Translations under genes and position numbers: made by a program
In this document: positions 1-64,000 of the stretch, one piece after another
How positions within the stretch are numbered: position 1 is the first letter of the stretch
Layout: every line of letters starts with the position of its first letter
Notes under the pieces: generated by a model
Seen by the model: only the letters and a program-made list of their open reading frames with translations
Told to the model about the DNA's origin: nothing
Databases searched by the model: none
DNA from: Listeria ivanovii subsp. londoniensis
Lineage (GTDB): Bacteria; Bacillota; Bacilli; Lactobacillales; Listeriaceae
Assembly: GCF_000763495.1 (NCBI RefSeq)
Contig: NZ_CP009576.1
Span: forward strand, 2,118,001 to 2,182,000
Direction of reading: 5' to 3'
DNA length: 64,000 nucleotides

Positions 1-381
1 TTTAGGTGCATAGCGACGGTTAAATCCGGTCATCAGCATCGTATTTTGTGCTTTTGCGAGCTGCGTTAATTCCTCCACCTCTTCTAAATTATCAGCAATT
101 GGTTTATCTACATAAACAGGAATTTGATGGGATAAAAATGCTCGAATAACTTCTGGATGGCTTTTAGTAGCCGAGTGTACAAATGCTGCGTTCACCCCTG
201 AAGCAATCATCGACTCTATGCTTTGATGATAATGATCAAAACGATACTTTTCACTTAAATGTTTTAATTTTTGGGCATCTCGCGTATAAAGATGTACTTC
301 CACATTTTCCATTTCTGCAAAAACAGGTAAATAGGCTTTTTGCGCAATTCCGCCAAGCCCTACAACCGCAATTTTCAACAT
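1..381 (-). CDS. Gfo/Idh/MocA-family oxidoreductase (partial, C-terminus outside window)
   Basis: The 127 visible residues start MLKIAVVGLGGIAQKAYLP, a Rossmann NAD(P)-binding fold with the GxGGIA glycine motif. Around residues 97-101 is YVDKPIADN, the family's EKP-like catalytic/cofactor motif in its DKP form. The ATG (379-381) has AAGGAG about 7 nt upstream. The gene runs off the left edge, so the C-terminal GFO_IDH_MocA domain and the substrate cannot be judged. Family members are sugar or cyclitol dehydrogenases or uncharacterised; no substrate is claimed. It faces the same way as msrAB but is separated from it by about 85 nt. Confidence 0.85.
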   Translation of the reverse strand, partial: MLKIAVVGLGGIAQKAYLPVFAEMENVEVHLYTRDAQKLKHLSEKYRFDHYHQSIESMIASGVNAAFVHSATKSHPEVIRAFLSHQIPVYVDKPIADNLEEVEELTQLAKAQNTMLMTGFNRRYAPK

Positions 382-465
382 AATATTCGCTCCTTTTCAA
401 ATAACAATGCCAGAGAATGATTTCGCTTGACACTTATACGAATTTCATTTTCTGGCATCGATTGT

Positions 466-903
466 TTATTCAAAGATTTGTTTATATGCTTGATAGCCTT
501 CTTCTTCTAATTTATCTACGGGTATAAACTTAAGTGCTGCTGAATTTATACAGTAGCGAAGTCCGCCCTTATCTGCCGGGCCGTCCGGAAAAACATGACC
601 TAAATGCGAATCAGCTACTACCGATTTGACTTCAGTACGAATCATGCCATGTGTCTGATCTTTGTTCTCGATTATTTCCTTATCATCTATCGGCTTTGTA
701 AAACTAGGCCAACCACAACCAGCGTCATATTGGTCTTTTGAGGAAAATAACGGCTTGCCAGAAACAATATCGACATAAATTCCTTCCGCCTCATTATCAT
801 AAAATTCATTTTTAAATGGGTGTTCCGTTCCAGCTTTTTGGGTTACATTATATTGCAATTTTGTTAGTTGTTTTAATCGTTCATTTTTTTGCTTTTCATC
901 CAT
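466..903 (-). CDS. msrB: Peptide methionine-(R)-S-oxide reductase MsrB
   Basis: 145 aa, normal single-domain MsrB length. It reduces the R-epimer of methionine sulfoxide in proteins, using thioredoxin. Visible motifs: GCGWPSF at residues 62-68, HLGHVFPDG at 100-108, and the catalytic cysteine C118 in RYCINSAAL. The two CxxC zinc-binding pairs of many MsrB enzymes are not present, so this looks like the zinc-free type. It starts 6 nt after the msrA stop, so the two oxidoreductases of opposite stereospecificity are surely co-transcribed. Confidence 0.97.
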
Positions 904-909
904 TCGACT

Positions 910-1443
910 TCACCCTTTCCAGTTGGCATCAATAAACGCAGCACGTCCAGAAGCAACTTGGTAGCCTTCGTAATGTGCTTTTTCTTTTTTGTAGAAATCT
1001 TGATGATATTCTTCTGCTGGGTAAAAAGTTTCAGCTTTAACAATTTGGGTCACTATTGGTTTTTTGAATCTGCCGCTAGCATCCAGTGCCGCTTTTGACT
1101 TTTCAGCAATCCCTTTTTGTTTCTCATTATGATAAAAAATGACTGGCCGATAAGAATCTCCTCGATCAACGAATTGACCAGCTGCATCTGTTGGATCTGT
1201 TTGTTGCCAATATATTTCGACTAATTTCTCATAAGGGAAAATCGCCGGGTCAAAGGTGATTTCGATTGCTTCCGTGTGTCCTGTCGTTCCAGAGCAAACT
1301 TCTTTATAGGTTGGATTTACAGTATGGCCACCTGTATATCCTGAAACAACTTTCTCAATTCCTGGTTGTGTATCAAAAGGTTTTACCATACACCAAAAGC
1401 ATCCTCCAGCAAATGTTGCTTTTTCAAGTAATTCTTTTGTCAT
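910..1443 (-). CDS. msrA: Peptide methionine-(S)-S-oxide reductase MsrA
   Basis: 177 aa, typical bacterial MsrA. The N-terminal signature GGCFWCM (residues 13-19) holds the catalytic cysteine C15; GYTGG and the central GHTEAIEI segment are also typical. It repairs the S-epimer of methionine sulfoxide, complementing msrB directly downstream. An upstream run of G-rich bases (AGGGGGC) precedes the ATG. It is probably the fourth gene of a degV-esterase-ypmS-msrA-msrB transcription unit, since the gap from the upstream gene is only 37 nt without a clear terminator. Confidence 0.97.
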
Positions 1444-1480
1444 AAAAAATGCCCCCTAATTAGGATTCCACCAGTTTATT

Positions 1481-2095
1481 TTAGTTAACCGGTACTAAGA
1501 GTGTAAACGAAATATCATCTTTCTTCAAATCAAGCGTATCAACACGAACTTCTGTATCGCCTTTTAATTTTAATTTATCTAAAGCTAGGTAGATTTTTTC
1601 TTTTTTCGGGATAATAGTTACCCAATCAGGAAATTGATAATTTTTACTTACATAGTTCATCACATAAGATACTGGTAGTGGCAGTGCACCTACTGACATA
1701 TCTTTTAACGTTAGTTCGACATTGCCATCATCTACTACTTTTGGGGCAAATTTCAAATGCAATTCAACTGGTTGATCAAAAATTTTCGCTTCTGCTGTAA
1801 AGTTGACATTATTAGCAACAAATACTTTGTAACCAATGTCTTGATCTTTACTGAAATCATCAATATAGGTACTAATTAATTGGTTTAAATCAGATTTCGT
1901 CGTACTCGTTTGAAATTCTACAGATGTTTTATTGCTAATAAGTTCCGGGGTAGGTTCAGTTTGTGGACTTACAACAAAAACGGCTATATAAACCCACCCC
2001 ACACAAATAACAATTAAACTTATTAATATAATGCATGTCCATTTCCAGTAATTGCGTTTTGGTTTCTTTGGGGTCGATCGTGTTTCTTTCGGCAC
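1481..2095 (-). CDS. YpmS-like membrane-anchored protein (DUF2140)
   Basis: 204 aa. A basic, proline/lysine-rich N-terminus (MPKETRSTPKKPKRN) is followed by one transmembrane helix (about residues 18-40) and an extracytoplasmic beta-rich domain with no recognised catalytic residues. Start is GTG at 2093-2095, with AAAGGTG about 8 nt upstream. Order and length match B. subtilis YpmS, which also lies next to a GDSL esterase and msr genes. The function is unknown; a role in the cell envelope is inferred only from topology and its esterase neighbour. Confidence 0.8.
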   Translation of the reverse strand: MPKETRSTPKKPKRNYWKWTCIILISLIVICVGWVYIAVFVVSPQTEPTPELISNKTSVEFQTSTTKSDLNQLISTYIDDFSKDQDIGYKVFVANNVNFTAEAKIFDQPVELHLKFAPKVVDDGNVELTLKDMSVGALPLPVSYVMNYVSKNYQFPDWVTIIPKKEKIYLALDKLKLKGDTEVRVDTLDLKKDDISFTLLVPVN

Positions 2096-2110
2096 GACTT
2101 TAACACCTTT

Positions 2111-2896
2111 CTATTTGGGAATGTTGCCTTCGTTTAATTGCTTAACGATTGCTTTGTCTAGCTCTACACTCATTTTTTCATAGCCTTGATGATTAGGATG
2201 GAAATAATCATCTGATAAAAGTGGATTCGGTTTGTCTTGGTTTGCTTTATCTCGATTTTCGAGTACTTTCGCAATCGGAACAAAATACATATTCGTTTGC
2301 TTTTGAACGGTTTTCTTTGAAGCGGTATTCCAGTCAGCAATCACTTCATCAAATTGTTTAATATCACTGAAATAAGTTGTATATGGATTATAAATACCCA
2401 TTAAGAAAATTGCTGCATCTTTGTTATAAGAACGAATGTCTGTTACTAGTTTTTCGAGTTCTTGTTGAAACGACTTATTCGCTTTTGTAAAGTCAGCTAC
2501 ATCCACTTCTAAAAGACGCGATTGCAAAATAGCCATGACATCATTTCCGCCAATGGTAATCGTAATAACATTCGCATTTTTGACGTCGTGTTGAAAGGCC
2601 TTATTCGTTTCTAAGCGCTTTTCTAGTTGCGTTATTTTGTTACCTGATACACCGTAGTTACTTGTATCAACACTTGGGACATTAGGCTGTTCTTCTAATT
2701 TATCCGGGATAATACCGACATATCCACCTTTTTTCTCCTCATCACCAACACCTTCAGTTAATGAGTCACCCATTGCAACTAGCTTTATTGGCACTTCTTT
2801 TGATTCTTGATAATATTTGATACCAAAAACTGCGCCAACGAAAAGCGCGATAACGAGCGCGCTTCCAGTAAGCCACAGCCATTTTTTCTTTGTCAT
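2111..2896 (-). CDS. GDSL/SGNH-family esterase, membrane-anchored (YpmR-like)
   Basis: About 261 aa. After an N-terminal transmembrane helix come the SGNH blocks: MGDSLTEGVGD (nucleophile Ser), the block III GGNDVM, and DYFHPNHQGYEKM with the Asp/His of the triad. The family hydrolyses lipid or carbohydrate esters; the substrate is not known. There is no lipobox cysteine, so it is anchored by the helix. The frame is open from a GTG at 2905, but the ATG at 2894-2896 has better spacing from AAGTGAG, which overlaps the degV stop; I chose the ATG. Confidence 0.88.
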   Translation of the reverse strand: MTKKKWLWLTGSALVIALFVGAVFGIKYYQESKEVPIKLVAMGDSLTEGVGDEEKKGGYVGIIPDKLEEQPNVPSVDTSNYGVSGNKITQLEKRLETNKAFQHDVKNANVITITIGGNDVMAILQSRLLEVDVADFTKANKSFQQELEKLVTDIRSYNKDAAIFLMGIYNPYTTYFSDIKQFDEVIADWNTASKKTVQKQTNMYFVPIAKVLENRDKANQDKPNPLLSDDYFHPNHQGYEKMSVELDKAIVKQLNEGNIPK

Positions 2897-2909
2897 ATGA
2901 ATCACTCAC

Positions 2910-3749
2910 TTAGTCAGTATAGTACATAAATGCAAACGCGCCAGCTCCAGCATGTGTGGAAATAACTGGGTCTGCGAAGAATACTGGGATTTCGGTTAAT
3001 CCAGTTATTTCTTTTGTTTCCGAGATAAACTCATCCGCAAGATTAAGTCCATTTGCATGAACGACGTCTAAGTGTTGGATTTTTTTCGGTTCATCTTTAA
3101 TTAAATTAAGACAATATTGAAGTACTTTCTTATTACTACGAACTTTAGTTTCTTCCTCTAATTGACCATCTGTCAATTTTGCGATTAATTTAATATTTAA
3201 AAGGCTACCGAAGAAACCTTGCATTCTGCCAACACGTCCCCCTTTAATCAAATTATCGAGCGTTACGACAACAATATAAAGTTTTGTTTTCTCTTTAATA
3301 TCATTGATTTTAGCATGAATTTCTTCTACGGAATAATCACCTGACTGTGCCATTTCTGCTGCCGCTAAAACTTGGAACGCTTGTCCACGTGCAGTATAAT
3401 CACAATCTACTACCGTAATATTCCCCTCAACTATATCGGCTGCTTGGCGAGCAGCATTCACCGTTCCACTTAGTTTTTCCGTTAAATGAATGGAAAGAAT
3501 CTCATACCCCTCTGCCGTATATTTTTCATATGCTTCTACAAAAGAACCAATTGCTGGCTGAGAGGATTTTGGTAACGCTTTTGTTTCAGCCATCCGAACC
3601 ATAAATTCCTCTGGTGTAATATCCGTTTTCGGATTGTATACTTTCCCGTCGACTTCGACAGTTAAATATAAAATATCAATATTCCATTTTTCTGCTTCTT
3701 CTTTTGTTAATCCAGCAGTTGAATCAGTGATAATTTTAATTTTCCTCAT
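2910..3749 (-). CDS. DegV-family fatty-acid-binding protein
   Basis: 279 aa, standard DegV length. Visible family motifs: DSTAGLTKE at the N-terminus, the SSQPAIGSF segment, HLTEKLSGTVNAA, and GGRVGRMQG. Such proteins (FakB-like) bind a fatty acid between two alpha/beta domains and can present it to the FakA kinase for phosphorylation. Which fatty acid this one binds cannot be read from sequence. It is the first gene of the minus-strand cluster leading to msrAB; the following esterase begins essentially at its stop codon, suggesting translational coupling. Confidence 0.93.
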   Translation of the reverse strand: MRKIKIITDSTAGLTKEEAEKWNIDILYLTVEVDGKVYNPKTDITPEEFMVRMAETKALPKSSQPAIGSFVEAYEKYTAEGYEILSIHLTEKLSGTVNAARQAADIVEGNITVVDCDYTARGQAFQVLAAAEMAQSGDYSVEEIHAKINDIKEKTKLYIVVVTLDNLIKGGRVGRMQGFFGSLLNIKLIAKLTDGQLEEETKVRSNKKVLQYCLNLIKDEPKKIQHLDVVHANGLNLADEFISETKEITGLTEIPVFFADPVISTHAGAGAFAFMYYTD

Positions 3750-3833
3750 TTTTTAGCCACATCCAGTTTTGCTTATTTTATTTTATTATAACATTCCCGG
3801 CGTCATACACAACCTATTAACTAGTTTTAAGAA

Positions 3834-3866
3834 AAGAGAAAGAAATTCTATTTATCTTTCTCTTCT
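3834..3866. other. Perfect 10-bp inverted repeat between divergent genes
   Basis: The arms AAGAGAAAGA and TCTTTCTCTT are exact reverse complements around an 11-nt loop and are followed on the plus strand by CTTCATTTTTT. It looks like a terminator, but neither neighbour ends here: degV reads away to the left and the HlyIII gene starts to the right. It may end a small unannotated transcript or act on one of the two divergent promoters. Confidence 0.45.
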
Positions 3867-3932
3867 TCATTTTTTAGCGTATGATAGATTAATAGTGTAC
3901 GATAAAAATTTGTAGAAAAGTATGGTGATAAA

Positions 3933-4565
3933 ATGAATGTCACTTCTTATAATTGGAAAGAAGAACTTGCCAATGCGATTACGCACGGGATTGGATTTAT
4001 CCTTAGTATACCGGCACTCGTCTTACTTATAATATTCGCCGTTCAAAAAGATAATCCTCTTTATTTAACGAGTTTTTTAGTTTATGGTATCTCCTTGATG
4101 TTACTCTATGTTTGTTCCACTTTACTGCATAGCTTTAAACCTTGCAAAGCAAGAACAGTGTTTAACATTATGGACCATGCCGCGATTTATGTATTAATTG
4201 CTGGAAGCTATACCCCATTTGTATTAATCACTATTCGAGGGACACTTGGTTGGACGCTCTTTGGCATTATTTGGGGACTTGCTATTGCTGGGATTATTTA
4301 TAAAATTTTTATGACTGGTAAACTAAAATTATTATCCACTTCCGTATATCTTCTAATGGGCTGGATGGTTATGTTTGCAATCAAACCTCTATACACTGGA
4401 CTCACACCAGCTGGATTTTGGTTACTAGCGACTGGTGGAATCATGTTTACAGTTGGTGCGATTTTTTATAGTATTCCTAAAGTCCCTTATATGCACGCGA
4501 TTTGGCACTTGTTTGTTATTGCCGGAACAACTTTTATGTATTTCTGTATTTTGTTTTATGTCTAA
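3933..4565 (+). CDS. Hemolysin III / PAQR-family membrane protein (YqfA-like)
   Basis: 210 aa, about seven transmembrane helices. HlyIII/PAQR signatures are visible: EELANAITHGIGF at the N-terminus, STLLHSF, DHAAIYVLIAGSYTPF, and the C-terminal MHAIWHLFVIAG with the conserved histidine. These Ser/His/Asp residues form a buried zinc site in PAQR proteins. The name hemolysin is historical; the real role is probably in membrane homeostasis. The Shine-Dalgarno sequence is weak (GGTGAT). A strong terminator follows, so it is monocistronic. Confidence 0.93.
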   Translation: MNVTSYNWKEELANAITHGIGFILSIPALVLLIIFAVQKDNPLYLTSFLVYGISLMLLYVCSTLLHSFKPCKARTVFNIMDHAAIYVLIAGSYTPFVLITIRGTLGWTLFGIIWGLAIAGIIYKIFMTGKLKLLSTSVYLLMGWMVMFAIKPLYTGLTPAGFWLLATGGIMFTVGAIFYSIPKVPYMHAIWHLFVIAGTTFMYFCILFYV

Positions 4566-4577
4566 ATAATTTATTTT

Positions 4578-4606
4578 AAGCCTTCTCAAATTTGAGGAGG
4601 CTTTTT
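4578..4606 (+). terminator. Rho-independent terminator after the HlyIII-family gene
   Basis: Stem AAGCCTtCTCAAATTTGAGgAGGCTT followed by a T run, 12 nt after the stop codon. Its T tract runs directly into the left arm of the CcpN operator. Confidence 0.85.
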
Positions 4607-4657
4607 ATATAGTATGACATATTTAACACTTGTTTTTAATTATGTCATACTATATAA
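4605..4657 (+). promoter_or_regulatory. Paired CcpN operators overlapping the ccpN promoter
   Basis: A 17-bp perfect inverted repeat: left arm 4605-4621, right arm 4641-4657, 19-nt spacer. Each arm contains TATGTCATACT (or its complement), which fits the CcpN consensus TRTGHYATAYW known from B. subtilis at every position. The right arm covers the -10 box TATAAT (4653-4658) of a sigma-A promoter whose -35 is TTGTTT (4630-4635) at 17-bp spacing. The geometry predicts that CcpN represses its own operon, including ppsR and ppdK. Confidence 0.75.
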
Positions 4658-4683
4658 TAATTAGCATAACATATTAAAAGGAT

Positions 4684-5313
4684 GTGATTCCCATCGAACT
4701 TTCACCGAGACAACACCAGATTGTTGCATATGTGCGCGCCAATGAGCCAGCAACCGGAGATTCCATTGCTGCGCATTTAAAATTAACCCGTGCGACCATT
4801 CGTGCTGACTTATCTATTTTAACCATGACAGGAATTTTAGATGCTAGACCAAAAGTAGGCTATTTTTATTCTGGTCTGGAAACAAACCCAATTCACTTTG
4901 ACGAATTTCGCCAGTTAAAAGTAGCAGATATTATGACGCAACCATTTTTCGCCAAAAAAGAAACAAGTGTATATGATGCAATTGTGATGCTGTTTATGGA
5001 GGATATTGGTAGTTTGTATGTCATTGACGAAGAAGAATTAGTTGGACTCGTCTCTAGAAAAGATTTGCTTAAAGGAGCACTTGCCGATGCAGATACGAAA
5101 GCGACACCTATTGCAACAATCATGACCCGCATGCCTAACATAGTTACCGTTACAAAACATGATACCGTTTTGCACGCTGCGGAACAACTAGTTTTCCATC
5201 AAATTGATTCCCTTCCAGTGCTTGAAGTAAAAGTCGGAAAAACAAAAGTAATTGGCAAAATTTCTAAAACACGCATTACCGCACTTTTTGTAGATACAAT
5301 AAAAAAGGTTTAG
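4684..5313 (+). CDS. ccpN: CcpN-like transcriptional repressor (HTH plus two CBS domains)
   Basis: 209 aa. An N-terminal winged HTH (residues about 4-60; LTRATIRADLSILTMTG recognition region) is followed by two CBS domains (about 77-205; KVADIMTQPF and ATIMTRMPNIV starts). This is the B. subtilis CcpN architecture, a repressor of gluconeogenic genes that senses adenine nucleotides, and the neighbour is ppsR as in B. subtilis. The first codon is probably GTG at 4684, although AAAAGG lies very close; an ATT three bases later has better spacing and cannot be excluded. It sits 12 nt before ppsR in one operon. Confidence 0.9.
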   Translation: MIPIELSPRQHQIVAYVRANEPATGDSIAAHLKLTRATIRADLSILTMTGILDARPKVGYFYSGLETNPIHFDEFRQLKVADIMTQPFFAKKETSVYDAIVMLFMEDIGSLYVIDEEELVGLVSRKDLLKGALADADTKATPIATIMTRMPNIVTVTKHDTVLHAAEQLVFHQIDSLPVLEVKVGKTKVIGKISKTRITALFVDTIKKV

Positions 5314-5325
5314 TAGGAGGAAAAT

Positions 5326-6138
5326 ATGGAAAATCCGCTTATTATTTATGTTATTTCAGATGCTATCGGAGAAACTGCCCAACATATTATTCGTGCTGTG
5401 ATAGCACAATTTTCACTTGAAAAGCCAGCTGATATTCGTCGCCATGCTTTTATTCGTGATGAAAAAGCTTTACTCGAAACATTAGAAGAAGCTAAAGAAG
5501 CGGATGGGATTGTTGTCCAAACTTTAGTACAAGCTAAGTTAGCTGAATATGCGACTCATTTTTGTTCGAAACATCAAATACCTAATATTGATTTATTACA
5601 TACACTTACCTCAGCTGTAGAAGCAAAAACCGGATTAAAATCGAAACAAGACCCTGGTAACATGCGGCGGTTAGATAGTAATTATTTTGATCGTATTGCT
5701 GCCATTGAATTCGCTGTTAAATATGATGATTGCAAAGATTCAAGAGCTTTGCTAGATGCCGATATTGTGCTTGTCGGTGTATCAAGAACTAGTAAAACAC
5801 CACTCAGTAGTTTTTTGGCTAATCAAAATTGGAAAGTTGCTAATGTCCCTCTTGTCCCAGAAATTCCTATTCCAGATGAACTTTTCCAGATATCCCAAGA
5901 ACGAATTATCGGGCTTACTACTACTCCCGATAAGTTAGCACAAATTAGGAAAGTGCGTTTAAAATCAATTGGTTTAGATGAAACAAGTAGCTATTCCAGT
6001 GAAAAACGAATATTGGAAGAGTTAGAATACGGCTACGCTACTTTTAAAAAACTTGGCTGCCAAGTAATCCATGTAGAAGATAAAGCCATCGAGGAAACTG
6101 CCGCCCTAATCACAGAAATTATCACAAGTTACCACTAA
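5326..6138 (+). CDS. ppsR: Pyruvate,phosphate dikinase regulatory protein (PpsR/PDRP, DUF299)
   Basis: 270 aa, full family length. It is a bifunctional kinase/phosphorylase that inactivates PPDK by ADP-dependent phosphorylation of an active-site threonine and reactivates it by phosphorolysis. The family P-loop GVSRTSKTPLS is present mid-protein, and the N-terminal YVISDAIGETA is characteristic. It has a strong AGGAGG 5 nt before the ATG. Its target ppdK starts 18 nt after its stop, so regulator and target are co-transcribed. Confidence 0.95.
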   Translation: MENPLIIYVISDAIGETAQHIIRAVIAQFSLEKPADIRRHAFIRDEKALLETLEEAKEADGIVVQTLVQAKLAEYATHFCSKHQIPNIDLLHTLTSAVEAKTGLKSKQDPGNMRRLDSNYFDRIAAIEFAVKYDDCKDSRALLDADIVLVGVSRTSKTPLSSFLANQNWKVANVPLVPEIPIPDELFQISQERIIGLTTTPDKLAQIRKVRLKSIGLDETSSYSSEKRILEELEYGYATFKKLGCQVIHVEDKAIEETAALITEIITSYH

Positions 6139-6156
6139 TTAGAAGAGGTGAATAAA

Positions 6157-8796
6157 GTGAGAAAATTTGTTTATCAGTTCAGTGAAGGTTCCAAAGAAAT
6201 GAAAAATCTTTTAGGGGGAAAAGGCGCAAACTTGGCCGAAATGACGAATATTGGTCTACCTGTCCCTCCTGGCTTTATTATTTCCACAGATGCTTGTAAC
6301 GATTATAGGAATAACCAAAAACATTTATCCGAAGATATTTTTGAAGAAGTAAAAATCCATTTGGCACAATTAGAAAAGCAAACAGGAAAAATATTTGGCT
6401 TCACAGAAAATCCCCTACTCGTTTCAGTCCGATCAGGCGCACCTTTTTCTATGCCTGGCATGATGGATACTATTTTAAATCTGGGGTTAAATGATGCCGC
6501 GACAAAAGGACTAGCAGATCTGACAAACGACAGCCGTTCTGCATTTGATTCTTATCGCCGTTTTATTCAGATGTTTAGTGATGTAGTGTTTGAAATACCG
6601 AGTTATCATTTTGAACAAGCCCTTACGAAAATTAAAAAAGCAAATAACTATCAACTAGACACCGAATTAACTGCGGAAGATTTAAGCAAATTAGTAACTA
6701 CATATAAAGAGATTTTCACTCAAACAACCGGAAAAGTTTTCCCGCAAGAACCACTGGAACAACTACGACTTGCGATTATCGCCGTGTTCAATTCATGGAT
6801 GAACCCGCGAGCAGTGATTTACCGGAAACTAAATGATATTGATGCTAGTTTTGGAACAGCGGTTAATATTCAAGCAATGGTATTTGGAAATACAGGTGAC
6901 ACAAGTGGAACCGGAATCACTTTTACTCGAAATCCATCTACTGGGGAAAAAGTAGTTTTTGGTGAGTTTTTACTTAATGCTCAAGGAGAGGATGTTGTCG
7001 CAGGAATCCGAACACCAGAGCCAATCAGTGCACTTAAAAAACGAATGCCTGCTGTATACAACGACTTACTCACCACATGTGAACTACTCGAAAATCATTA
7101 TTTAGACATGCAAGATATCGAGTTTACCATCGAAAAAGAAAAACTTTACATTTTACAAACGAGAAATGGGAAACGAACAGCCAAAGCAGCCATTCAGGTA
7201 GCTGTTGATTTGGTTCATGAAGGAAAAATCACGAAAGACGAAGCACTTATGCGTGTGGAAACAAACCAGCTCGATCAACTCCTTCACCCCACCTTTGTTG
7301 AAAGCGCTCTAAAAAAAGAACAAGTTATCGCAACAGGTTTAGCTGCAAGTCCCGGAGCTGCAACAGGACAAATTTACTTCACCGCTAAAGAAGCAGTTCA
7401 AGCAGCTGACCAAGGCATTCCAGTCATTCTCGTTCGAAATGATACCTCACCGGAAGATATTGAAGGTATGGCAAAAAGTGTTGCCATCCTAACAGCTCAT
7501 GGCGGCATGACATCTCACGCAGCAGTCGTCGCTCGCGGTATGGGAAAATGTTGTATCGCTGGCTGTTCAGAACTAATGATTAATGAAAAAGAAAAAATCA
7601 TTATCCTAAAAAATGGCACACAGCTTCATGAAGGAGAACAAATCTCACTAGACGGTACTTCCGGAAAAGTCTACCTTGGTGAAATTGAACTTACAGAAGC
7701 TGCCATTGGTGGTCATTTTGATGAACTTATGTCTTGGGCCGATGAGGAAAAACAATTAACGATTCGAGTAAATGCAGATACCCCAGCTGATTTTGAAAAA
7801 GCACTTTTATTCGGTGCGGAAGGAATTGGACTTTGCCGAACGGAGCATATGTTTTTTGACGAAAAACGCATCCCGCACGTCAGACAGATGATTTTAGCAG
7901 AATCATTAGCAGAACGTGAATCGATCTTAACGACTTTAAAAGGGATGCAAAAAGAAGATTTCACCGAACTATTTCGATTAGCTAATGGACGCGCGGTCAA
8001 TATTCGGTTACTTGATCCACCACTACACGAATTTTTACCAACAACTGACCCTGAAATTGAGCAACTAGCGCGTGACATGTCTCGAACTATTCCTCAACTA
8101 AACAAACGGATTCAAGCGCTTGCGGAGTCTAATCCAATGCTCGGTCACCGTGGTTCTAGGCTGGCGATTACTTTCCCAGAAATTTACCGGATGCAAGCTG
8201 AAGCGATTATCGAAAGCGCAGTCATTATTCACGACGAAGGAATAGCCGTCCATCCAGAAATTATGATTCCATTAATCGCAACTAAAAGTGAACTAAGTTA
8301 TATCAAAAAAGAAATCAAACAAGCCATCCATTCCATTTTCGAAAAAGAACGGGTAGTACTTCCCTTTGATATCGGTACAATGATTGAAATCCCTAGGGCT
8401 TGTGTTACTGCAGACCAAATTGCGGAAGAAGCGCAGTTCTTTAGTTTTGGAACCAATGATTTAACCCAGCTCACTTACGGATTTTCTCGCGATGATGCGA
8501 CGAAATTCCTCGGCGATTATTATGAAAAAAATATTTTGCCAAAAGATCCGTTCGTAACAATTGATAAAGATGGGGTTGGCGCACTTATCGAAATGGCTGT
8601 TACTCGAGGGCGAATGACCCATGCGAACTTAAAAATGGGCGTTTGCGGGGAACATGGTGCCGATCCGGAATCAATACGCTTTTTCCATCAACTTGGGCTT
8701 AGTTATGTTTCATGTTCTCCTTATCGTGTGCCGATTGCTCGACTTGCTGCAGCACAGGCTTCATTAGATGAAAAAAAGTTTCTTGTAACAGTATGA
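6157..8796 (+). CDS. ppdK: Pyruvate, phosphate dikinase
   Basis: 879 aa. It catalyses reversible ATP + pyruvate + Pi to AMP + PEP + PPi. Domains in order: N-terminal nucleotide-binding (GGKGANLAEM near residue 20), phosphohistidine domain with HGGMTSHAAVVAR (catalytic H454, regulatory threonine T452, the PpsR target), and the C-terminal PEP/pyruvate barrel with FSFGTNDLTQ and GVCGEHG (catalytic C830). The frame opens at a GTG at 6148, but AGAGGTG is spaced correctly for the GTG at 6157, which I chose. Third gene of the ccpN-ppsR-ppdK operon, giving transcriptional and post-translational control in one unit. Confidence 0.97.
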   Translation: MRKFVYQFSEGSKEMKNLLGGKGANLAEMTNIGLPVPPGFIISTDACNDYRNNQKHLSEDIFEEVKIHLAQLEKQTGKIFGFTENPLLVSVRSGAPFSMPGMMDTILNLGLNDAATKGLADLTNDSRSAFDSYRRFIQMFSDVVFEIPSYHFEQALTKIKKANNYQLDTELTAEDLSKLVTTYKEIFTQTTGKVFPQEPLEQLRLAIIAVFNSWMNPRAVIYRKLNDIDASFGTAVNIQAMVFGNTGDTSGTGITFTRNPSTGEKVVFGEFLLNAQGEDVVAGIRTPEPISALKKRMPAVYNDLLTTCELLENHYLDMQDIEFTIEKEKLYILQTRNGKRTAKAAIQVAVDLVHEGKITKDEALMRVETNQLDQLLHPTFVESALKKEQVIATGLAASPGAATGQIYFTAKEAVQAADQGIPVILVRNDTSPEDIEGMAKSVAILTAHGGMTSHAAVVARGMGKCCIAGCSELMINEKEKIIILKNGTQLHEGEQISLDGTSGKVYLGEIELTEAAIGGHFDELMSWADEEKQLTIRVNADTPADFEKALLFGAEGIGLCRTEHMFFDEKRIPHVRQMILAESLAERESILTTLKGMQKEDFTELFRLANGRAVNIRLLDPPLHEFLPTTDPEIEQLARDMSRTIPQLNKRIQALAESNPMLGHRGSRLAITFPEIYRMQAEAIIESAVIIHDEGIAVHPEIMIPLIATKSELSYIKKEIKQAIHSIFEKERVVLPFDIGTMIEIPRACVTADQIAEEAQFFSFGTNDLTQLTYGFSRDDATKFLGDYYEKNILPKDPFVTIDKDGVGALIEMAVTRGRMTHANLKMGVCGEHGADPESIRFFHQLGLSYVSCSPYRVPIARLAAAQASLDEKKFLVTV

Positions 8797-8802
8797 AAAA
8801 CA

Positions 8803-8848
8803 AAAAACAGACATTCTTAGGTTGTATAACTTGAGAGTGTCTGTTTTT
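8803..8848 (+). terminator. Terminator of the ccpN-ppsR-ppdK operon
   Basis: Arms AAACAGACA and TGTCTGTTT flank a loop with a second short stem, followed by TTTTTCC. It lies just after the ppdK stop. Confidence 0.8.
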
Positions 8849-9000
8849 CCATTTGATAAATCAACACCCAACTATTTGTTTACTTATTCACATATTATAT
8901 GATAGATTTGTAAGTAGATGTTCATATTAAATAGCTAGTGGCATAAAAGCTATACTTCTTTCTATATTATTTGCCAAATAAATCTATAGGAGATGAATCT

Positions 9001-9309
9001 ATGAAAGTAAGTAAATCTTTTGAAGTATTTGCAAAAGAAGCTCCCGAAGTTCACGCTACTTGGATGGAAACTGTACAAAAGTTAGATACTGCGAATAAGC
9101 TTGATAAAAAAACAGAGGAACTTGCCTATATCGCTGTTATGGCAGCAGTTCGACTTGAAAGTGGTATTCCCTTTCATGTAAAAATGGCGAGATCAAACGG
9201 AGCAACAAGAGAGGAAATTATTAGTGCCATTCTTGTTGGTTTACCGGCTGTTGGTAATATTGTAACAAGTTCTTTACCCGTAGCCATTGATGCTTATGAT
9301 GAAAAATAA
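9001..9309 (+). CDS. Carboxymuconolactone decarboxylase/AhpD-like small protein lacking the redox cysteines
   Basis: 102 aa from the ATG at 9001, which has AGGAG 9 nt upstream (the frame is open further left from a TTG at 8971 with no ribosome site). The all-helical CMD fold is recognisable: an E-LAYIAVMAAVRLESG helix, then IPFHVKMARSNGATREEI. In AhpD-type members this region carries CxxC before the histidine; here no cysteine exists in the whole protein, so a thiol peroxidase-type activity is unlikely. The function is unknown. It is monocistronic, convergent with the VOC gene. Confidence 0.8.
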   Translation: MKVSKSFEVFAKEAPEVHATWMETVQKLDTANKLDKKTEELAYIAVMAAVRLESGIPFHVKMARSNGATREEIISAILVGLPAVGNIVTSSLPVAIDAYDEK

Positions 9310-9317
9310 ATCTTTCA

Positions 9318-9359
9318 AAAAATATGGAACTATCCCATTAAAGGGGCAGTTTCATATTT
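9318..9359. terminator. Probable hairpin terminator between convergent genes
   Basis: AAATATGGAACT and AGTTTCATATTT form a 12-bp stem (one G-T pair) with an inner CCC/GGG extension. It lies between the CMD-like gene and the VOC gene. The T tract on either strand is short. Confidence 0.4.
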
Positions 9360-9405
9360 GATGCGTACATTACTTTTAATATCTATCTTTCTCCCGTAAA
9401 AACTT

Positions 9406-9783
9406 CTACTTCTCACAAATCGCAAAATAATTCCCTTCATTATCAGCAAAATTAAAGACTCGCCCCATTGGTAAATCAACCAACTCACCAACCGTTATCT
9501 CTTTCTTTTTATAGGTTTCATATAGTTCCACGATATTTTCTCCAAAAAGTAAAATCGATGGTGTTCCGAGATTCATATCCGGGTTCATTTCAGCAACTTT
9601 CTGTTTATTTTGCAAAACAAAAGTAGTTTCTGCCTCTTTCGTGGGCGCAATTTCTATCCACTGAATTTCCCCATTTACTACTTCTTCTGAAACAACGACA
9701 AAACCTAGTTTTTCTACCCAGAAATCTCTCACTGCCGCCTGATTTTCTACATACAACATTATTTGGCCAATTTTATTTATCAT
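9406..9783 (-). CDS. VOC-family (glyoxalase/bleomycin resistance-like) protein
   Basis: 125 aa with the paired beta-alpha-beta-beta-beta VOC fold: it begins MINKIGQIMLYVENQAAVRDFW and ends with RVFNFADNEGNYFAI, the classic second-motif terminus with a likely metal-ligand glutamate. Members bind divalent metal and act on diverse small molecules or sequester drugs; no substrate is inferred. Its start overlaps the end of the upstream exporter gene by 4 nt, so the two are translated together. Confidence 0.85.
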   Translation of the reverse strand: MINKIGQIMLYVENQAAVRDFWVEKLGFVVVSEEVVNGEIQWIEIAPTKEAETTFVLQNKQKVAEMNPDMNLGTPSILLFGENIVELYETYKKKEITVGELVDLPMGRVFNFADNEGNYFAICEK

Positions 9784-10772
9784 GTTTTATCGCCCTCTCG
9801 TAATTTTAATTTTTCTTGTAAACCAAACTCAGCATAAAAATCACGCTTCATTTCTAATAAATAACGTAAATCATTCATAAATTGAAACAGGATTGCTCGA
9901 TTTTCGAATTCTTCACGTGTCTCGGGAAGCTTGCTACTTTTAAATTCATGTACCATTGTTGTAATTTCTGCAACTAAATCTTCCGCAGTATTATGCTCAT
10001 CTAGTGTCATTGCCGTTTTTTCAGTGATTTCTGCCAGTGCCAAACTTTGCTCAGAAGAATGATGGAAGGCTACTAAATGACGTTTCATTTGTGTTAAAAT
10101 TCGGTACTGCACAAGGCGCATATCCACATACTGGGAGTAATAATGGGAAGCTGTAAAAAATTGATTATCCAAATTTCGTGCGGCTTTTTCTTGTGCATAG
10201 TCTAATGTACCCTTTAATTGATGTAATAATCCAAATTCATCCCGATATTCTGATTGATTACGTAAACCTTGTGCCATCTCTGTTAAAATTTGTCGCATAA
10301 TTTCTTCCACTTTTTGTTGCGTTCGTTTCAATTCATCTTCCATTTTTGGCATATATAAGTTTAAAATAATCGCAATGCCCGCTCCAACAGCCATTAACAA
10401 CAGCTCATTTTTAAACCAAAAGAACGAAAGCGATTGTTCTAATAAAATGTGTGTAACAAGTACTGAACTGACAACGATACCATCTGCAACATGTAATTTA
10501 ACCGCAAGTGGAATGAAAATAAGTAAATATAACCCAAAACTCACTGCATTATAACCAATCAATAAGAAAAATATTGCCGCAATCGATAAGGCTAAAACGG
10601 TCGAATAGACACGTTGAATTGCTAATTGTAACGACCCTTTTTTTGTGTTTTGCACACTTAATATCGCAATAATACCTGCCGAAACTGCATACTCCAAATG
10701 TAGCCATTCTGCTATAATTATTGCAAGTGTCGCAGCAATTGCTGTTTTTACTGTCCGCATCCCAATTCGCAT
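9780..10772 (-). CDS. Aromatic acid exporter family (FUSC-like) membrane protein
   Basis: 330 aa. The N-terminal half has five to six hydrophobic helices, starting MRTVKTAIAATLAIIIAEW and including the SVQNTKKGSLQLAIQR loop typical of the ArAE_1/FUSC domain. The C-terminal half (about 145-330) is a soluble helical coiled region, as in the ArAE_1_C domain. Relatives export aromatic or hydroxycinnamic acids; the substrate here is unknown. It overlaps the VOC gene by 4 nt, which suggests a small detoxification unit. The ribosome site GGATGG is 6 nt upstream. Confidence 0.82.
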   Translation of the reverse strand: MRIGMRTVKTAIAATLAIIIAEWLHLEYAVSAGIIAILSVQNTKKGSLQLAIQRVYSTVLALSIAAIFFLLIGYNAVSFGLYLLIFIPLAVKLHVADGIVVSSVLVTHILLEQSLSFFWFKNELLLMAVGAGIAIILNLYMPKMEDELKRTQQKVEEIMRQILTEMAQGLRNQSEYRDEFGLLHQLKGTLDYAQEKAARNLDNQFFTASHYYSQYVDMRLVQYRILTQMKRHLVAFHHSSEQSLALAEITEKTAMTLDEHNTAEDLVAEITTMVHEFKSSKLPETREEFENRAILFQFMNDLRYLLEMKRDFYAEFGLQEKLKLREGDKT

Positions 10773-10836
10773 TTATTCCATCCCCTTCTCCATGTACAAT
10801 TTATCATAGCATGAAAGCCAAAATCGCAAAAGAAAA

Positions 10837-10862
10837 ACCTTGAAGATTGCTCTTACAAGGTT
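10837..10862 (-). terminator. Terminator of the DedA gene
   Basis: On the minus strand AACCTTG and CAAGGTT pair around a 12-nt loop, followed by TTTCTTTT, 6 nt past the stop codon. Confidence 0.75.
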
Positions 10863-10868
10863 ACCATT

Positions 10869-11492
10869 TTATTCTTCATCTATTGTTTTTTTAAATCGTG
10901 CTCGAAAAAAGAAACATAGTCCAACTATTACAATTAGCGCAATAACACTATAAATAATTGCCGAAAAACTATCCATAAACACAATAATTTCATTCCAAGA
11001 TTCGCCAAGCAAAGCACCAAGACCAATTAAAACCGTATTCCAAAGCAAACTTCCAGCAGTTGTAAGTATTAAAAACTTAGACATTTTCATCTGCGTCATC
11101 CCAGCTGGAATAGAAATCAAACTCCGAATAAGTGGAATCATCCGACATATAAACACAGCCCAGCTACCATATTTCAAAAAGAAACTTTCCGCACGTTCAA
11201 TATCACTTTCTTTTAAACGCAAAACTCGACCGTATTTTAAAACAAAATTTGTCATTCGTTCTTTACCAAAAAACGATGCAACCTTATATAATAAAATAGC
11301 TCCTATTACCGATCCTAGTGTGGCAACGATAATCACCGTTACAACATTCATTGCGGAAATAGTCGTCATAAAACCACCAAAAGTTAAAATAATTTCAGAG
11401 GGAATTGGCGGAAATAAATTCTCCACCATAATTAATAAAAAAATACCAATATAACCAAAATCAGTCATAATTCCTGTAATCCATGCTTCCAA
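10869..11492 (-). CDS. DedA/VTT-family membrane protein
   Basis: 207 aa. Four or more hydrophobic segments, the ENLFPPIPSEIIL motif near the N-terminus and a central G-x-W-A-x-F-x-x-R-x-x-P-x-x-R motif (GSWAVFICRMIPLIRS) identify the DedA family, whose members act in undecaprenyl phosphate or phospholipid translocation. Often mis-annotated as alkaline phosphatase. AGGAG sits right on an in-frame GTG at 11501; a TTG at 11490-11492 has correct spacing, so I start there. Confidence 0.88.
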   Translation of the reverse strand: MEAWITGIMTDFGYIGIFLLIMVENLFPPIPSEIILTFGGFMTTISAMNVVTVIIVATLGSVIGAILLYKVASFFGKERMTNFVLKYGRVLRLKESDIERAESFFLKYGSWAVFICRMIPLIRSLISIPAGMTQMKMSKFLILTTAGSLLWNTVLIGLGALLGESWNEIIVFMDSFSAIIYSVIALIVIVGLCFFFRARFKKTIDEE

Positions 11493-11587
11493 AAAACACA
11501 CTCCTATACTTTATTTCCCTTTTAAAGTAAGTGCTTGCTTTTAAAGTTTACTATAATAGTGCTGCTATTTCAATGGTTTACTGCAAA

Positions 11588-11624
11588 TAAAAAACTTGGC
11601 ACGTTATAGCGCACCAAGTTTTGA
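11588..11624 (-). terminator. Terminator of the secreted protease gene
   Basis: On the minus strand AACTTGGTGCGC and GCGCTATAACGTGCCAAGTT regions form a stem with AACTTGG/CCAAGTT outer arms, followed by TTTTTTATT. It follows the protease stop codon. Confidence 0.8.
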
Positions 11625-11629
11625 TTTTG

Positions 11630-12982
11630 TTATTTTGCCACGAGTCTCATCTGTACGGCTTCTATTCTTAAACTTTGCCCTGTTGTTCCGGCAGTTGCTC
11701 CGTCTTTTACCCAGCCTTGCCAGCCTTTATTTTGAACGTGAGCTCTATATTGCACAGAGTAATTTTTGGCCATATTTCCAGTTAATTTTACTTGAAAGGC
11801 CTCTAAACGTTTTGATTGTCCACGAGTCCCAGAAATTTCACCATTTTTTAGCCAACCTTGCCAACCAATACCTTGAACGTGAGAACGATACTGGATATCT
11901 CCAGAATAAGGCATCCCTGATAGGCTAATTTTCATTGCTTCTGCTCGTAAGCCTAGCCCTGTTGTCCCAGCGGTTGTACCATTGGCTACATTACCCATCC
12001 ATCCATTACTTTGAACGTGTAATTCATAATTTATTCCCTTTTGCTTGCTTACAGCTAAATTGTTGCTAAATGCCCACGTATAGATATTGTTTAGTTTTTC
12101 TTTTGTAATTCGAGTACCACAATTTTCCGGTGCGCCACCATATGCATGAACGGCTAAAATTTGTTTCTTAGAATTATAAACTCCACTCCCACTGTTACCA
12201 CCAGTCGTATCTAATTTATAAAAGACATTATTTGCGGTGGTCTGGGAAATACTACCATTTTGTGTATATAACTTACCTCTTTTTTCAGCTGGATACCCAC
12301 TTATAGTAATTGCTCCAGATGTATTTGTTGTTAACCCCATCGTACCAGTTTTTTGTCCTATATTTTTATTTAATTTAATAACAGCATAATCTTCCGAGGA
12401 AGGTTCTTTTTTGATCCATTCTTTTGGTACATACATTTTTTTTGCAGTTGCTTTACCAAATGGTGCTACTGACCCATTATATCCGGGACGTACTGTTACT
12501 TTAGTTGCCCAACCGCCATATTTCTTTTGATACAAACAATGAGCAGCTGTGAGTACTGAGTCATCTCCAATCATTTGTCCACTTCCAACGCTATGCATAC
12601 CCACTTTTGTTAAGTTTGGAAATTCAGCCTCTATAAAAACGCTTGTAGAATAAGGATATTGTGCAGTATTAGTTACGAGCTTTCTTCCGTCCGCTCCAAA
12701 AATACTTTTTACGCTGGGAATAACTTCTTGTTCATCATTCACAAATTCAATTCCAGATAAATCCACTTCCTGCGCATCAGAGGTATCTAATGTCCCTTCT
12801 GTCGCATTGACATCTTCTAAATCGCTAATTTCATCAACAATAAATTCTTCCCCATCATTTGTTACTGTTTCTCCAACTACTTTTTCATCCGTTGTCGTTT
12901 CCATTGCTTGTGCTACTATTCCGCCACCTAACAGGAATAGTGCGAAGGCCAATAGTAAAGCTAGCATTCTAAGTTTTTTCAT
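11630..12982 (-). CDS. Secreted V8-like (trypsin-fold) serine endopeptidase with three C-terminal ChW repeats
   Basis: 450 aa. Signal peptide about 1-26 (basic KK, hydrophobic core, AQA cleavage region), then an acidic propeptide to about residue 100. The protease domain (about 105-310) shows the triad H148 in LTAAHCLY, D198 in SEDYAVIKL and S265 in TGGNSGSG; C149 and C288 could form a disulfide. Three ChW repeats follow (about 318-354, 363-401, 410-447), each with H-VQ--GW-G-----G---GT-G---R-EA. ChW repeats are found in secreted Clostridium and Listeria-type surface proteins. It resembles staphylococcal/Bacillus glutamyl endopeptidases, so cleavage after Glu is plausible but not shown. AAGGAG precedes the ATG. 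From memory this gene is absent between the equivalent EGD-e genes, so it is probably accessory. Confidence 0.88.
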   Translation of the reverse strand: MKKLRMLALLLAFALFLLGGGIVAQAMETTTDEKVVGETVTNDGEEFIVDEISDLEDVNATEGTLDTSDAQEVDLSGIEFVNDEQEVIPSVKSIFGADGRKLVTNTAQYPYSTSVFIEAEFPNLTKVGMHSVGSGQMIGDDSVLTAAHCLYQKKYGGWATKVTVRPGYNGSVAPFGKATAKKMYVPKEWIKKEPSSEDYAVIKLNKNIGQKTGTMGLTTNTSGAITISGYPAEKRGKLYTQNGSISQTTANNVFYKLDTTGGNSGSGVYNSKKQILAVHAYGGAPENCGTRITKEKLNNIYTWAFSNNLAVSKQKGINYELHVQSNGWMGNVANGTTAGTTGLGLRAEAMKISLSGMPYSGDIQYRSHVQGIGWQGWLKNGEISGTRGQSKRLEAFQVKLTGNMAKNYSVQYRAHVQNKGWQGWVKDGATAGTTGQSLRIEAVQMRLVAK

Positions 12983-13141
12983 TGTTGTATCTCCTTTTTA
13001 TTTTTTTAATTAATAAATACAAAAATAAAAATTTGTTCCATGTTGTCTATTCTGTACTTTAACTATCTCTGCTATTTTTTCTCCTCCCGTAAATAATAAA
13101 TTCATCTCTGTAGCTGTTGTTTTTATTATGTATTTATTTGT

Positions 13142-13188
13142 TATGTGAATATGTAGTTATATTCACATAGTTATTATACTATATGCGT
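13142..13188 (-). promoter_or_regulatory. Promoter region of the protease with an 11-bp perfect palindrome
   Basis: TATGTGAATAT (13142-13152) and ATATTCACATA (13159-13169) are exact reverse complements with a 6-nt spacer. On the minus strand they follow immediately after a TATAAT -10-like hexamer (about 13177-13182), where a repressor would block transcription start. The -35 is poor (TTAACA at 19-bp spacing). The rest of 12983-13253 is AT-rich with no other gene seen. Confidence 0.5.
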
Positions 13189-13212
13189 CCATTTATTTGT
13201 TAAGCATTTTGC

Positions 13213-13245
13213 ATAAAAAAAGAAGCCAACATAGTGTTGACTTCT
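13213..13245 (-). terminator. Terminator of the phosphohexomutase gene
   Basis: GAAGTCAAC and GTTGGCTTC (minus strand; one G-T pair) around a 4-nt loop, followed by TTTTTTTATG, shortly after the stop codon. Confidence 0.85.
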
Positions 13246-13253
13246 AATCTTTC

Positions 13254-14765
13254 TTATACTTCTAATTCCATCTTACTCGCAAAAAATCCAGCTAACCGCT
13301 CTTTCACTTTCTGAATTCCGCCAACTTCATCGCTTTCTAAATTCATTGGCATCACTGGTTCGTGCAGGCTCATACGTAACAAGAACCAACCTTCGCCAAG
13401 TGCACCACTTGTATTGACGCGAATACCTTCCAAATTTCCTGGTTCTAAAGACATATCTGCGTCTGCTTCAACAAATTTCTGTAAATCTGCTAACACATCT
13501 TGACCATACGCTTTAAAATCAGTTGCTGTAATATTTAACCGAATTTCTTCGCTTTCGGCCGGTTCTTTTAAATCGGCAATTAAATCAGCTAAGTCTTCGC
13601 CATTTCTAAGAAGGGTTGCGTATTTCATTAAAATTTTTGCAATTAAATAGGCGCCATCATCAAGGAAATAATTTTCTTTTAGCGCCGCATGTCCACTTAC
13701 TTCAATCGCAATTTCAGAAGCTGTTCCTTCTCTATTTAGTCGAAGTGCCTCATTAATTACATTTCGATAGCCACGTTTAAAACGGTGTTGTTTTCCACCT
13801 TTTTCTTCAATAAAGGCTTGCAAGTGACCAGAAGTAGTCGAGTCAGTAACAATCGTTGTTCCTGGTTTTTCTTGTAAAATAATACTTGAAATAACAGCAA
13901 TGAGTGGATTGCGGTTCAGGCTTTCCCCATGTTTATCCATAATAGCTGAACGGTCAACATCGGTGTCAAAGATCACACCTAAGTCTGCACCGCTTGCAAG
14001 AACTGCTTTTTTCAAGCTAGCCATCGCTTCTTCATTATCCGGATTCGGAATATGATTGGGGAAATGTCCATCAGGATCTAAAAATTGACTACCAGAAATA
14101 TCTGCGCCAAGTTCTGCAAGTACTTTCTCTGCAAAAAAACCGCCAGCCCCATTTCCAGCATCAACAATAATATGACTTCCTTCTAATGGCTTCATTTTAT
14201 CAGCGGCCCCAGTAATACCTGCTCTGATTTTTGCGGTTAAGTCTGCTGCATAGGTAGAAAGTAAATCTTGTTTTGTTACTTTACCACCACTTAATCCTGT
14301 TTCTATAAAAGATTTATCCGCATGCGAAACAATATAATCAATATCCTCATGTTCTGCACCGCCAGATTTCGTAAATAATTTTAGTCCGTTATACATAAAT
14401 GGTAGGTGGCTCGCTGTAATCATAATTCCTGCATCACAATTATAGTCCTCATATTGAGTTGCCATGAACATTGCCGGTGTCGTTGCAAGTCCCACATCAA
14501 CTACATCTATACCTGCAAATAAAAGTCCTTTTACAAGTGCCGCTTTTAATCGTTCCGCTGAAAGTCGGCTATCATGACCAATCGCTACCGTTGCCTGATT
14601 TTCCACACCCTTTTCTGCTTTTAGCCATTTCGCAAATCCATAAGCAATCTTTTCTACACGTTCATTTGTCAATGTAATCGGATATTTTTCTGTAGCAATC
14701 GCAATTCCACGTATGTCTGATCCGTTTTGCAGTGCTTCTAATGCTTTCGTTTCTGCTTGATTCAT
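13254..14765 (-). CDS. Alpha-D-phosphohexomutase (phosphoglucomutase/phosphomannomutase, ManB-type)
   Basis: 503 aa, four-domain phosphohexomutase of ManB/CpsG length. The phospho-serine loop is MITASHLPF with catalytic S119, the Mg-binding loop is DTDVDRSAI, and the sugar-binding loop is in the EVSGHAALKE region. It interconverts hexose 1- and 6-phosphates, linking glycolysis to wall polysaccharide and teichoic acid glycosylation. Glucose versus mannose preference is not decidable by eye. TGGAGG precedes the ATG. It is monocistronic with its own terminator. Confidence 0.9.
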   Translation of the reverse strand: MNQAETKALEALQNGSDIRGIAIATEKYPITLTNERVEKIAYGFAKWLKAEKGVENQATVAIGHDSRLSAERLKAALVKGLLFAGIDVVDVGLATTPAMFMATQYEDYNCDAGIMITASHLPFMYNGLKLFTKSGGAEHEDIDYIVSHADKSFIETGLSGGKVTKQDLLSTYAADLTAKIRAGITGAADKMKPLEGSHIIVDAGNGAGGFFAEKVLAELGADISGSQFLDPDGHFPNHIPNPDNEEAMASLKKAVLASGADLGVIFDTDVDRSAIMDKHGESLNRNPLIAVISSIILQEKPGTTIVTDSTTSGHLQAFIEEKGGKQHRFKRGYRNVINEALRLNREGTASEIAIEVSGHAALKENYFLDDGAYLIAKILMKYATLLRNGEDLADLIADLKEPAESEEIRLNITATDFKAYGQDVLADLQKFVEADADMSLEPGNLEGIRVNTSGALGEGWFLLRMSLHEPVMPMNLESDEVGGIQKVKERLAGFFASKMELEV

Positions 14766-14830
14766 GTCATTCCTCCAGCTTCATATTTTCCACTTCATTA
14801 TAGCTTATATTGCGCATCATTCACATAGTT

Positions 14831-15709
14831 TTACAAAAGTGGTGCTCTTCTTGCAATAATGATTTGCAGATCCACGGTTAGCTCTTGCGGCGGATTTGCT
14901 AATAAATGACGTTTTTTCTCTGCACCAATGTGCCAACCAAGTGGTGTCATTTCAAGAAAATCCACAAATAATGTTTTGGCGATTGGCGCTTTATAAGTTA
15001 TTCGTTCCACCTGTTCGACCGTTAGTTTTTCCGCTAGTCGAGACATTACTGACTCATTTGAATAGCTACTTTTCTCATCGACATAAATAAATTCGCGCAA
15101 TTCGCGTAAATAATTCTCTTCTGGAACTACTTTAAGTAAAAAGCCATCTTTTTTTAGTAACCGATTAAATTCCTCATAATTCGAAGGTGATAAAATATTT
15201 AAAATCACATCTGCTGTCTCTAATTGATTAGGACAGTTGGCTAGGTCTGCTACCGTCCAAACTATTCCCGGATAGTCACGCGCAGCTTGTTTAACACCTT
15301 CTTTTGCAATATCTAATCCCACAGCTTGTATGGACTGTCCTCCTACTTCAAGCTCCTTTGCCACTCGTGCTAAATGACTTCCTTCACCACAACCAGCATC
15401 ATATAAAACGAGTGCTGGTTTTTCTGTATTCGCGATAATAATATTTGTCATCCGTTCAATTAACTTCTCAAAAAACCCGCTCGCAATCACTTTTTTACGT
15501 GATTCAAACAAAGTTTGATCATACTTGGTCTTATGTGCTTGCTTGAGTAAATGTAAGTACCCTGGCTTGGCAATATCAAATCCATGCTGTTCTGGGCAGA
15601 CAAATGAGTGTGGCTCTTTAAAAACAAATTCACCGCCACAAATTGGACAAGCAAGAAGTGAGATACTTTCTATCATAGCAAGCTTATTTATCTCCATTTT
15701 TGATAACAA
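14831..15709 (-). CDS. RlmA-like 23S rRNA (guanine-N1) methyltransferase
   Basis: 292 aa. The N-terminal zinc ribbon (CPICGGEF and the second pair FVCPEQHGF) is followed by KPGYLHLL and a Rossmann SAM domain with LYDAGCGEGSHL, the RlmA/TlrB family layout. These modify G745/G748 of 23S rRNA helix 35 near the macrolide tunnel; which base this one targets cannot be told. Start: TTG at 15707-15709 with GGGGTG 8 nt upstream; an ATG at 15697 gives a protein four residues shorter but lacks a ribosome site. Confidence 0.85.
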   Translation of the reverse strand: MLSKMEINKLAMIESISLLACPICGGEFVFKEPHSFVCPEQHGFDIAKPGYLHLLKQAHKTKYDQTLFESRKKVIASGFFEKLIERMTNIIIANTEKPALVLYDAGCGEGSHLARVAKELEVGGQSIQAVGLDIAKEGVKQAARDYPGIVWTVADLANCPNQLETADVILNILSPSNYEEFNRLLKKDGFLLKVVPEENYLRELREFIYVDEKSSYSNESVMSRLAEKLTVEQVERITYKAPIAKTLFVDFLEMTPLGWHIGAEKKRHLLANPPQELTVDLQIIIARRAPLL

Positions 15710-15761
15710 TTAATTTTCACCCCACTCGAAAAACGTTGCCCGCGAATAGGCAACGTTTCTA

Positions 15762-16244
15762 CTAATTTCTTTCGTACGTATAAAATGTGTAGTTGTACTT
15801 ATTTTTTTCATCTTTTTCATGAGTTTCTTTTGCGACTTCCGAAAAATTTTCCCAATCCACTTCTGGAAAGGCGGTATCTGCATCAAACTCGGCTTCAATT
15901 TTTGTAACAATTAACTTATCTGCCACATCTATGAATAAGCGATAGATTTCCGCACCACCAACTACATAAATTGGTTCGCCAGTATTCGCAAGATCCAACA
16001 CCTCATCTCGCGAATGAAGGACTTCTGCGTCACTTAAATGCAGTTCCTTATCTCGAGTTAATACAATAGTTTTTCTATTGGGTAAAGCCTTTCCTAACGA
16101 TTCATAGGTTTTCCGTCCCATGACGAGTGTTTTTCCAGTGGTTGTTTTTTTAAAAAACTGTAAATCTCCTGGTAAGTACCACGGCATCTTGTTAGCTTTT
16201 CCAATATTGCCGGCGCGGTCTTGTGCCCAAACAAAAATAATCAT
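15762..16244 (-). CDS. dfrA: Dihydrofolate reductase
   Basis: 160 aa. The sequence shows the DHFR signature: N-terminal MIIFVWAQDRAGNIGKANK, the MPWYLPGDLQFFK segment with the catalytic acid, MGRKTYESLG, and VVGGAEIYRLF. It reduces dihydrofolate to tetrahydrofolate with NADPH and is the target of trimethoprim. It starts 14 nt after the thyA stop, with AGGAGG in that gap. ThyA makes dihydrofolate, which DfrA recycles, so the pair is functionally linked. This is the chromosomal housekeeping type; no sign of acquisition. Confidence 0.97.
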   Translation of the reverse strand: MIIFVWAQDRAGNIGKANKMPWYLPGDLQFFKKTTTGKTLVMGRKTYESLGKALPNRKTIVLTRDKELHLSDAEVLHSRDEVLDLANTGEPIYVVGGAEIYRLFIDVADKLIVTKIEAEFDADTAFPEVDWENFSEVAKETHEKDEKNKYNYTFYTYERN

Positions 16245-16258
16245 CCAAAAAACCTCCT

Positions 16259-17203
16259 TTATACTGAAATTGGTGCTTTTATCGCTGAATCTGGATTATA
16301 GCCATCTAGTGAAATATCAGCCACATCAAAATCAAAAATAGTGGCTGGTTTATCGGAAAGCACTAATTTCGGAAGCGCGTGCGGAGTTCTTGTTAATTGC
16401 TCTTTCACTTGTTCGATATGATTGTTATAAAGATGTGCGTCTCCCATTGTATGGATAAACTCCCCTACATCTAGTCCTACTTCACGAGCAATTAAATGTG
16501 TAAGAAGTGCGTAACTGGCAATATTAAACGGGACTCCTAAAAATATGTCGGCGCTACGTTGATAAAGCTGGCACGAAAGTTTTCCGTCTGCCACATAGAA
16601 TTGGAACAATGAGTGACATGGTGGTAAAGCCATGTTCGGAATATCTTCTGGATTCCAAGCAGATACAATCAACCGGCGTGAGTTTGGATTTGTTTTAATC
16701 ATTTCAATCAAATCTGCTAACTGATCAATCGTCTCCCCTTGTGAAGTTTTCCATTCACGCCATTGTTTACCGTAAATATTACCGAGTTCACCGTACTTAC
16801 TGGCAAATTCTTCTTCTTCTAAAATACGTGCTTTAAATTTTTCCATTTCCGCTTGATACACTTCTTTGAATGCAGGATCCTTTTCCGCTCGCAAGCCAAA
16901 GTCTGTCATATCTTCGCCTGTATAATCAGAACTTCTTACAAACCGTTCAAAAGCCCATTCATTCCAAATATTATTTTTATGTTGTAAAAGGTAGCGAATA
17001 TTCGTATCTCCATGTAAAAACCATAGTAATTCACTTACTACAAGTTTAAATGGCACCCGTTTCGTTGTCATAATTGGAAAACCCGCTTGTAAATCAAAAC
17101 GCATTTGATAACCAAATGTACTGATTGTTCCAGTTCCAGTGCGATCTCCTTTTTGTGTTCCATTCTCTAAAACGTATTTTTCTAAATCCAAATATTGTTT
17201 CAT
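16259..17203 (-). CDS. thyA: Thymidylate synthase ThyA
   Basis: 314 aa from the ATG at 17201-17203, which has AAGGAG 8 nt upstream; an in-frame GTG nine bases earlier lies inside the ribosome site and is rejected. [13 protein letters not shown], the catalytic [13 protein letters not shown] and [20 protein letters not shown] are all present, with the long insert of the 314-aa Lactobacillus-type enzymes. It converts dUMP to dTMP with methylene-THF. It is sandwiched between the ABC-F gene (12-nt gap) and dfrA in one operon. Confidence 0.97.
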
Positions 17204-17215
17204 CGCTCGCACTCC

Positions 17216-19108
17216 TTATTCCGCAAATTGTGATAAAAATTCCCAGCGTTCCATCATTTCCTCAAGTTCCGTTTCTTTTACAGTAATTTCCTCACTAATT
17301 TCTGCCGCCTTTGTAAAATCTGCTCCTGTTTTTTCCAGTGTTTCATTTAACGTTTCTATCGTTTGTTCTAATTTACTAATCGCTTCCTCAATACCATCCC
17401 ACTCTAATTGTTCTTGATACGTCAGCTTCACTTTTTGCTTTTTTTCCGGAGCGGCTTTTTCTGCGGAAGTATTGGCCATTTTTTTCATTGATTTTGCTGG
17501 TTTTCCTTTAGCTTCGAGTTCTCGTAAATAATCGCTGTACTCCCCGTAGAAAATTTCTACTTCACCAATTGCTCGGAAAACTAGCAACTTATTAACCACT
17601 TTATCTAAGAAATATCTATCATGACTTACGGTAATTACTGTTCCATTAAATGTTTCCAAATAATCTTCTAATACGGTAAGTGTTTGCGTATCTAAATCAT
17701 TAGTAGGTTCATCTAATAGTAAAACATTCGGCCGTTCCATCAAAATTCGTAGTAAGAATAAACGTCTTTTTTCGCCACCCGACAGACTGCCAATTTTCTT
17801 ACCATGCGAGTTTGGTGGAAATAAAAATCGTTCTAGCATGGCACTCACACTGATTACATCGCCACCGGACGTCGTGACTTGTTCTCCTGCTTCTTGTAAA
17901 TAAGCAATCATTCGCATATCTGGGTCCATTTCTTCATTTTGTTGCGTGTAATAACCAATTTGAACCGTTTGCCCAGTAATGACTTCCCCAGTATCTGGTG
18001 CTAGTTTCCCGGCAAGCATGTTAAGTAAAGTGGATTTTCCAGTTCCATTATTCCCCGTAATCCCAAGCCGTTCACCTGGCTGGATGATTAAACTGAAATC
18101 TTGCAATACTTGTTTTTCATCAAAGTGTTTTTCTAAGTTTTTAAGTTCAAAGACATCTTTTCCTAAACGACTAGTAACAAAATCAATCGCTAATTCAGCA
18201 TCATCCGTTTTCGTTTTCACTTTCTTCTCTAAATCATGAAATCGGTCTTGTCTTGCATTTTGCTTCGTTGCTCGACCTTGAGGACCACGACGCATCCAAG
18301 CAAGTTCTTTACGATAAAGGTTTTTATTTTTCTCTGATTCACGGACTTCGTTTTCCATTCGAACAGCTTTTGATTCCATGAACTTCTCATAATTACCAAC
18401 ATAGCGATAAGCAGAACCACGATCTAACTCAACCATATGATTCGTCACGCGATCCAGAAAATACCTATCATGGGTTACAAGTAACACAGCACCTTTGAAA
18501 CGATTCAAATACTCTTCTAACCACCGAATAGACTGAAAATCCAAGTGGTTAGTAGGTTCATCTAAAATAAGTAAATCCGGGGTTTCAATTAAAACTTGCG
18601 CCAACCCGACCCTTTTTCGTTGACCACCAGAAAGCTCGCTAATTTTGGCTGTTAAATCAGTAATCCCAAGTCGCTCTAAAATTGTTTTTGCTTCCGTGTT
18701 CATATCCCAAGCTGCACTTGCATCCATTTCTTGACTCGCAACTGTATAGGCATCATGAAGCTTTGTATTTTCTGAATCAAGTGACATAGCAAGTAGTACT
18801 TCTTCATATCTACGCATTGCCCGGAGCGCTGCTGTATCTCCGTCAAAAACTGCTGAAAGAACTGTATCTTCCTCATTAAAAATAGGATCTTGTGCTAAAT
18901 AGCCAATCGTATAGTCTTTCGCTTTCGTGATGGTTCCTTTGTCTCCCGATTCGCTTCCAGAGATAATTTGCAATAAGGTTGATTTCCCGGTGCCATTCAC
19001 ACCAATTAAACCAATTCGCTCACCCTCTGTAATGGTTAGTGAAATATTCTCAAAAAGGCTTTTTTCGCCATATGTTTTGGTTAAATTTTCTACTTTTAAT
19101 TGTTTCAT
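17216..19108 (-). CDS. ABC-F ATPase (YfmR/Uup-like translation factor)
   Basis: 630 aa with two full ATPase cassettes: Walker A GVNGTGKSTLL (about residue 36) and GNNGTGKSTLL (about 355), signature motifs LSGGQRKRV and LSGGEKRRL, Walker B LLILDEPTN and VLLLDEPTN. No membrane segments, so not a transporter. The linker between cassettes (about 240-300) and a C-terminal coiled coil (about 560-630) are typical of the Uup/YfmR branch, which acts on stalled ribosomes and RNA/DNA branch structures. It lacks any hint of being an antibiotic-resistance type. It heads the operon with thyA and dfrA. Confidence 0.93.
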   Translation of the reverse strand: MKQLKVENLTKTYGEKSLFENISLTITEGERIGLIGVNGTGKSTLLQIISGSESGDKGTITKAKDYTIGYLAQDPIFNEEDTVLSAVFDGDTAALRAMRRYEEVLLAMSLDSENTKLHDAYTVASQEMDASAAWDMNTEAKTILERLGITDLTAKISELSGGQRKRVGLAQVLIETPDLLILDEPTNHLDFQSIRWLEEYLNRFKGAVLLVTHDRYFLDRVTNHMVELDRGSAYRYVGNYEKFMESKAVRMENEVRESEKNKNLYRKELAWMRRGPQGRATKQNARQDRFHDLEKKVKTKTDDAELAIDFVTSRLGKDVFELKNLEKHFDEKQVLQDFSLIIQPGERLGITGNNGTGKSTLLNMLAGKLAPDTGEVITGQTVQIGYYTQQNEEMDPDMRMIAYLQEAGEQVTTSGGDVISVSAMLERFLFPPNSHGKKIGSLSGGEKRRLFLLRILMERPNVLLLDEPTNDLDTQTLTVLEDYLETFNGTVITVSHDRYFLDKVVNKLLVFRAIGEVEIFYGEYSDYLRELEAKGKPAKSMKKMANTSAEKAAPEKKQKVKLTYQEQLEWDGIEEAISKLEQTIETLNETLEKTGADFTKAAEISEEITVKETELEEMMERWEFLSQFAE

Positions 19109-19187
19109 TTAGTCCCATCCATTTCCGTTCTGTCCTATCTATTCTAGCTGAAAAAGCGTCACTTAGCAATTGGTTTTGATTAGAAAA

Positions 19188-19223
19188 AAAGTTCCAAAAG
19201 TGTTTAACGCACTTTTGGAACTT
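19188..19223 (-). terminator. Terminator of fhs
   Basis: Minus strand AAGTTCCAAAAGTG and CACTTTTGGAACTT form a 14-bp perfect stem with a 7-nt loop, followed by TTTTTTT. Confidence 0.95.
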
Positions 19224-19229
19224 GAATAA

Positions 19230-20912
19230 TTAGAATAAGCCTTTCGCATTTCCATTTTCGTCGACATCCATATTTAGCGCTGCAGGTTTTTTCGGTAAAC
19301 CAGGCATCGTCATTACATCGCCTGTTAAAGCAACAACAAATCCCGCACCAAGTTTTGGAATGAATTCGCGAATATGAATGACAAAATCTGTCGGCCGACC
19401 AAGTAGTGTTGGATCATCCGATAAGGAATATTGTGTTTTTGCCATACAAATCGGGTATCTATCCCAACCATATTTTTTGAAGTCGATAATTTGTTTTTGT
19501 GCTTTACTTGATAATTCCACACCAATTCCACCATAAACTTTCGTAACAATCGCATCTAATTTTTCTTCCATCGACCAAGCATCATCGTAAATGCGTTTGT
19601 AGTCTGCTTTCTCACTTTCTACAGCAGCGATTACTTTATCGGCTAGCTCTAATCCGCCAGCTCCACCTTTTTCCCAAACCTCAGTGAGTGAAAATGGTAT
19701 CTCATTCTCCTCGCATAAAGCTTCAAGTTTCGCTACTTCTGCATCTGAATCGGTGATAAATTTATTGATAGCGACAACATAAGGAATCCCGAATGTTTCA
19801 ATCGATTCTGTATGTTTTTGTAAGTTAGTAAAACCCTTCTGAAGTGCATCGACATTTTCTTCACTAAGCTCCGTTTTTAAAGCGCCACCATGCATTTTCA
19901 GTGCGCGAATTGTTGCAACAATAACGACACAATCTGGTGCTTTTCCAAGAGCAGGAACTTTAATATCTAAAAATTTCTCTGCACCTAAATCTGCCCCAAA
20001 TCCTGCTTCTGTTACTACATAATCACCTAATTTTAACGCTGTGCTTGTCGCAGATACACTATTACAACCATGAGCAATATTCGCAAAAGGACCACCATGG
20101 ACAATGGCTGGTGTATGTTCTAAAGTTTGGACTAAATTAGGTTTTAGCGCATCTTTTAAAAGTAAAGTTAATGCTCCTTCATACCCCATTTCGCCAACAG
20201 TAATTGGTTCTTTTTTATTATTATAGCCAATGACAATTTCGCTAAGACGTCTCTTTAGGTCTTTTAAATCACTTGCTAAACAAATAATTGCCATGATTTC
20301 TGATGCTACCGTAATATCAAAACCATCTTCACGTGGAACTCCTTGGATAGGACCACCTAGCCCGACAACTACTTTTCTAAGTGCGCGGTCATTTAGGTCA
20401 ACCACACGTTTCCAAACAATGCGTCTACCATCAATTCCGAGCTCGTTACCTTGTTGCATATGGTTATCAATAAACGCTGATAACGCATTGTTAGCAGCAG
20501 TTATTGCATGAAAGTCACCAGTAAAATGCAAGTTAATGTCTTCCATTGGGATAACTTGCGCAAATCCCCCTCCTGTTGCTCCACCTTTAATTCCCATAGT
20601 TGGTCCAAGTGATGGTTCGCGAAGTGCAATGACTGTTTTTTTATCTTTTCTGGAGAGCGCATCTCCAAGTCCTACAGTTACAGTAGATTTCCCTTCACCA
20701 GCTGGTGTTGGATTTATTGCTGTCACAAGTACAAGATTTCCTGGTTGTTTGTCTGTTAAAGAGTGAATGGTATCATAGGATAATTTCGCTTTATACTTGC
20801 CGTATAGTTCGAGTGCATCCGCATCAAGTCCTAAACGTTCTGCAATTGTTGTAATTGGTAGAATTTCAGCATTCGATGCAATTTCAATATCTGATTTCAC
20901 TTTATTTGACAT
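19230..20912 (-). CDS. fhs: Formate-tetrahydrofolate ligase
   Basis: 560 aa, full length. It makes 10-formyl-THF from formate, THF and ATP, feeding purine and fMet synthesis. The P-loop [14 protein letters not shown] (about 67-80) and the family motifs [14 protein letters not shown] and FANIAHG are present. Strong GGAGG 8 nt before the ATG. An extended -10 (TGTTACAAT) sits about 30 nt upstream of the start. Formate is supplied by the pyruvate formate-lyase at the other end of the window, a metabolic but not operonic link. Confidence 0.97.
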
Positions 20913-21072
20913 GTTAACCCCTCCGAATATGTATATTGTAACAAAGAATCAAAATGCTTTGACTTTCTTTACTGCATCAAAAAAGCGCGACACCGATTGA
21001 TGTAACACCATTTTTTGATTCAAAAGAAATACCTGATTGCGCAAAAATCAGCATTTGACCCTTGGATTACCA

Positions 21073-21501
21073 TTATTCTTTTGTTTCCGGTCTATTCACT
21101 TCCATTGTCTTGAGTGCTTTTAGAGCATCTGGATGTTCTTCAAAAAACTTCACAACATCCCCAATTCGGTCAATAGAATTCCAACTTAAATGGTGTTCAA
21201 TTCCTTCCACATCGTGATAAATATGGGAGGATTCTACGCCAATAATACTTAAAAAACTTTCTAGTAATGCGTGTCTTTCTAGTAGCCTTTTCCCCATTTG
21301 TTTTCCTTTAGTTGTCAATATTAATCCACGATATTTTTCATAGATTAAATACTCATCTTTATCCAATTTCTGTACCATTTTTGTTACGGAAGATGGATGG
21401 ACAAATAATTCATCTGCAATATCCGAAACTCTAGCATAACCTTTTGTTTCAATTAGGGAATAGATTTTTTCAATATAATCTTCCATACTAGGTGTTGGCA
21501 T
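21073..21501 (-). CDS. mntR: Manganese-responsive repressor MntR (DtxR family)
   Basis: 142 aa from the ATG at 21499-21501 with GGAGG upstream; the open frame extends left of this without a ribosome site. The N-terminus [35 protein letters not shown], and GIEHHLSW with the metal-ligand histidines align with B. subtilis MntR from memory. It represses manganese uptake genes when Mn is replete. Transcribed alone; no MntR box was recognised upstream. Confidence 0.95.
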
Positions 21502-21716
21502 AGCTATACCCTCCAACTTAATTTCTTTCACATAGCCAATTGTACTATAATATGAGGCTTTCTAAAAGCAATTACCCTTTCCAAAACGAAATTTTTTCCT
21601 AGCAAATTCACGTTTGTTTTTAAACTGAGTGCAGTTTTTAGCAGCTAAATTAGATATAAAATCAAAAAAGTAAGCTCTTACAAGTCCAAAAATTTAAAAA
21701 ATATATAAAAATCAGC

Positions 21717-21746
21717 TTGACGTTGATAGGTATTTTGATTTATAGT
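21717..21746 (+). promoter_or_regulatory. csp promoter
   Basis: -35 TTGACG (21717-21722) and -10 TATAGT (21741-21746), 18-bp spacing. The implied start near 21753 leaves a leader of about 128 nt before the csp ATG. Confidence 0.6.
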
Positions 21747-21752
21747 GTTAAT

Positions 21753-21880
21753 ATCATATGCGGTGACGCTATGAACTGAAAAGGGCGTATTTGCGAGAAA
21801 TTTTTTTCGTTTGAAATGTAAGCGTTTTAAAAGAAACGATTTTTAGCAATTATTAGCCATACTTAGGAGGATTTATTTCG
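21753..21880 (+). promoter_or_regulatory. Long 5' leader of the cold shock gene (fills the 21532-21880 gap)
   Basis: An untranslated stretch of about 128 nt precedes the ATG, with AGGAGG 10 nt from the start. Long leaders of cspA-type mRNAs change structure and stabilise the message in the cold; the presence of such a leader is seen here, the thermoregulation is inferred. The part upstream of the promoter (21532-21716) is AT-rich and I see no gene in it. Confidence 0.5.
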
Positions 21881-22081
21881 ATGCAAAATGGGAAAGTAAA
21901 ATGGTTTAACAATGAAAAGGGTTACGGTTTTATCGAATCAGACGGCGGCGAAGATATCTTTGTTCACTTCACAGCAATCCAAGGTGATGGCTACAAATCT
22001 TTAGAAGAAGGTCAAGCGGTCATTTTTGAAGTCGTAGAAGGTAACCGTGGTGCTCAAGCTGCGAATGTAGAGAAAGCCTAA
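21881..22081 (+). CDS. csp: Cold shock protein (Csp)
   Basis: 66 aa, a single cold-shock domain. RNP1 KGYGFIES and RNP2 DIFVHFTAI are intact, with [15 protein letters not shown] at the start. It binds single-stranded RNA/DNA as an RNA chaperone. It has a strong ribosome site, a long leader and its own terminator, so it is monocistronic. It corresponds by context to cspA/cspL of Listeria; I use the generic symbol. Confidence 0.96.
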
Positions 22082-22106
22082 ATCAGTTACTTAGTAGACA
22101 CGGACT

Positions 22107-22140
22107 TAAAAACCGGTAGCTTCATTTGCCGGTTTTTTTA
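22107..22140 (+). terminator. Terminator of csp
   Basis: AAACCGG and CCGGTTT arms followed by TTTTTTA, 26 nt after the stop. Confidence 0.9.
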
Positions 22141-22203
22141 TTGCAAAAAGAATGCTTTCCTTCTATAATAAAGCCACATTACATAATATGGAGGAAATGA
22201 AAA

Positions 22204-22602
22204 ATGGAAGTATTCGTGGATGGAGCAAGTGCAGGAAATCCTGGTCCAAGCGGTGCAGGCATAGTTTTAAAAGCAGATGGCATACATGAACAATTGGCGA
22301 TTCCTCTAGCAGTTATGACTAACCATGAAGCGGAATTCATCGCGATTAAACTAGGTCTTGAAGCAGCTCTAAAAAAGCAAGCAACTTTCATTCGTCTATA
22401 CTCAGATTCTAAAGTGGCGATAGAAGCCATTCAGAAAAGACATGCTAAAAATCCTTTATTTAAACATCATCTTGATGAAATTTTACAGATGAGTGATCCT
22501 CTTGCATTGTTCTTTGTCGAATGGCGCCATGTCAGTCAAAATAAACAAGCAGATCAACTGGCACGTCAAGCTATAAAAAAACAGAAGCAATCTGGGAAAT
22601 AG
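22204..22602 (+). CDS. RNase HI-family protein
   Basis: 132 aa. The RNase H fold starts FVDGASAGNPGPSGAG (Asp6 of the active site), followed by NHEAEFIAIKLGLEAAL (Glu), LYSDSKVAIEAI (Asp) and NKQADQLARQAI (Asp), so the DEDD set is complete. It is shorter than E. coli RNase HI and of the B. subtilis YpeP/YpdQ type, so it may act on RNA-DNA hybrids but activity is not certain. TGGAGG precedes the ATG. The gene ends inside a hairpin shared with the convergent exonuclease gene. Confidence 0.87.
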   Translation: MEVFVDGASAGNPGPSGAGIVLKADGIHEQLAIPLAVMTNHEAEFIAIKLGLEAALKKQATFIRLYSDSKVAIEAIQKRHAKNPLFKHHLDEILQMSDPLALFFVEWRHVSQNKQADQLARQAIKKQKQSGK

Positions 22603-22625
22603 CACCAGCTTGCTTCTGTTTTTAT
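22580..22625. terminator. Bidirectional terminator between rnhA-like gene and exonuclease gene
   Basis: CAGAAGCAA and TTGCTTCTG arms flank a 19-nt loop; TTTTTATT follows on the plus strand. It overlaps the 3' end of the RNase H-like gene (stop at 22602). Confidence 0.7.
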
Positions 22626-23494
22626 TCTATGTCTCGAGTGAGCGTTTTTAAACCATATTTTTCAATAACTGAATAGGCATCTTCCCTAAAACCGTTATAT
22701 TTTAAGCTATCCAAATTCATCTCGAGCGGTACTTCTGTATGAATTCTAGCTAATTTTTGACTTAGTTCTAACATCGCTAAGTCTTCTTGAATTTTCGTTT
22801 GCTGTGCTGGCTTGAGTTTAGCGAGGTTGGATAAAACTCCTTCAATTGATTCGTATTCTTGAATTAATTTAATTGCTGTTTTTTCACCAATGCCACGAAC
22901 ACCAGGATATCCATCTGAGGTATCCCCCATCAGTGCTTTTACATCAATGAACTGGCGCGGAGTAATACCCATTTCTTCAAAAAATGTCACTTCATTATAT
23001 CGTTTATAATTGCCATAACCCTTTTGCATAATCCAAACATCATTCGTTGGTGCAATCAGTTGTAATAAATCCTTATCACCACTTAGCACTGTGGTTGAAA
23101 TAGTACTTGCAGCCTGGACAGTAATCGTGCCAATACAATCATCCGCTTCAAAACCTGGTACACCTAAATTCACAAAACCAAACCCAGTTGCAACTTCTTT
23201 GGCTAAATCAAACTGTGGAATCATTTCTTCTGGCGGAGCGGTTCTGCCAGCTTTATAACCATCATAAAGTTCATTACGAAATGTCTGAGAACCCATATCC
23301 CAACAAATAAGTGTATGGGTTGGATTACTTTGGCGGATTGCTGCAAACATATGACGCATAAATCCTTGAACCCCGTTTGTTGGTATTCCATGTTGATTAA
23401 ACATAAACTGTTTCGAAACTGCCGTTGCATAAAAGGCCCGGAAAAGTAATGCCATTCCATCAACAACAAGCAAATTTTCTCGATTCTCGCTCAT
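22622..23494 (-). CDS. 5'-3' exonuclease (PIN/H3TH, YpcP-like)
   Basis: 290 aa. It corresponds to the free-standing 5'-nuclease domain of Pol I: N-terminal LLVVDGMALLFRAFY, the metal-binding PGFEADDCIGT, and VLSGDKDLLQL, then the helix-hairpin-helix GDTSDGYPGVRGIGEKTA. It removes RNA primers or flaps during replication and repair. GGAGG lies upstream of the ATG. It stands alone between two terminators. Confidence 0.93.
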   Translation of the reverse strand: MSENRENLLVVDGMALLFRAFYATAVSKQFMFNQHGIPTNGVQGFMRHMFAAIRQSNPTHTLICWDMGSQTFRNELYDGYKAGRTAPPEEMIPQFDLAKEVATGFGFVNLGVPGFEADDCIGTITVQAASTISTTVLSGDKDLLQLIAPTNDVWIMQKGYGNYKRYNEVTFFEEMGITPRQFIDVKALMGDTSDGYPGVRGIGEKTAIKLIQEYESIEGVLSNLAKLKPAQQTKIQEDLAMLELSQKLARIHTEVPLEMNLDSLKYNGFREDAYSVIEKYGLKTLTRDIE

Positions 23495-23571
23495 ATATAG
23501 TCCTCCAATTTCTTTCTACTGCCCTCTATTGTAGCATAATTATAACTGGCTCGCAGAAAAAAAGAGGTATT

Positions 23572-23841
23572 TTACCAGCTTGCTTTTTTCACGCCGGGTA
23601 ATTGTCCTTGATGTGCTAATTCACGAAAACGAATCCGTGACATGTCGAATTTACGCATATAACCATGTGGGCGACCTGTTAAGGCACAGCGATTGTGTAA
23701 TCTTGTTGGTGATGAATTTCTTGGTAATTTACCCAGTTCTTCATAACGACCTTCAGCTTTTAGCGTTCGACGTAATTCAGCATACTTCTCTACCAATGCT
23801 TTTTGCTGCTCATGTTTAGCAACTTTTGATTTTTTAGCCAT
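23572..23841 (-). CDS. rpsN2: Zinc-free alternative ribosomal protein S14 (RpsN2)
   Basis: 89 aa from the ATG at 23839-23841 (AAGGAG 6 nt upstream). [19 protein letters not shown] and the C-terminal [21 protein letters not shown] identify S14. The long form lacks the CxxC pairs of the zinc-ribbon S14 (only one cysteine, in [11 protein letters not shown]), so it is the C-minus paralog that replaces the zinc-containing S14 when zinc is scarce. A Zur-box match directly upstream supports zinc regulation. Confidence 0.95.
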
Positions 23842-23857
23842 AAAATGCTCCTTTCTT

Positions 23858-23878
23858 AAATAGTAATAATTCCGATTT
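23858..23878 (-). promoter_or_regulatory. Zur box upstream of rpsN2
   Basis: Minus strand AAATCGGAATTATTACTATTT compared with the B. subtilis Zur consensus AAATCGTAATNATTACGATTT (from memory) matches at all but two positions and keeps the dyad. It lies 17 nt upstream of the ATG. Confidence 0.7.
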
Positions 23879-23928
23879 AAATCATACACCTGTTTTAAAA
23901 TGAATGCAAGCTTTCTGTTTTTTTGTTA

Positions 23929-23979
23929 ATAAAACCGCCTAAAGTCCATCGTTCAAATGATAGAAATTAAGCGGTTTTT
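23929..23979 (-). terminator. Terminator of the chitinase gene
   Basis: Minus strand AAAACCGCTTAA and TTAGGCGGTTTT arms followed by T-rich sequence, just after the chitinase stop. Confidence 0.75.
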
Positions 23980-23982
23980 AAT

Positions 23983-25041
23983 TTATTTAGTTCCTACAAG
24001 GGGCCCATAAGCATTTGAAAAGCCATTGTTATACGCAACGCCAGCTTTATTTTTACCAGCATCCCAGTTAACCGACCAAGTCATAATCCCTTTTACAGGC
24101 GTTCCTTTAGCTTGCAGGCGAGTGAAGACATTTTTGACAATTTGCGGATCTGTTACATAACCAGTTGCAGCGGCATCCACATTAGCTGGCAAACCAAAGA
24201 CAAATTTATTCGCAGGAATTTTTAAATAACCGCGCGTTCCATTAATAAAAGAATCTGCCATATAATATAAGAATGATTCTTTCAGTGTGTCATTGTTTTG
24301 GGCAATCCATTGGTTCGTTTCATCCACCCAAACACCATCTCCACCTTGGTTATATAGTTGTGGGGCGATATAATCATAATAATTAGCAAGAGAGGTTAAA
24401 TAACTTTCATAGGCACTTCCAGGCTTTAAGTAAGGGAATTCTGGCGCCATCGTGATTAAGAAATTTTTACCTTCTGCTTTGTAGTGATCTTTTACCATTT
24501 TCAACGCTGCCGGAATAACGGTTTTATTGTCCCCAGCAGTAATAGCACTTTGTTCTAAATCAATGTCTAAGCCATCAAATCCGTATTTTTCTACTTGGCG
24601 AATAATTTCATTTGCGAATGCTTGCTCATCCCCTGCCTTTAATTCAACGTGTCCATCTGCACCACCAAGAGCTAATAAAACTGCACGTCCTTCTTTGTTC
24701 AAAGCCCCCACTTGCGCTCTGAAATCGCTATCACTTATTCCCACAGGTTTAAATGTCGGAATACGATTCACCCCGTCGCCTTTCATGAAAGAAACATCCA
24801 CCACATTATATGCTTTTGGTGTATCTTTTAAAGCAATATCTGCGGAGGTGCCTTGTTGATAGCCATCGTTTCCAGTTGATTTCCAGCTATGCCAATATCC
24901 AACTAACACTTGTTTATTAGAGATATCCGGCATAATAGATGCATCATCCGTTGCTGCCTGCGCTGTGCCCCCAAATGACCCAATTCCCGTTCCTACTAAA
25001 AGTAAAGATAAACCACCAAACATTATTGGTTTCCCATTCAT
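23983..25041 (-). CDS. chiA: Secreted chitinase, glycoside hydrolase family 18
   Basis: 352 aa. A signal peptide (about 1-30, ending GTAQAA) precedes a single GH18 TIM barrel. The catalytic DxxDxDxE motif is DGLDIDLE at residues 156-163 with E163 the proton donor; VLVGYWHSW and GIMTWSVNWD are the typical first and last strand motifs. There is no chitin-binding or FN3 domain, so this is the short Listeria-type chitinase. It hydrolyses chitin and possibly LacNAc-like glycans. Strong ribosome site, own terminator. Confidence 0.95.
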   Translation of the reverse strand: MNGKPIMFGGLSLLLVGTGIGSFGGTAQAATDDASIMPDISNKQVLVGYWHSWKSTGNDGYQQGTSADIALKDTPKAYNVVDVSFMKGDGVNRIPTFKPVGISDSDFRAQVGALNKEGRAVLLALGGADGHVELKAGDEQAFANEIIRQVEKYGFDGLDIDLEQSAITAGDNKTVIPAALKMVKDHYKAEGKNFLITMAPEFPYLKPGSAYESYLTSLANYYDYIAPQLYNQGGDGVWVDETNQWIAQNNDTLKESFLYYMADSFINGTRGYLKIPANKFVFGLPANVDAAATGYVTDPQIVKNVFTRLQAKGTPVKGIMTWSVNWDAGKNKAGVAYNNGFSNAYGPLVGTK

Positions 25042-25132
25042 CTACTTTTCCCCCTTACTGTTTTACCCCAAAAGCTAACCTTGGAGCTACTAGAAAATAC
25101 CCAGCCTACTGAAAACAAAACTAGAAAAACAG

Positions 25133-25169
25133 CAAAAAAGCGAAATTGATATAGACCAATTTCGCTTTT
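25133..25169 (-). terminator. Terminator of xpt-pbuX
   Basis: AAAAGCGAAATTG and CAATTTCGCTTTT form a 13-bp perfect stem with an 8-nt loop and T/A tracts on both sides; it follows the pbuX stop on the minus strand. Confidence 0.85.
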
Positions 25170-25230
25170 AAAATCATTTTCATTTACAAACACTGAGAAA
25201 AAAATAGCCCAAATAAAACTGTTTTATTTT

Positions 25231-26545
25231 TCAGTCGGCATGTTGCGGTTCCGGATTTGTCACTTCTTTCGCTTTACGGTGACGGTGTGGAATCATATTA
25301 AAGATGATATTAAGCGCAATTGCTGTCACACTTCCAGCTACAATGCCATTACTCGTAAATAGGCGAACAAAGTCTGGAAATGCGTTAAATAAGTCAGGAA
25401 CTACTGTAACTCCTAAACCTACTCCAACCGAACAAGCAATTATTAATAAGTTTTCCTGCGATGTAAAATTGACTTTGCCTAGCATCTTAATTCCTTGTGC
25501 TACAACCATTCCAAACATTGCAACCATAGCTCCTCCAAGAACTGGCGTTGGAATAATCGTTGTAATCGCTCCGATTTTAGGAATTAGCCCTAAGACAATT
25601 AAAAAAACAGCAGTCGCATAAATAACTTTACGCGTTTTAATCCCGGAAAGCTGAACTAAGCCAACATTTTGGGAATAAGCAGTATATGGAAAAGTATTAA
25701 AAACACCACCAAGCATAATCGCCAGTCCTTCTGCTCGGTAACCACGAGTCAAATCCTTTTTAGTCAATTTTTGTTCCGTGATATCTGATAAGGCAAAGTA
25801 AACACCCGTAGATTCAACCATGCTGACAAGCGCAATTAAAATCATCGTAATAATTGCTGGCCACTCAAATGTTGGAGTTCCAAAGTAAAATGGCTTCGGC
25901 ATATGAAACCAGCTAGCCTCATTTACAGGCCCAAGTGAAATACCTTTATAAAGCGCCGCAAAAATGGAACCACCAACAAGCCCAATCAGAACAGCAATTG
26001 CTTTAGAAAACCCTTGACCAAAGCGATAAACTAAAATAATTAACAATAAAGTGCCAAACCCAAGACCAAGATTATACATCGAACCAAAATCTTTCGCACC
26101 TTCCCCGCCAGCTAAATTATTAATCGCTACCGGAATTAGTGTTAAGCCAATAACTGTCACAACCGATCCAGTTACAACAGGTGGAAAAAATCGTACAACT
26201 TTAGAGAAAAATGGAGCGATCAATAATACAAAAAGTCCAGAAACAATTATAGAGCCATAAATCGCGCCAATTCCCATATCCTGACCAATTAAAATAATTG
26301 GCGCAATCGCTTGAACTGCACAGCCTAATACAACTGGTAAACCAATTCCAAAAAAAACGATTAACCGTTAACTGTAAGAGCGTTGCAATCCCGCACATAA
26401 AAATATCGATCGAAACTAAGTATGTCATCTCTTCTCCGTTAAACCCTAGTGCAGCGCCAATTAATAATGGCACAATCACTGCCCCTGCGTACATCGCAAG
26501 AACATGTTGAAAACCTAAAGCAGCAATTTTTCCTTTACCTAACAT
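25231..26545 (-). pseudogene. pbuX: Xanthine permease PbuX (NCS2 family), frameshifted
   Basis: The N-terminal part (26545 to about 26350) reads MLGKGKIAALGFQHVLAMYA and fits NCS2 permeases; it then goes out of frame and stops near 26201. The remaining 350 residues, with MGIGAIYGSIIVSG and the VESTGVYFALSDIT signature, continue in another frame to 25231. Removing one base from the run of eight T (26350-26357, plus-strand A run) restores RFFGIGLPVV, the family sequence, giving about 437 aa. Either a real loss of xanthine uptake, a slippage hotspot, or a sequencing error. It starts 6 nt after xpt, under the same guanine riboswitch. Confidence 0.88.
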
Positions 26546-26551
26546 TTAGAC

Positions 26552-27186
<635 letters not shown>

Positions 27187-27227
27187 TAGAAGCCACCAAA
27201 AATCCTAGTGACTTCTTTATACAAACT

Positions 27228-27295
27228 ACTCATAGTCCGGTTATTTACGGTAACCAGGTAGAAACTCGTTGCCCAATCGCAACTATTATATAAGT
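27228..27295 (-). promoter_or_regulatory. Guanine (purine) riboswitch aptamer
   Basis: Minus strand contains the conserved core in order: TATAAT, GTTTCTACC, ACCGTAAAT and CCGGACTATG. P1 is ACTTA/TGAGT (ends 27291-27295 and 27228-27232). The specificity base in GACTATG is C, marking the guanine/hypoxanthine class rather than adenine. It controls xpt-pbuX by termination. Confidence 0.95.
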
Positions 27296-27358
27296 ATTTC
27301 GATTTTAAGTTATGTGGTTTATTATAGCTTTCTAGATTAACTAGGTCAAGCTAATTTT

Positions 27359-28867
27359 TCACTTGTCAAACTGGTAGACGTAAGCATATCTTTTTTCTAG
27401 TAAATCTAGTAAGTAGGTTGGATTTAGCCCTTCGCCAGTTGTATCTGTTAAAATTTCTAGTGGTTGTTTTGTTTTACCAAATTGGTGAACGTGCTGAGTC
27501 AACCATTCTTTTAGTTCAGAGTAGTCATCACTTGCAATAATCGCATCCATATTAGGGATTTCTTTTTGCATTTGATGGTAGAACTGTGCCGCATACATTA
27601 AACCAAGCGCGTACGATGGGAAATAACCAAAATCGCCACCCGCCCAGTGAATATCTTGCAAGACGCCGTTTGTGTCAGAATCTGGACGGATACCCAAGTA
27701 TTCTTCGTATTTGTCTCCCCAGGCTTTCGGTAAGTCTTTTACTTCTAAATCGCCATTAATTAACGCTTTTTCAAGTTCATAGCGAATCATAATATGAAGT
27801 GGATAAGTTAAAGTATCCGCCTCAATTCGAATCAGTGAACTTTCTGAGATATTCACAGCACGATAAAAGTCTTCTAGCTTCACATCATCAAAAGCCGGTT
27901 TTGTAATTGCTTGAAAATCAGCATAATTACTTTTCCAAAAAGCCAGACTAGAACCAATGATAATTTCATAAAATAGCGACTGTGATTCATGAATCCCCAT
28001 GGAAGCCCCATTTGCTAGTGGTGTTCCTACAAGCGCTTCATCAAAATTTTGCTCATAAATCGCATGCCCACCTTCATGGATAGTTCCAAAAACAGCCATT
28101 TTGAAATCATTTTCATTGTAACGTGTAGTAATTCGAACATCACCGGTATTTAATCCCGTCGCGAATGGATGTACCGTTTCATCTAATCGGCCTGCCTCAA
28201 AATCAAAACCCATTTTGTTTAAAATTCGAATACTAAATTCTTTTTGTTTTGCTACAGAAATTTTTGTGTTTAAAATTGTTGCGTCTGGCTTAATTCCTTC
28301 TTTGGCAATTTTTTCACGAATAGCCATAATACCATCACGAACTTTTTCAAACACAGAATCAAGTACTGCAACTGTTACACCAGGCTCATATTGATCAAGC
28401 AATGTATCATATTTATTTTCCGCGTAACCCCAATAATCCACAAAGTTGCGTTTCATTTCCAAAATCCTAGTCAAAAATGGTTCAAATGCTGCAAAATCAT
28501 TTTGTTCTCTAGCCGTTGTCCAAGCTGTTTCTGCTTGAGCCACTAGTTTGGTGTATTCGGCATATTCTTTACTTGGGATTTTTTTATTTAAATCATAATT
28601 TTTTTGAGACTCTTCTAAAGTTTTACGAGTAACTTCGGATAGATTTTCTTTATTTAGATTTAGTCCCGCAATAAAAGCGGCCATTTCTTCGGATGTCTGC
28701 ATATGGAATATTTCTTCGGAAAGAACACCAATGACATCTGAACGTCCTTCCATTCCCTTTACAGGTGCCCCTGTTCGAAGGTCCCAATACACTAATGCTA
28801 AAGCTTCTTCCAGTGCTTCCATTTTTTTTATATAGGCTAAAAATTCCTGTTCTAATGTTTCTACCAA
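27359..28867 (-). CDS. Thermostable-type carboxypeptidase, peptidase family M32
   Basis: 502 aa. The zinc-binding HEGGHAIYEQ motif lies mid-protein with the HESQSLFYE glutamate further on, as in M32 carboxypeptidases (Taq and B. subtilis YpwA). It removes C-terminal residues from peptides in the cytoplasm. The open frame has an ATG at 28882, but GGAGG lies inside that extension and is correctly spaced for the TTG at 28865-28867, which I use; that gives the usual family length. It lies 25 nt downstream of the methyltransferase gene, likely co-transcribed. Confidence 0.92.
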   Translation of the reverse strand: MVETLEQEFLAYIKKMEALEEALALVYWDLRTGAPVKGMEGRSDVIGVLSEEIFHMQTSEEMAAFIAGLNLNKENLSEVTRKTLEESQKNYDLNKKIPSKEYAEYTKLVAQAETAWTTAREQNDFAAFEPFLTRILEMKRNFVDYWGYAENKYDTLLDQYEPGVTVAVLDSVFEKVRDGIMAIREKIAKEGIKPDATILNTKISVAKQKEFSIRILNKMGFDFEAGRLDETVHPFATGLNTGDVRITTRYNENDFKMAVFGTIHEGGHAIYEQNFDEALVGTPLANGASMGIHESQSLFYEIIIGSSLAFWKSNYADFQAITKPAFDDVKLEDFYRAVNISESSLIRIEADTLTYPLHIMIRYELEKALINGDLEVKDLPKAWGDKYEEYLGIRPDSDTNGVLQDIHWAGGDFGYFPSYALGLMYAAQFYHQMQKEIPNMDAIIASDDYSELKEWLTQHVHQFGKTKQPLEILTDTTGEGLNPTYLLDLLEKRYAYVYQFDK

Positions 28868-28891
28868 ATTTAACTCCTCCATTCAGTCTTC

Positions 28892-30031
28892 TTATTTCAC
28901 ACGTGGTTTTCTCGGACCCCAATATTGGTACAAATCAGTCCGTAAATAACCATTATATAATTTCCGTTTTTTCGTTGCTTTTTTACCATAAACTTCCTCA
29001 AATAATTCATAAGAAGTTAGAACATATACAGACCAAGTAGGCATTCTTTTATATACAATACCCATTTCGCGATAAAGTTGACGGACAGCTTCTTCATCCT
29101 CTAGTCGTTCTCCGTATGGTGGATTCGCTACCACTACACCATATTCATCTTCTGTTTGAAAATCCGCTGCTTGAAGTTGTCGGAAAGATATCAAATCACC
29201 AAGACCTGCTTCGACAGCATTTTGTTTTGCAATATCAATTAAACGAGCATCAATATCTCCACCAATAATATTTAGTGGTTGGTCATAGTTTGCCAAATCC
29301 TCTGCTTCTTGTCTCGCATCCGCCCAAATTTGTTTCGGCATCCAATCCCATGTTTCTGATACAAATTCACGGTTAAAACCTGGTGCAATATTTTGGCCAA
29401 TTAAAGCTGCTTCTATTGGAATTGTTCCAGAACCACAAACAGGATCATAAAAAGGTCTATCAGGATGCCAGCTTGTAAGTAAAACAAGTGCTGCTGCCAT
29501 CGTTTCTTTAATTGGTGCACTACCTTGCGCTAAACGATAGCCACGTTTATGTAATCCCGGGCCACTCGTATCAATTGTTAAAGTAACTTCATCTTTTAAA
29601 ATCGAAACTTCTAGCTTAAAAAGCGCTCCTGTTTCCATTAAACGACCAGATCGGCGATACTTTTCACTCACACGATTAACAATTGCTTTTTTCACGATTG
29701 CTTGGCAGTCAGGAACACTATAGAGCGTTGATTTAACTGATTTCCCAGCAACAGGAAACTCCGCATCTAGCGGCAAATAATCTTCCCACGGTAATGCTTT
29801 TGTTTTTTCAAATAATTCATCAAATGTCGTCGCTTTAAAAACACCAACCACAATCTTCACACGATCTGCAACACGAAGCCATAAGTTAGCTCTAGCAATT
29901 GCAGCTAAATCCCCTTCAAAATAAACCTTACCGTTTTCAACTTTTGGTTCATAACCTAAGCGTGCCACTTCTTTCCCAACAATAGCTTCTAAACCAGAAG
30001 CCGCGGTTGCCACCAACTGAAATGTTTTCAT
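28892..30031 (-). CDS. THUMP-domain RNA (guanine-N2) methyltransferase, RlmL/YpsC-like
   Basis: 379 aa from the ATG at 30029-30031. The N-terminal THUMP domain (about 1-160) is followed by a UPF0020 methyltransferase domain: DPVCGSGTIPIEAAL is the SAM loop and VVANPPYGERL the NPPY catalytic motif. Likely modifies 23S rRNA G2445-equivalent. The frame is open 49 codons upstream, but this extension has no ribosome site, points into the rnpB 3' flank and is not part of the family, so it is rejected. GGATGG precedes the chosen ATG. Confidence 0.9.
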   Translation of the reverse strand: MKTFQLVATAASGLEAIVGKEVARLGYEPKVENGKVYFEGDLAAIARANLWLRVADRVKIVVGVFKATTFDELFEKTKALPWEDYLPLDAEFPVAGKSVKSTLYSVPDCQAIVKKAIVNRVSEKYRRSGRLMETGALFKLEVSILKDEVTLTIDTSGPGLHKRGYRLAQGSAPIKETMAAALVLLTSWHPDRPFYDPVCGSGTIPIEAALIGQNIAPGFNREFVSETWDWMPKQIWADARQEAEDLANYDQPLNIIGGDIDARLIDIAKQNAVEAGLGDLISFRQLQAADFQTEDEYGVVVANPPYGERLEDEEAVRQLYREMGIVYKRMPTWSVYVLTSYELFEEVYGKKATKKRKLYNGYLRTDLYQYWGPRKPRVK

Positions 30032-30179
30032 AGTGTCCCATCCTTTAATTAAATTTCTAATGAAAAAAGCTGCTTTAAAAGCGGAAGTCGATTGTTTTAA
30101 TAGGCATTCAACCAGGTCGAACACCACCTTAAAACTTGCGCTCCGGCCTTCTAAAACAGCCTTCAATGTTAATTTCATC

Positions 30180-30578
30180 CTGTAAATAACGCTCTGTAAG
30201 CCATGTTCTGTTCTTTACTATATACAGGGTAATAGTAAAGAGATAACCATCTATCTGCACGAAAATAAATTCGCGCCTCGTCCCTCGTTCTTGATTCCTC
30301 GGGAAAAGTGCCCCTACCATAAGTTTGAGTTTCTCGCTCGTGGGGTTTACCTCGTTCCACTTCCGAGCATTTCTGCCGGAACTTCGTCACTGTGGCACCT
30401 TCAAGGTTATAAGACCATATCTAGTAGACTTAGGTCATTCACCTGCCGTCAAACCGGAAATCCGGAATGCCCTGGCTTATTGTTTGACCAGGCACGATCA
30501 CTACGGGCATCACAGCACCGTGCGAGCATGGACTTTCCTCTGCTTCCCTAAGAAAACAGCGATTATCCGAACGTTATT
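30180..30578 (-). ncRNA. rnpB: RNase P RNA (type B)
   Basis: The minus strand shows the conserved type-B elements: near the 5' end AACGTTCGGATAATCGC and GAGGAAAGTCCATGCTCGC; in the middle GCAGAAATGCTCGG and CGAGGTAAACCCC; near the 3' end ACAGAACATGGCTTACAG. The terminal helix AATAACG/CGTTATT closes the molecule, which sets the ends to within a few bases. About 400 nt, as in Bacillus. It is the catalytic RNA that matures tRNA 5' ends. Confidence 0.95.
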
Positions 30579-30610
30579 CTTTTTTTGTTAACTTACTTAT
30601 ACTAGCACAC

Positions 30611-30952
30611 CTATTCGTTGTCGTCCAGCTTATTTCCAAAAACATGTTTTTCTAAATTAGAAAGACGTTTTAAGATATCAAAGTTGGTCGTCCCAGCTGG
30701 TTGTGTAGTTGCTTGAAATGCTGGTGTTGGTTGCGCAGCTGTTCTCACTGGCGCATTGTCTAATTCTTGTACTAAACGAATATTTTCAGCTTGAAGCGCT
30801 TCAATTTCTTGTGTAAATGTGCTGTAATCTTTAATAACCATGTCTAAAAATTCATCGACATCTTCTGGATTGTATCCACGAAGCCCAGTTTTAAATTCTT
30901 TTTCCAAAATTTCTTTACCAGTTAAGTGATATTCGAACTGTTCCGAAGTCAT
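30611..30952 (-). CDS. gpsB: Cell-cycle protein GpsB
   Basis: 113 aa. The N-terminal DivIVA-like lipid/partner-binding segment (residues about 8-40: LTGKEILEKEFKTGLRGY, then NPEDVDEFLDMVI) is followed by a coiled coil and a short C-terminal trimerisation helix (RLSNLEKHVFG). It docks penicillin-binding proteins, notably PBPA1 whose gene is 2 kb away, to the division site. GGTGGAG precedes the ATG. It is immediately upstream of rnpB on the same strand. Confidence 0.95.
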   Translation of the reverse strand: MTSEQFEYHLTGKEILEKEFKTGLRGYNPEDVDEFLDMVIKDYSTFTQEIEALQAENIRLVQELDNAPVRTAAQPTPAFQATTQPAGTTNFDILKRLSNLEKHVFGNKLDDNE

Positions 30953-31081
30953 GTAACTCCACCTCTATCTCTATTCCTACATATTTTTGTTCTAGTCTTA
31001 TACTTACCCTTATTTTTCCAAATCTCACATCATTTGTCAATCTATACGGATATTTTTCTAAAATTACTATTCATTCCTGCA

Positions 31082-31630
31082 TTAAAAGGTTTGATTCATG
31101 TCATCCACTACATCTTGAAGGGCATAAAAATCAATGCATTCTAAATAATAATCCGACTGCTCTTTGGCTATTTTAGCTCGTTCATAGAAAAATTTTGGCG
31201 AACCTTCCTTTTCTAAATCGTATACAAGCAAAGCTCCGTCTGTATTATCAATTATAAAACCGTCTTTTACTTGAAACTGCGCTGGATTTTCATATGGTCG
31301 CTTTGTAATAAATGCGTGGTAATCTGCCACAGCAAGAATTTCATTTGCCCATAATTGATTGGCTTCATTCCAGTTAGAGCTTTGCTTTTCGAATGGTTCT
31401 AAGACAGCAAGCTTTAAAGGGTACTCCTCTGCTTTAAGCTCTGTCACAACTTCCCCAGCCCAAAGTTCAACTCCAAGTTGCCCAGAAATAATAACCCATT
31501 CTAAACCATCTTCTACAAGCGAGATTAAGTGGCGTTTGATAGTTTCCTTAATATAAACAGCTTCATCCGCATCCTTTTTAAAAATTCCCAGTTCAAAATT
31601 TTTATATCCCGTCACGGCGATGGATTTCAC
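31082..31630 (-). CDS. ypsA: YpsA-like SLOG/Rossmann-fold protein (DUF1273)
   Basis: 182 aa. MKSIAVTGYKNFELGIF at the start, WVIISGQLGVELWAGEV in the middle (the SLOG nucleotide/ligand loop) and the overall length match B. subtilis YpsA, linked to cell division through the neighbouring gpsB. The catalytic function is unknown. GTG start at 31628-31630 overlaps the yppE stop by three bases, so translation is coupled. Operon with yppE. Confidence 0.88.
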   Translation of the reverse strand: MKSIAVTGYKNFELGIFKKDADEAVYIKETIKRHLISLVEDGLEWVIISGQLGVELWAGEVVTELKAEEYPLKLAVLEPFEKQSSNWNEANQLWANEILAVADYHAFITKRPYENPAQFQVKDGFIIDNTDGALLVYDLEKEGSPKFFYERAKIAKEQSDYYLECIDFYALQDVVDDMNQTF

Positions 31631-31992
31631 ATCAATTCCTCTTTTCTTTTTAAGAAATCTCTTACTCTTGTTAGTGTATACTTAGTAGATTCATAATGAT
31701 CCAAGAAGTGCTTATAAAAAGACTTTCCATTAAATGCGCTCACTGCTGTCATTTGAATATTGTCAGATGCTTGTCTAAGTTGGAGTTCCCCTAAATACGG
31801 CGGACGTTCTTTATTTACCCATGGAATAGCTAACTCTAAAAAATCATCCGCAAGCTTCTTTGCTTCGTCCACAAATGGCTTCATCTCTTTATAAAAATCA
31901 AACGGTTTTGCTGCTTCGCGATTACTTAGGTATAATTCCCAATTTTTTTCGTTTTGCAGAAGCAGTTTTTCCGTACGTTCTAAAAGTTCCAT
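31627..31992 (-). CDS. yppE: YppE-like protein (DUF1798)
   Basis: 121 aa, all-helical, soluble, no signal or known motif. MELLERTEKLLLQNEKNWELYL and the position next to ypsA and across from recU match B. subtilis YppE, a four-helix-bundle protein of unknown function. AAAGAGTG upstream gives a plausible ribosome site. Confidence 0.85.
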   Translation of the reverse strand: MELLERTEKLLLQNEKNWELYLSNREAAKPFDFYKEMKPFVDEAKKLADDFLELAIPWVNKERPPYLGELQLRQASDNIQMTAVSAFNGKSFYKHFLDHYESTKYTLTRVRDFLKRKEELM

Positions 31993-32176
31993 ACCATCAC
32001 TCTTTCCTTCAAAATTCGCTTACTTCCAGAATAGCATAGGAAGGTAAATCTTGCCTAAAATTAGATTATTGACGAAATTATGGTAAAATAGACGAAGGTA
32101 CGTTCGTTTTTCATGACAAATTCTTGCTAAAAAGAGACATTTTGCATCTAATTGACACTATCATTTTCATTTTTAT

Positions 32177-32186
32177 TTGTTATAAT
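32177..32186 (+). promoter_or_regulatory. Extended -10 promoter for recU-pbpA1
   Basis: TGTTATAAT: perfect -10 TATAAT at 32181-32186 with an upstream TG. No good -35 at 17 bp, consistent with an extended -10 promoter. A TTGACA at 32153 is too far away (about 22 bp) to be paired confidently. Confidence 0.5.
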
Positions 32187-32237
32187 AGATGTTAGTCTAA
32201 AATTCAGAATAGAAATTTTCTGATAGAGGTGAGAAAA

Positions 32238-32846
32238 ATGGCTATTGGCTACCCTAACGGCAAAAAATATGCAGCAAGCCCTGAGCGGACAGTTCCGCAA
32301 AAAAAGCGAAAAGAAACTGTTTCTTATGGCAAACGTGGTATGTCTTTAGAAGATGACTTAAACGATACGATTGCTTATTATTTAGCGCACGATATGGCTG
32401 TCATCCATAAAAAACCTACCCCTGTCCAAATTGTCAGCGTGGATTATCCAAAAAGAAGTAGTGCAAAAATTAAGGAAGCCTACTTCAAAACACCCTCTAC
32501 AACAGATTACAATGGTGTTTACAAAGGAAAGTATGTTGATTTCGAAGCAAAAGAAACGCAAAATACTACTTCCTTTCCTCTAAGCAATTTCCATCGTCAC
32601 CAAATGACACATATGGCGAGTGTCTTAAAACAAGATGGCATTGTTTTTGTCATTATCGCCTTTCAAAAACTCGGAGAAACTCACTTCATTCCATTTGAAA
32701 AGTTTTATCCGTTTTGGCAACGAATGCAGAGTGGTGGAAGAAAATCTGTTACTTTAGCAGAAATACAAGATGTATCAGACCAAATTCCTTATGGTCTAAA
32801 TCCAAGGCTTGACTTTTTGAAAACGATAGAAAAAATATACTTCTAG
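32238..32846 (+). CDS. recU: Holliday junction resolvase RecU
   Basis: 202 aa from the ATG at 32238-32240, 6 nt after GAGGTG; a GTG three codons upstream overlaps the ribosome site. The nuclease core lies in [19 protein letters not shown] (catalytic Asp/Glu/Lys), followed by [10 protein letters not shown]. It resolves Holliday junctions in recombination and chromosome segregation. The gene pair recU-pbp (31-nt gap) is conserved across Bacillales. Confidence 0.95.
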
Positions 32847-32877
32847 TCAACCCTTATTTAAAGGAGAGAGATTTTTA

Positions 32878-35358
32878 ATGGCAGATAAACCGCAGACAAG
32901 ATCTCAGTATCGCAACAAACAAAATGGCAGCTCGAAAAAAAATCCATCTAAGCGAGGAAAACGTGTTGCAGCTAATATTTTCAAAACAATTTTCTTTACA
33001 GGATTATTTTTAGCTTTCTTTGGTGTTGCGGCTGGTGCAACTGTCTTTTACAATTATGCAAAAGATGCACCAAAACTGACCGACTCCAAACTACGGGATC
33101 CACTTTCGTCCAAATTACTTGATAAGGATGGAAAGGTTTTCGCAGAAGTTGGAACCGAACGGCGGGAATATATTGAATACAAAGATATACCAGATACACT
33201 GAAAGATGCAATTTTAACAACCGAAGATGCACGTTTTTATGAACATGACGGGATTGACCCAATTCGGCTTGGTGGAGCTGTTATTGCCAACTTCAAAGAC
33301 GGATTTGGTTCAGAAGGTGCCAGTACCCTTTCTCAGCAAATCATCAAAATGTCCTATCTAGATTACACGAATAAAACACTAGCAAGGAAAGCTCAAGAAG
33401 CATGGCTTGCCCTTCAATTAGAAGAAAAATATAGCAAAGATGATATTCTAGAAATTTATGTTAATAAAGTCTATATGTCAGATCGTGTTCATGGGATGCA
33501 AACGGCTTCTGAACATTACTTCGGCAAAAATTTAAACGATTTAACATTGGCACAAACAGCTTTAATTGCCGGTATGCCTCAAAGTCCCAATAATTATAAT
33601 CCTTACGATCACCCAGAAGCTGCCAAAAAGCGTCGTGATCAAGTTTTAACCAACATGTATTCGCATGATAAAATCACGAAAGATGAAATGACAGCTGCTC
33701 AAAAAACACCTATTAATACTGGTCTTCGTTCACAAAAAGATCGTGAAGATAAAATTTATAAATATGATTCCTATGTAACACAAGTTTTAAGTGAAATTCC
33801 AAAAGAATATGATGTTTATCGCGATGGTTTGACTATTTATACGGCTCTTGATCGTGATGCCCAAGAATACACGGAAAAAATGCTTAATACCAATGAAATC
33901 GTTAATTTCACAGATGATGAAATGCAAGCCGGTATTGTTTTGCAAGATACTAAAACCGGTCGAGTTCAAGCGATTGGCGGCGGGCGTAATCAAACAGTTA
34001 CTCGTGGCTATAATTATGCAACACAAGTGAAGCGTTCAGTCGGATCAACAATGAAACCAATTGCCGATTATGGACCAGCTTTTGAATATTTAGATTGGTC
34101 AACCGCACACATTTTAGAAGATGAGCCTTATACGTATACTGGTGGAACTCCTATTAATAACTGGGATTTTGGCTATAAAGGACCTATTTCTGTTCGTCAA
34201 GCACTTTACCAATCAAGAAATATTCCAGCACTAAAAACTTTACAAGCAGTCGGCTTAGATAAATCCGAGCAATTTGTTAACAAGCTTGGTATCACTTATG
34301 ATGAAGGTCAAAATGTTGAGTCTAACGCAATCGGAGCAAATAGTTCCAATCCGATGCAAATGGCTGGTGCTTATGCCGCTTTCGGAAATAAAGGAATATA
34401 CAACAAACCACATACTGTCACCAAAATTGTTCTATCTGATGGCCAAACCGAAATTGATACTGAACCAAAAAGTACGGTTGCAATGAAAGAATCTACTGCT
34501 TATATGGTCTCTGATGTTCTAAAAGATGTTCTTACAATTGGAACTGGTACATCAGCAGCTGTTCCAGGACTTAAAGCAGCTGGTAAAACAGGTACAACAA
34601 ACATTCCGCCAGAATTCACTTCACAGTATTATTACCCTAGTGGCGCAGCTCGTGATTCCTGGTTCGCTGGTTACACTACAAATTATTCTATCGCTGTATG
34701 GACAGGTTATGATGATAAGAAAAAATATGTTTCGCCAAGTGAACAAAAAATTGCGCAATATATGTTTAGTAAATTAATGGCACATGCATCTGAAGGAAAA
34801 ACAACCGAAGATTTCAAAATGCCAAGTAATGTTGTTTCCATCCCAATTTTAAAAGGTAGCAATCCAGTCGCTCGTGCCGCATCTGGTACATCTAGCGATA
34901 AAGTAAGCTATGAGCTATTCATCGCTGGCACTGCGCCAACAAAAACGGCTTCTACTCCAGAAGACGAGAAGAAGACAAAAGAAGCAGCGGCGAAGAAAAA
35001 AGCGGAAGAAGACAAGAAGAAACAAACAGAAGAAGAGAAAAAGAAAGCAGAAGAAGAAGCGCAGAAAAAAGCAGAGGAAGAAGCTAAAAACAAAGAAGTT
35101 TCTGCCCCAACCAGCTTAAAGGCAAGTTATGATGGCAATTCGAAGCAAATCAATGTTTCGTGGGCAGCAGTCGATGGTGCAACTTATGAAGTAACTGTGA
35201 ATGGAACGACAACGACTGTCTCTTCCACTTCCGTTTCTGTAAGTGGTGGCAATCCGGGTGATACGATATCCATTAGTGTTATCGCCCAAAAAGATGGGAA
35301 CAAGAGCCCTGCTGCATCGACTACTGTCAAAATACCTGCCGAAGAATCATCTGAATAG
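32878..35358 (+). CDS. Class A penicillin-binding protein (PBPA1, PonA-like)
   Basis: 826 aa. Short cytoplasmic basic tail, one transmembrane helix (about 38-60), GT51 glycosyltransferase (EDARFYEHDG near 118, then ASTLSQQIIKM), transpeptidase with the SxxK S390-TMK, SSN and AAGKTGTTN motifs. After the enzyme a Lys/Glu/Ala-rich stretch (about 695-745) leads to a C-terminal fibronectin type III-like domain (about 748-820). It polymerises and cross-links peptidoglycan and is the GpsB partner. In recU operon. Confidence 0.95.
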   Translation: MADKPQTRSQYRNKQNGSSKKNPSKRGKRVAANIFKTIFFTGLFLAFFGVAAGATVFYNYAKDAPKLTDSKLRDPLSSKLLDKDGKVFAEVGTERREYIEYKDIPDTLKDAILTTEDARFYEHDGIDPIRLGGAVIANFKDGFGSEGASTLSQQIIKMSYLDYTNKTLARKAQEAWLALQLEEKYSKDDILEIYVNKVYMSDRVHGMQTASEHYFGKNLNDLTLAQTALIAGMPQSPNNYNPYDHPEAAKKRRDQVLTNMYSHDKITKDEMTAAQKTPINTGLRSQKDREDKIYKYDSYVTQVLSEIPKEYDVYRDGLTIYTALDRDAQEYTEKMLNTNEIVNFTDDEMQAGIVLQDTKTGRVQAIGGGRNQTVTRGYNYATQVKRSVGSTMKPIADYGPAFEYLDWSTAHILEDEPYTYTGGTPINNWDFGYKGPISVRQALYQSRNIPALKTLQAVGLDKSEQFVNKLGITYDEGQNVESNAIGANSSNPMQMAGAYAAFGNKGIYNKPHTVTKIVLSDGQTEIDTEPKSTVAMKESTAYMVSDVLKDVLTIGTGTSAAVPGLKAAGKTGTTNIPPEFTSQYYYPSGAARDSWFAGYTTNYSIAVWTGYDDKKKYVSPSEQKIAQYMFSKLMAHASEGKTTEDFKMPSNVVSIPILKGSNPVARAASGTSSDKVSYELFIAGTAPTKTASTPEDEKKTKEAAAKKKAEEDKKKQTEEEKKKAEEEAQKKAEEEAKNKEVSAPTSLKASYDGNSKQINVSWAAVDGATYEVTVNGTTTTVSSTSVSVSGGNPGDTISISVIAQKDGNKSPAASTTVKIPAEESSE

Positions 35359-35360
35359 CA

Positions 35361-35418
35361 CAAAAAAGTCTGAGACAAAAGGGAATTGGATAATTCCTAA
35401 TTGACTCAGACTTTTTCT
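35361..35418 (+). terminator. Terminator of recU-pbpA1
   Basis: AAAAAGTCTGAG and CTCAGACTTTTT arms around an inner stem (GGAATT/AATTCC), followed by T-rich sequence. Symmetric, so it may also serve the LysR gene on the other strand. Confidence 0.85.
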
Positions 35419-35476
35419 TTATGCGATTAAATGCTTATTTTTCGATACTAAATAGGATTTTGCCATTGGTCTTGCT

Positions 35477-36340
35477 TTAGTTTTTAAAAACAGGTTTGCT
35501 TTTTTCAATCAACCACTTTTCTGCACTTGAAATAGTATGATCCTTATGATAAATGAACATTTGTCGGAGTTCCGAGTACTTATCGGGTAGCGTTTCATAG
35601 ACCTGAATATTATATTTTACTGCAATACTTTCGGGAATTATTCCAATCCCTAGTTCATTTTTGCAAATATCAAAAAGTGTTTCAACAATATTAATTTCCG
35701 AGATAGAAGTATTTTGGATATTAAAATCATTCATTAGTTTGGTGAGCGCTCTATAAGAATAACATTGCTTACTAAAAACGTATAAGCGCTCTTCCGTTAA
35801 TATTTTTTGCAGTGGTATTCCTTTTGTTTTGCCAATGAAAACTAATTTATCACGCGACAGCATCTCAGATATAATTTGCTTGTCTTGAAATAAATTTTCC
35901 TTTTCCAGTTCAGCCACATAAGCAATCGTTAGTTCTCTATTTACTATTTTATGTATTAATTCATTAGTAGTTGCACTGACGATTGACAATTTTTTATTTG
36001 GAAACTGTGAATAAAAGTCTTTAATGATAGTATTAAATTGCATAGGAAAAGTGGACTGGGGAATACCAATCAAAATATTTTCTTCTTTGTTACTAATAAT
36101 AGCAGTGGTTTCCTCCCAGAGCAAAATCATTTTTTTAAATTGTTGATAGAGTTTCTCCCCATTCTGAGTTAGTTCAACACCATTAGAGTGTCGAAAGAAG
36201 AGTTGAGTATCAAACTGTTTTTCTATATTTTTTATTTTATTAGACATATTAGATTGTAAATGCTGTAATTCACTTGCAGCGGCAGAAATACTTTTAAGTT
36301 CCGCAACTTTATTAAAAGCTCTCATATTCTCAATATCCAT
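35477..36340 (-). CDS. LysR-family transcriptional regulator
   Basis: 287 aa. N-terminal HTH (MDIENMRAFNKVAELKSIS and SAAASELQHLQSNMSNKI), then a substrate-binding effector domain. It is divergent from a nitroreductase gene, the usual arrangement for a LysR protein and its target. GGAG lies upstream of the ATG. Its inducer is unknown. From memory the pair is absent at this place in EGD-e, so it may be accessory. Confidence 0.9.
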   Translation of the reverse strand: MDIENMRAFNKVAELKSISAAASELQHLQSNMSNKIKNIEKQFDTQLFFRHSNGVELTQNGEKLYQQFKKMILLWEETTAIISNKEENILIGIPQSTFPMQFNTIIKDFYSQFPNKKLSIVSATTNELIHKIVNRELTIAYVAELEKENLFQDKQIISEMLSRDKLVFIGKTKGIPLQKILTEERLYVFSKQCYSYRALTKLMNDFNIQNTSISEINIVETLFDICKNELGIGIIPESIAVKYNIQVYETLPDKYSELRQMFIYHKDHTISSAEKWLIEKSKPVFKN

Positions 36341-36364
36341 AATGTACTCCTTCTGATATCAAAA

Positions 36365-36505
36365 TTAATGATACCTCTATATGATTTATGCATTTCAAAT
36401 GATATTAAAGATAGATTATACTTTACTTACCATTTAAATTCAAGAAATCTAGTAAGTACAAAAAATCAAAGTATCATTAAAATTCCGAAAAAATGTTTGT
36501 ATACT
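36365..36505 (+). promoter_or_regulatory. Divergent control region with inverted copies of TTAATGATAC
   Basis: TTAATGATAC at 36365-36374, just upstream of the lysR start, recurs as its reverse complement GTATCATTAA at 36471-36480. The second copy overlaps the -35 position of a promoter with -10 TATACT (36500-36505), which faces the nitroreductase. This is where a LysR activator would bind; the binding is inferred. Confidence 0.45.
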
Positions 36506-36567
36506 AGTTTTACTAAATGGTGGGAAGTGAGTTTAATTATTTTATTGATACAATTGGAGGAGAAATA

Positions 36568-37305
36568 ATGAATACTACCATTCAACAATTATTTAAGCAT
36601 GTTTCCGTTCGAGAATTTAAAAAAGAGCCCTTATCTGATGAGGTCAAACAAACTTTAGTAGCAGCGGCCAGAAGTGCTGCTACTTCTCATTTCGTTCAAG
36701 CTTTTTCTATTTTAGAAATTACGGATCCAGCGTTACGGGAGAAATTAGCTGAGGTTACGGATAGCGCTTCTTATGTCAAAGAAACAGGAACCTTTTATGT
36801 GTTTATTGGTGATTTATATCGCCAATCTAAACTTTTACTTTCGAACAATCAATCCTTAGATAGCTTAAGGAATATGGAGTCTTTATTAGTGGGAGTGGTG
36901 GATGCGACGATTGCAGCTCAAAATATGGTTGTTGCAGCAGAATCATTAGAACTAGGAACCTGCTATATTGGTGGAATCCGAAATGACATCGAAAAAATTT
37001 CTGAGTTGTTAAATTTACCCCCTTTTACGATACCGCTTTTTGGACTAACTATCGGCGTTCCGGCACAAAAAAATCAAGTCAAACCACGTCTTTTACTTGA
37101 AAATCAAGTAAGCGAAAATCAATATCCTCATGAACAATTCGCAAATTTAAAAGCGTACGAAGCGTTAACAAGAGAATATTATGCCTTACGTGAAAAAAAT
37201 GAACAACAAACTTCTTGGGCTGATAAGAATATCGAATTTTTTAAAGAGATACGAAGACCAGAAATTGCAGCTTTTTTGAAAAAACAGGGTTTTACGTTAA
37301 ATTAA
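36568..37305 (+). CDS. NfsA/NfrA-type NADPH nitroreductase (FMN-dependent)
   Basis: 245 aa from the ATG at 36568-36570, with GGAGG 7 nt upstream (the frame is open 17 codons further left without a ribosome site). HVSVREFKKEPLSDE is the FMN-binding N-terminus; AAQNMVVAAESLELGTCYIGG and the C-terminal NIEFFKEIRRPEIAAFLKKQGF match the NfsA/Frp family of oxygen-insensitive nitro- and flavin reductases. Substrate is unknown. Its LysR neighbour is the likely regulator. Confidence 0.9.
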   Translation: MNTTIQQLFKHVSVREFKKEPLSDEVKQTLVAAARSAATSHFVQAFSILEITDPALREKLAEVTDSASYVKETGTFYVFIGDLYRQSKLLLSNNQSLDSLRNMESLLVGVVDATIAAQNMVVAAESLELGTCYIGGIRNDIEKISELLNLPPFTIPLFGLTIGVPAQKNQVKPRLLLENQVSENQYPHEQFANLKAYEALTREYYALREKNEQQTSWADKNIEFFKEIRRPEIAAFLKKQGFTLN

Positions 37306-37333
37306 AATAGATTTGCGCTTACTTTCTAAATGG

Positions 37334-37380
37334 AAAAATACGTAACAGAAATCTAAAATCAGATTTTGTTACGTATTTTT
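37334..37380. terminator. Bidirectional terminator between nitroreductase and ypoC
   Basis: AAAAATACGTAACA and TGTTACGTATTTTT form a 14-bp perfect stem containing an inner AAATCT/AGATTT stem. A/T tracts on both sides suit both convergent genes. Confidence 0.9.
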
Positions 37381-37396
37381 CTCATTAAACAGGAAA

Positions 37397-37885
37397 TTAT
37401 TTTTTCGCAATTAATTTACGCTGCTCTAGTACTAATTCATTTAACTGCCGAAATCCTAAATAAGTATTTCCACGCTTTAATACATATTCCAACCGTTCTT
37501 CTAAGTTTAATGGCTTCATATCAAGAGTGCTAATTTGTTCCATCAAATTATCTAGTTGAACCGGACGATGATTACTCCAAAATAAAATGGATAAAAAAAT
37601 ACCAAGTGCATCTCTTACCACAACTGGAGCAGGTTTTTTATGTACTTTTAACTCTTTTTCCATACTTTCTGCCAAATTCGTCATATGTTTCGCAAGTTTT
37701 CGGCAAGCTTTATCCGTTTGGTTTTTCCATGGGATAACGCCGCCACCTCTCGTATAAAATTGCTGCTCTTGCCAAAAAGGTAAGCCACTTACATAGATAG
37801 ATTCAGAATCATATTCTTCTGCTACAACATCAGGCGCAGGGAAATCAGGATGGGCTAGCTCCACTGCATATTTAAACTCAGCCAT
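37397..37885 (-). CDS. YpoC-like protein
   Basis: 162 aa from the ATG at 37883-37885 (AGGGGA 5 nt upstream). No known domain; rich in aromatic residues with WKNQTDKACRKLAKHM and VVRDALGIFLSILFWSNHRPVQ. Its place after nth and the length match B. subtilis YpoC, of unknown function. It overlaps the 3' end of nth by 8 nt, so it is part of the dnaD-nth operon. Confidence 0.8.
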   Translation of the reverse strand: MAEFKYAVELAHPDFPAPDVVAEEYDSESIYVSGLPFWQEQQFYTRGGGVIPWKNQTDKACRKLAKHMTNLAESMEKELKVHKKPAPVVVRDALGIFLSILFWSNHRPVQLDNLMEQISTLDMKPLNLEERLEYVLKRGNTYLGFRQLNELVLEQRKLIAKK

Positions 37886-38537
37886 CAAATCCCCTCACTT
37901 TCGCTTGTTTTTTTCCTTCGCGACATAAATAAAGAAGTGGACATGTCGGACATTCTGGGTTTCTTGCTTTACAATGATATCGGCCAAAGAAAATCATATA
38001 ATGATGCGCATCTGACCATAATGATTCTGGTAATTTGCGTTTTAATGTCTCTTCTACTTCCACTACCGAATCTTTCCATCTACATATACCAAGTCGTTTG
38101 CTAATCCGCTCTACATGGGTATCAACAGCTATTGCAGGCACTCCGAAGCCAACAGATAAAACTACATTAGCCGTTTTTCTACCAACACCTGGCAAGCTTT
38201 CTAGTTCACTATGCGTCCGAGGCACTTTCCCGTTAAATTCTGTTAACAATTTTTGTGATAATCCTTGAATATTTTTTGCTTTATTCCGATATAAACCGAT
38301 GGAACGAATATCATCCATCAGTTCTTCAAGTGGAACAGCCAAATAATCTTCAGGTTTATGATATTTTTCAAAAAGAGAAGCCGTTACTCGATTCACTAAT
38401 ACATCTGTGCACTGGGCAGATAAAACCACAGCTACTAAGAGTTCAAACGAATTTTTATGAATTAGCTCACAGTGAGCCGCTGGGAACATTTTAGCCATTT
38501 CTTCAATGCATAAGACAGTTTGTTTATTAGATAGCAA
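37878..38537 (-). CDS. nth: Endonuclease III
   Basis: 219 aa from a TTG at 38535-38537, downstream of the dnaD stop (AAGGGTGA is the ribosome site). The open frame runs back into dnaD but the added residues are not part of the family. Helix-hairpin-helix LPGVGRKTANVVLSVGF with the catalytic Lys, AVDTHVERISKRLG with the catalytic Asp, and the four-cysteine 4Fe-4S loop CKARNPECPTCPLLYLC are intact. It excises oxidised pyrimidines and cleaves AP sites. Confidence 0.95.
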   Translation of the reverse strand: MLSNKQTVLCIEEMAKMFPAAHCELIHKNSFELLVAVVLSAQCTDVLVNRVTASLFEKYHKPEDYLAVPLEELMDDIRSIGLYRNKAKNIQGLSQKLLTEFNGKVPRTHSELESLPGVGRKTANVVLSVGFGVPAIAVDTHVERISKRLGICRWKDSVVEVEETLKRKLPESLWSDAHHYMIFFGRYHCKARNPECPTCPLLYLCREGKKQAKVRGFDG

Positions 38538-38547
38538 TTTAGTCTCG

Positions 38548-39267
38548 TCACCCTTTTCTTTTTTCAAGCCAGTCATATAATGGTATAGATCCTGCGCTTT
38601 TTTTCACTTGATTTTTGTTTATCGTTTGTGTTGTTCGCCCGTTTTGATGAAACTCTTCTGCCACTCGTTTGGCATCATCTATTGTTTTGACACCTTGTTT
38701 TGACCAGTTGAGCAATATTCTATCAATATAACGGAAATTTAATTTTTGGGAAATAACAGCCTCTTTTAAAGCTTCTTTGATTAAGTCAGGGTTAGTTTTA
38801 TCTTGATCTAACCAAGCAGACAACATTTCTGCTTCCATTGGTGAAAGTGGTCTCCCAAATTCCGATTCAAAAAGACTATATAGATTCGTTTGTTTTTCCA
38901 TTTGTTTTGCTTGTCTGTCTTCCGATTCGATATTTTCATATAGGGCGACTAATTTCCCCCAAAGTGGTGCTAAACTATATCGTTCGGAAATCATTTGAGA
39001 AGCATCTTGCCCTTGTTCGATAGCAATCATACCTTTTTTTAGAAGGGAGTCCATCGTTTTAATTGTCTCTTCTAGTCGTAGGGTTGTTCGTTCCGTTAAC
39101 ATTTCCATAGAAGGGAAAAATTCAGCATCGACTGCAAATGATTGAATTTGCAGCAATAACATCATTTCCATCTCCTTTAAGCCAATCGCTGTATAATTTT
39201 TCACTAGGACTTGAGGCAAAGTTACTTGCCCTTCATTCATCCAACTTTCAAGCATTTTTTGATTCAT
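38548..39267 (-). CDS. dnaD: DNA replication initiation protein DnaD
   Basis: 239 aa. N-terminal winged-helix DDBH1 domain (VTLPQVLVKNYTAIGLKE) and C-terminal DDBH2 domain with the YIDRILLNWSKQGVKT motif. It acts in PriA-DnaD-DnaB loading of the replicative helicase. The ATG at 39265-39267 has GAGGTG at 6-nt spacing; the GTG three codons upstream is within the ribosome site. It precedes nth and ypoC in one operon. Confidence 0.93.
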   Translation of the reverse strand: MNQKMLESWMNEGQVTLPQVLVKNYTAIGLKEMEMMLLLQIQSFAVDAEFFPSMEMLTERTTLRLEETIKTMDSLLKKGMIAIEQGQDASQMISERYSLAPLWGKLVALYENIESEDRQAKQMEKQTNLYSLFESEFGRPLSPMEAEMLSAWLDQDKTNPDLIKEALKEAVISQKLNFRYIDRILLNWSKQGVKTIDDAKRVAEEFHQNGRTTQTINKNQVKKSAGSIPLYDWLEKRKG

Positions 39268-39410
39268 TTTAAACACCTCACTCCAAAATTATAACATGGT
39301 TTTCGAGGGAAAAATATAAAAGTAGAGATAAAATAAAGAAATCCCTTAGAAAATGCTTTTATGGCCGAGAAAAATAGTAGCTAACAAACAACTCATACAT
39401 AAGAGCGTAG

Positions 39411-39434
39411 GATGATGTATTCCATTCTACGCTT
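39411..39434. repeat. Hairpin in the dnaD/alkD-like intergenic region
   Basis: GAGCGTAG and CTACGCTTC flank a 14-nt loop, with CTTTTTATATT on the plus strand. It follows the minus-strand AlkD-like gene, but the T tract is on the other strand, so terminator function for that gene is doubtful. Confidence 0.35.
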
Positions 39435-39476
39435 CCTTTTTATATTCGTTGTCTTTCGTATACTTAGCAAATAGGT

Positions 39477-40133
39477 TTATTTATTCTCTCGTTTATTTAC
39501 TTCTATTGTAATAAATTCAGGTAAATAGTTAGGAGTACATCCCTTTGCCACTTTTTCTTCTTTATAAAGCCCAGTCTTTTCACCTATTTTCATACAACGG
39601 GCACGATACTTTTTATCATAAACACCTATCCATCCAGCCGTGAAATTCATCGCCCATTGCACTTCTGGTTTTTCTTGCCTAATGTTAGCTTCTAACGCGG
39701 AAAGCAAATATTCAGTGTTGTCTGGTGGTCTTTGTCCCGTCCATCTAAGGCGAGCTTGATAATACCAAAAAATTCGTCTTTGAAGAGCAGATGGACTATC
39801 TTCCCACGACTCCATCCATGTAATTGTCATCTTATCTTTCATAAGTTGATTAGCCATTAACCAATCCATTAAATTATTTCGTTCGTCATAAGAATGCACT
39901 TGCATGTCTTTATCCAATTTATTTAAAAAATCTTGTGTAAGAAGCTTTTTATCCATAATCAAAATTGCTAGTAGCCGAGGTAAGAATTCTTTAGTTCCCC
40001 AAAGTTCCAAGGCTACTCCATGATTTTTTTTAATTTCTTTTGCAAGTTTTCTTAAATCACCGAGCTTTGTTTGATCATCTATCTGCGTTAAAATGCTTTC
40101 TAATTTGGAAGAATGCATCGTTTTTTTATCCAT
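39477..40133 (-). CDS. AlkD-like DNA alkylation repair family protein
   Basis: 218 aa from the ATG at 40131-40133 (AAGGGG 9 nt upstream; an ATG 21 nt earlier is too close to it). All-helical, with ALELWGTKEFLPRLLAI, MDWLMANQLM, TWMESWEDSPSALQRRIFWY and EVQWAMNFTAGWIGVYDKKYR, the HEAT-like repeat layout of the AlkC/AlkD superfamily. The glycosylase residues cannot be placed with confidence, so DNA repair activity is inferred. From memory not present here in EGD-e; possibly accessory. Confidence 0.75.
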   Translation of the reverse strand: MDKKTMHSSKLESILTQIDDQTKLGDLRKLAKEIKKNHGVALELWGTKEFLPRLLAILIMDKKLLTQDFLNKLDKDMQVHSYDERNNLMDWLMANQLMKDKMTITWMESWEDSPSALQRRIFWYYQARLRWTGQRPPDNTEYLLSALEANIRQEKPEVQWAMNFTAGWIGVYDKKYRARCMKIGEKTGLYKEEKVAKGCTPNYLPEFITIEVNKRENK

Positions 40134-40295
40134 TTTTCCCATCCCCTTTATGGAGTAGTATTTTAAATCTTGTGTCAGTTTTCTTTTCCCCAATGACTTC
40201 CGCTATAATTCTTATTGTAATTGTAGCATATTTATTTATGACAAAAAAATAGAGACATATTTGAATGCCTCTATCTAACTGAAATTAAATGATTA

Positions 40296-41588
40296 TTATG
40301 GGTATAAACGATTTAACAAGCGTGGGAATGGAATTGTTTCACGTACATGTTCAGTTCCTGAAATCCAAGCGACTGTGCGTTCTAAGCCCAGACCGAAACC
40401 AGAGTGTGGCACAGAGCCGTAACGAGCTAAATCAATATACCAGCTATAAGCTTCTTGATCTAAATCAAAGTCTTTCATTCGTGCTTGAAGTGTTTCTAAG
40501 TCATGAATACGTTCAGAACCACCAATAATTTCACCGTAACCTTCTGGAGCAATCATATCTGCACACAGAACTACTTGATCATTTTCTGGATCTTCTGGCA
40601 TGTAAAATGGTTTAATAGCTTTTGGATAATGGGTAATGAAAACAGGTTTTTCAAAACTATCAGCAATGGCTGTTTCGTGTGGAGCACCGAAATCGTCACC
40701 CCAAACAATATCATCAAAGCCAAGTTTGTGTAATAAATCTATTGCTTCTGTATACGTAATGCGTGGGAACGGGGCAACCATTTTTTCTAAATGACTGATA
40801 TCACGTCCAAGTCGATCTAGCTCTAAGCGACAGTTATCAAGTACTGCTTTCACTAAAAATGCCACATAATTTTCTTGTACTTTCAAGCTATCTTCTAATT
40901 TATAAAACGCCATCTCTGGTTCAATCATCCAGAATTCGATTAAGTGACGACGTGTTTTCGATTTTTCAGCACGGAATGTTGGACCAAAGGAAAATACTTT
41001 TCCAAATGCCATTGCTGCTGCTTCCATATATAATTGACCACTTTGAGAAAGAAAGGCATCTTCTTCAAAATATTTAGTATGGAAAAGTTCCGTTGTTCCT
41101 TCTGGTGCACTGCCTGTCAAGATTGGTGGATCAATTTTTAAGAATCCTTCTTTATTGAAAAATTCGTATGTAGCACGGATAATTTCATTACGAATTTTCA
41201 TAATCGCATGTTGACGACTAGAGCGTAACCATAAATGACGATGATCCATTAAAAATTCTGTTCCGTGTTCTTTTGGTGTAATTGGATAATCATTTGATTC
41301 ACTGATTACTTCTACACCAGACACTGCCAGTTCATAGCCAAACGGGGAGCGTGTATCTTCATTAATTGTCCCAGTAACAAACAGGCTTGTTTCTTGTGTC
41401 AATGCTTTAGCGGTAGCAAAAACTTCATCGCCTACTTCCGCTTTCACGACAACACCTTGCATAAAGCCAGTTCCATCGCGTAGTTGTAAGAATGCGATTT
41501 TACCACTTGAACGTTTATTCGCTAGCCATACACCAATTGTTACTTCTTTTCCGACAAATTCGGATGCTTGATTGATTGTTATTTTCAC
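40296..41588 (-). CDS. asnS: Asparaginyl-tRNA synthetase
   Basis: 430 aa, class IIb. N-terminal OB-fold anticodon domain ([23 protein letters not shown]), motif 2 [19 protein letters not shown] and motif 3 [18 protein letters not shown] start with GGGAG upstream. It charges tRNA-Asn with asparagine. It follows the aspartate aminotransferase gene by 13 nt in the same operon; no T-box leader is present in that short gap. Confidence 0.96.
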
Positions 41589-41601
41589 TCGTCTACACTC
41601 C

Positions 41602-42783
41602 CTATTTCATAAAACTTTTTATTCGATTTATAGCTTCTTGGAATAAGTCTGGGTTTGTTGCATAAGAAAGACGTATATAATCGGGCATTCCGAATCCTGA
41701 GCCTGGAATAACTGCGACTTTCGCTTCTTCTAAAAGAGCTGCTACAAACGCGTCTACATCCTGAAAACCTTTTTTATGTGCCGCTTCTTTTGCATCAATA
41801 AAGAAGTAAAAAGCGCCATCTGGTTTTTTTGGTTTAAATCCTGGAATACTTTGTAGTTCTGGATAAAAGCGTTCCATTCGTTCTTCAAAAGCTTGGTACA
41901 TTTTTTCAGGTATTTCTTGGCTACCAACGTATGCTTCCAGTGCTGCATATTGCGCGTTGACTGTTGGATTACTCGTTAAATGATCTGCGAGTTTACTCAT
42001 TCCGGCGATAAGTTCTTTATTGGCAGCAGCATAGCCAATTCGCCATCCCGTCATTGAATAAGCTTTTGATACGCCATTGATGAGAATCGTTAAATCATAT
42101 AAGCGATCACTTAAACTAGCAATGGAAACTAAGTCTTGTTTATTTCCATAGTATAATTTTTCATATATTTCATCAGATAAGATATAAATCTGATGTTTTT
42201 CTGCTACTGCTCCAATAGCCGCTAATTCTGCCTTTGTATAGCACATACCAGAAGGATTATTAGGTGAGTTCAGCACAATCGCTTTCGTTTTTTTCGTAAT
42301 CGCTTTTTCAAAATCAATAGCAGAAATTTTGAAGTCGACATCAAAACCCGTTTCTACAAAAACGGGAACTCCACCAGCTAGTTTGACTTGCTCCGGGTAA
42401 GTAACCCAATAAGGGACAGGAATAATAACTTCATCACCGGGATTCAAAATCGTTTGAAATGCGGAATATAAAACATGTTTTGCACCAGTTCCTACGAAAA
42501 CTTGATTCGTTTCATAGTTTAATGACTGGTCTTTTGCCAGCTTGTCGACAATCGCTTGTTTTAATTCGATAATCCCGCTAGAAGGCGTGTACTTAGTAAA
42601 TCCTTTATTCATAGAATCTACAGCTGCATCGATGATATTTTGCGGAGTATTGAAATCTGGCTCCCCAGCACCTAACCCGATAACATCCATTCCTTCTTGT
42701 TTCATTTGTTTCGCTTTTGCCGTAATCGCAAGTGTAGGCGATGCGGCCACTCCTTTGACACGTCTTGATAACGGTAAGTCCAT
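41602..42783 (-). CDS. aspB: Aspartate aminotransferase (class I/II, AspB-like)
   Basis: 393 aa. Fold type I PLP enzyme: [11 protein letters not shown], and the Lys of the Schiff base in [19 protein letters not shown]-terminal RLSYATN holds the substrate-carboxylate Arg. It interconverts aspartate/2-oxoglutarate and oxaloacetate/glutamate, supplying aspartate for asparagine and pantothenate precursors. B. subtilis has aspB-asnS in the same order. GGAGG precedes the ATG. Confidence 0.94.
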
Positions 42784-42803
42784 TTAATTCCCTCCTTTTA
42801 TTT

Positions 42804-43325
42804 TTACAAGTTTTCTATTTCTCGGTACCATTCACCTGTTTCAAAATCAATATCAAAATAATTTAGGTTATCATTCTTATCTATATAAGCGACTTCCCAA
42901 ATTGGTGTTCCTTTTTCCATACCTAAATTCGCATGAAGAATTTTCTTTGGATTCTTTTCTTTCTCGACTTTATCACGTGCTTGTTGTTCTGTGATACCAT
43001 CAGAGGCGAATTTAACATATACTTTGCCGGATTTTTTCTTAGGAACCCAGACAATGATATTTTTATTCTTACTATTCTTGCCTGTTAATACGTAATACAC
43101 TTCTTGCGGACCATTGTATAAATAAAATTTGTCAGTGGACTGTAAATCTACTTGCCCGCTTATTCGGTCTAAAGCTTCGGTTTCTGCTTCTGATACTGGT
43201 TTTTCCGCGTATTTGACATACAGAAAAACCGCCACAATAAGCACAATAACTATGCCGAGAATAATCGCTATCCATTTGCCAATCTTACGCTTAGGTTTTC
43301 TATTTCGCAAAATAATCTCGCTCAT
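42804..43325 (-). CDS. YpmB-like membrane protein (DUF5590/PepSY-like)
   Basis: 173 aa from an ATG at 43323-43325 (frame open to 43373; no ribosome site at either start, so the true start is uncertain). Basic cytoplasmic tail, one transmembrane helix (KWIAIILGIVIVLIVAVFLY), then an external PepSY-like domain with YYVLTGKNSKNKNIIVWVP and GTPIWEVAYIDKNDNLNYF. Its place between dinG and aspB matches B. subtilis YpmB. Function unknown. Confidence 0.8.
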   Translation of the reverse strand: MSEIILRNRKPKRKIGKWIAIILGIVIVLIVAVFLYVKYAEKPVSEAETEALDRISGQVDLQSTDKFYLYNGPQEVYYVLTGKNSKNKNIIVWVPKKKSGKVYVKFASDGITEQQARDKVEKEKNPKKILHANLGMEKGTPIWEVAYIDKNDNLNYFDIDFETGEWYREIENL

Positions 43326-43433
43326 TTCTATTTCTAAATTACCGGAAGTCCATCCGGCGATATGCAATTTCATTTTCGCATAGATACATTATAGCAATAG
43401 CCGCCATATATTTGAAGTCATATCAAGAAAAAT

Positions 43434-46220
43434 TTAATCTTCCTTAAAGAATTCACTAACTTCTTCTAATAAATCGGCTTGGTTTCCTTTTAAAATGGGT
43501 GCACTAGGGATAGAATCTAAAAATACTTTTCCAAACCTGGTTGTATCAACACGATTATCAAAAACAAAGACTATCCCCCGATCAGATTCCCGACGAATTA
43601 AACGACCGAAACCTTGTTTAAAACGAAGAACAGCTTCTGGCAAAGAATACGTTTGAAAAGCATTTTCACCACGCTCTTTCCGCAGGGCAATTTGGGCCTT
43701 TGTATACGGATCGTCCATCGGTGCAAATGGTAACCTAACGATGACTAAACACGATAAGTCCTCACCCGGAATATCTATCCCTTCCCAAAAGCTAGTAGTC
43801 CCTAGTAAAATCGCTTTATCAAACATTTGGAATTGCTTCGTTAATCTTGCTGCACTTCCTGCCGAAACGCCCTGTGCAAGTAAAACATATTCTTCTAGCG
43901 ACTTCTCATTTTTCATATGATAATACGTTTTCTGGAGCATTTCAGAAGCAGTAAATAAGACTAACATTCGTCCCTTTGTTTTGACAGCAATATGGCGAAT
44001 ATATTTGGCTAGCTCCGTTGTGTATCGTTCCATCGGTGTATCTTTAATTGGTGGCATATCATCAGGAATCATCACTCGTGCATTTTTTTGATAATCAAAT
44101 GGCGAAGGAATTCTTTTTTCCATTAATTGCTCTTCCTCTAAGCCTAAACTTTTTCGTAAAAAAGCAAACTTGCCGTTCACCGTTAAGGTTGCAGAGGTCA
44201 TAATGACACTTTCTTTTTTCGCAAAAAATTCTTTTCCAAGTGTTGGCTCTACTTCCATTAATACAGCTTTCAATCTAATACTCGATATAGAATGATGTTT
44301 ATCCGCTTGCAGGTATATTGTTAGAATGGGGGATTTTTTATGCAGCATTTCCTCCAATTGATTTACGATATTTTTCCAATCAAGTAAAAAAGCATACATT
44401 TCTTCTAAAAAGGCACTTTCTGCTACGCCTAAGTTATCTTCTTCGGCTTTTCCTTGTGCAAGTAATGTTTCCATATTTTTTTCGGATTCTTGGAGTAAAA
44501 GAAGTACTTTTTCAGCGGCATAAAAAATCGCTTCATTCCATGCATCTTTCTCACTGTTTTCCACAAGTACTATTTCTTGCAGATTTTTACGAGCATAGCT
44601 TAATTGCATTTTTAGCAAGTGGAAAAATTCTTCTACTGCTTCTCCCAGTTTCATCGCTGCTATATCTAAATCATATAAACTATCTGCATCCGGAAATGCC
44701 ATCGAAAGCCGTGTTAACAAGGAATATTTTTCTAAAGAGCCTAACTGATTTAAGAAATACTTTAATTTTCGATACGACAATACAAAACTTCCCTGTGTCC
44801 TGGCACTATCTGCAAAATGGTGAGCTTCATCGATTACTGCAAAAGCATATTTTGGAAGCGTCTGTCTTCCAGAAAAATGGTCACTTAGTAAAAGCGCATG
44901 ATTCACAATAACTAAATCAGCATTTTTTGCTTGCTCTACATTAAATTTATAAAAATCATGCGCTAGCCACGGATCATGTTTTTCAGACAGGAACCAACCA
45001 GTGTGCTTCATCCGATTCCAAAACAACTCACCACCACTAGATAGGTTTACTTCATCAATATCCCCAGTTGTTGTTTCCGTGAGCCAAACAAGTAACTTTA
45101 ATTTTGTCACAACTATATCGTACTGGGAATCCACTTCCGCAAGTAATTGTTCAAATTTAAATAAATTCAAATAATGATCACGGCCTTTAAGTAAGCTAGC
45201 TTTTACTTCGAAACCAGTCAGCTTTGTAAGTAGTGGCACATCTTTTTCAAATAATTGTGCTTGAAGTAAGTTAGTATAGGTGCTAATTACGACCGGTAAT
45301 TTTGCTTGCTTCGCTTGATAAATCGCTGGCAAAAAATAACCAAGTGACTTCCCAATTCCTGTTCCTGCCTCAATTAGAGCATGCTTGCCCGATTTCATTG
45401 CTTGGAAAACGAGGTTCATCATTTCAAATTGGCCCGTTCTCGCATAAAGTGGTGCTCCTGCCTTTTTGAAAAGTGCTATTTTGGCATCATCCGTCTCAGG
45501 AAAATCAAGTAAATCTGCTCTATCGTAGGTAGGTTTTTCTACTTCTTTTTTACGAATAACTAGACCGCGATGTTCTATAAAATTTGTATCTAAAGGCTTG
45601 TTTGCTCGCTCTTTTTTCATTTCAATATCAAATAACAGCTCTGGTAAATAACTCTTTAAACTACCAGAAACTGTTACCATTTGTCGAATTACTGGAAGTG
45701 GCAAATTTTCTAGTTTTTCAAGAAGTAACAGTAATAAATCAGCCGTTACTTCGGCATCACTATCTGCTCGGTGTGGTTTATCATGACCAAGTCCAAATTC
45801 ATCAGATAAATCTTGTAATTTATAACTATCAATTCCTGGATACATTATTCTTGCTAACTCGACTGTATCCAATTTTTTCATTTTCCCAAGTGAAATACCT
45901 GCACGATTCATTTCTCTCTCTAAAAATGTCCAATCAAAAGAAACGTTATGAGCAACAAATATCGTATCTTCTAATAGATTAGCAATGATTGGTGCTACAT
46001 CTTCAAATAGCGGAGCATCTCTCACGTCTTTTGGTGAGATTCCCGTTAATTCTTGAATAAAAGCAGGAATTGGCTTTTCTGGATTTAAAAAAGTAGCATA
46101 GGTTTCTAGGCGTTTTCCAGATTCTACAAAGCAAGCAGCAAATTGAATAATCCGGTCATCACGTGAAGCTTGATTTCCGGTTGTCTCTAGGTCCACCACA
46201 ATATAACGTTTTTGCTTCAT
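43434..46220 (-). CDS. dinG: DinG-family 3'-5' exonuclease/ATP-dependent helicase
   Basis: 928 aa. N-terminal DnaQ-like exonuclease (about 1-165): YIVVDLETTGNQ (ExoI D/E), HNVSFDWTFLERE (ExoII), HRADSDAEVTADLL (ExoIII). Then a DEAH-type helicase: Walker A EAGTGIGKSLGYF (about 280), VIDEAHHF, and the C-terminal QGFGRLIRRESDRG. No clear 4Fe-4S cysteine set is visible. It matches B. subtilis YpgA/DinG-type fusion. Function is in nucleic-acid repair. A separate 197-aa reading frame on the other strand inside it is a shadow. Confidence 0.93.
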   Translation of the reverse strand: MKQKRYIVVDLETTGNQASRDDRIIQFAACFVESGKRLETYATFLNPEKPIPAFIQELTGISPKDVRDAPLFEDVAPIIANLLEDTIFVAHNVSFDWTFLEREMNRAGISLGKMKKLDTVELARIMYPGIDSYKLQDLSDEFGLGHDKPHRADSDAEVTADLLLLLLEKLENLPLPVIRQMVTVSGSLKSYLPELLFDIEMKKERANKPLDTNFIEHRGLVIRKKEVEKPTYDRADLLDFPETDDAKIALFKKAGAPLYARTGQFEMMNLVFQAMKSGKHALIEAGTGIGKSLGYFLPAIYQAKQAKLPVVISTYTNLLQAQLFEKDVPLLTKLTGFEVKASLLKGRDHYLNLFKFEQLLAEVDSQYDIVVTKLKLLVWLTETTTGDIDEVNLSSGGELFWNRMKHTGWFLSEKHDPWLAHDFYKFNVEQAKNADLVIVNHALLLSDHFSGRQTLPKYAFAVIDEAHHFADSARTQGSFVLSYRKLKYFLNQLGSLEKYSLLTRLSMAFPDADSLYDLDIAAMKLGEAVEEFFHLLKMQLSYARKNLQEIVLVENSEKDAWNEAIFYAAEKVLLLLQESEKNMETLLAQGKAEEDNLGVAESAFLEEMYAFLLDWKNIVNQLEEMLHKKSPILTIYLQADKHHSISSIRLKAVLMEVEPTLGKEFFAKKESVIMTSATLTVNGKFAFLRKSLGLEEEQLMEKRIPSPFDYQKNARVMIPDDMPPIKDTPMERYTTELAKYIRHIAVKTKGRMLVLFTASEMLQKTYYHMKNEKSLEEYVLLAQGVSAGSAARLTKQFQMFDKAILLGTTSFWEGIDIPGEDLSCLVIVRLPFAPMDDPYTKAQIALRKERGENAFQTYSLPEAVLRFKQGFGRLIRRESDRGIVFVFDNRVDTTRFGKVFLDSIPSAPILKGNQADLLEEVSEFFKED

Positions 46221-46270
46221 CTGCTAACCTTCTTTCTATACTGCTTTTAATCAAAAATAACGTTGTAAAC

Positions 46271-46310
46271 AAACGAGCAGCTTGAGCAAAAATTCGCTCA
46301 AGCTCCTCGA
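46271..46310 (-). terminator. Terminator of panBCD
   Basis: GAGCAGCTTGAGC and GCTCAAGCTCCTC (plus strand) pair after the panD stop; the following T run on the minus strand is weak (GTTTGTTT). Confidence 0.6.
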
Positions 46311-46315
46311 ATCAC

Positions 46316-46699
46316 TTATAAAGTCGTATGCGCTTTTTCTTCTGGAAGAATCATTTCGATTTGATTTTGCTCATTTAACACAACAATTTTTGGTTCGTGT
46401 GTGCTTGCTTCCTCTTTGGTAAACATCCCGTAGCTAATAATAATAACGACATCGCCAACTTGCACGTGTCTTGCAGCAGCGCCGTTTAGACAAATCACTC
46501 CACTACCAGGCTTTCCAGGGATGATATAGGTTTCAATTCTTGCACCATTGTTATTATTAACAATTTGTACTTTTTCATTAGGGCGCATATCAACTGCTTC
46601 TAGGATAGCAGAATCAATTGTAATACTTCCTACATAATTCAGATTGGCTTCTGTTACGGTAGCTCGGTGAATTTTGCCATTCATCATTGTTCTAATCAT
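46316..46699 (-). CDS. panD: Aspartate 1-decarboxylase proenzyme
   Basis: 127 aa. Self-cleaves between G24 and S25 in NYVGSITID, making the pyruvoyl cofactor; conserved [11 protein letters not shown] follows. It makes beta-alanine from aspartate for pantothenate. It lies 2 nt downstream of panC. Confidence 0.96.
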
Positions 46700-46701
46700 T
46701 T

Positions 46702-47559
46702 TTACCGCCTCTTTACATTTATTAATTCGTTATCGATTAAACGTGCTTTCGAATATTTGACAGCTGCTGCAATGATAATTCCTTTAGTCCAATCAGTCAC
46801 AGGTGTGAATTCTGGATAAGAATAGATAGCCAAATAGGCAATTTTTTCATGCGCTGTTTGCTCATTTATTTTAGCTGTCATTTGCTGGATAATATTCGCT
46901 TCACTTGTTTCACCAGCTTCAATTAAACTTCGACCTAGTGTAAGTGCTTTATGAATAACAGGCGCTTCCTTACGTTCCAGTTCCGTTAAATAAACATTTC
47001 GAGAACTTTTTGCTAAGCCGTCACCTTCCCTGACAGTAGGTATTACCCGAAGATTAACTGGGAAAAAGTAGTCTTCTACTAATCCGGAAACAACGGCTAC
47101 CTGTTGAGCATCCTTTTGTCCAAAGTAAGCATTGTTTGGATTTACTAAGTGAAATAGTTTTGTTAAGACCGTAACGACACCGTCAAAGTGGCCTTCTCGG
47201 TCTGCTCCATCGAGGACAGAAACACGTTTTTCAACATGTAACTTCGTCGCAAGTTCTGCTGGATACATTTCTTCCACGGTTGGAATAAATAAAATGTCCA
47301 CGCCACCTTCTTCAGCAAGCTTTGCATCATGAGTTTCATCGCGAGGATAAGCATCAAAGTCTTCATTTGGGCCAAACTGTGTTGGATTGACAAAGACACT
47401 CATGACAACATAATCATTTTCTTTTCTAGCATGACTGACAAGCGTCATATGCCCTTCATGTAAAAATCCCATTGTTGGAACAAAACCAATTGTTCGATTA
47501 GTGCTTTTTTGTTTAGTGATCACATGCTTTAATTCTTCTTTGCTTCGAATGATTAACAT
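46702..47559 (-). CDS. panC: Pantothenate synthetase
   Basis: 285 aa. Nucleotidyltransferase fold: the ATP-binding [16 protein letters not shown] (HIGH-like) and [12 protein letters not shown], and the KSSRN loop (KMSKS-like). It condenses pantoate with beta-alanine using ATP. It lies 4 nt from panB. Confidence 0.96.
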
Positions 47560-47563
47560 GATG

Positions 47564-48397
47564 TTATTCCTTTCCGTATAGGCCTCTTAAATCTTCTTCG
47601 GCCATCGTAAAGCTATGTTTTACTTCAGGAAAACTAGTCGCTTTTACTTCTTTCACATAACTTGATAGCGCAGACGTAATTGTTTCATCAATATCTGCAT
47701 AAGCTTTGACAAATTTTGCTCGGCGACTAATTCCGTAACCAATGATATCGTGGTATACAAGTACTTGTCCATCAGTTTCAACCCCTGCTCCAATACCAAT
47801 GGTTGGGATAGAAAGAGCTTTTGTTACTTTTTCTGCAAGCTGACGGGGTATTGCTTCTAATACAATGGCAATCGCTCCTGCTGCTTCCACTGCTAACGCA
47901 TTTTCAATTAATTCTTGCGCTTCTTCTGTTGATTTAGCTCGAACTTTGTAGCTACCAGTAAGTCCAACACTTTGTGGCGTCAAACCAAGATGAGCAACTA
48001 CTGGCGCTCCTGCCTCTGTTAAACGAGCAATTTTATTTACGACTTCTCCTGCGCCTTCCAACTTAACTGCATGGGCACCGCTCTCTTGTATAATCCGGCG
48101 TGCATGCATAATTGTTTCATCTACAGATCCATGATAGGTCATAAATGGCATATCTGTCACGACAAACGTGTTCGGCGCACCCCGTTTTACAGCTTTCGTA
48201 TGGTGAATCATATCTTCCACTGTAACTGGCACCGTGGAATCATAGCCTAAAACGACCATTCCAAGTGAATCTCCAACTAAAATCATATCTGCATCGGCTT
48301 GTTCTACGTTTTTAGCAGAAGGATAATCGTAGGCGGTGATCATCGTTATCTTTTCTCCGTTTTCTTTCATGGCAAAAAAATCTACTGGTCTTTTCAT
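47564..48397 (-). CDS. panB: 3-methyl-2-oxobutanoate hydroxymethyltransferase
   Basis: 277 aa TIM barrel. TAYDYPSAK and [18 protein letters not shown] at the start, GGIGAG replaced by [18 protein letters not shown], and EGAGEVV mid-protein. It transfers a one-carbon unit from methylene-THF to ketoisovalerate to make ketopantoate. First gene of panBCD; AGGAG upstream of the ATG. Preceded by a structured leader. Confidence 0.96.
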
Positions 48398-48424
48398 TTT
48401 CTTGGCTCCTTTTCGTCCCTGTTA

Positions 48425-48530
48425 AATAACTTTAATCAAGGCAAAAAACATATTTTTGGTTAGTAGCGTTCGTATGATCCGTTAGCGGTACCATCTATTC
48501 ATTGCTACCATATGTATAATAACATAAATA
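48425..48530 (-). promoter_or_regulatory. Structured leader of panBCD (candidate pan-type RNA element)
   Basis: Upstream of panB, an extended -10-like TGTTATTAT (about 48518-48526) is followed by GGTAGC, then the near-palindrome CCGCTAACGG, then GCTAC; GGTAGC and GCTAC can pair over about 40 nt. RNA elements called pan motifs are known upstream of panB in Firmicutes; I cannot match the consensus from memory, so this is a candidate only. Confidence 0.35.
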
Positions 48531-48565
48531 CATACTTACTTAAAGTATACAAATTGAAGAAAGGT

Positions 48566-49039
48566 CTACTCAGAGACCTCTTTACTCACTTTGTTCATCC
48601 AATTAGTTAGTTTTTCTGGTTCATCGGTAGCTTCATAGGTTGATGCTACTTTTCCAGCTTTCAAATAAACCATTGTTGGAACAGATTCAATGTTCATCTT
48701 CTTTAAAAGGGTTGTCATGTCATCACGACTTTTTTTGGAAGCTTTATCGGTATTATAGTATGCTAGAGGCTCTTTTAACTCCCTTGTTTCTAATTCTTTT
48801 TTTAAGATGGGTTGAAAAGCTTGGCAATCCTCACATGTAGGGCGCCCAACGTAAACAAATCCAGTATACTTATCCGCCATCTTTTGTTTAAACTCACTTG
48901 TAGAAACTGTTTGCAAAAAAGCGGCACTTTCTTTCTCCGTTTGATTTGCTTTATCTTCTGCCGCTTTTTTATTATCAGCACAAGCACTTAGTGTTAACAA
49001 AATGGTTATAATCGCGATAAAAAACATCATTTTTTTCAT
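48566..49039 (-). CDS. Thioredoxin-like lipoprotein
   Basis: 157 aa. Lipoprotein signal with lipobox LTLSAC (C20), then a thioredoxin fold with the redox centre C69-ED-C72 in RPTCEDCQAF and cis-proline loop ESVPTMVYLK. This resembles bacteriocin transport accessory (Bta)-type proteins; redox at the outer membrane face is inferred. Ribosome site AAGGAG. Monocistronic, between panB and birA. Confidence 0.87.
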   Translation of the reverse strand: MKKMMFFIAIITILLTLSACADNKKAAEDKANQTEKESAAFLQTVSTSEFKQKMADKYTGFVYVGRPTCEDCQAFQPILKKELETRELKEPLAYYNTDKASKKSRDDMTTLLKKMNIESVPTMVYLKAGKVASTYEATDEPEKLTNWMNKVSKEVSE

Positions 49040-49172
49040 AAAAACAGCTCCTTGGTTTCAGTGTACATGATTTTTTGTGAAAAAGAAAAACTCGAAAAAG
49101 TGTTTTTCACACTATGAATTCGAGTTAAAAGATCTGTTTTCAATTACTTAAGTAGGGTGAAATGGTTCTTTT

Positions 49173-50162
49173 TTAGGGTGTTTGATTATTTTCACTATCA
49201 AGTAAAATATCTGCTGAATAAATAGCATGTACTTCTCCTAAGGCATCTTGCAATAAAAGCACACCTTCATCAGAAATCCCTTTGACTTTACCGTGAATTT
49301 TCCCTTTTGTTGTACTTGCTGTTAATTTTTCTCCAAACGGTATTGCCTTTGTTTCCCATAATAGCTTAATTGGTGCAAAACCTTTGTCTAGAAAAAGCGC
49401 ATAATATTTTTCTAATGAGGTTAAAATTTCTTGCAACAATGCTTTTCTGGAAACACTTGCACCTAGTTCTAATTGCAATGAACTCGCTTTATCTTTAATT
49501 TCTTCTGGAAATTGTCGTTGATTAACATTGATTCCCATCCCAATTATAACGGCATGAATTGTTTCTGCTTCTGCTTGCATTTCAGTTAAAACACCACAAA
49601 TCTTTCGCTTTCCTATGTAAATATCATTTGGCCATTTAATTTTTGGTTCTAGTTTTGTAATGTTTTCAATCGCTTCTGTAATTGCAAGAGAAGCTATAAA
49701 AGTAAACTGTGGTACTTTTTGTATTGGAATCTGTGGCTTTAAAATAACACTCATCCAAATACCTTCTCCTTTTTTGGAGTTCCACGGTCGTAGTAAACGT
49801 CCCTTCCCAGCGGTTTGCTCATCCGCTACGATAACGGTTCCTTCTGGACTTGATTCGATGTGCTGATGGGCGATAATTTGGGTTGAACTGACAGAATCAT
49901 ATATTTCTAAACGCTGACCAATAAATTTTGTTTCTAGTCCAAGGAGCAAGGCATCTTTTGTATATTGCTCTGCTGTTGCGGATAATCGATAGCCACGGTT
50001 TCTTACTGCTTCAATTTCAAAACCTTCTTTTCGTAGTGACTCCATTTGCTTCCAAACAGCCGTACGTGAACAACCAAGGCTATCCGCAATCTGTTGTCCA
50101 GATAAATAAGCCCCCTCACTTTCTGTAAATAAAGCAAGCAATTTTTCCCGGTTATTCTTCAT
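49173..50162 (-). CDS. birA: Biotin-protein ligase/biotin operon repressor BirA
   Basis: 329 aa. HTH ([21 protein letters not shown], residues about 18-40), ligase domain with [15 protein letters not shown] (biotinyl-AMP loop, GKGRLLR instead of the usual GRGRxGR), [15 protein letters not shown] and the SH3-like C-terminus. It biotinylates carboxylases and represses biotin genes. ATG at 50160-50162 with AGGTGG 10 nt upstream; it overlaps the cca end by 11 nt. Confidence 0.93.
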
Positions 50163-51333
50163 GATAGCCAAGCCACCTTCTTATCGCATTTTTTTCATTT
50201 TTCATTTCTTTCAAAATAACTGCTCGTTCGATTTTATCAAGTGTTTCCTTCATCCAAGGGCCTGCCTTTTCACCTGACCATTTCAGTAAATCAGCCCCAG
50301 TGATTGCAAGATCTTTTTTGGAGTGAATCGGAAGTGATTGATAAACTTTAGCGAGCCGTTCCAGTTGATTCTCACCAAACCGGATAGTATTTAATTCATT
50401 TACTAAAGAAAAAGCTTCTACACCAGCATGATAAAGTTCTTCTTCAGACCAGTCTGTTTTTTTAGTTAACGCATACTGATACGTTTTATTAACTAGCTGC
50501 ACAGTTTTGTTTGGCAATTTCCACGCCTTCAAAAAAGCAGTCACATTATTTGGTTTCACAGCAACTACTAATCCAAGCCAAATCGCCTTTTCCGTTTCTC
50601 GCTTATCCCAGTTCCAACTAGCGAAGTTGCTAAGTGCAGCTGCTTTTCCTTTTAAACCGGGTAAAAAGGATTCCATTTCCACTTTTAAGAGTAGTTCCAT
50701 TGCCCGTTTAATAGCAGAACCTTTTACCATTTTCACCCATTCTACTGTTATTCTCTCAACAGATGTATGCTTTAACAAACCAATTTGATTTTGTAAGGCC
50801 GCTTCTGTCTCCTTTTCTAAATGAAAGTCTAGTTGGCTAAGAAAACGTATCGCGCGCATCATTCTAAGTGCATCTTCATGAAAACGTTCGGAGGCTTTTC
50901 CTACTGCCCGGATTTCTTTCTTTCGAATCGAAATTTGACCTAAAAAAGGATCATGCAAGTCAAAGTCCCCATCCATCGCAATTGCGTTCATCGTAAAATC
51001 TCGGCGTAATAAATCTTCTTCTAGTGAACGAATGAAAGTAACTTCACTCGGGCGACGGTAGTCTTCGTAAGCTCCTTCTGTTCGGAAAGTAGTCACTTCA
51101 TAGTATTCATTATTTTCTCTAACCGTGACTGTTCCATGGGCGATTCCCGTATCATAGGTCGAAGTGAAAATTGTCTTTACTTCTTCCGGAAAAGCACTGG
51201 TCGCAATATCCACATCGGATATCGTTCTATTTAGCAAATAATCTCTGACAGATCCACCAACAAAATACGCTTCAAAACCCGCAGTAGTTAATTTTTGCAA
51301 TACCGGAAGCGCCTTTTTAAAAACGTCATTCAT
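50152..51333 (-). CDS. cca: CCA-adding tRNA nucleotidyltransferase
   Basis: 393 aa class II nucleotidyltransferase. [11 protein letters not shown] and [10 protein letters not shown] (the two catalytic Asp), [10 protein letters not shown] and the [12 protein letters not shown] motif. It adds CCA to tRNA 3' ends. In the dapB-mgsA-cca-birA operon. Confidence 0.95.
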
Positions 51334-51348
51334 CTGTCAATCGCTCCT

Positions 51349-51753
51349 TCATTCATCGTTTCTTCGTAAATCCCGCCAATCAAGAAAACCAGCACCCAAC
51401 CCCCGAATTAAAATTTCTGCTGTGCCAATATTCGTCGCAAGGGGGATTTCGTATACATCGCATAGTCTAATAAGTGCCGTCACATCAGGTTCATGAGGTT
51501 GTGCAGTTAAAGGATCGCGTAAAAAAATAACTAAATCCATTTTATTTTCGGAAATACGGGCACCAATTTGCTGATCTCCACCAAGCGGACCAGACTTAAA
51601 ACGATGTACGGTTAAACCGGTAGCTTCGATAATTCGCATTCCTGTTGTCCCAGTCGCATATAACTCATGTGGCTCTAGTAAATGTTTATATGCAGTCGCA
51701 AATCCTACCATCAACTCTTTCTTCTCGTCGTGCGCAATTAGTGCGATATGCAT
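51349..51753 (-). CDS. mgsA: Methylglyoxal synthase
   Basis: 134 aa. [34 protein letters not shown] and the catalytic Asp in [15 protein letters not shown]. It converts dihydroxyacetone phosphate to methylglyoxal plus phosphate. Start ATG at 51751-51753 with AGGTG 6 nt upstream; the GTG three codons before it overlaps the ribosome site. Confidence 0.95.
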
Positions 51754-51768
51754 TCTATTCACCTATCC

Positions 51769-52560
51769 TTAGTCTAAAATATTTTCTAATCCATAAACAA
51801 GTGTTTCTAATTCTTTTGTTTTACGAACCGAAAGTGCTACGCCTGACATAAAGGAAATCCGGTCATAGGAATCATGACGTAAAGTTAGCCCTTGACCTTC
51901 TGCACCAAAAATCACTTCTTGATGAGCAACTAACCCAGGTAGACGGACACTATGAATGCGCATTCCTTCAAACTCTCCACCTCTTGCACCTTCTATCAAT
52001 TCTACTTCGTCTGCTGCACCTTGTTTAACATGATCTCGTACTTCCGCCATCATTTCTGCTGTTTTGACAGCTGTACCACTTGGCGCATCTAATTTATTAT
52101 CATGATGTAACTCGATAATTTCTACATTCGGGAAATATTTAGCTGCTTTTTGAGCGAATTGCATCATTAAAACTGCACCGACAGCAAAGTTTGGAGCAAT
52201 TAATGCGCCAATTTTTTTGGATTCAGCGATTTCTCTCAGTTCAGCAATTTGTTCTGGCTGAAATCCAGTCGTTCCCACAACTGCACGCACACCATGTTCT
52301 AAGATTATTTTTGTGTTAGTATACCCTACTTTAGGTGTTGTAAAGTCAACTACACAATCAGGTTTTTCCTCTTCCAACATCCTAGCTAAATCAGCATAAA
52401 CAGGTACATTTAAAGAGCTAAATTCGGCTATTTCATGGATGTTTTTCTCTTTTGGTTCATGATCTAATACTGCAATAAGTTCTAAGTCTTCTTCTCTTAA
52501 AATGGTTTTGACAACCTCATGCCCCATTCTTCCTTTAAATCCAGATACCGCTACTTTCAT
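51769..52560 (-). CDS. dapB: 4-hydroxy-tetrahydrodipicolinate reductase
   Basis: 263 aa. Rossmann [21 protein letters not shown], and catalytic His/Lys in [17 protein letters not shown]. It acts in lysine/diaminopimelate synthesis for peptidoglycan. It lies 5 nt after the upstream mazG-like gene. Confidence 0.96.
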
Positions 52561-52565
52561 TCTGC

Positions 52566-52892
52566 CTATTCCTCCTTCTTAGTCCAACGATTTTTATCGC
52601 GTTCTTTGAATTTTGCCATCACAGTGTTGTGGGCTTCCTCCATATCAATACCTAGTGAATTAGCCATACAGGTAAGCACAAATAAACAATCGCCAAGTTC
52701 TTCTGCTACCGTTTTTTCTGGTTCACTTGATTTCTTTTGTTTTTCGCCATAATAATGATTAATTTCCCGAGCAAGTTCTCCAGTTTCTTCCGTAATTCGG
52801 GCCATCATTGCTAGCGGGGAAAAATAACCTTCCTCGAATCCACCAATAAAATCATCCACTTCTTTTTGTATTTCTGCCATTGTTTTCGCCAT
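52566..52892 (-). CDS. MazG-like nucleotide pyrophosphohydrolase (YpjD-like)
   Basis: 108 aa. The ExxE-12-28-ExxD MazG motif is visible: [17 protein letters not shown] and [15 protein letters not shown]. Such small proteins hydrolyse non-canonical nucleoside triphosphates. First gene of the mazG-dapB-mgsA-cca-birA cluster, as in B. subtilis (ypjD-dapB-mgsA). Confidence 0.9.
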
Positions 52893-53031
52893 AGGTATTC
52901 CCCCTTTTTATGTTACACTAAAATAGGTTTTAACAGACAATTGTTAACTTCATTTCATTATACCTAAACAAATACATACAAGTCCATGATTTTTCACTTA
53001 CTTATTAAATAGATTGCAAGGAGGAAAAGTG

Positions 53032-53898
53032 ATGCTAAAAACACTTCGCACTAAAAACATTTGTTTTATCATGCTTGGGACAGCGATTTATGCTTTCGGA
53101 CTCGTAAACTTTAATATCGCCAATAATTTAGGGGAAGGTGGCCTTGCGGGGGTAACGCTTTTCTTGCTTCATTTCTTTCAAATTGATCCAGCTTACTCTA
53201 ACTTAGTTCTAAATATCCCATTATTCATTTTAGGCTGGCGTGTTTTAGGCAACCGTTCTCTTATCTATACAGGGATTGGAACAGTAAGTTTATCGCTATT
53301 TTTATGGATTTTCCAGCGTATTCCTTATACCTTAGATTTACATAATGATTTACTGCTAGTCGCGCTGTTTGCAGGTGGTTTTAGTGGCATTGGTTTAGGT
53401 CTAGTATTCCGGTACGGTGGAACAACTGGTGGTAGCGATATTATTGCCAAACTACTAAATCATACCAAAGGAATTAGCATGGGACGAACCCTTTTTGCGA
53501 TTGATGCGATTGTTCTACTTGCCTCGCTTTCTTACTTAGATATTCGCCAAGTGATGTATACGCTTGTCGCAGTTTTCATCGGTTCACGTGTTATCGATTT
53601 TGTCCAAGAAGGCGCTTATGCAGCTCGTGGGGCCCTCATTATTTCCAAAAATAATGACTTAATCGCCTCTCATGTAATGCTTTCGATGAACCGTGGTGTG
53701 ACAGTTTTAGAAGGCCGTGGTGGTTTTTCTAAAAGTGAGCAAGACGTTTTGTATATTGTTGTCGCTAAAAATGAAATTGTTCAGTTAAAAAATATCGTCC
53801 AAGCAGTCGATCCTCATGCATTTGTATCCGTTAGTGTCGTTCATGATGTGATGGGCGAAGGATTTACATTAGATGAAAATAAAAATCCTATTTACTAA
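53032..53898 (+). CDS. YitT/DUF161-family membrane protein
   Basis: 288 aa. Five to six transmembrane helices (about 10-190) with the family motif FRYGGTTGGSDIIAKLLN, then a cytoplasmic DUF2179 domain ending ALIISKNNDLIASHVM and VSVVHDVMGEGF. Function unknown. The start is the ATG at 53032-53034 with AGGAGG 7 nt upstream; an earlier TTG is rejected. Its end overlaps the convergent FAD oxidoreductase gene by 11 nt. Confidence 0.88.
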   Translation: MLKTLRTKNICFIMLGTAIYAFGLVNFNIANNLGEGGLAGVTLFLLHFFQIDPAYSNLVLNIPLFILGWRVLGNRSLIYTGIGTVSLSLFLWIFQRIPYTLDLHNDLLLVALFAGGFSGIGLGLVFRYGGTTGGSDIIAKLLNHTKGISMGRTLFAIDAIVLLASLSYLDIRQVMYTLVAVFIGSRVIDFVQEGAYAARGALIISKNNDLIASHVMLSMNRGVTVLEGRGGFSKSEQDVLYIVVAKNEIVQLKNIVQAVDPHAFVSVSVVHDVMGEGFTLDENKNPIY

Positions 53899-54994
53899 TA
53901 TACTTGCTAGGTAAATAATTCGCTAGTGGTAATTCACTTGTCCAACCTAGTGCTAAATCTGCTAAAATTTTACCTACATAAGGGCCTGTGGTTAATCCAG
54001 AAGCACCAAGTCCATTAGCAAGAAAAACGGATTCCAAACCTGGAAGTGAACCAATTAATGGGGCAAAGTCTGGTGTATAAGGCCTTGTTCCAACAGTCAC
54101 ATTCGCTATTTTTTCAGAAGTAGCCTGCTCCATAAAATAGCTCACTTCCGCTAAAATCTCTGCTTGACCTGCTACTGTTGGCTCGATATCGAAGCCAGCA
54201 GTTTTTTCGTGGGTTGCACCTACAATAACCCGCCCACTTTCAAAAGGGACAATCGATTTAGCGCTAGGTGGTAAAATAACTGGCCAGTCATCCGTAGCCC
54301 ATTCCTCGAAATCCAGTTCAAGTAATTGACCTTTTTGTGCCAAGACATCCGTTTTATATCCAGCATCAGCTAGAAAACTCGCCAGCCATGCTCCTGTCGC
54401 GATGATTAATTTATCATAGTTTTCTTTCCCACCAGTTACATGTACTTCCCCCGTTGCTGAAAAAGTCGCTTTACCAGATAAAATTCTCACTCCATTTTCT
54501 TGTGCTGCCTCTAGTAAAGTCCGGCAAAAAAGGCCACCATTTACTCTAGCAGCGCCACTTACAAAGATAGAACTAAATCCAGGCTTTACTAATGGGAATT
54601 TCTGTTTTGTTTCAGCTTCTGTTAACTTCTCAATCACTCCCATAACTGGTGCATCCGCTCGTCTTTCCTTTGCAAGATTAAAAAGCTGCTCGGTTTTTTC
54701 CGTTGTTGGTCTAAGTGCAAGGGCGCCTACTTGTTTGTATCCAGTTTCTTTGCCTGTATCATCAGCGAGCATTTGTGCTATCTTCGGATAAAAGGTAGCG
54801 CTATTTTTAGCTAATTCATACCAATACTTATTTCGTCTTTTAGAAAGCCATGGACAAATGATTCCAGCAGCTGCTCGACTAGCTTGTCCTGGTTCATTCG
54901 AATCAATTAATGTAACCTCAACGTTCTCTTTAGATAATAAATAGGCCGCACTCGCTCCAACGATTCCTGCACCAATAATCACGATTTTTTCCAT
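53888..54994 (-). CDS. FAD-dependent oxidoreductase of the DAO/ThiO/DadA family
   Basis: 368 aa. FAD-binding N-terminus IVIIGAGIVGASAAYLLS with the downstream RAAAGIICPW, and C-terminal GTRPYTPDFAPLIGS and FLANGLGASGLTTGPYVGK. This is a glycine/D-amino acid oxidase type; the substrate is unknown and no thiamine genes are nearby. Weak ribosome site GGGGTG. Confidence 0.88.
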   Translation of the reverse strand: MEKIVIIGAGIVGASAAYLLSKENVEVTLIDSNEPGQASRAAAGIICPWLSKRRNKYWYELAKNSATFYPKIAQMLADDTGKETGYKQVGALALRPTTEKTEQLFNLAKERRADAPVMGVIEKLTEAETKQKFPLVKPGFSSIFVSGAARVNGGLFCRTLLEAAQENGVRILSGKATFSATGEVHVTGGKENYDKLIIATGAWLASFLADAGYKTDVLAQKGQLLELDFEEWATDDWPVILPPSAKSIVPFESGRVIVGATHEKTAGFDIEPTVAGQAEILAEVSYFMEQATSEKIANVTVGTRPYTPDFAPLIGSLPGLESVFLANGLGASGLTTGPYVGKILADLALGWTSELPLANYLPSKYISK

Positions 54995-55310
54995 CTTTAC
55001 ACCCCTCTATATCAATTGTGACACAAGTTGATTTTTTCAATACTCTTTGTAATAATATGTGAAAATAGTTAAGTTTACAAACAACTAATATCCTCGACTT
55101 CATTCTATCCATTGTACTAAAAATCCGACTTTAATTAAACAAGGCAGATATTGGCTTATCTCGTCGTCATGACCATAATCCCTCCTAGAGTGCTTTCGCC
55201 TTTCATTGGTTTTTGCACTGCGTCTCGGCTAAAAAATCCACTTATCCTTTTCTTCTGCCTTCATTAACATTTCAGTTGTTGTATTCTGCTGAGATATAGG
55301 AGATTTTTTT
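54995..55310. other. Intergenic region with a minus-strand micro-ORF and hairpin
   Basis: On the minus strand AGGAGG (55181-55186) is followed at good spacing by a 6-codon ORF, MVMTTR, ending at 55156. A short hairpin AGTGC/GCACT (55189-55193 and 55215-55219) lies just upstream of it. About 160 nt remain to the oxidoreductase start; AT-rich, with no other gene. On the plus strand it ends with the ribosome site of the decayed cyclase gene. Confidence 0.35.
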
Positions 55311-55948
55311 ATGCTAAATATTCTTGAATCCTTATGGAGTAGCATGGCGCTTTTTTTATCAGCGCTTTTTTTCACGGAATGGCACTACGGTCGCTTCGAG
55401 ATAAAAAACCTACTTGGTTCCAAAACAAATTCGCCAATGAAATTATCAATTATTCATTGGGTATTTATTATGGTTTCTTAGGGGTGTACTTCATTATTCG
55501 TGGGTTTCCAGGGACGGATTCTGGAATTTATACAGATACGTTACTCAATATTTTAATCGTCTTGAACTTATTTTCATCTGCTGGTCCGGCAACCCTTGCA
55601 TTACTACTTATTATTTCGGGAAAAATAATTTTAGGCGATGCATTATTTTCTAATCTTTTTTACGTTTTTTTAATTATTGGTTTTCATTTTGTTTGTGTGG
55701 AAGCAGCAAAACTCCGCTTAAGCACTGTTCGTAAAGTCGTACTAATTAAACTTGGCGCTATTCCGCTGATGCTTCTATACTTACATCAAAAAATCTATAT
55801 TGCTTATTCTAAGGAACCGCATTATCTTGCTGAGAGCATTGGACTGTATATGGAATACTTAGTGGAAGTAAATGATAGTGCTGAATTTCAAAAACAAGTG
55901 GCTTTACTACAGAAAAACTTTATTACAGAAGATAACTTTATAAAATAG
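55311..55948 (+). pseudogene. Remnant of a membrane diguanylate cyclase (sensor part only)
   Basis: An ATG at 55311 with AGGAG upstream opens MLNILESLWSSMALFLSALFF; one base missing from a run of seven T (55366-55372) throws it out of frame. The main frame continues from about 55373 as a polytopic membrane segment (SLRDKKPTWFQNKFANEII; then about five helices) to a stop at 55948. It looks like the N-terminal membrane domain of the Listeria DgcA/DgcB type, and the GGDEF catalytic domain is absent. The assignment rests on context (before an EAL gene) and topology. Confidence 0.65.
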
Positions 55949-56598
55949 GAAGTAGCCAAGAATACAACAACAAATGCCATTGTTGATGACTTCCGAATAA
56001 CCGAAGCATTATATAGCGCGAGTAAAAAGTTCGAGCATCCTGCTTATAAAAAATTAGCAGATACCCTTTTAAAAAACACTCAAAAGTATAGTTCCAAAGA
56101 AAATATACCCGTTGACTTCTATGATTTTGTGCAAAAAAAGTAGCTAATACCTTACATATAAGTTACATGAACATTCCCGCAATGAAGCATACCAATTATC
56201 CAGAAATTGCCTATCAGCCAATCCAAACGGTTAGTGCAGAACCTTTTTTACAGAAGTGTTTCAAAACGGACAATTTCTATTTGCAGATGTAGAAGAAGTA
56301 AATATGATTGATCAGATGCTTATTACGATGACAACGGCTTTACAGAGCCAAATTTCAATAAATTTCTTCAAGACGAACTTTCTTCCAAAAACAAAATTTA
56401 CGCTCGCTATAATCGAAAAACGAAAAAACCAACTTCTGAAAATGAATCCACCGCAGTTTATGCCTTTTTGACACAGTATTTTAACAAGACAAATCAACTT
56501 AAAAATGGTAAACCCCCAAAGAGTTATTACAAAAAATGGACACGTCTAATCCTGAAACGACTCATTTTTTTGATTATATAAATAAAGAAATAACGTAA
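55949..56598 (+). pseudogene. Remnant of a glycosidase-like gene of a c-di-GMP exopolysaccharide locus
   Basis: Directly after the previous stop, in the same frame, comes NAIVDDFRITEALYSASKKF, then further fragments in other frames: NTLHISYMNIPAMKHTNYPE, DVEEVNMIDQML, DNGFTEPNF, YARYNRKTKKPTSENESTAV and KELLQKMDTSNPETTHFF to a stop at 56598. At least three frameshifts are needed. The pattern suggests an alpha/alpha-barrel glycosidase like the YdaJ/GH8 type; the identity is tentative. The N-terminal half is missing. Confidence 0.6.
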
Positions 56599-56611
56599 AG
56601 AAGTTGGACAA

Positions 56612-57297
56612 ATGAAAAAGCCCTCCGTAAGTGAAATTATTGGTCAAAATCTTTTTGATACAATATACGAACCGATTGTTGCGGTTGAAAATACCCAAGT
56701 TTTCGGCTATGAATCACTCACCCGTTTACAAACGAATCACTGGAATGCTATTAGTGATTTTATTAAAAAAGCGGAACAGGATGGTCTGCAAAAAGCATTT
56801 GAGCTGCTGACTCTTCATAATGCAGTTAAATGCTTTCACAAAAACAGTGATATACCCTTATTTATCAATATTTCCTATGATGCTTTTTTAGAGAATCAAG
56901 AAGAACTTCAGGAAATACTTCTTGATAACAGGAAAATAGTTTTTGAATTTCGGGAAACTTCCAAGCTACCACAAGAACGAATGAACGACCTAGACGAACA
57001 ACTCCTTTTATTCCAGAAAAAAACATCAAACTAAATTTGCTATTGATGATTTTGGTTCTGGTTACGCTGACCTGCACCGTGTCTTTGCACACCATTCTGC
57101 CTTTGTAAAAACAGATCGCTTATTACTGCGAGATTTGTTTCAGAGTGATGGTAAAAAAAATCTTCTTTGAGCAACTTAATAATTACGTAAAAAAGCATCA
57201 CAAATCTTTCATTGTTGAAGGCGTCGAAACAAAAGAGCAGCTGACGTTTTTGCAAGACATTGGCGTACCTTATGCACAAGGCTATTATTTTCATTAA
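56612..57297 (+). pseudogene. EAL-domain c-di-GMP phosphodiesterase, frameshifted (PdeC-like)
   Basis: About 228 codons of one EAL domain in three frames. YEPIVAVENTQVFGYESLTR holds the catalytic glutamate region; LFINISYDAF, VFEFRETSKL follow. Frame is lost at the A run near 57020-57026, then FAIDDFGSGYADLHRV (DDFGSGY motif) and FVKTDRLLLRDL; lost again at the A run near 57155, then FIVEGVETKEQLTFL, then DIGVPYAQGYYFH to the stop at 57297. All catalytic motifs survive but in different frames, so no active enzyme can be made. Confidence 0.85.
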
Positions 57298-57302
57298 ATT
57301 GA

Positions 57303-57340
57303 TAAAAAGAAAATCTGACAAATCTCAGGTTTTCTTTTTA
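57303..57340. terminator. Hairpin after the EAL pseudogene
   Basis: AAAAGAAAATCTGA and TCAGGTTTTCTTTT arms, followed by T-rich sequence on the plus strand. Confidence 0.6.
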
Positions 57341-57351
57341 TTTTGAATAAG

Positions 57352-57380
57352 TTGTTATTCTTAGTCCCCCCATGTAAAAT
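57352..57380 (+). promoter_or_regulatory. Promoter of the malolactic enzyme gene
   Basis: -35 TTGTTA (57352-57357), 17-bp spacer, -10 TAAAAT (57375-57380), about 30 nt before the ATG. Confidence 0.55.
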
Positions 57381-57409
57381 AGAAATGAAAACTAAAGGAG
57401 TGCTGAAAA

Positions 57410-59053
57410 ATGACTTTAAAAACTGGTTTTGATTATTTAAACAATCCCCTTTTAAATAAAGGTACCGCTTTTTCCAAAGAAGAAAGGCTTACTTATCAAT
57501 TAAATGGTTTACTACCACCAATTATTGAAACAATCGAACAGCAAGCAACACGTATAGAGCACCAAATAGAAGACCTCCAAACAGCATTACATAAGCATCA
57601 ATTATTAACCAATTTGTATAATGAAAATCGTACACTTTATTATTATGTTGTCAATAAAAATGTAACAGAATATTTACCACTAATATATACACCAACTATT
57701 GGTGACGCAGTTATGAACTATCATAAAGACTATACTTCTCCAGATGAAGCATTATTTATAGATGCTTTTGCACCCGAAAGCCTAACTAGTTCTTTGCAAA
57801 ATTATGCAAAAATAAATCCACATATTGATATGATTGTTATTACAGACGGGGAAGGTGTGCTCGGAATTGGCGATTGGGGAGTTAATGGTGTTAAAATTGC
57901 TGTTGGTAAGCTTGCTGTTTATACCGTTGCCGCTGGACTTTCCCCTGACCGGGTATTACCTGTTATCATAGATGCGGGCACTAACAATGAAACATTACTT
58001 CAAGATCCAAAATATATTGGAAACAAACGTCCTCGCCTAGCTGAAACAGCATATGACACATTTATTGCTCAATTTGTGGAAACAGTAAAAACTTTCTTCC
58101 CTAAAGCTATTCTTCACTGGGAAGATTTTGGTAGAGCGAATGCTAGTCGGATATTGCACCAGTATCGCAATGAAATTTGTACGTTTAATGATGATATTCA
58201 AGGCACTGGAGCGATGGTTGTTGCAGCAGCACTTGCAACGATTAATGTATCTAAAATCCCACTTAGCAAACAAAAAATTATTATTTTTGGTGCAGGTACT
58301 GCTGGAATTGGAATTGCCGACCAACTAAGTGGACAATTAATGCGTGAAACTGGTCTTCCTTTTGAACAAGCTAAAAAACATTTTTACCTTGTAGATCGAC
58401 ATGGTCTCGTAGTAGATAATATGGCTGATTTAACAACGGGACAAACAAAATATGCGCATGCTCATTCTGACTGGATAGGCACGCCAACAGAAACATTAGA
58501 ACAACTAGTAGCCAATATTCATCCGACAATGCTTATTGGCTGTTCTGGTGTCACTGGAGCATTCAAGGAGAGCATTGTTCGAAAAATGGCAAAATATACC
58601 GAACATCCGGCAATTTTACCACTTTCCAATCCAACCAAGTTAGCTGAAGCAACAGCAAATGATTTAATTAAATGGACAGCTGGAAAGGCACTTATCGTCA
58701 CAGGAAGTCCTTCAAAACCAGTCGAATTCCAAAATACTACTTACGAAATTGGTCAAGCGAACAACGCGCTACTTTATCCCGGGCTGGGTCTCGGAGCACT
58801 TATCACGCGGTCTAAATATATCACTGATGGAATGTTAGCTGCTGCTTCAAAAGCCGTCGCTAACCAAGTTTCACCAGACAAACCTGGTGCAGCTCTTTTA
58901 CCACATGTTCGTACACTTAGAGAAACCTCTCGGCAGGTAGCCATTGCAGTCGCAAATCAAGCAATTCATGAGAAAATCCATCAAGTAGAAATCGAAAATG
59001 TCACAACCGCTGTTGACCTGGAAATGTGGCAACCAACTTACAAAGGAGTTTAG
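57410..59053 (+). CDS. mleS: Malolactic enzyme (malic enzyme family)
   Basis: 547 aa. Malic enzyme fold: YTPTIGDAVMNY (Tyr), ITDGEGVLGIGDWGVNG, catalytic Lys region, HWEDFGRANASRIL metal-binding segment, FNDDIQGTGA, and the NAD-binding GAGTAGIGIAD. The length and NAD-type loop fit malolactic enzymes, which convert L-malate to L-lactate plus CO2; malic enzyme activity cannot be excluded. AAGGAG upstream. It ends 2 nt before the beta-lactamase-like gene. No malate permease is next to it. Confidence 0.85.
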   Translation: MTLKTGFDYLNNPLLNKGTAFSKEERLTYQLNGLLPPIIETIEQQATRIEHQIEDLQTALHKHQLLTNLYNENRTLYYYVVNKNVTEYLPLIYTPTIGDAVMNYHKDYTSPDEALFIDAFAPESLTSSLQNYAKINPHIDMIVITDGEGVLGIGDWGVNGVKIAVGKLAVYTVAAGLSPDRVLPVIIDAGTNNETLLQDPKYIGNKRPRLAETAYDTFIAQFVETVKTFFPKAILHWEDFGRANASRILHQYRNEICTFNDDIQGTGAMVVAAALATINVSKIPLSKQKIIIFGAGTAGIGIADQLSGQLMRETGLPFEQAKKHFYLVDRHGLVVDNMADLTTGQTKYAHAHSDWIGTPTETLEQLVANIHPTMLIGCSGVTGAFKESIVRKMAKYTEHPAILPLSNPTKLAEATANDLIKWTAGKALIVTGSPSKPVEFQNTTYEIGQANNALLYPGLGLGALITRSKYITDGMLAAASKAVANQVSPDKPGAALLPHVRTLRETSRQVAIAVANQAIHEKIHQVEIENVTTAVDLEMWQPTYKGV

Positions 59054-59055
59054 TT

Positions 59056-60063
59056 ATGTTCTATAAAACAAAGCAATTACTTGATCAGCTTGTCCAAAAC
59101 GGCTCCACTCCTGGAATCAGCTATCAAATAAAAACAAATATATTAGAGGAAACAAATATATTAGGTTTAAAGGCTGTTTTTCCAGAAGCTGAATTATTAC
59201 CAAGAACAACAGCTAATATTTATGATATTGCTTCTTTGACAAAAGTAATTGCAACTACGACTCGTATTTTACAACTTATCGAACAACAAAAATTCCAATT
59301 GAATGATTCCATCCAAAATTATCTACCTAATTTTCAATATCCAGCTGTGACCATTTTGCATTTACTAACACATAGCTCTGGACTAGCACAAAATATTCCT
59401 AATTTTGAAATGCATACAGCAAGTGATGTAATGCGCTATGTTTATGCAACTCCACAAGAATTCCCACCAGGTACAAATGTCACTTATTCAGATGCTAATT
59501 TTCTTTTGCTTGGTTATTTAATCAAGAAGTTTGATGGTAATTATGAAGAATCCATTCAAACCAATATTCTTCATCCACTACAAATGACCAATTCGAGCTT
59601 TCACCCAATCAATAAAAAACAAGTAATTCCAACTGAACTTGATCAAGTACGCGGTTTAATTCAAGGCGATGTTCATGATTTTAAAGCATGGACAGCAAAA
59701 ACAGGAACTGGACATGCTGGGCTTTTTAGCACATTAGAAGATTTAACCAAATTCCGTGATGCTCTTATAGAGAAAAATGGCTCCCCTATCCTCTCTGAAA
59801 AGATGCTCCAGCTGATGCAAACCAACCATACTCCAGAACTTAATCGGTCACGCGGACTTGGCTTTGATTTGCTGGGAGATTCCATTTTATATCACACCGG
59901 ATTTACCGGAACTTTTATGGTATTAGATTTAAAAAGGCAAGCTAGTTTAATCGTTTTATCTAATCGGGTCCATCCCAGTCGAGCTAACCCCAATTTTGTT
60001 TTAAAAAGAGATAGTATTGTCCATATTTTTTTAGAAGAAGTGGATGCAAAAAAGGAAGCCTAG
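59056..60063 (+). CDS. Serine hydrolase of the beta-lactamase class C/penicillin-binding family
   Basis: 335 aa. SxxK in DIASLTKVIATT, YxN-like YSDANFLLLGYL, and HTG in YHTGFTGT. No signal peptide, so it is cytoplasmic or non-secreted; it is probably an esterase/peptidase-type hydrolase rather than a drug-hydrolysing enzyme. The ATG at 59056-59058 has AAAGGAG upstream inside the mleS end, so translation is coupled to mleS. Confidence 0.88.
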   Translation: MFYKTKQLLDQLVQNGSTPGISYQIKTNILEETNILGLKAVFPEAELLPRTTANIYDIASLTKVIATTTRILQLIEQQKFQLNDSIQNYLPNFQYPAVTILHLLTHSSGLAQNIPNFEMHTASDVMRYVYATPQEFPPGTNVTYSDANFLLLGYLIKKFDGNYEESIQTNILHPLQMTNSSFHPINKKQVIPTELDQVRGLIQGDVHDFKAWTAKTGTGHAGLFSTLEDLTKFRDALIEKNGSPILSEKMLQLMQTNHTPELNRSRGLGFDLLGDSILYHTGFTGTFMVLDLKRQASLIVLSNRVHPSRANPNFVLKRDSIVHIFLEEVDAKKEA

Positions 60064-60089
60064 CTAGCAAGCCGAGCTTCCTTTTTTTA
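60049..60089 (+). terminator. Terminator of the mleS operon
   Basis: AAAGGAAGC and GCTTCCTTT arms around a 16-nt loop, followed by TTTTTTT; overlaps the stop codon. Confidence 0.85.
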
Positions 60090-60206
60090 TTCAAGTATAG
60101 TAATCCGTTTATTCGCCCCATTCACACTAAAAAAACTGTATTAACACAGCGGATGAAAGCCTTTTCTAGTTATATAAAAGAAATTTATTTTCTTTGCAAT
60201 TTTATA

Positions 60207-60224
60207 TTGTTTTCGTTTTCACAA
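60207..60224 (+). promoter_or_regulatory. Candidate Rex operator upstream of pflB
   Basis: TTGTTTTCGTTTTCACAA compared with the Rex consensus TTGTGAANNNNTTCACAA: the right half-site is perfect and the left keeps TTGT (11 of 14 defined bases). It lies about 90 nt upstream of the ATG. Rex control of pfl genes is known in Listeria and other Firmicutes. Confidence 0.45.
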
Positions 60225-60312
60225 AGGAGTATGCTTTTCTAGTAAAGAAAGATTCGCTAGATAAGAATCTGCTTTTAAGTGAAAAAAAGCACAATTGAAG
60301 GAGGAAATTATT

Positions 60313-62592
60313 ATGACAAAAGCATGGGATGGTTTTAAAGGAACCACTTGGCAAGAAAACATCAGTGTAGGTGATTTCGTTCAAAACAACTACACTCCTT
60401 ATGACGGTGATGAAAGTTTCTTAGAAAAGAGCACACCAAGAACAACTAAATTAAACGAAAAAATGAACAAATTAGTAGAAGAAATGGACGCAAAAGGTGG
60501 CGTTCTTGATATGGATAACGCTACTGTATCAAACGTTGCTTCTCATAAAGCTGGTTACGTAGACCAAGAAAATGAAGTAATCGTTGGCCTGCAAACAGAC
60601 AAACCTTTCAAATTAGCGTTTATGCCAAATGGTGGCCTCCGTACTGCTGAACAATGTTTAACAGACAATGGCTATACCATTGACCAAGAATTACATGATT
60701 TCTACATCAAAAATCGCTCTACTGCCAATGATGGTATTTTCAGAGCTTACACAGATGATATCAAACGTGCTCGTCACTCTCATATCGTTAGCGGACTTCC
60801 TGATGCATACTCTCGCGGAAGAATCATTGGTTTATACCAAAAACCAGCTCTTTACGGTGTAGATCGTCTAATCGCTGAAAAACAAAACGATTTGAAAAAA
60901 ATCGCTATTTCCTCCGATGAAAATATTCGTTTACGGGAAGAAATCTGGTTACAAATCAAAGCACTTAAAGACTTGATTGTTTTAGGTAATGAATATGGCT
61001 TAGAACTTGGACGTCCAGCAGAAAATGCAACAGAAGCTGTACAATGGACTTACATGGGTTACCTTGCTTCTATCAAACAAGCAAACGGTGCTGCAAGCTC
61101 ATTCGGACGTATTCCAATTTTCCTTGATATCTACATCCAACGTGATTTAGAAAAAGGAATTATTACCGAATTCGACGCACAAGAATTAATCGAACAATTA
61201 ACTTTAAAACTAAGAATGGTACGTTTTGCAAGAACAGATGGTTACAACGAACTTTATGCATCCAACCCAACATTCGTAACTACTTCGATGGCTGGAATGG
61301 GCGCAGATGGTCGTCACCGTGTTACTAAAACAGACTACCGTTTCTTACACTGCTTAGATAACCTAGGTAATTCAGCAGAACCTAACTTAACTGTCCTTTG
61401 GGACGCTCGTCTACCAGAAAGCTTTAAAGAATATTGTATGAAAATGAGTGTTAAACATTCCTCTATTCAATACGAAAATGATAAATTAATGCAAGACGAA
61501 GGATACGGCGATATGCAATGTATCAGTTGTTGTGTTAGTCCACTAAACCCAGAAGCAGACAAAGACAAAGGCGAAACGCATAACTTGCAATATTTTGGCG
61601 CTCGTGTAAACGTACTTAAATGTCTTCTTGGCGCAATTAACGGTGGTAAAGATGATCTTCATAAAAATCAAGTATTCAACGTGGTAGAACCAATTACTAG
61701 CGAATACCTTGAATACGAAGAAGTTCTTGATAAATTCGATAAATCCATGGACTGGTTAACAGACACTTACGTAGATGCAATGAACATCATTCACTATATG
61801 ACTGACAAATACAACTACGAAAGCATGCAAATGGCATTCTTACCTTCTAAAGTAACAGCTAACATGGGCTTTGGAATTTGCGGCTTCGCAAATGTAGTCG
61901 ATAGCTTAAGTGCCATTAAACACGCAAAAGTAAAAACTATTCGCGACAAAGATGGTTTTGTGTATGACTATGAAGTTGAAGGCGAATTCCCTCGTTACGG
62001 TGAAAATGATGACCGAGCTGATGATATCGCTGTGATGGTTCTAAAAATGTTCAAAGACAAATTAGATTCCCACAAACTTTACAAAGATAGTGAAGCAACT
62101 GTATCTGTTCTAACAATTACTTCTAACGTTGCTTATTCAAAACAATGTGGTAACTCTCCAGTGCATAAAGGACCTGTATTTGACGAAAATGGCAAAATCA
62201 TCAAAGAACCAGAATTTTTCAGCCCAGGAGCTAACCCATCTAACAAAGCAAAAGGTGGTTTCTTAGATAACTTAGCTAGTCTTTCTAAATTACCATTCCA
62301 CTATGCTAACGATGGTATTTCCTTAACAATCCAAGGTGCACCAAAAATGTTCGGTAAAACAACAGAAGAACAACACCATAACCTAGTTGGTATTCTAGAT
62401 GGTTACTTTACAAAAGGTGGACAACACATTAACTTAAATGTCTTAAACCACGAAGAAGTTATCGAAAAAATCAAAGCTGGTATCCCTGTTATCCTGCGTA
62501 TTAGTGGTTACTGCTTAAATACCAAAGACCTTAACGAAGAACAAAAAATGGAACTTTGCCAAAGAATGTTCCACGAAAAATTAATTGGTTAA
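60313..62592 (+). CDS. pflB: Pyruvate formate-lyase
   Basis: 759 aa. Glycyl radical enzyme: active-site CC in [13 protein letters not shown] and the C-terminal radical loop [15 protein letters not shown] with the glycine of ISGY. It splits pyruvate with CoA into acetyl-CoA and formate under anaerobiosis. ATG at 60313-60315 with AAGGAGG upstream. The pyruvate formate-lyase activase is not in this window. Confidence 0.96.
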
Positions 62593-62607
62593 TAAGAAGT
62601 AGCTCTA

Positions 62608-62661
62608 TAAAAAAGGATTTGGTCATTCTTCCCTAAGAAGAGTAGCCAAATCCTTTTTTTA
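62608..62661 (+). terminator. Terminator of pflB
   Basis: AAAAAAGGATTTGG and CCAAATCCTTTTTT form a 14-bp perfect stem; TTTT follows. Confidence 0.92.
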
Positions 62662-62711
62662 TAAGCTAAAATACCATTTTCGCTAAAGTACTATTGCTAG
62701 ATAAAACTACA

Positions 62712-62720
62712 TGCTATAAT
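62712..62720 (+). promoter_or_regulatory. Extended -10 promoter of the small toxin-like transcript
   Basis: TGCTATAAT: perfect TATAAT (62715-62720) with upstream TG. A TTGCTA lies at a short 15-bp spacing. Predicted start near 62727. Confidence 0.55.
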
Positions 62721-62783
62721 GATGAGGCAAACGAGTTTATGGTGGTCCACTAGCCTTCTTCATCAAGAAAGTAGGTGGTGCTT

Positions 62784-62816
62784 ATGTTATTTTGGGGCGT
62801 TACCTGGAAATCGTAA
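62784..62816 (+). CDS. Leader micro-ORF upstream of the toxin-like peptide
   Basis: ATG at 62784 with AGGTGG 6 nt upstream encodes 10 residues, MLFWGVTWKS, and ends with TAA at 62814-62816, 4 nt before the GTG of the toxin-like ORF. The strong ribosome site is here and not at the GTG, so translational coupling is likely. Confidence 0.5.
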   Translation: MLFWGVTWKS

Positions 62817-62820
62817 ACGT

Positions 62821-62907
62821 GTGACTGTTTTCGAAAGTCTTACGCTTATGATTGCATTTGCAGTCCTAACCGTAACGATTATAAACAGCAAAAATAACCA
62901 AAAATAA
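62821..62907 (+). CDS. Holin-like type I toxin peptide (Hol-Tox-like)
   Basis: 28 aa, GTG start. TVFESLTLMIAFAVLTVTI is one hydrophobic helix, followed by the polar tail INSKNNQK. The start TVFESLTLMIAFA matches the 'putative holin-like toxin' family of small membrane peptides known in Firmicutes type I toxin-antitoxin loci. Too short for normal gene calling. Its own ribosome site is weak; expression may depend on the leader ORF 4 nt upstream. Function is inferred. Confidence 0.65.
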   Translation: MTVFESLTLMIAFAVLTVTIINSKNNQK

Positions 62908-62944
62908 AAACCACTTTTAAGCTCGCACAGCTAGTGGTTTTCAC
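62906..62944. terminator. Terminator hairpin shared by toxin and putative antisense RNA
   Basis: AAAACCACT and AGTGGTTTT arms. On the plus strand it is followed by only TTTT; on the minus strand by a long T-rich run, so it would terminate an antisense RNA well. The right arm GCTAGTGG (62930-62937) is also complementary to CCACTAGC (62747-62754) near the toxin mRNA 5' end. Confidence 0.6.
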
Positions 62945-62989
62945 TAAAAATATAAGGCTGTCACCATCTTAAATGGTGTTTGCACTGTT

Positions 62990-63022
62990 AAGGGAGTCAT
63001 GTTAGCGCATGGCTCTCTTTTC
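62990..63022. repeat. Hairpin downstream of the toxin locus
   Basis: AGGGAGTCATG and CATGGCTCTCT arms with a 6-nt loop, TTTTC on the plus strand. A smaller stem CACCAT/ATGGTG (62962-62978) lies just before it. Either plus-strand readthrough terminators or structure in the antisense RNA. Confidence 0.5.
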
Positions 63023-63033
63023 ATATACATGAT

Positions 63034-63061
63034 ATCATATCTTAAACTAAGTTAGCAACAA
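63034..63061 (-). promoter_or_regulatory. Candidate antisense RNA promoter of the toxin locus
   Basis: Minus strand -35 TTGTTG (63056-63061), 16-bp spacer, -10 TATGAT (63034-63039). It would direct a transcript of about 120 nt convergent with the toxin mRNA. Weak match, inferred. Confidence 0.35.
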
Positions 63062-63106
63062 CTGTATATATTTTCTTAAACGAATTTCTACTTCTTACTA
63101 TCCATT

Positions 63107-64000
63107 TCAACTCAAAACCTTTGCCGCATAAGCTCCCGCGGTATGCCCTGTCACCAAAGCACAAGTAATATTATAGCCACCTGTATACCCATTAATATCC
63201 AGTATTTCCCCGCAGAAAAATAATCCATCTATCAACTTGGACTCCATTTCTTTCGGCTTAATTTCCTTTACAGAAACACCGCCACCAGTGACAAATGCTT
63301 TTTCAAAATCGAGGGTTCCATTTACTTCAAATGTAAAATCTTGGAGTAAACGAATAAATTGTTCCATTTTTTTCGGACTCACTTGTTTATACTCAGCACT
63401 TTCATCCAATTCAGCTTTTGCTAGCAGGAATACTAATATTTTTTCTTGCAAAAGAGGAGCTAGGGCATTTTTAAGCGCTTTCTTCGGATTTTCTTCCAAC
63501 AATTGATAAACATCTTTCGAAAGTTCACTAACCGATATATCCGGGAATAAATTTAATCGCATCTTTACTGAATCCGCTCCAGCTTTTTTTAATTCTCGTA
63601 AAACGAACATACTACATCTAAGTGCAGCTGGACCTGATACACCAAAATGCGTAAAAATCATGTCCATTTGATGCGTAATAATCGGTTTCCCTTTTGCATT
63701 TAATACGGCTAATTCTACATTTCGAAGGGAAGTTCCTTGTAACACTTTTTGCTTAATAAATGGTTCACTCGAAGTTATCGGTACTTCCGTTGGGTAAAGT
63801 TCTGTAATCGTGTGGCCTGCTTTTTTTGCCCATGCATAGCCATCTCCTGTAGAACCTGTTCGTGGTACTGACTTTCCTCCAACAGCAACAACTACGGCTT
63901 GGGTAGTTATTTCTTGCCCATCTTTTAACGTGACCCCCACTACTTTACCATCTGCATAAATAACTTGTTTTACGGCTGTTTGCATATAAATTTTCACGCC
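63107..64000 (-). CDS. HI0933-family flavoprotein (partial, N-terminus outside window)
   Basis: The visible 298 residues are the C-terminal part of a BaiN/HI0933-like FAD/NAD(P)-binding oxidoreductase: AVVVAVGGKSVPRTGSTGDGY in the middle, FVTGGGVSVKEI and the C-terminal GEILDINGYTGGYN, the family signature. Substrate unknown. The start lies beyond the right edge. The function of the family remains poorly defined. Confidence 0.88.
   Translation of the reverse strand, partial: GVKIYMQTAVKQVIYADGKVVGVTLKDGQEITTQAVVVAVGGKSVPRTGSTGDGYAWAKKAGHTITELYPTEVPITSSEPFIKQKVLQGTSLRNVELAVLNAKGKPIITHQMDMIFTHFGVSGPAALRCSMFVLRELKKAGADSVKMRLNLFPDISVSELSKDVYQLLEENPKKALKNALAPLLQEKILVFLLAKAELDESAEYKQVSPKKMEQFIRLLQDFTFEVNGTLDFEKAFVTGGGVSVKEIKPKEMESKLIDGLFFCGEILDINGYTGGYNITCALVTGHTAGAYAAKVLS

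What the first reader, a model, noticed from the sequence alone, without database searches (positions are those of the whole stretch)
55311..57297. Decayed cyclic-di-GMP / exopolysaccharide signalling locus
Seen: three consecutive gene remnants in one direction (membrane sensor part of a cyclase, glycosidase-like gene, EAL phosphodiesterase) with at least six frame disruptions in 2 kb. Known (from memory): in L. monocytogenes EGD-e this position between the FAD oxidoreductase and the malolactic enzyme holds intact dgcA, dgcB, lmo1913 and pdeC, which make and break c-di-GMP for exopolysaccharide control. Inference: this lineage lost the locus, and the catalytic residues remain readable, so the loss is recent.
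Basis: partly seen in the sequence, partly recalled or inferred. Interest (0 to 1): 0.8.

Follow-up and report, generated by a model that had tools for sequence, protein, structure and literature searches.

The report
Dismantled Listeria c-di-GMP signalling operon
In this Listeria genome the gene cluster that makes and breaks the messenger c-di-GMP has collapsed into remnants, and matching losses in related Listeria suggest that this signalling module has been discarded several times independently.

Summary
Window 55311-57297 is the collapsed dgcA-dgcB-pssZ(lmo1913)-pdeC operon. A deletion of about 1.98 kb joins the membrane part of dgcA to pssZ, removing the dgcA GGDEF domain and dgcB. What is left has six 1-bp indels, two small deletions and a nonsense codon. 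Neighbouring coding DNA has three 1-bp indels in 54.6 kb, so sequencing error is unlikely. By size the genome is probably L. ivanovii subsp. londoniensis WSLC 30151. Its near relative G013 keeps all four genes open.

The loss is network-wide: dgcC is broken, the pss site and pdeB are deleted, pdeD is intact. L. immobilis lost the cyclases, pssZ, pss and pdeB with different breakpoints, and two more genomes lost the operon. In 25 genomes of the genus, open GGDEF genes and PssC occur in the same 19. A 2014 paper calls these enzymes highly conserved in L. ivanovii.

This is an ordinary pseudogene locus within a recurrent module loss for which I found no report. The open question is why PdeD outlives its cyclases.

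The parts
53888..54994 (-). FAD-dependent oxidoreductase, intact left neighbour
   Evidence: 368-aa ORF; same length in G013 and G020. Name from the finding; no family search of it was run.
55311..55810 (+). dgcA remnant: 5' membrane part only, early 1-bp frameshift in a homopolymer, GGDEF domain deleted
   Evidence: Alignment to G013; tract comparison
55811..55812 (+). Deletion junction; about 1,982 bp present in G013 (dgcA GGDEF part, all dgcB, start of pssZ) are missing here
55379..55948 (+). Chance chimeric ORF of 189 aa: DgcA membrane part read in frame into PssZ, ending at the nonsense codon
   Evidence: no Pfam match
55812..56593 (+). pssZ (lmo1913, exopolysaccharide glycosidase) remnant: start and signal part deleted, nonsense codon, three 1-bp indels, 13-bp and 14-bp deletions (end approximate)
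   Evidence: family identity by PDB profile search of relatives
56612..57297 (+). pdeC (EAL phosphodiesterase) remnant, two 1-bp indels splitting it into three reading frames
57410..59053 (+). Malolactic enzyme gene, intact right neighbour
   Evidence: 547-aa ORF; four Listeria orthologues 82-84% identical. Name from the finding; no family search of it was run.

Best explanation
The locus is a non-functional relic of the Listeria c-di-GMP operon. An internal deletion removed the catalytic part of DgcA, all of DgcB and the start of PssZ; small indels and a stop codon lie in what is left (the order of these events is inferred). It belongs to a network-wide collapse. With DgcC broken as well, the genome has no intact GGDEF cyclase (shown), so the cell should make no c-di-GMP by that route (inferred). 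The site of the c-di-GMP-activated Pss exopolysaccharide operon and pdeB are deleted (shown), presumably because they became useless, and PdeD is the only intact part found (shown). The module has been lost independently elsewhere in Listeria (shown by different breakpoints), most likely because Pss exopolysaccharide is dispensable in some niches (inferred).
For: Deletion and lesions against G013. One GGDEF match in the whole genome, with a stop inside the domain. PssC orthologue absent and the pss site reduced to short scraps by about 6.2 kb plus two smaller deletions. pdeB excised between intact neighbours. pdeD intact with its conserved residues. Open GGDEF genes and PssC present in the same 19 of 25 genomes. 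Deletions with other breakpoints at the operon in G011, G014 and G001, and in G011 also at pss, pdeB and dgcC. G000 and G013 are sisters with 100% support while G011 lies outside that pair. Elevated c-di-GMP induces Pss and inhibits invasion in L. monocytogenes (PMC4125290 passages).
Against: Only one genome of this lineage could be examined, so fixation is not shown. The source is probably a PacBio-only assembly, and five of the six 1-bp indels lie in homopolymers; single lesions could be errors, though the kb-scale deletions cannot. The nonsynonymous:synonymous ratio of the remnant is not significantly relaxed. No c-di-GMP measurement exists, and non-GGDEF routes were not searched for.
Confidence: 0.93

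Rival explanations
1. Assembly or sequencing artefact: the operon is intact in the organism and the frameshifts are PacBio consensus errors.
For: The reported assembly of the probable strain is PacBio only; five of six 1-bp indels are in homopolymers.
Against: 1-bp indels are about 55 times rarer in the other coding DNA of the same window (odds ratio). A 1.98-kb deletion, 13- and 14-bp deletions and a nonsense codon are not homopolymer errors. Three other loci of the same pathway (dgcC, pss, pdeB) are broken or missing.
Confidence: 0.02
2. The deletion made a working chimeric protein: the DgcA membrane sensor fused in frame to the front of PssZ (189-aa ORF) or, in L. immobilis, to the PdeC EAL domain (268-aa ORF), giving a membrane-tethered phosphodiesterase there.
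For: Both joints are in frame from the same internal Met. The L. immobilis EAL part is open, passes the Pfam cut-off at 125 bits and shows no higher share of nonsynonymous private changes than the G020 copy (14:14 against 10:10).
Against: In both genomes the normal start is cut off by a frameshift upstream of that Met, and reading the printed sequence by eye I saw no ribosome-binding site before it in L. immobilis. The G000 chimera has no Pfam match and lies in otherwise decaying DNA.
Confidence: 0.04
3. Loss was selected rather than merely tolerated: low c-di-GMP and no Pss favour invasion, so a ruminant pathogen gains by losing the module.
For: High c-di-GMP lowers L. monocytogenes invasion and a heterologous phosphodiesterase raises it about 2-fold (PMC4125290 passages). 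Loss of PGA in Salmonella was argued to be adaptive (PMC5464674 abstract).
Against: A similar loss occurred in L. immobilis, presumed non-pathogenic by its describers (PMC8289207 passages), and operon loss in two further genomes (G001, G014), while G013, probably the other L. ivanovii subspecies, keeps most of the module. In mice the L. monocytogenes mutant with raised c-di-GMP colonised the intestine like the wild type (PMC4125290 passage).
Confidence: 0.2

Closest known systems
L. monocytogenes EGD-e dgcA-dgcB-lmo1913(pssZ)-pdeC operon (lmo1911-1914), PMC4125290 (passages)
   Same: Gene order and direction; same protein families.
   Different: Four genes there, with cyclase and phosphodiesterase activity shown for DgcA, DgcB and PdeC; here a fused, frameshifted remnant with dgcB missing.
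L. immobilis (G011; L012, L075) equivalent locus
   Same: Operon collapsed, dgcC, pss and pdeB gone, pdeD kept, same poly-T tract shortened.
   Different: Breakpoints differ at the operon, pss and pdeB; dgcA joined to pdeC, whose EAL part stays open (268-aa ORF), instead of to pssZ; dgcC cleanly absent instead of broken; flagellin absent there, present in G000.
Loss of the pgaABCD operon in Salmonella (PMC5464674, abstract) and parallel biofilm loss in invasive Salmonella (PMC6611641, abstract)
   Same: Loss of a c-di-GMP-dependent exopolysaccharide or of a biofilm programme in a pathogen lineage.
   Different: There c-di-GMP signalling itself persists (my inference and recall); here the cyclases are lost too.
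Truncated dgcB in an L. monocytogenes ST394 outbreak clone (PMC10269727, passages)
   Same: Decay of the same operon in Listeria.
   Different: One truncated gene reported in one clone and its SNP cluster, not a network collapse.

Membership tests
Diguanylate cyclase (GGDEF, PF00990) DgcA/DgcB | GGDEF domain present | tested here: not met
   Only one GGDEF match in the whole genome, at the dgcC locus, not in the window; G013 DgcA has it at 149 bits.
EAL phosphodiesterase PdeC (PF00563) | EAL domain with its conserved residues | tested here: met
   Pieces match at 53.9 and 38.7 bits, over the 31.3-bit cut-off, and a third piece at 24.5 bits, below it; motifs readable across three frames (motif positions recalled).
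EAL phosphodiesterase PdeC (PF00563) | One uninterrupted reading frame | tested here: not met
   Two 1-bp indels.
PssZ / Lmo1913 exopolysaccharide glycosidase (GH126, GH8-like) | Homology to the solved PssZ structure | tested here: met
   Profile of three Listeria relatives (A1) hits 6r2m (E 1.8e-198) and 3ren (E 3.8e-11); the remnant was aligned to G013 pssZ at DNA level. 6R2M is named as PssZ in PMC7479077 (passages). Neither the 71-aa piece of the remnant nor intact G013 PssZ has a Pfam match.
Pss exopolysaccharide operon pssA-E | PssC glycosyltransferase orthologue in the genome | tested here: not met
   Best G000 hit 91 bits at 32% identity, against 765-926 bits in 19 genomes. PssA, PssB and PssD were not searched one by one; the site itself is deleted.
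c-di-GMP signalling network | At least one intact GGDEF cyclase in the genome | tested here: not met
   dgcC has a stop inside the GGDEF domain, changes of frame and a gap of about 46 codons.
c-di-GMP signalling network | c-di-GMP produced in cells | not testable with these tools
   Needs nucleotide measurement.

The most novel reading that the evidence does not exclude
PdeD is kept for a job that does not need home-made c-di-GMP. It is the one network protein that survives full-length in three cyclase-free Listeria genomes (G000, G011, G014). In part of the genus (G007, G014, G023) its ExLxR arginine and a downstream glutamate have changed, as expected of an EAL protein turned regulator or given another substrate. 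Together with an 8-T tract in dgcA that is one T shorter in both cyclase-free sensu stricto genomes, this would make Listeria a natural series for watching a second-messenger network being taken apart in order.
Probability: 0.25. Interest if true: 0.6.

Novelty: new member of a known kind. Interest (0 to 1): 0.4.

Why it matters
A 2014 paper states that all c-di-GMP enzymes are highly conserved in L. ivanovii and other Listeria. This genome, probably a complete L. ivanovii reference, has none of the cyclases intact. Repeated collapse of the same module, with cyclases and the Pss operon lost together and one phosphodiesterase left over, shows which parts depend on each other. It also gives probable natural c-di-GMP-null Listeria in which a phosphodiesterase can be studied without its usual substrate supply.

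Tried and rejected
Ideas rejected. Sequencing artefact: rejected by the indel comparison and the kb-scale deletions. Transfer of a pdeB-less segment from L. immobilis together with the monocin locus: rejected, because the near-identical stretch ends before the pdeB site and the pdeB breakpoints differ. Strict link between c-di-GMP loss and flagellum loss: rejected, since G000 and G009 have flagellin but no intact GGDEF, and G006, G007, G008 and G023 the reverse. PilZ receptors as a leftover branch: no match in the eight genomes searched. Structure prediction of PssZ: mean pLDDT 46, discarded; not needed because a solved structure exists.

Weak points. The dN/dS figures for broken dgcA and pssZ come from misaligned joints and were not used. 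One search counts two stops; the one in dgcA lies at the deletion junction and is probably an alignment artefact, but it is included in the 31:30 count. The 'private change' counts use unequal comparison sets and bias against synonymous sites; they are used only to compare L. immobilis pdeC with the G020 copy. The same call gave G000 pdeD 6 nonsynonymous and 0 synonymous private changes, which taken at face value would mean relaxed or altered selection; the count with G020 as outgroup (6:9) does not show it. The PdeD alignment has 22 of the 23 PdeD-bearing genomes; G012 was dropped by a filter slip. The poly-T comparison covers 18 of 25 genomes. PssE itself counts as a GGDEF match, but each of the 19 genomes has other GGDEF matches too.

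Full report
What the window is. The window lies at 2,118,001-2,182,000 of a single-contig genome (G000) of 3,045,035 bp. L. ivanovii subsp. londoniensis WSLC 30151 is reported at 3,045,017 bp and subsp. ivanovii WSLC 3010 at 2,919,538 bp, both PacBio assemblies (PMC4319588, whole text). G013 has 2,919,550 bp. Sizes within 20 bp, and a monocin locus reported from 198,267 where my alignment to L. immobilis changes at about 198,264, make these identifications very likely. G011 is L. immobilis by contig-length match to a named record. I recall that 2,797,636 bp is the size of an L. seeligeri genome (G020); this comes from no call. 'Sensu stricto' and 'sensu lato' below are my assignment by identity.

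The observation. Between intact neighbours lie the membrane part of dgcA, most of pssZ (lmo1913) and pdeC. Compared with G013, about 1,982 bp are missing from inside dgcA to inside pssZ, so the dgcA GGDEF domain and dgcB are gone. What remains is 94-95% identical to G013, like the flanks. The small lesions are six 1-bp indels (five in homopolymer runs), a 13-bp and a 14-bp deletion, and one nonsense codon in pssZ. Open copies exist in G013 (383, 376, 336 and 227 aa) and in G020 (383, 377, 336 and 234 aa).

Error control. In the rest of the window aligned to G013, coding DNA (ORFs of 100 aa or more) has 3 single-base indels in 54,568 bases, intergenic DNA 27 in 6,159, and the remnant 6 in 1,991. 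The remnant differs from coding DNA (p = 1.4e-7) and not from intergenic DNA (p = 0.54), as unconstrained DNA would. Coding DNA also has 7 longer indels, 3 of them not multiples of three. The substitution pattern is less decided. With G020 as outgroup, this branch has 31 nonsynonymous or stop changes to 30 synonymous and the G013 branch 14 to 24 (p = 0.21). The loss happened after the split from G013; I cannot date it better.

The whole network in this genome. GGDEF: one match, at the dgcC locus, with a stop inside the domain, changes of frame and a gap of about 46 codons upstream. Pss: the PssC orthologue is absent (best hit 91 bits at 32% identity); at the pss site about 6.2 kb are missing, with two smaller deletions in the scraps left. 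PdeB: no orthologue, removed almost exactly between intact neighbours. PdeD: 236 aa, intact, conserved residues present; dN/dS to G013 is 0.19, equal to one neighbour (lmo0110, 0.19) and above the other (0.10). No PilZ match was found in G000 or in seven other genomes of the genus. G013 keeps dgcA, dgcB, pssZ, pdeC, the pss operon, pdeB and pdeD but has no dgcC orthologue.

Repeated loss. L. immobilis lacks all GGDEF genes. Its operon lost about 3.1 kb, joining dgcA to pdeC and leaving the EAL part open. Its pss site lost about 7.0 kb, pdeB is gone with another breakpoint, and dgcC is cleanly absent. G014 has lost the whole operon, while its near relative G023 (94% identical on one side of the site, 84-88% on the other) keeps it; G001 has a short dgcA-pdeC scrap. 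In a tree of 15 sensu stricto genomes from five flanking genes, G000 and G013 are sisters (100% ultrafast bootstrap) and G011 lies outside that pair. The losses at the operon are therefore independent in G000, G011 and G014, and probably in G001; for G014 and G001 I rely on identities and no tree. Of the 25 genomes that the tool gave for this genus, 19 have open GGDEF genes and the same 19 have a PssC orthologue (765-926 bits); six have neither (Fisher p = 5.6e-6 without correction for relatedness). EAL proteins that I assign to the PdeD type occur in 23 of 25, including all 19 and four of the six (G000, G011, G014 and a copy lacking its N-terminus in G001).

A slippage site. The dgcA start region has a run of 8 T in 13 of 13 sensu stricto genomes with open dgcA, dgcB and pdeC frames, and 7 T in both G000 and G011. 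Two sensu lato copies (G004, G010) have other sequence there, G023 gave no alignment, and the other seven genomes were not examined. The surrounding DNA of G000 and G011 is about 81-83% identical, so this looks like two separate slips at one weak spot.

PdeD. The 14 sensu stricto PdeD copies that I aligned keep the expected EAL residues (motif positions recalled). In G007, G014 and G023 the arginine of ExLxR is replaced; in those, in G001 and, mildly, in G006 a downstream glutamate is too. G006, G007 and G023 still have cyclases, so degeneration is not tied to cyclase loss. This counts against a simple 'orphan then decay' story and leaves a non-enzymatic role open.

What the parts do. PdeB-D hydrolyse c-di-GMP, DgcA-C make it, and PssE senses it to activate Pss; raised c-di-GMP reduces motility and invasion, and Pss raises tolerance to disinfectants and desiccation (PMC4125290 passages). 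PssZ degrades Pss (PMC11439720 passages; PMC7479077 passages). Pss helps colonise produce, and a laboratory c-di-GMP-null strain behaves like a Pss-deficient strain there (PMC10172500 passages). A lineage without cyclases should therefore have no use for PssE-activated Pss synthesis. Joint absence of the two is what the table of 25 genomes shows; the order of events is inferred.

Comparison with print. PMC4125290 says all the enzymes are highly conserved in other Listeria species, e.g. L. innocua, L. ivanovii, L. seeligeri and L. welshimeri. This genome is an exception if its identity is right. My searches for a report of the loss were: Listeria + c-di-GMP + pseudogene + ivanovii (none); Listeria + c-di-GMP + pdeC; Listeria + ivanovii + c-di-GMP; Listeria ivanovii + pseudogenes + genome + sensu stricto; pssA-E; loss of c-di-GMP; lmo1911/1912/1914; Listeria immobilis and others; PssZ. 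I saw no such report in the listings or in the passages read, but most listed papers were not opened and subscription journals are largely not held. A truncated dgcB in an L. monocytogenes ST394 clone is reported (PMC10269727 passages).

Verdict. The finding is real and correctly read. Taken alone it is an ordinary pseudogene operon. Its interest comes from the near-complete and repeated dismantling of one signalling module within a well-studied genus, and from the survival of PdeD.

Noticed in passing
L088:9001-16001 and L111:1-2500 (genome about 199.0-207.5 kb): The monocin (phage-tail bacteriocin) segment is 99-100% identical to L. immobilis in most 500-base bins, while bins on either side range from 73% to 95%: recent transfer between the two species. 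A second near-identical island lies at about 217.5-219.5 kb.
   Followed up: partly
L075:9655-10461: L. immobilis carries a 268-aa ORF joining the DgcA membrane part to the PdeC EAL domain, in frame, with the EAL residues kept but the normal start cut off.
   Followed up: partly
   Followed up: partly
G013 dgcC site: G013 (probably subsp. ivanovii) has no dgcC orthologue, and the dehydrogenase gene that lies beside dgcC in G000 has no match there either.
   Followed up: no
L098:7770-8501, L151, L153: PdeD-type proteins of G014, G023 and G007 have lost the ExLxR arginine and a downstream glutamate.
   Followed up: partly
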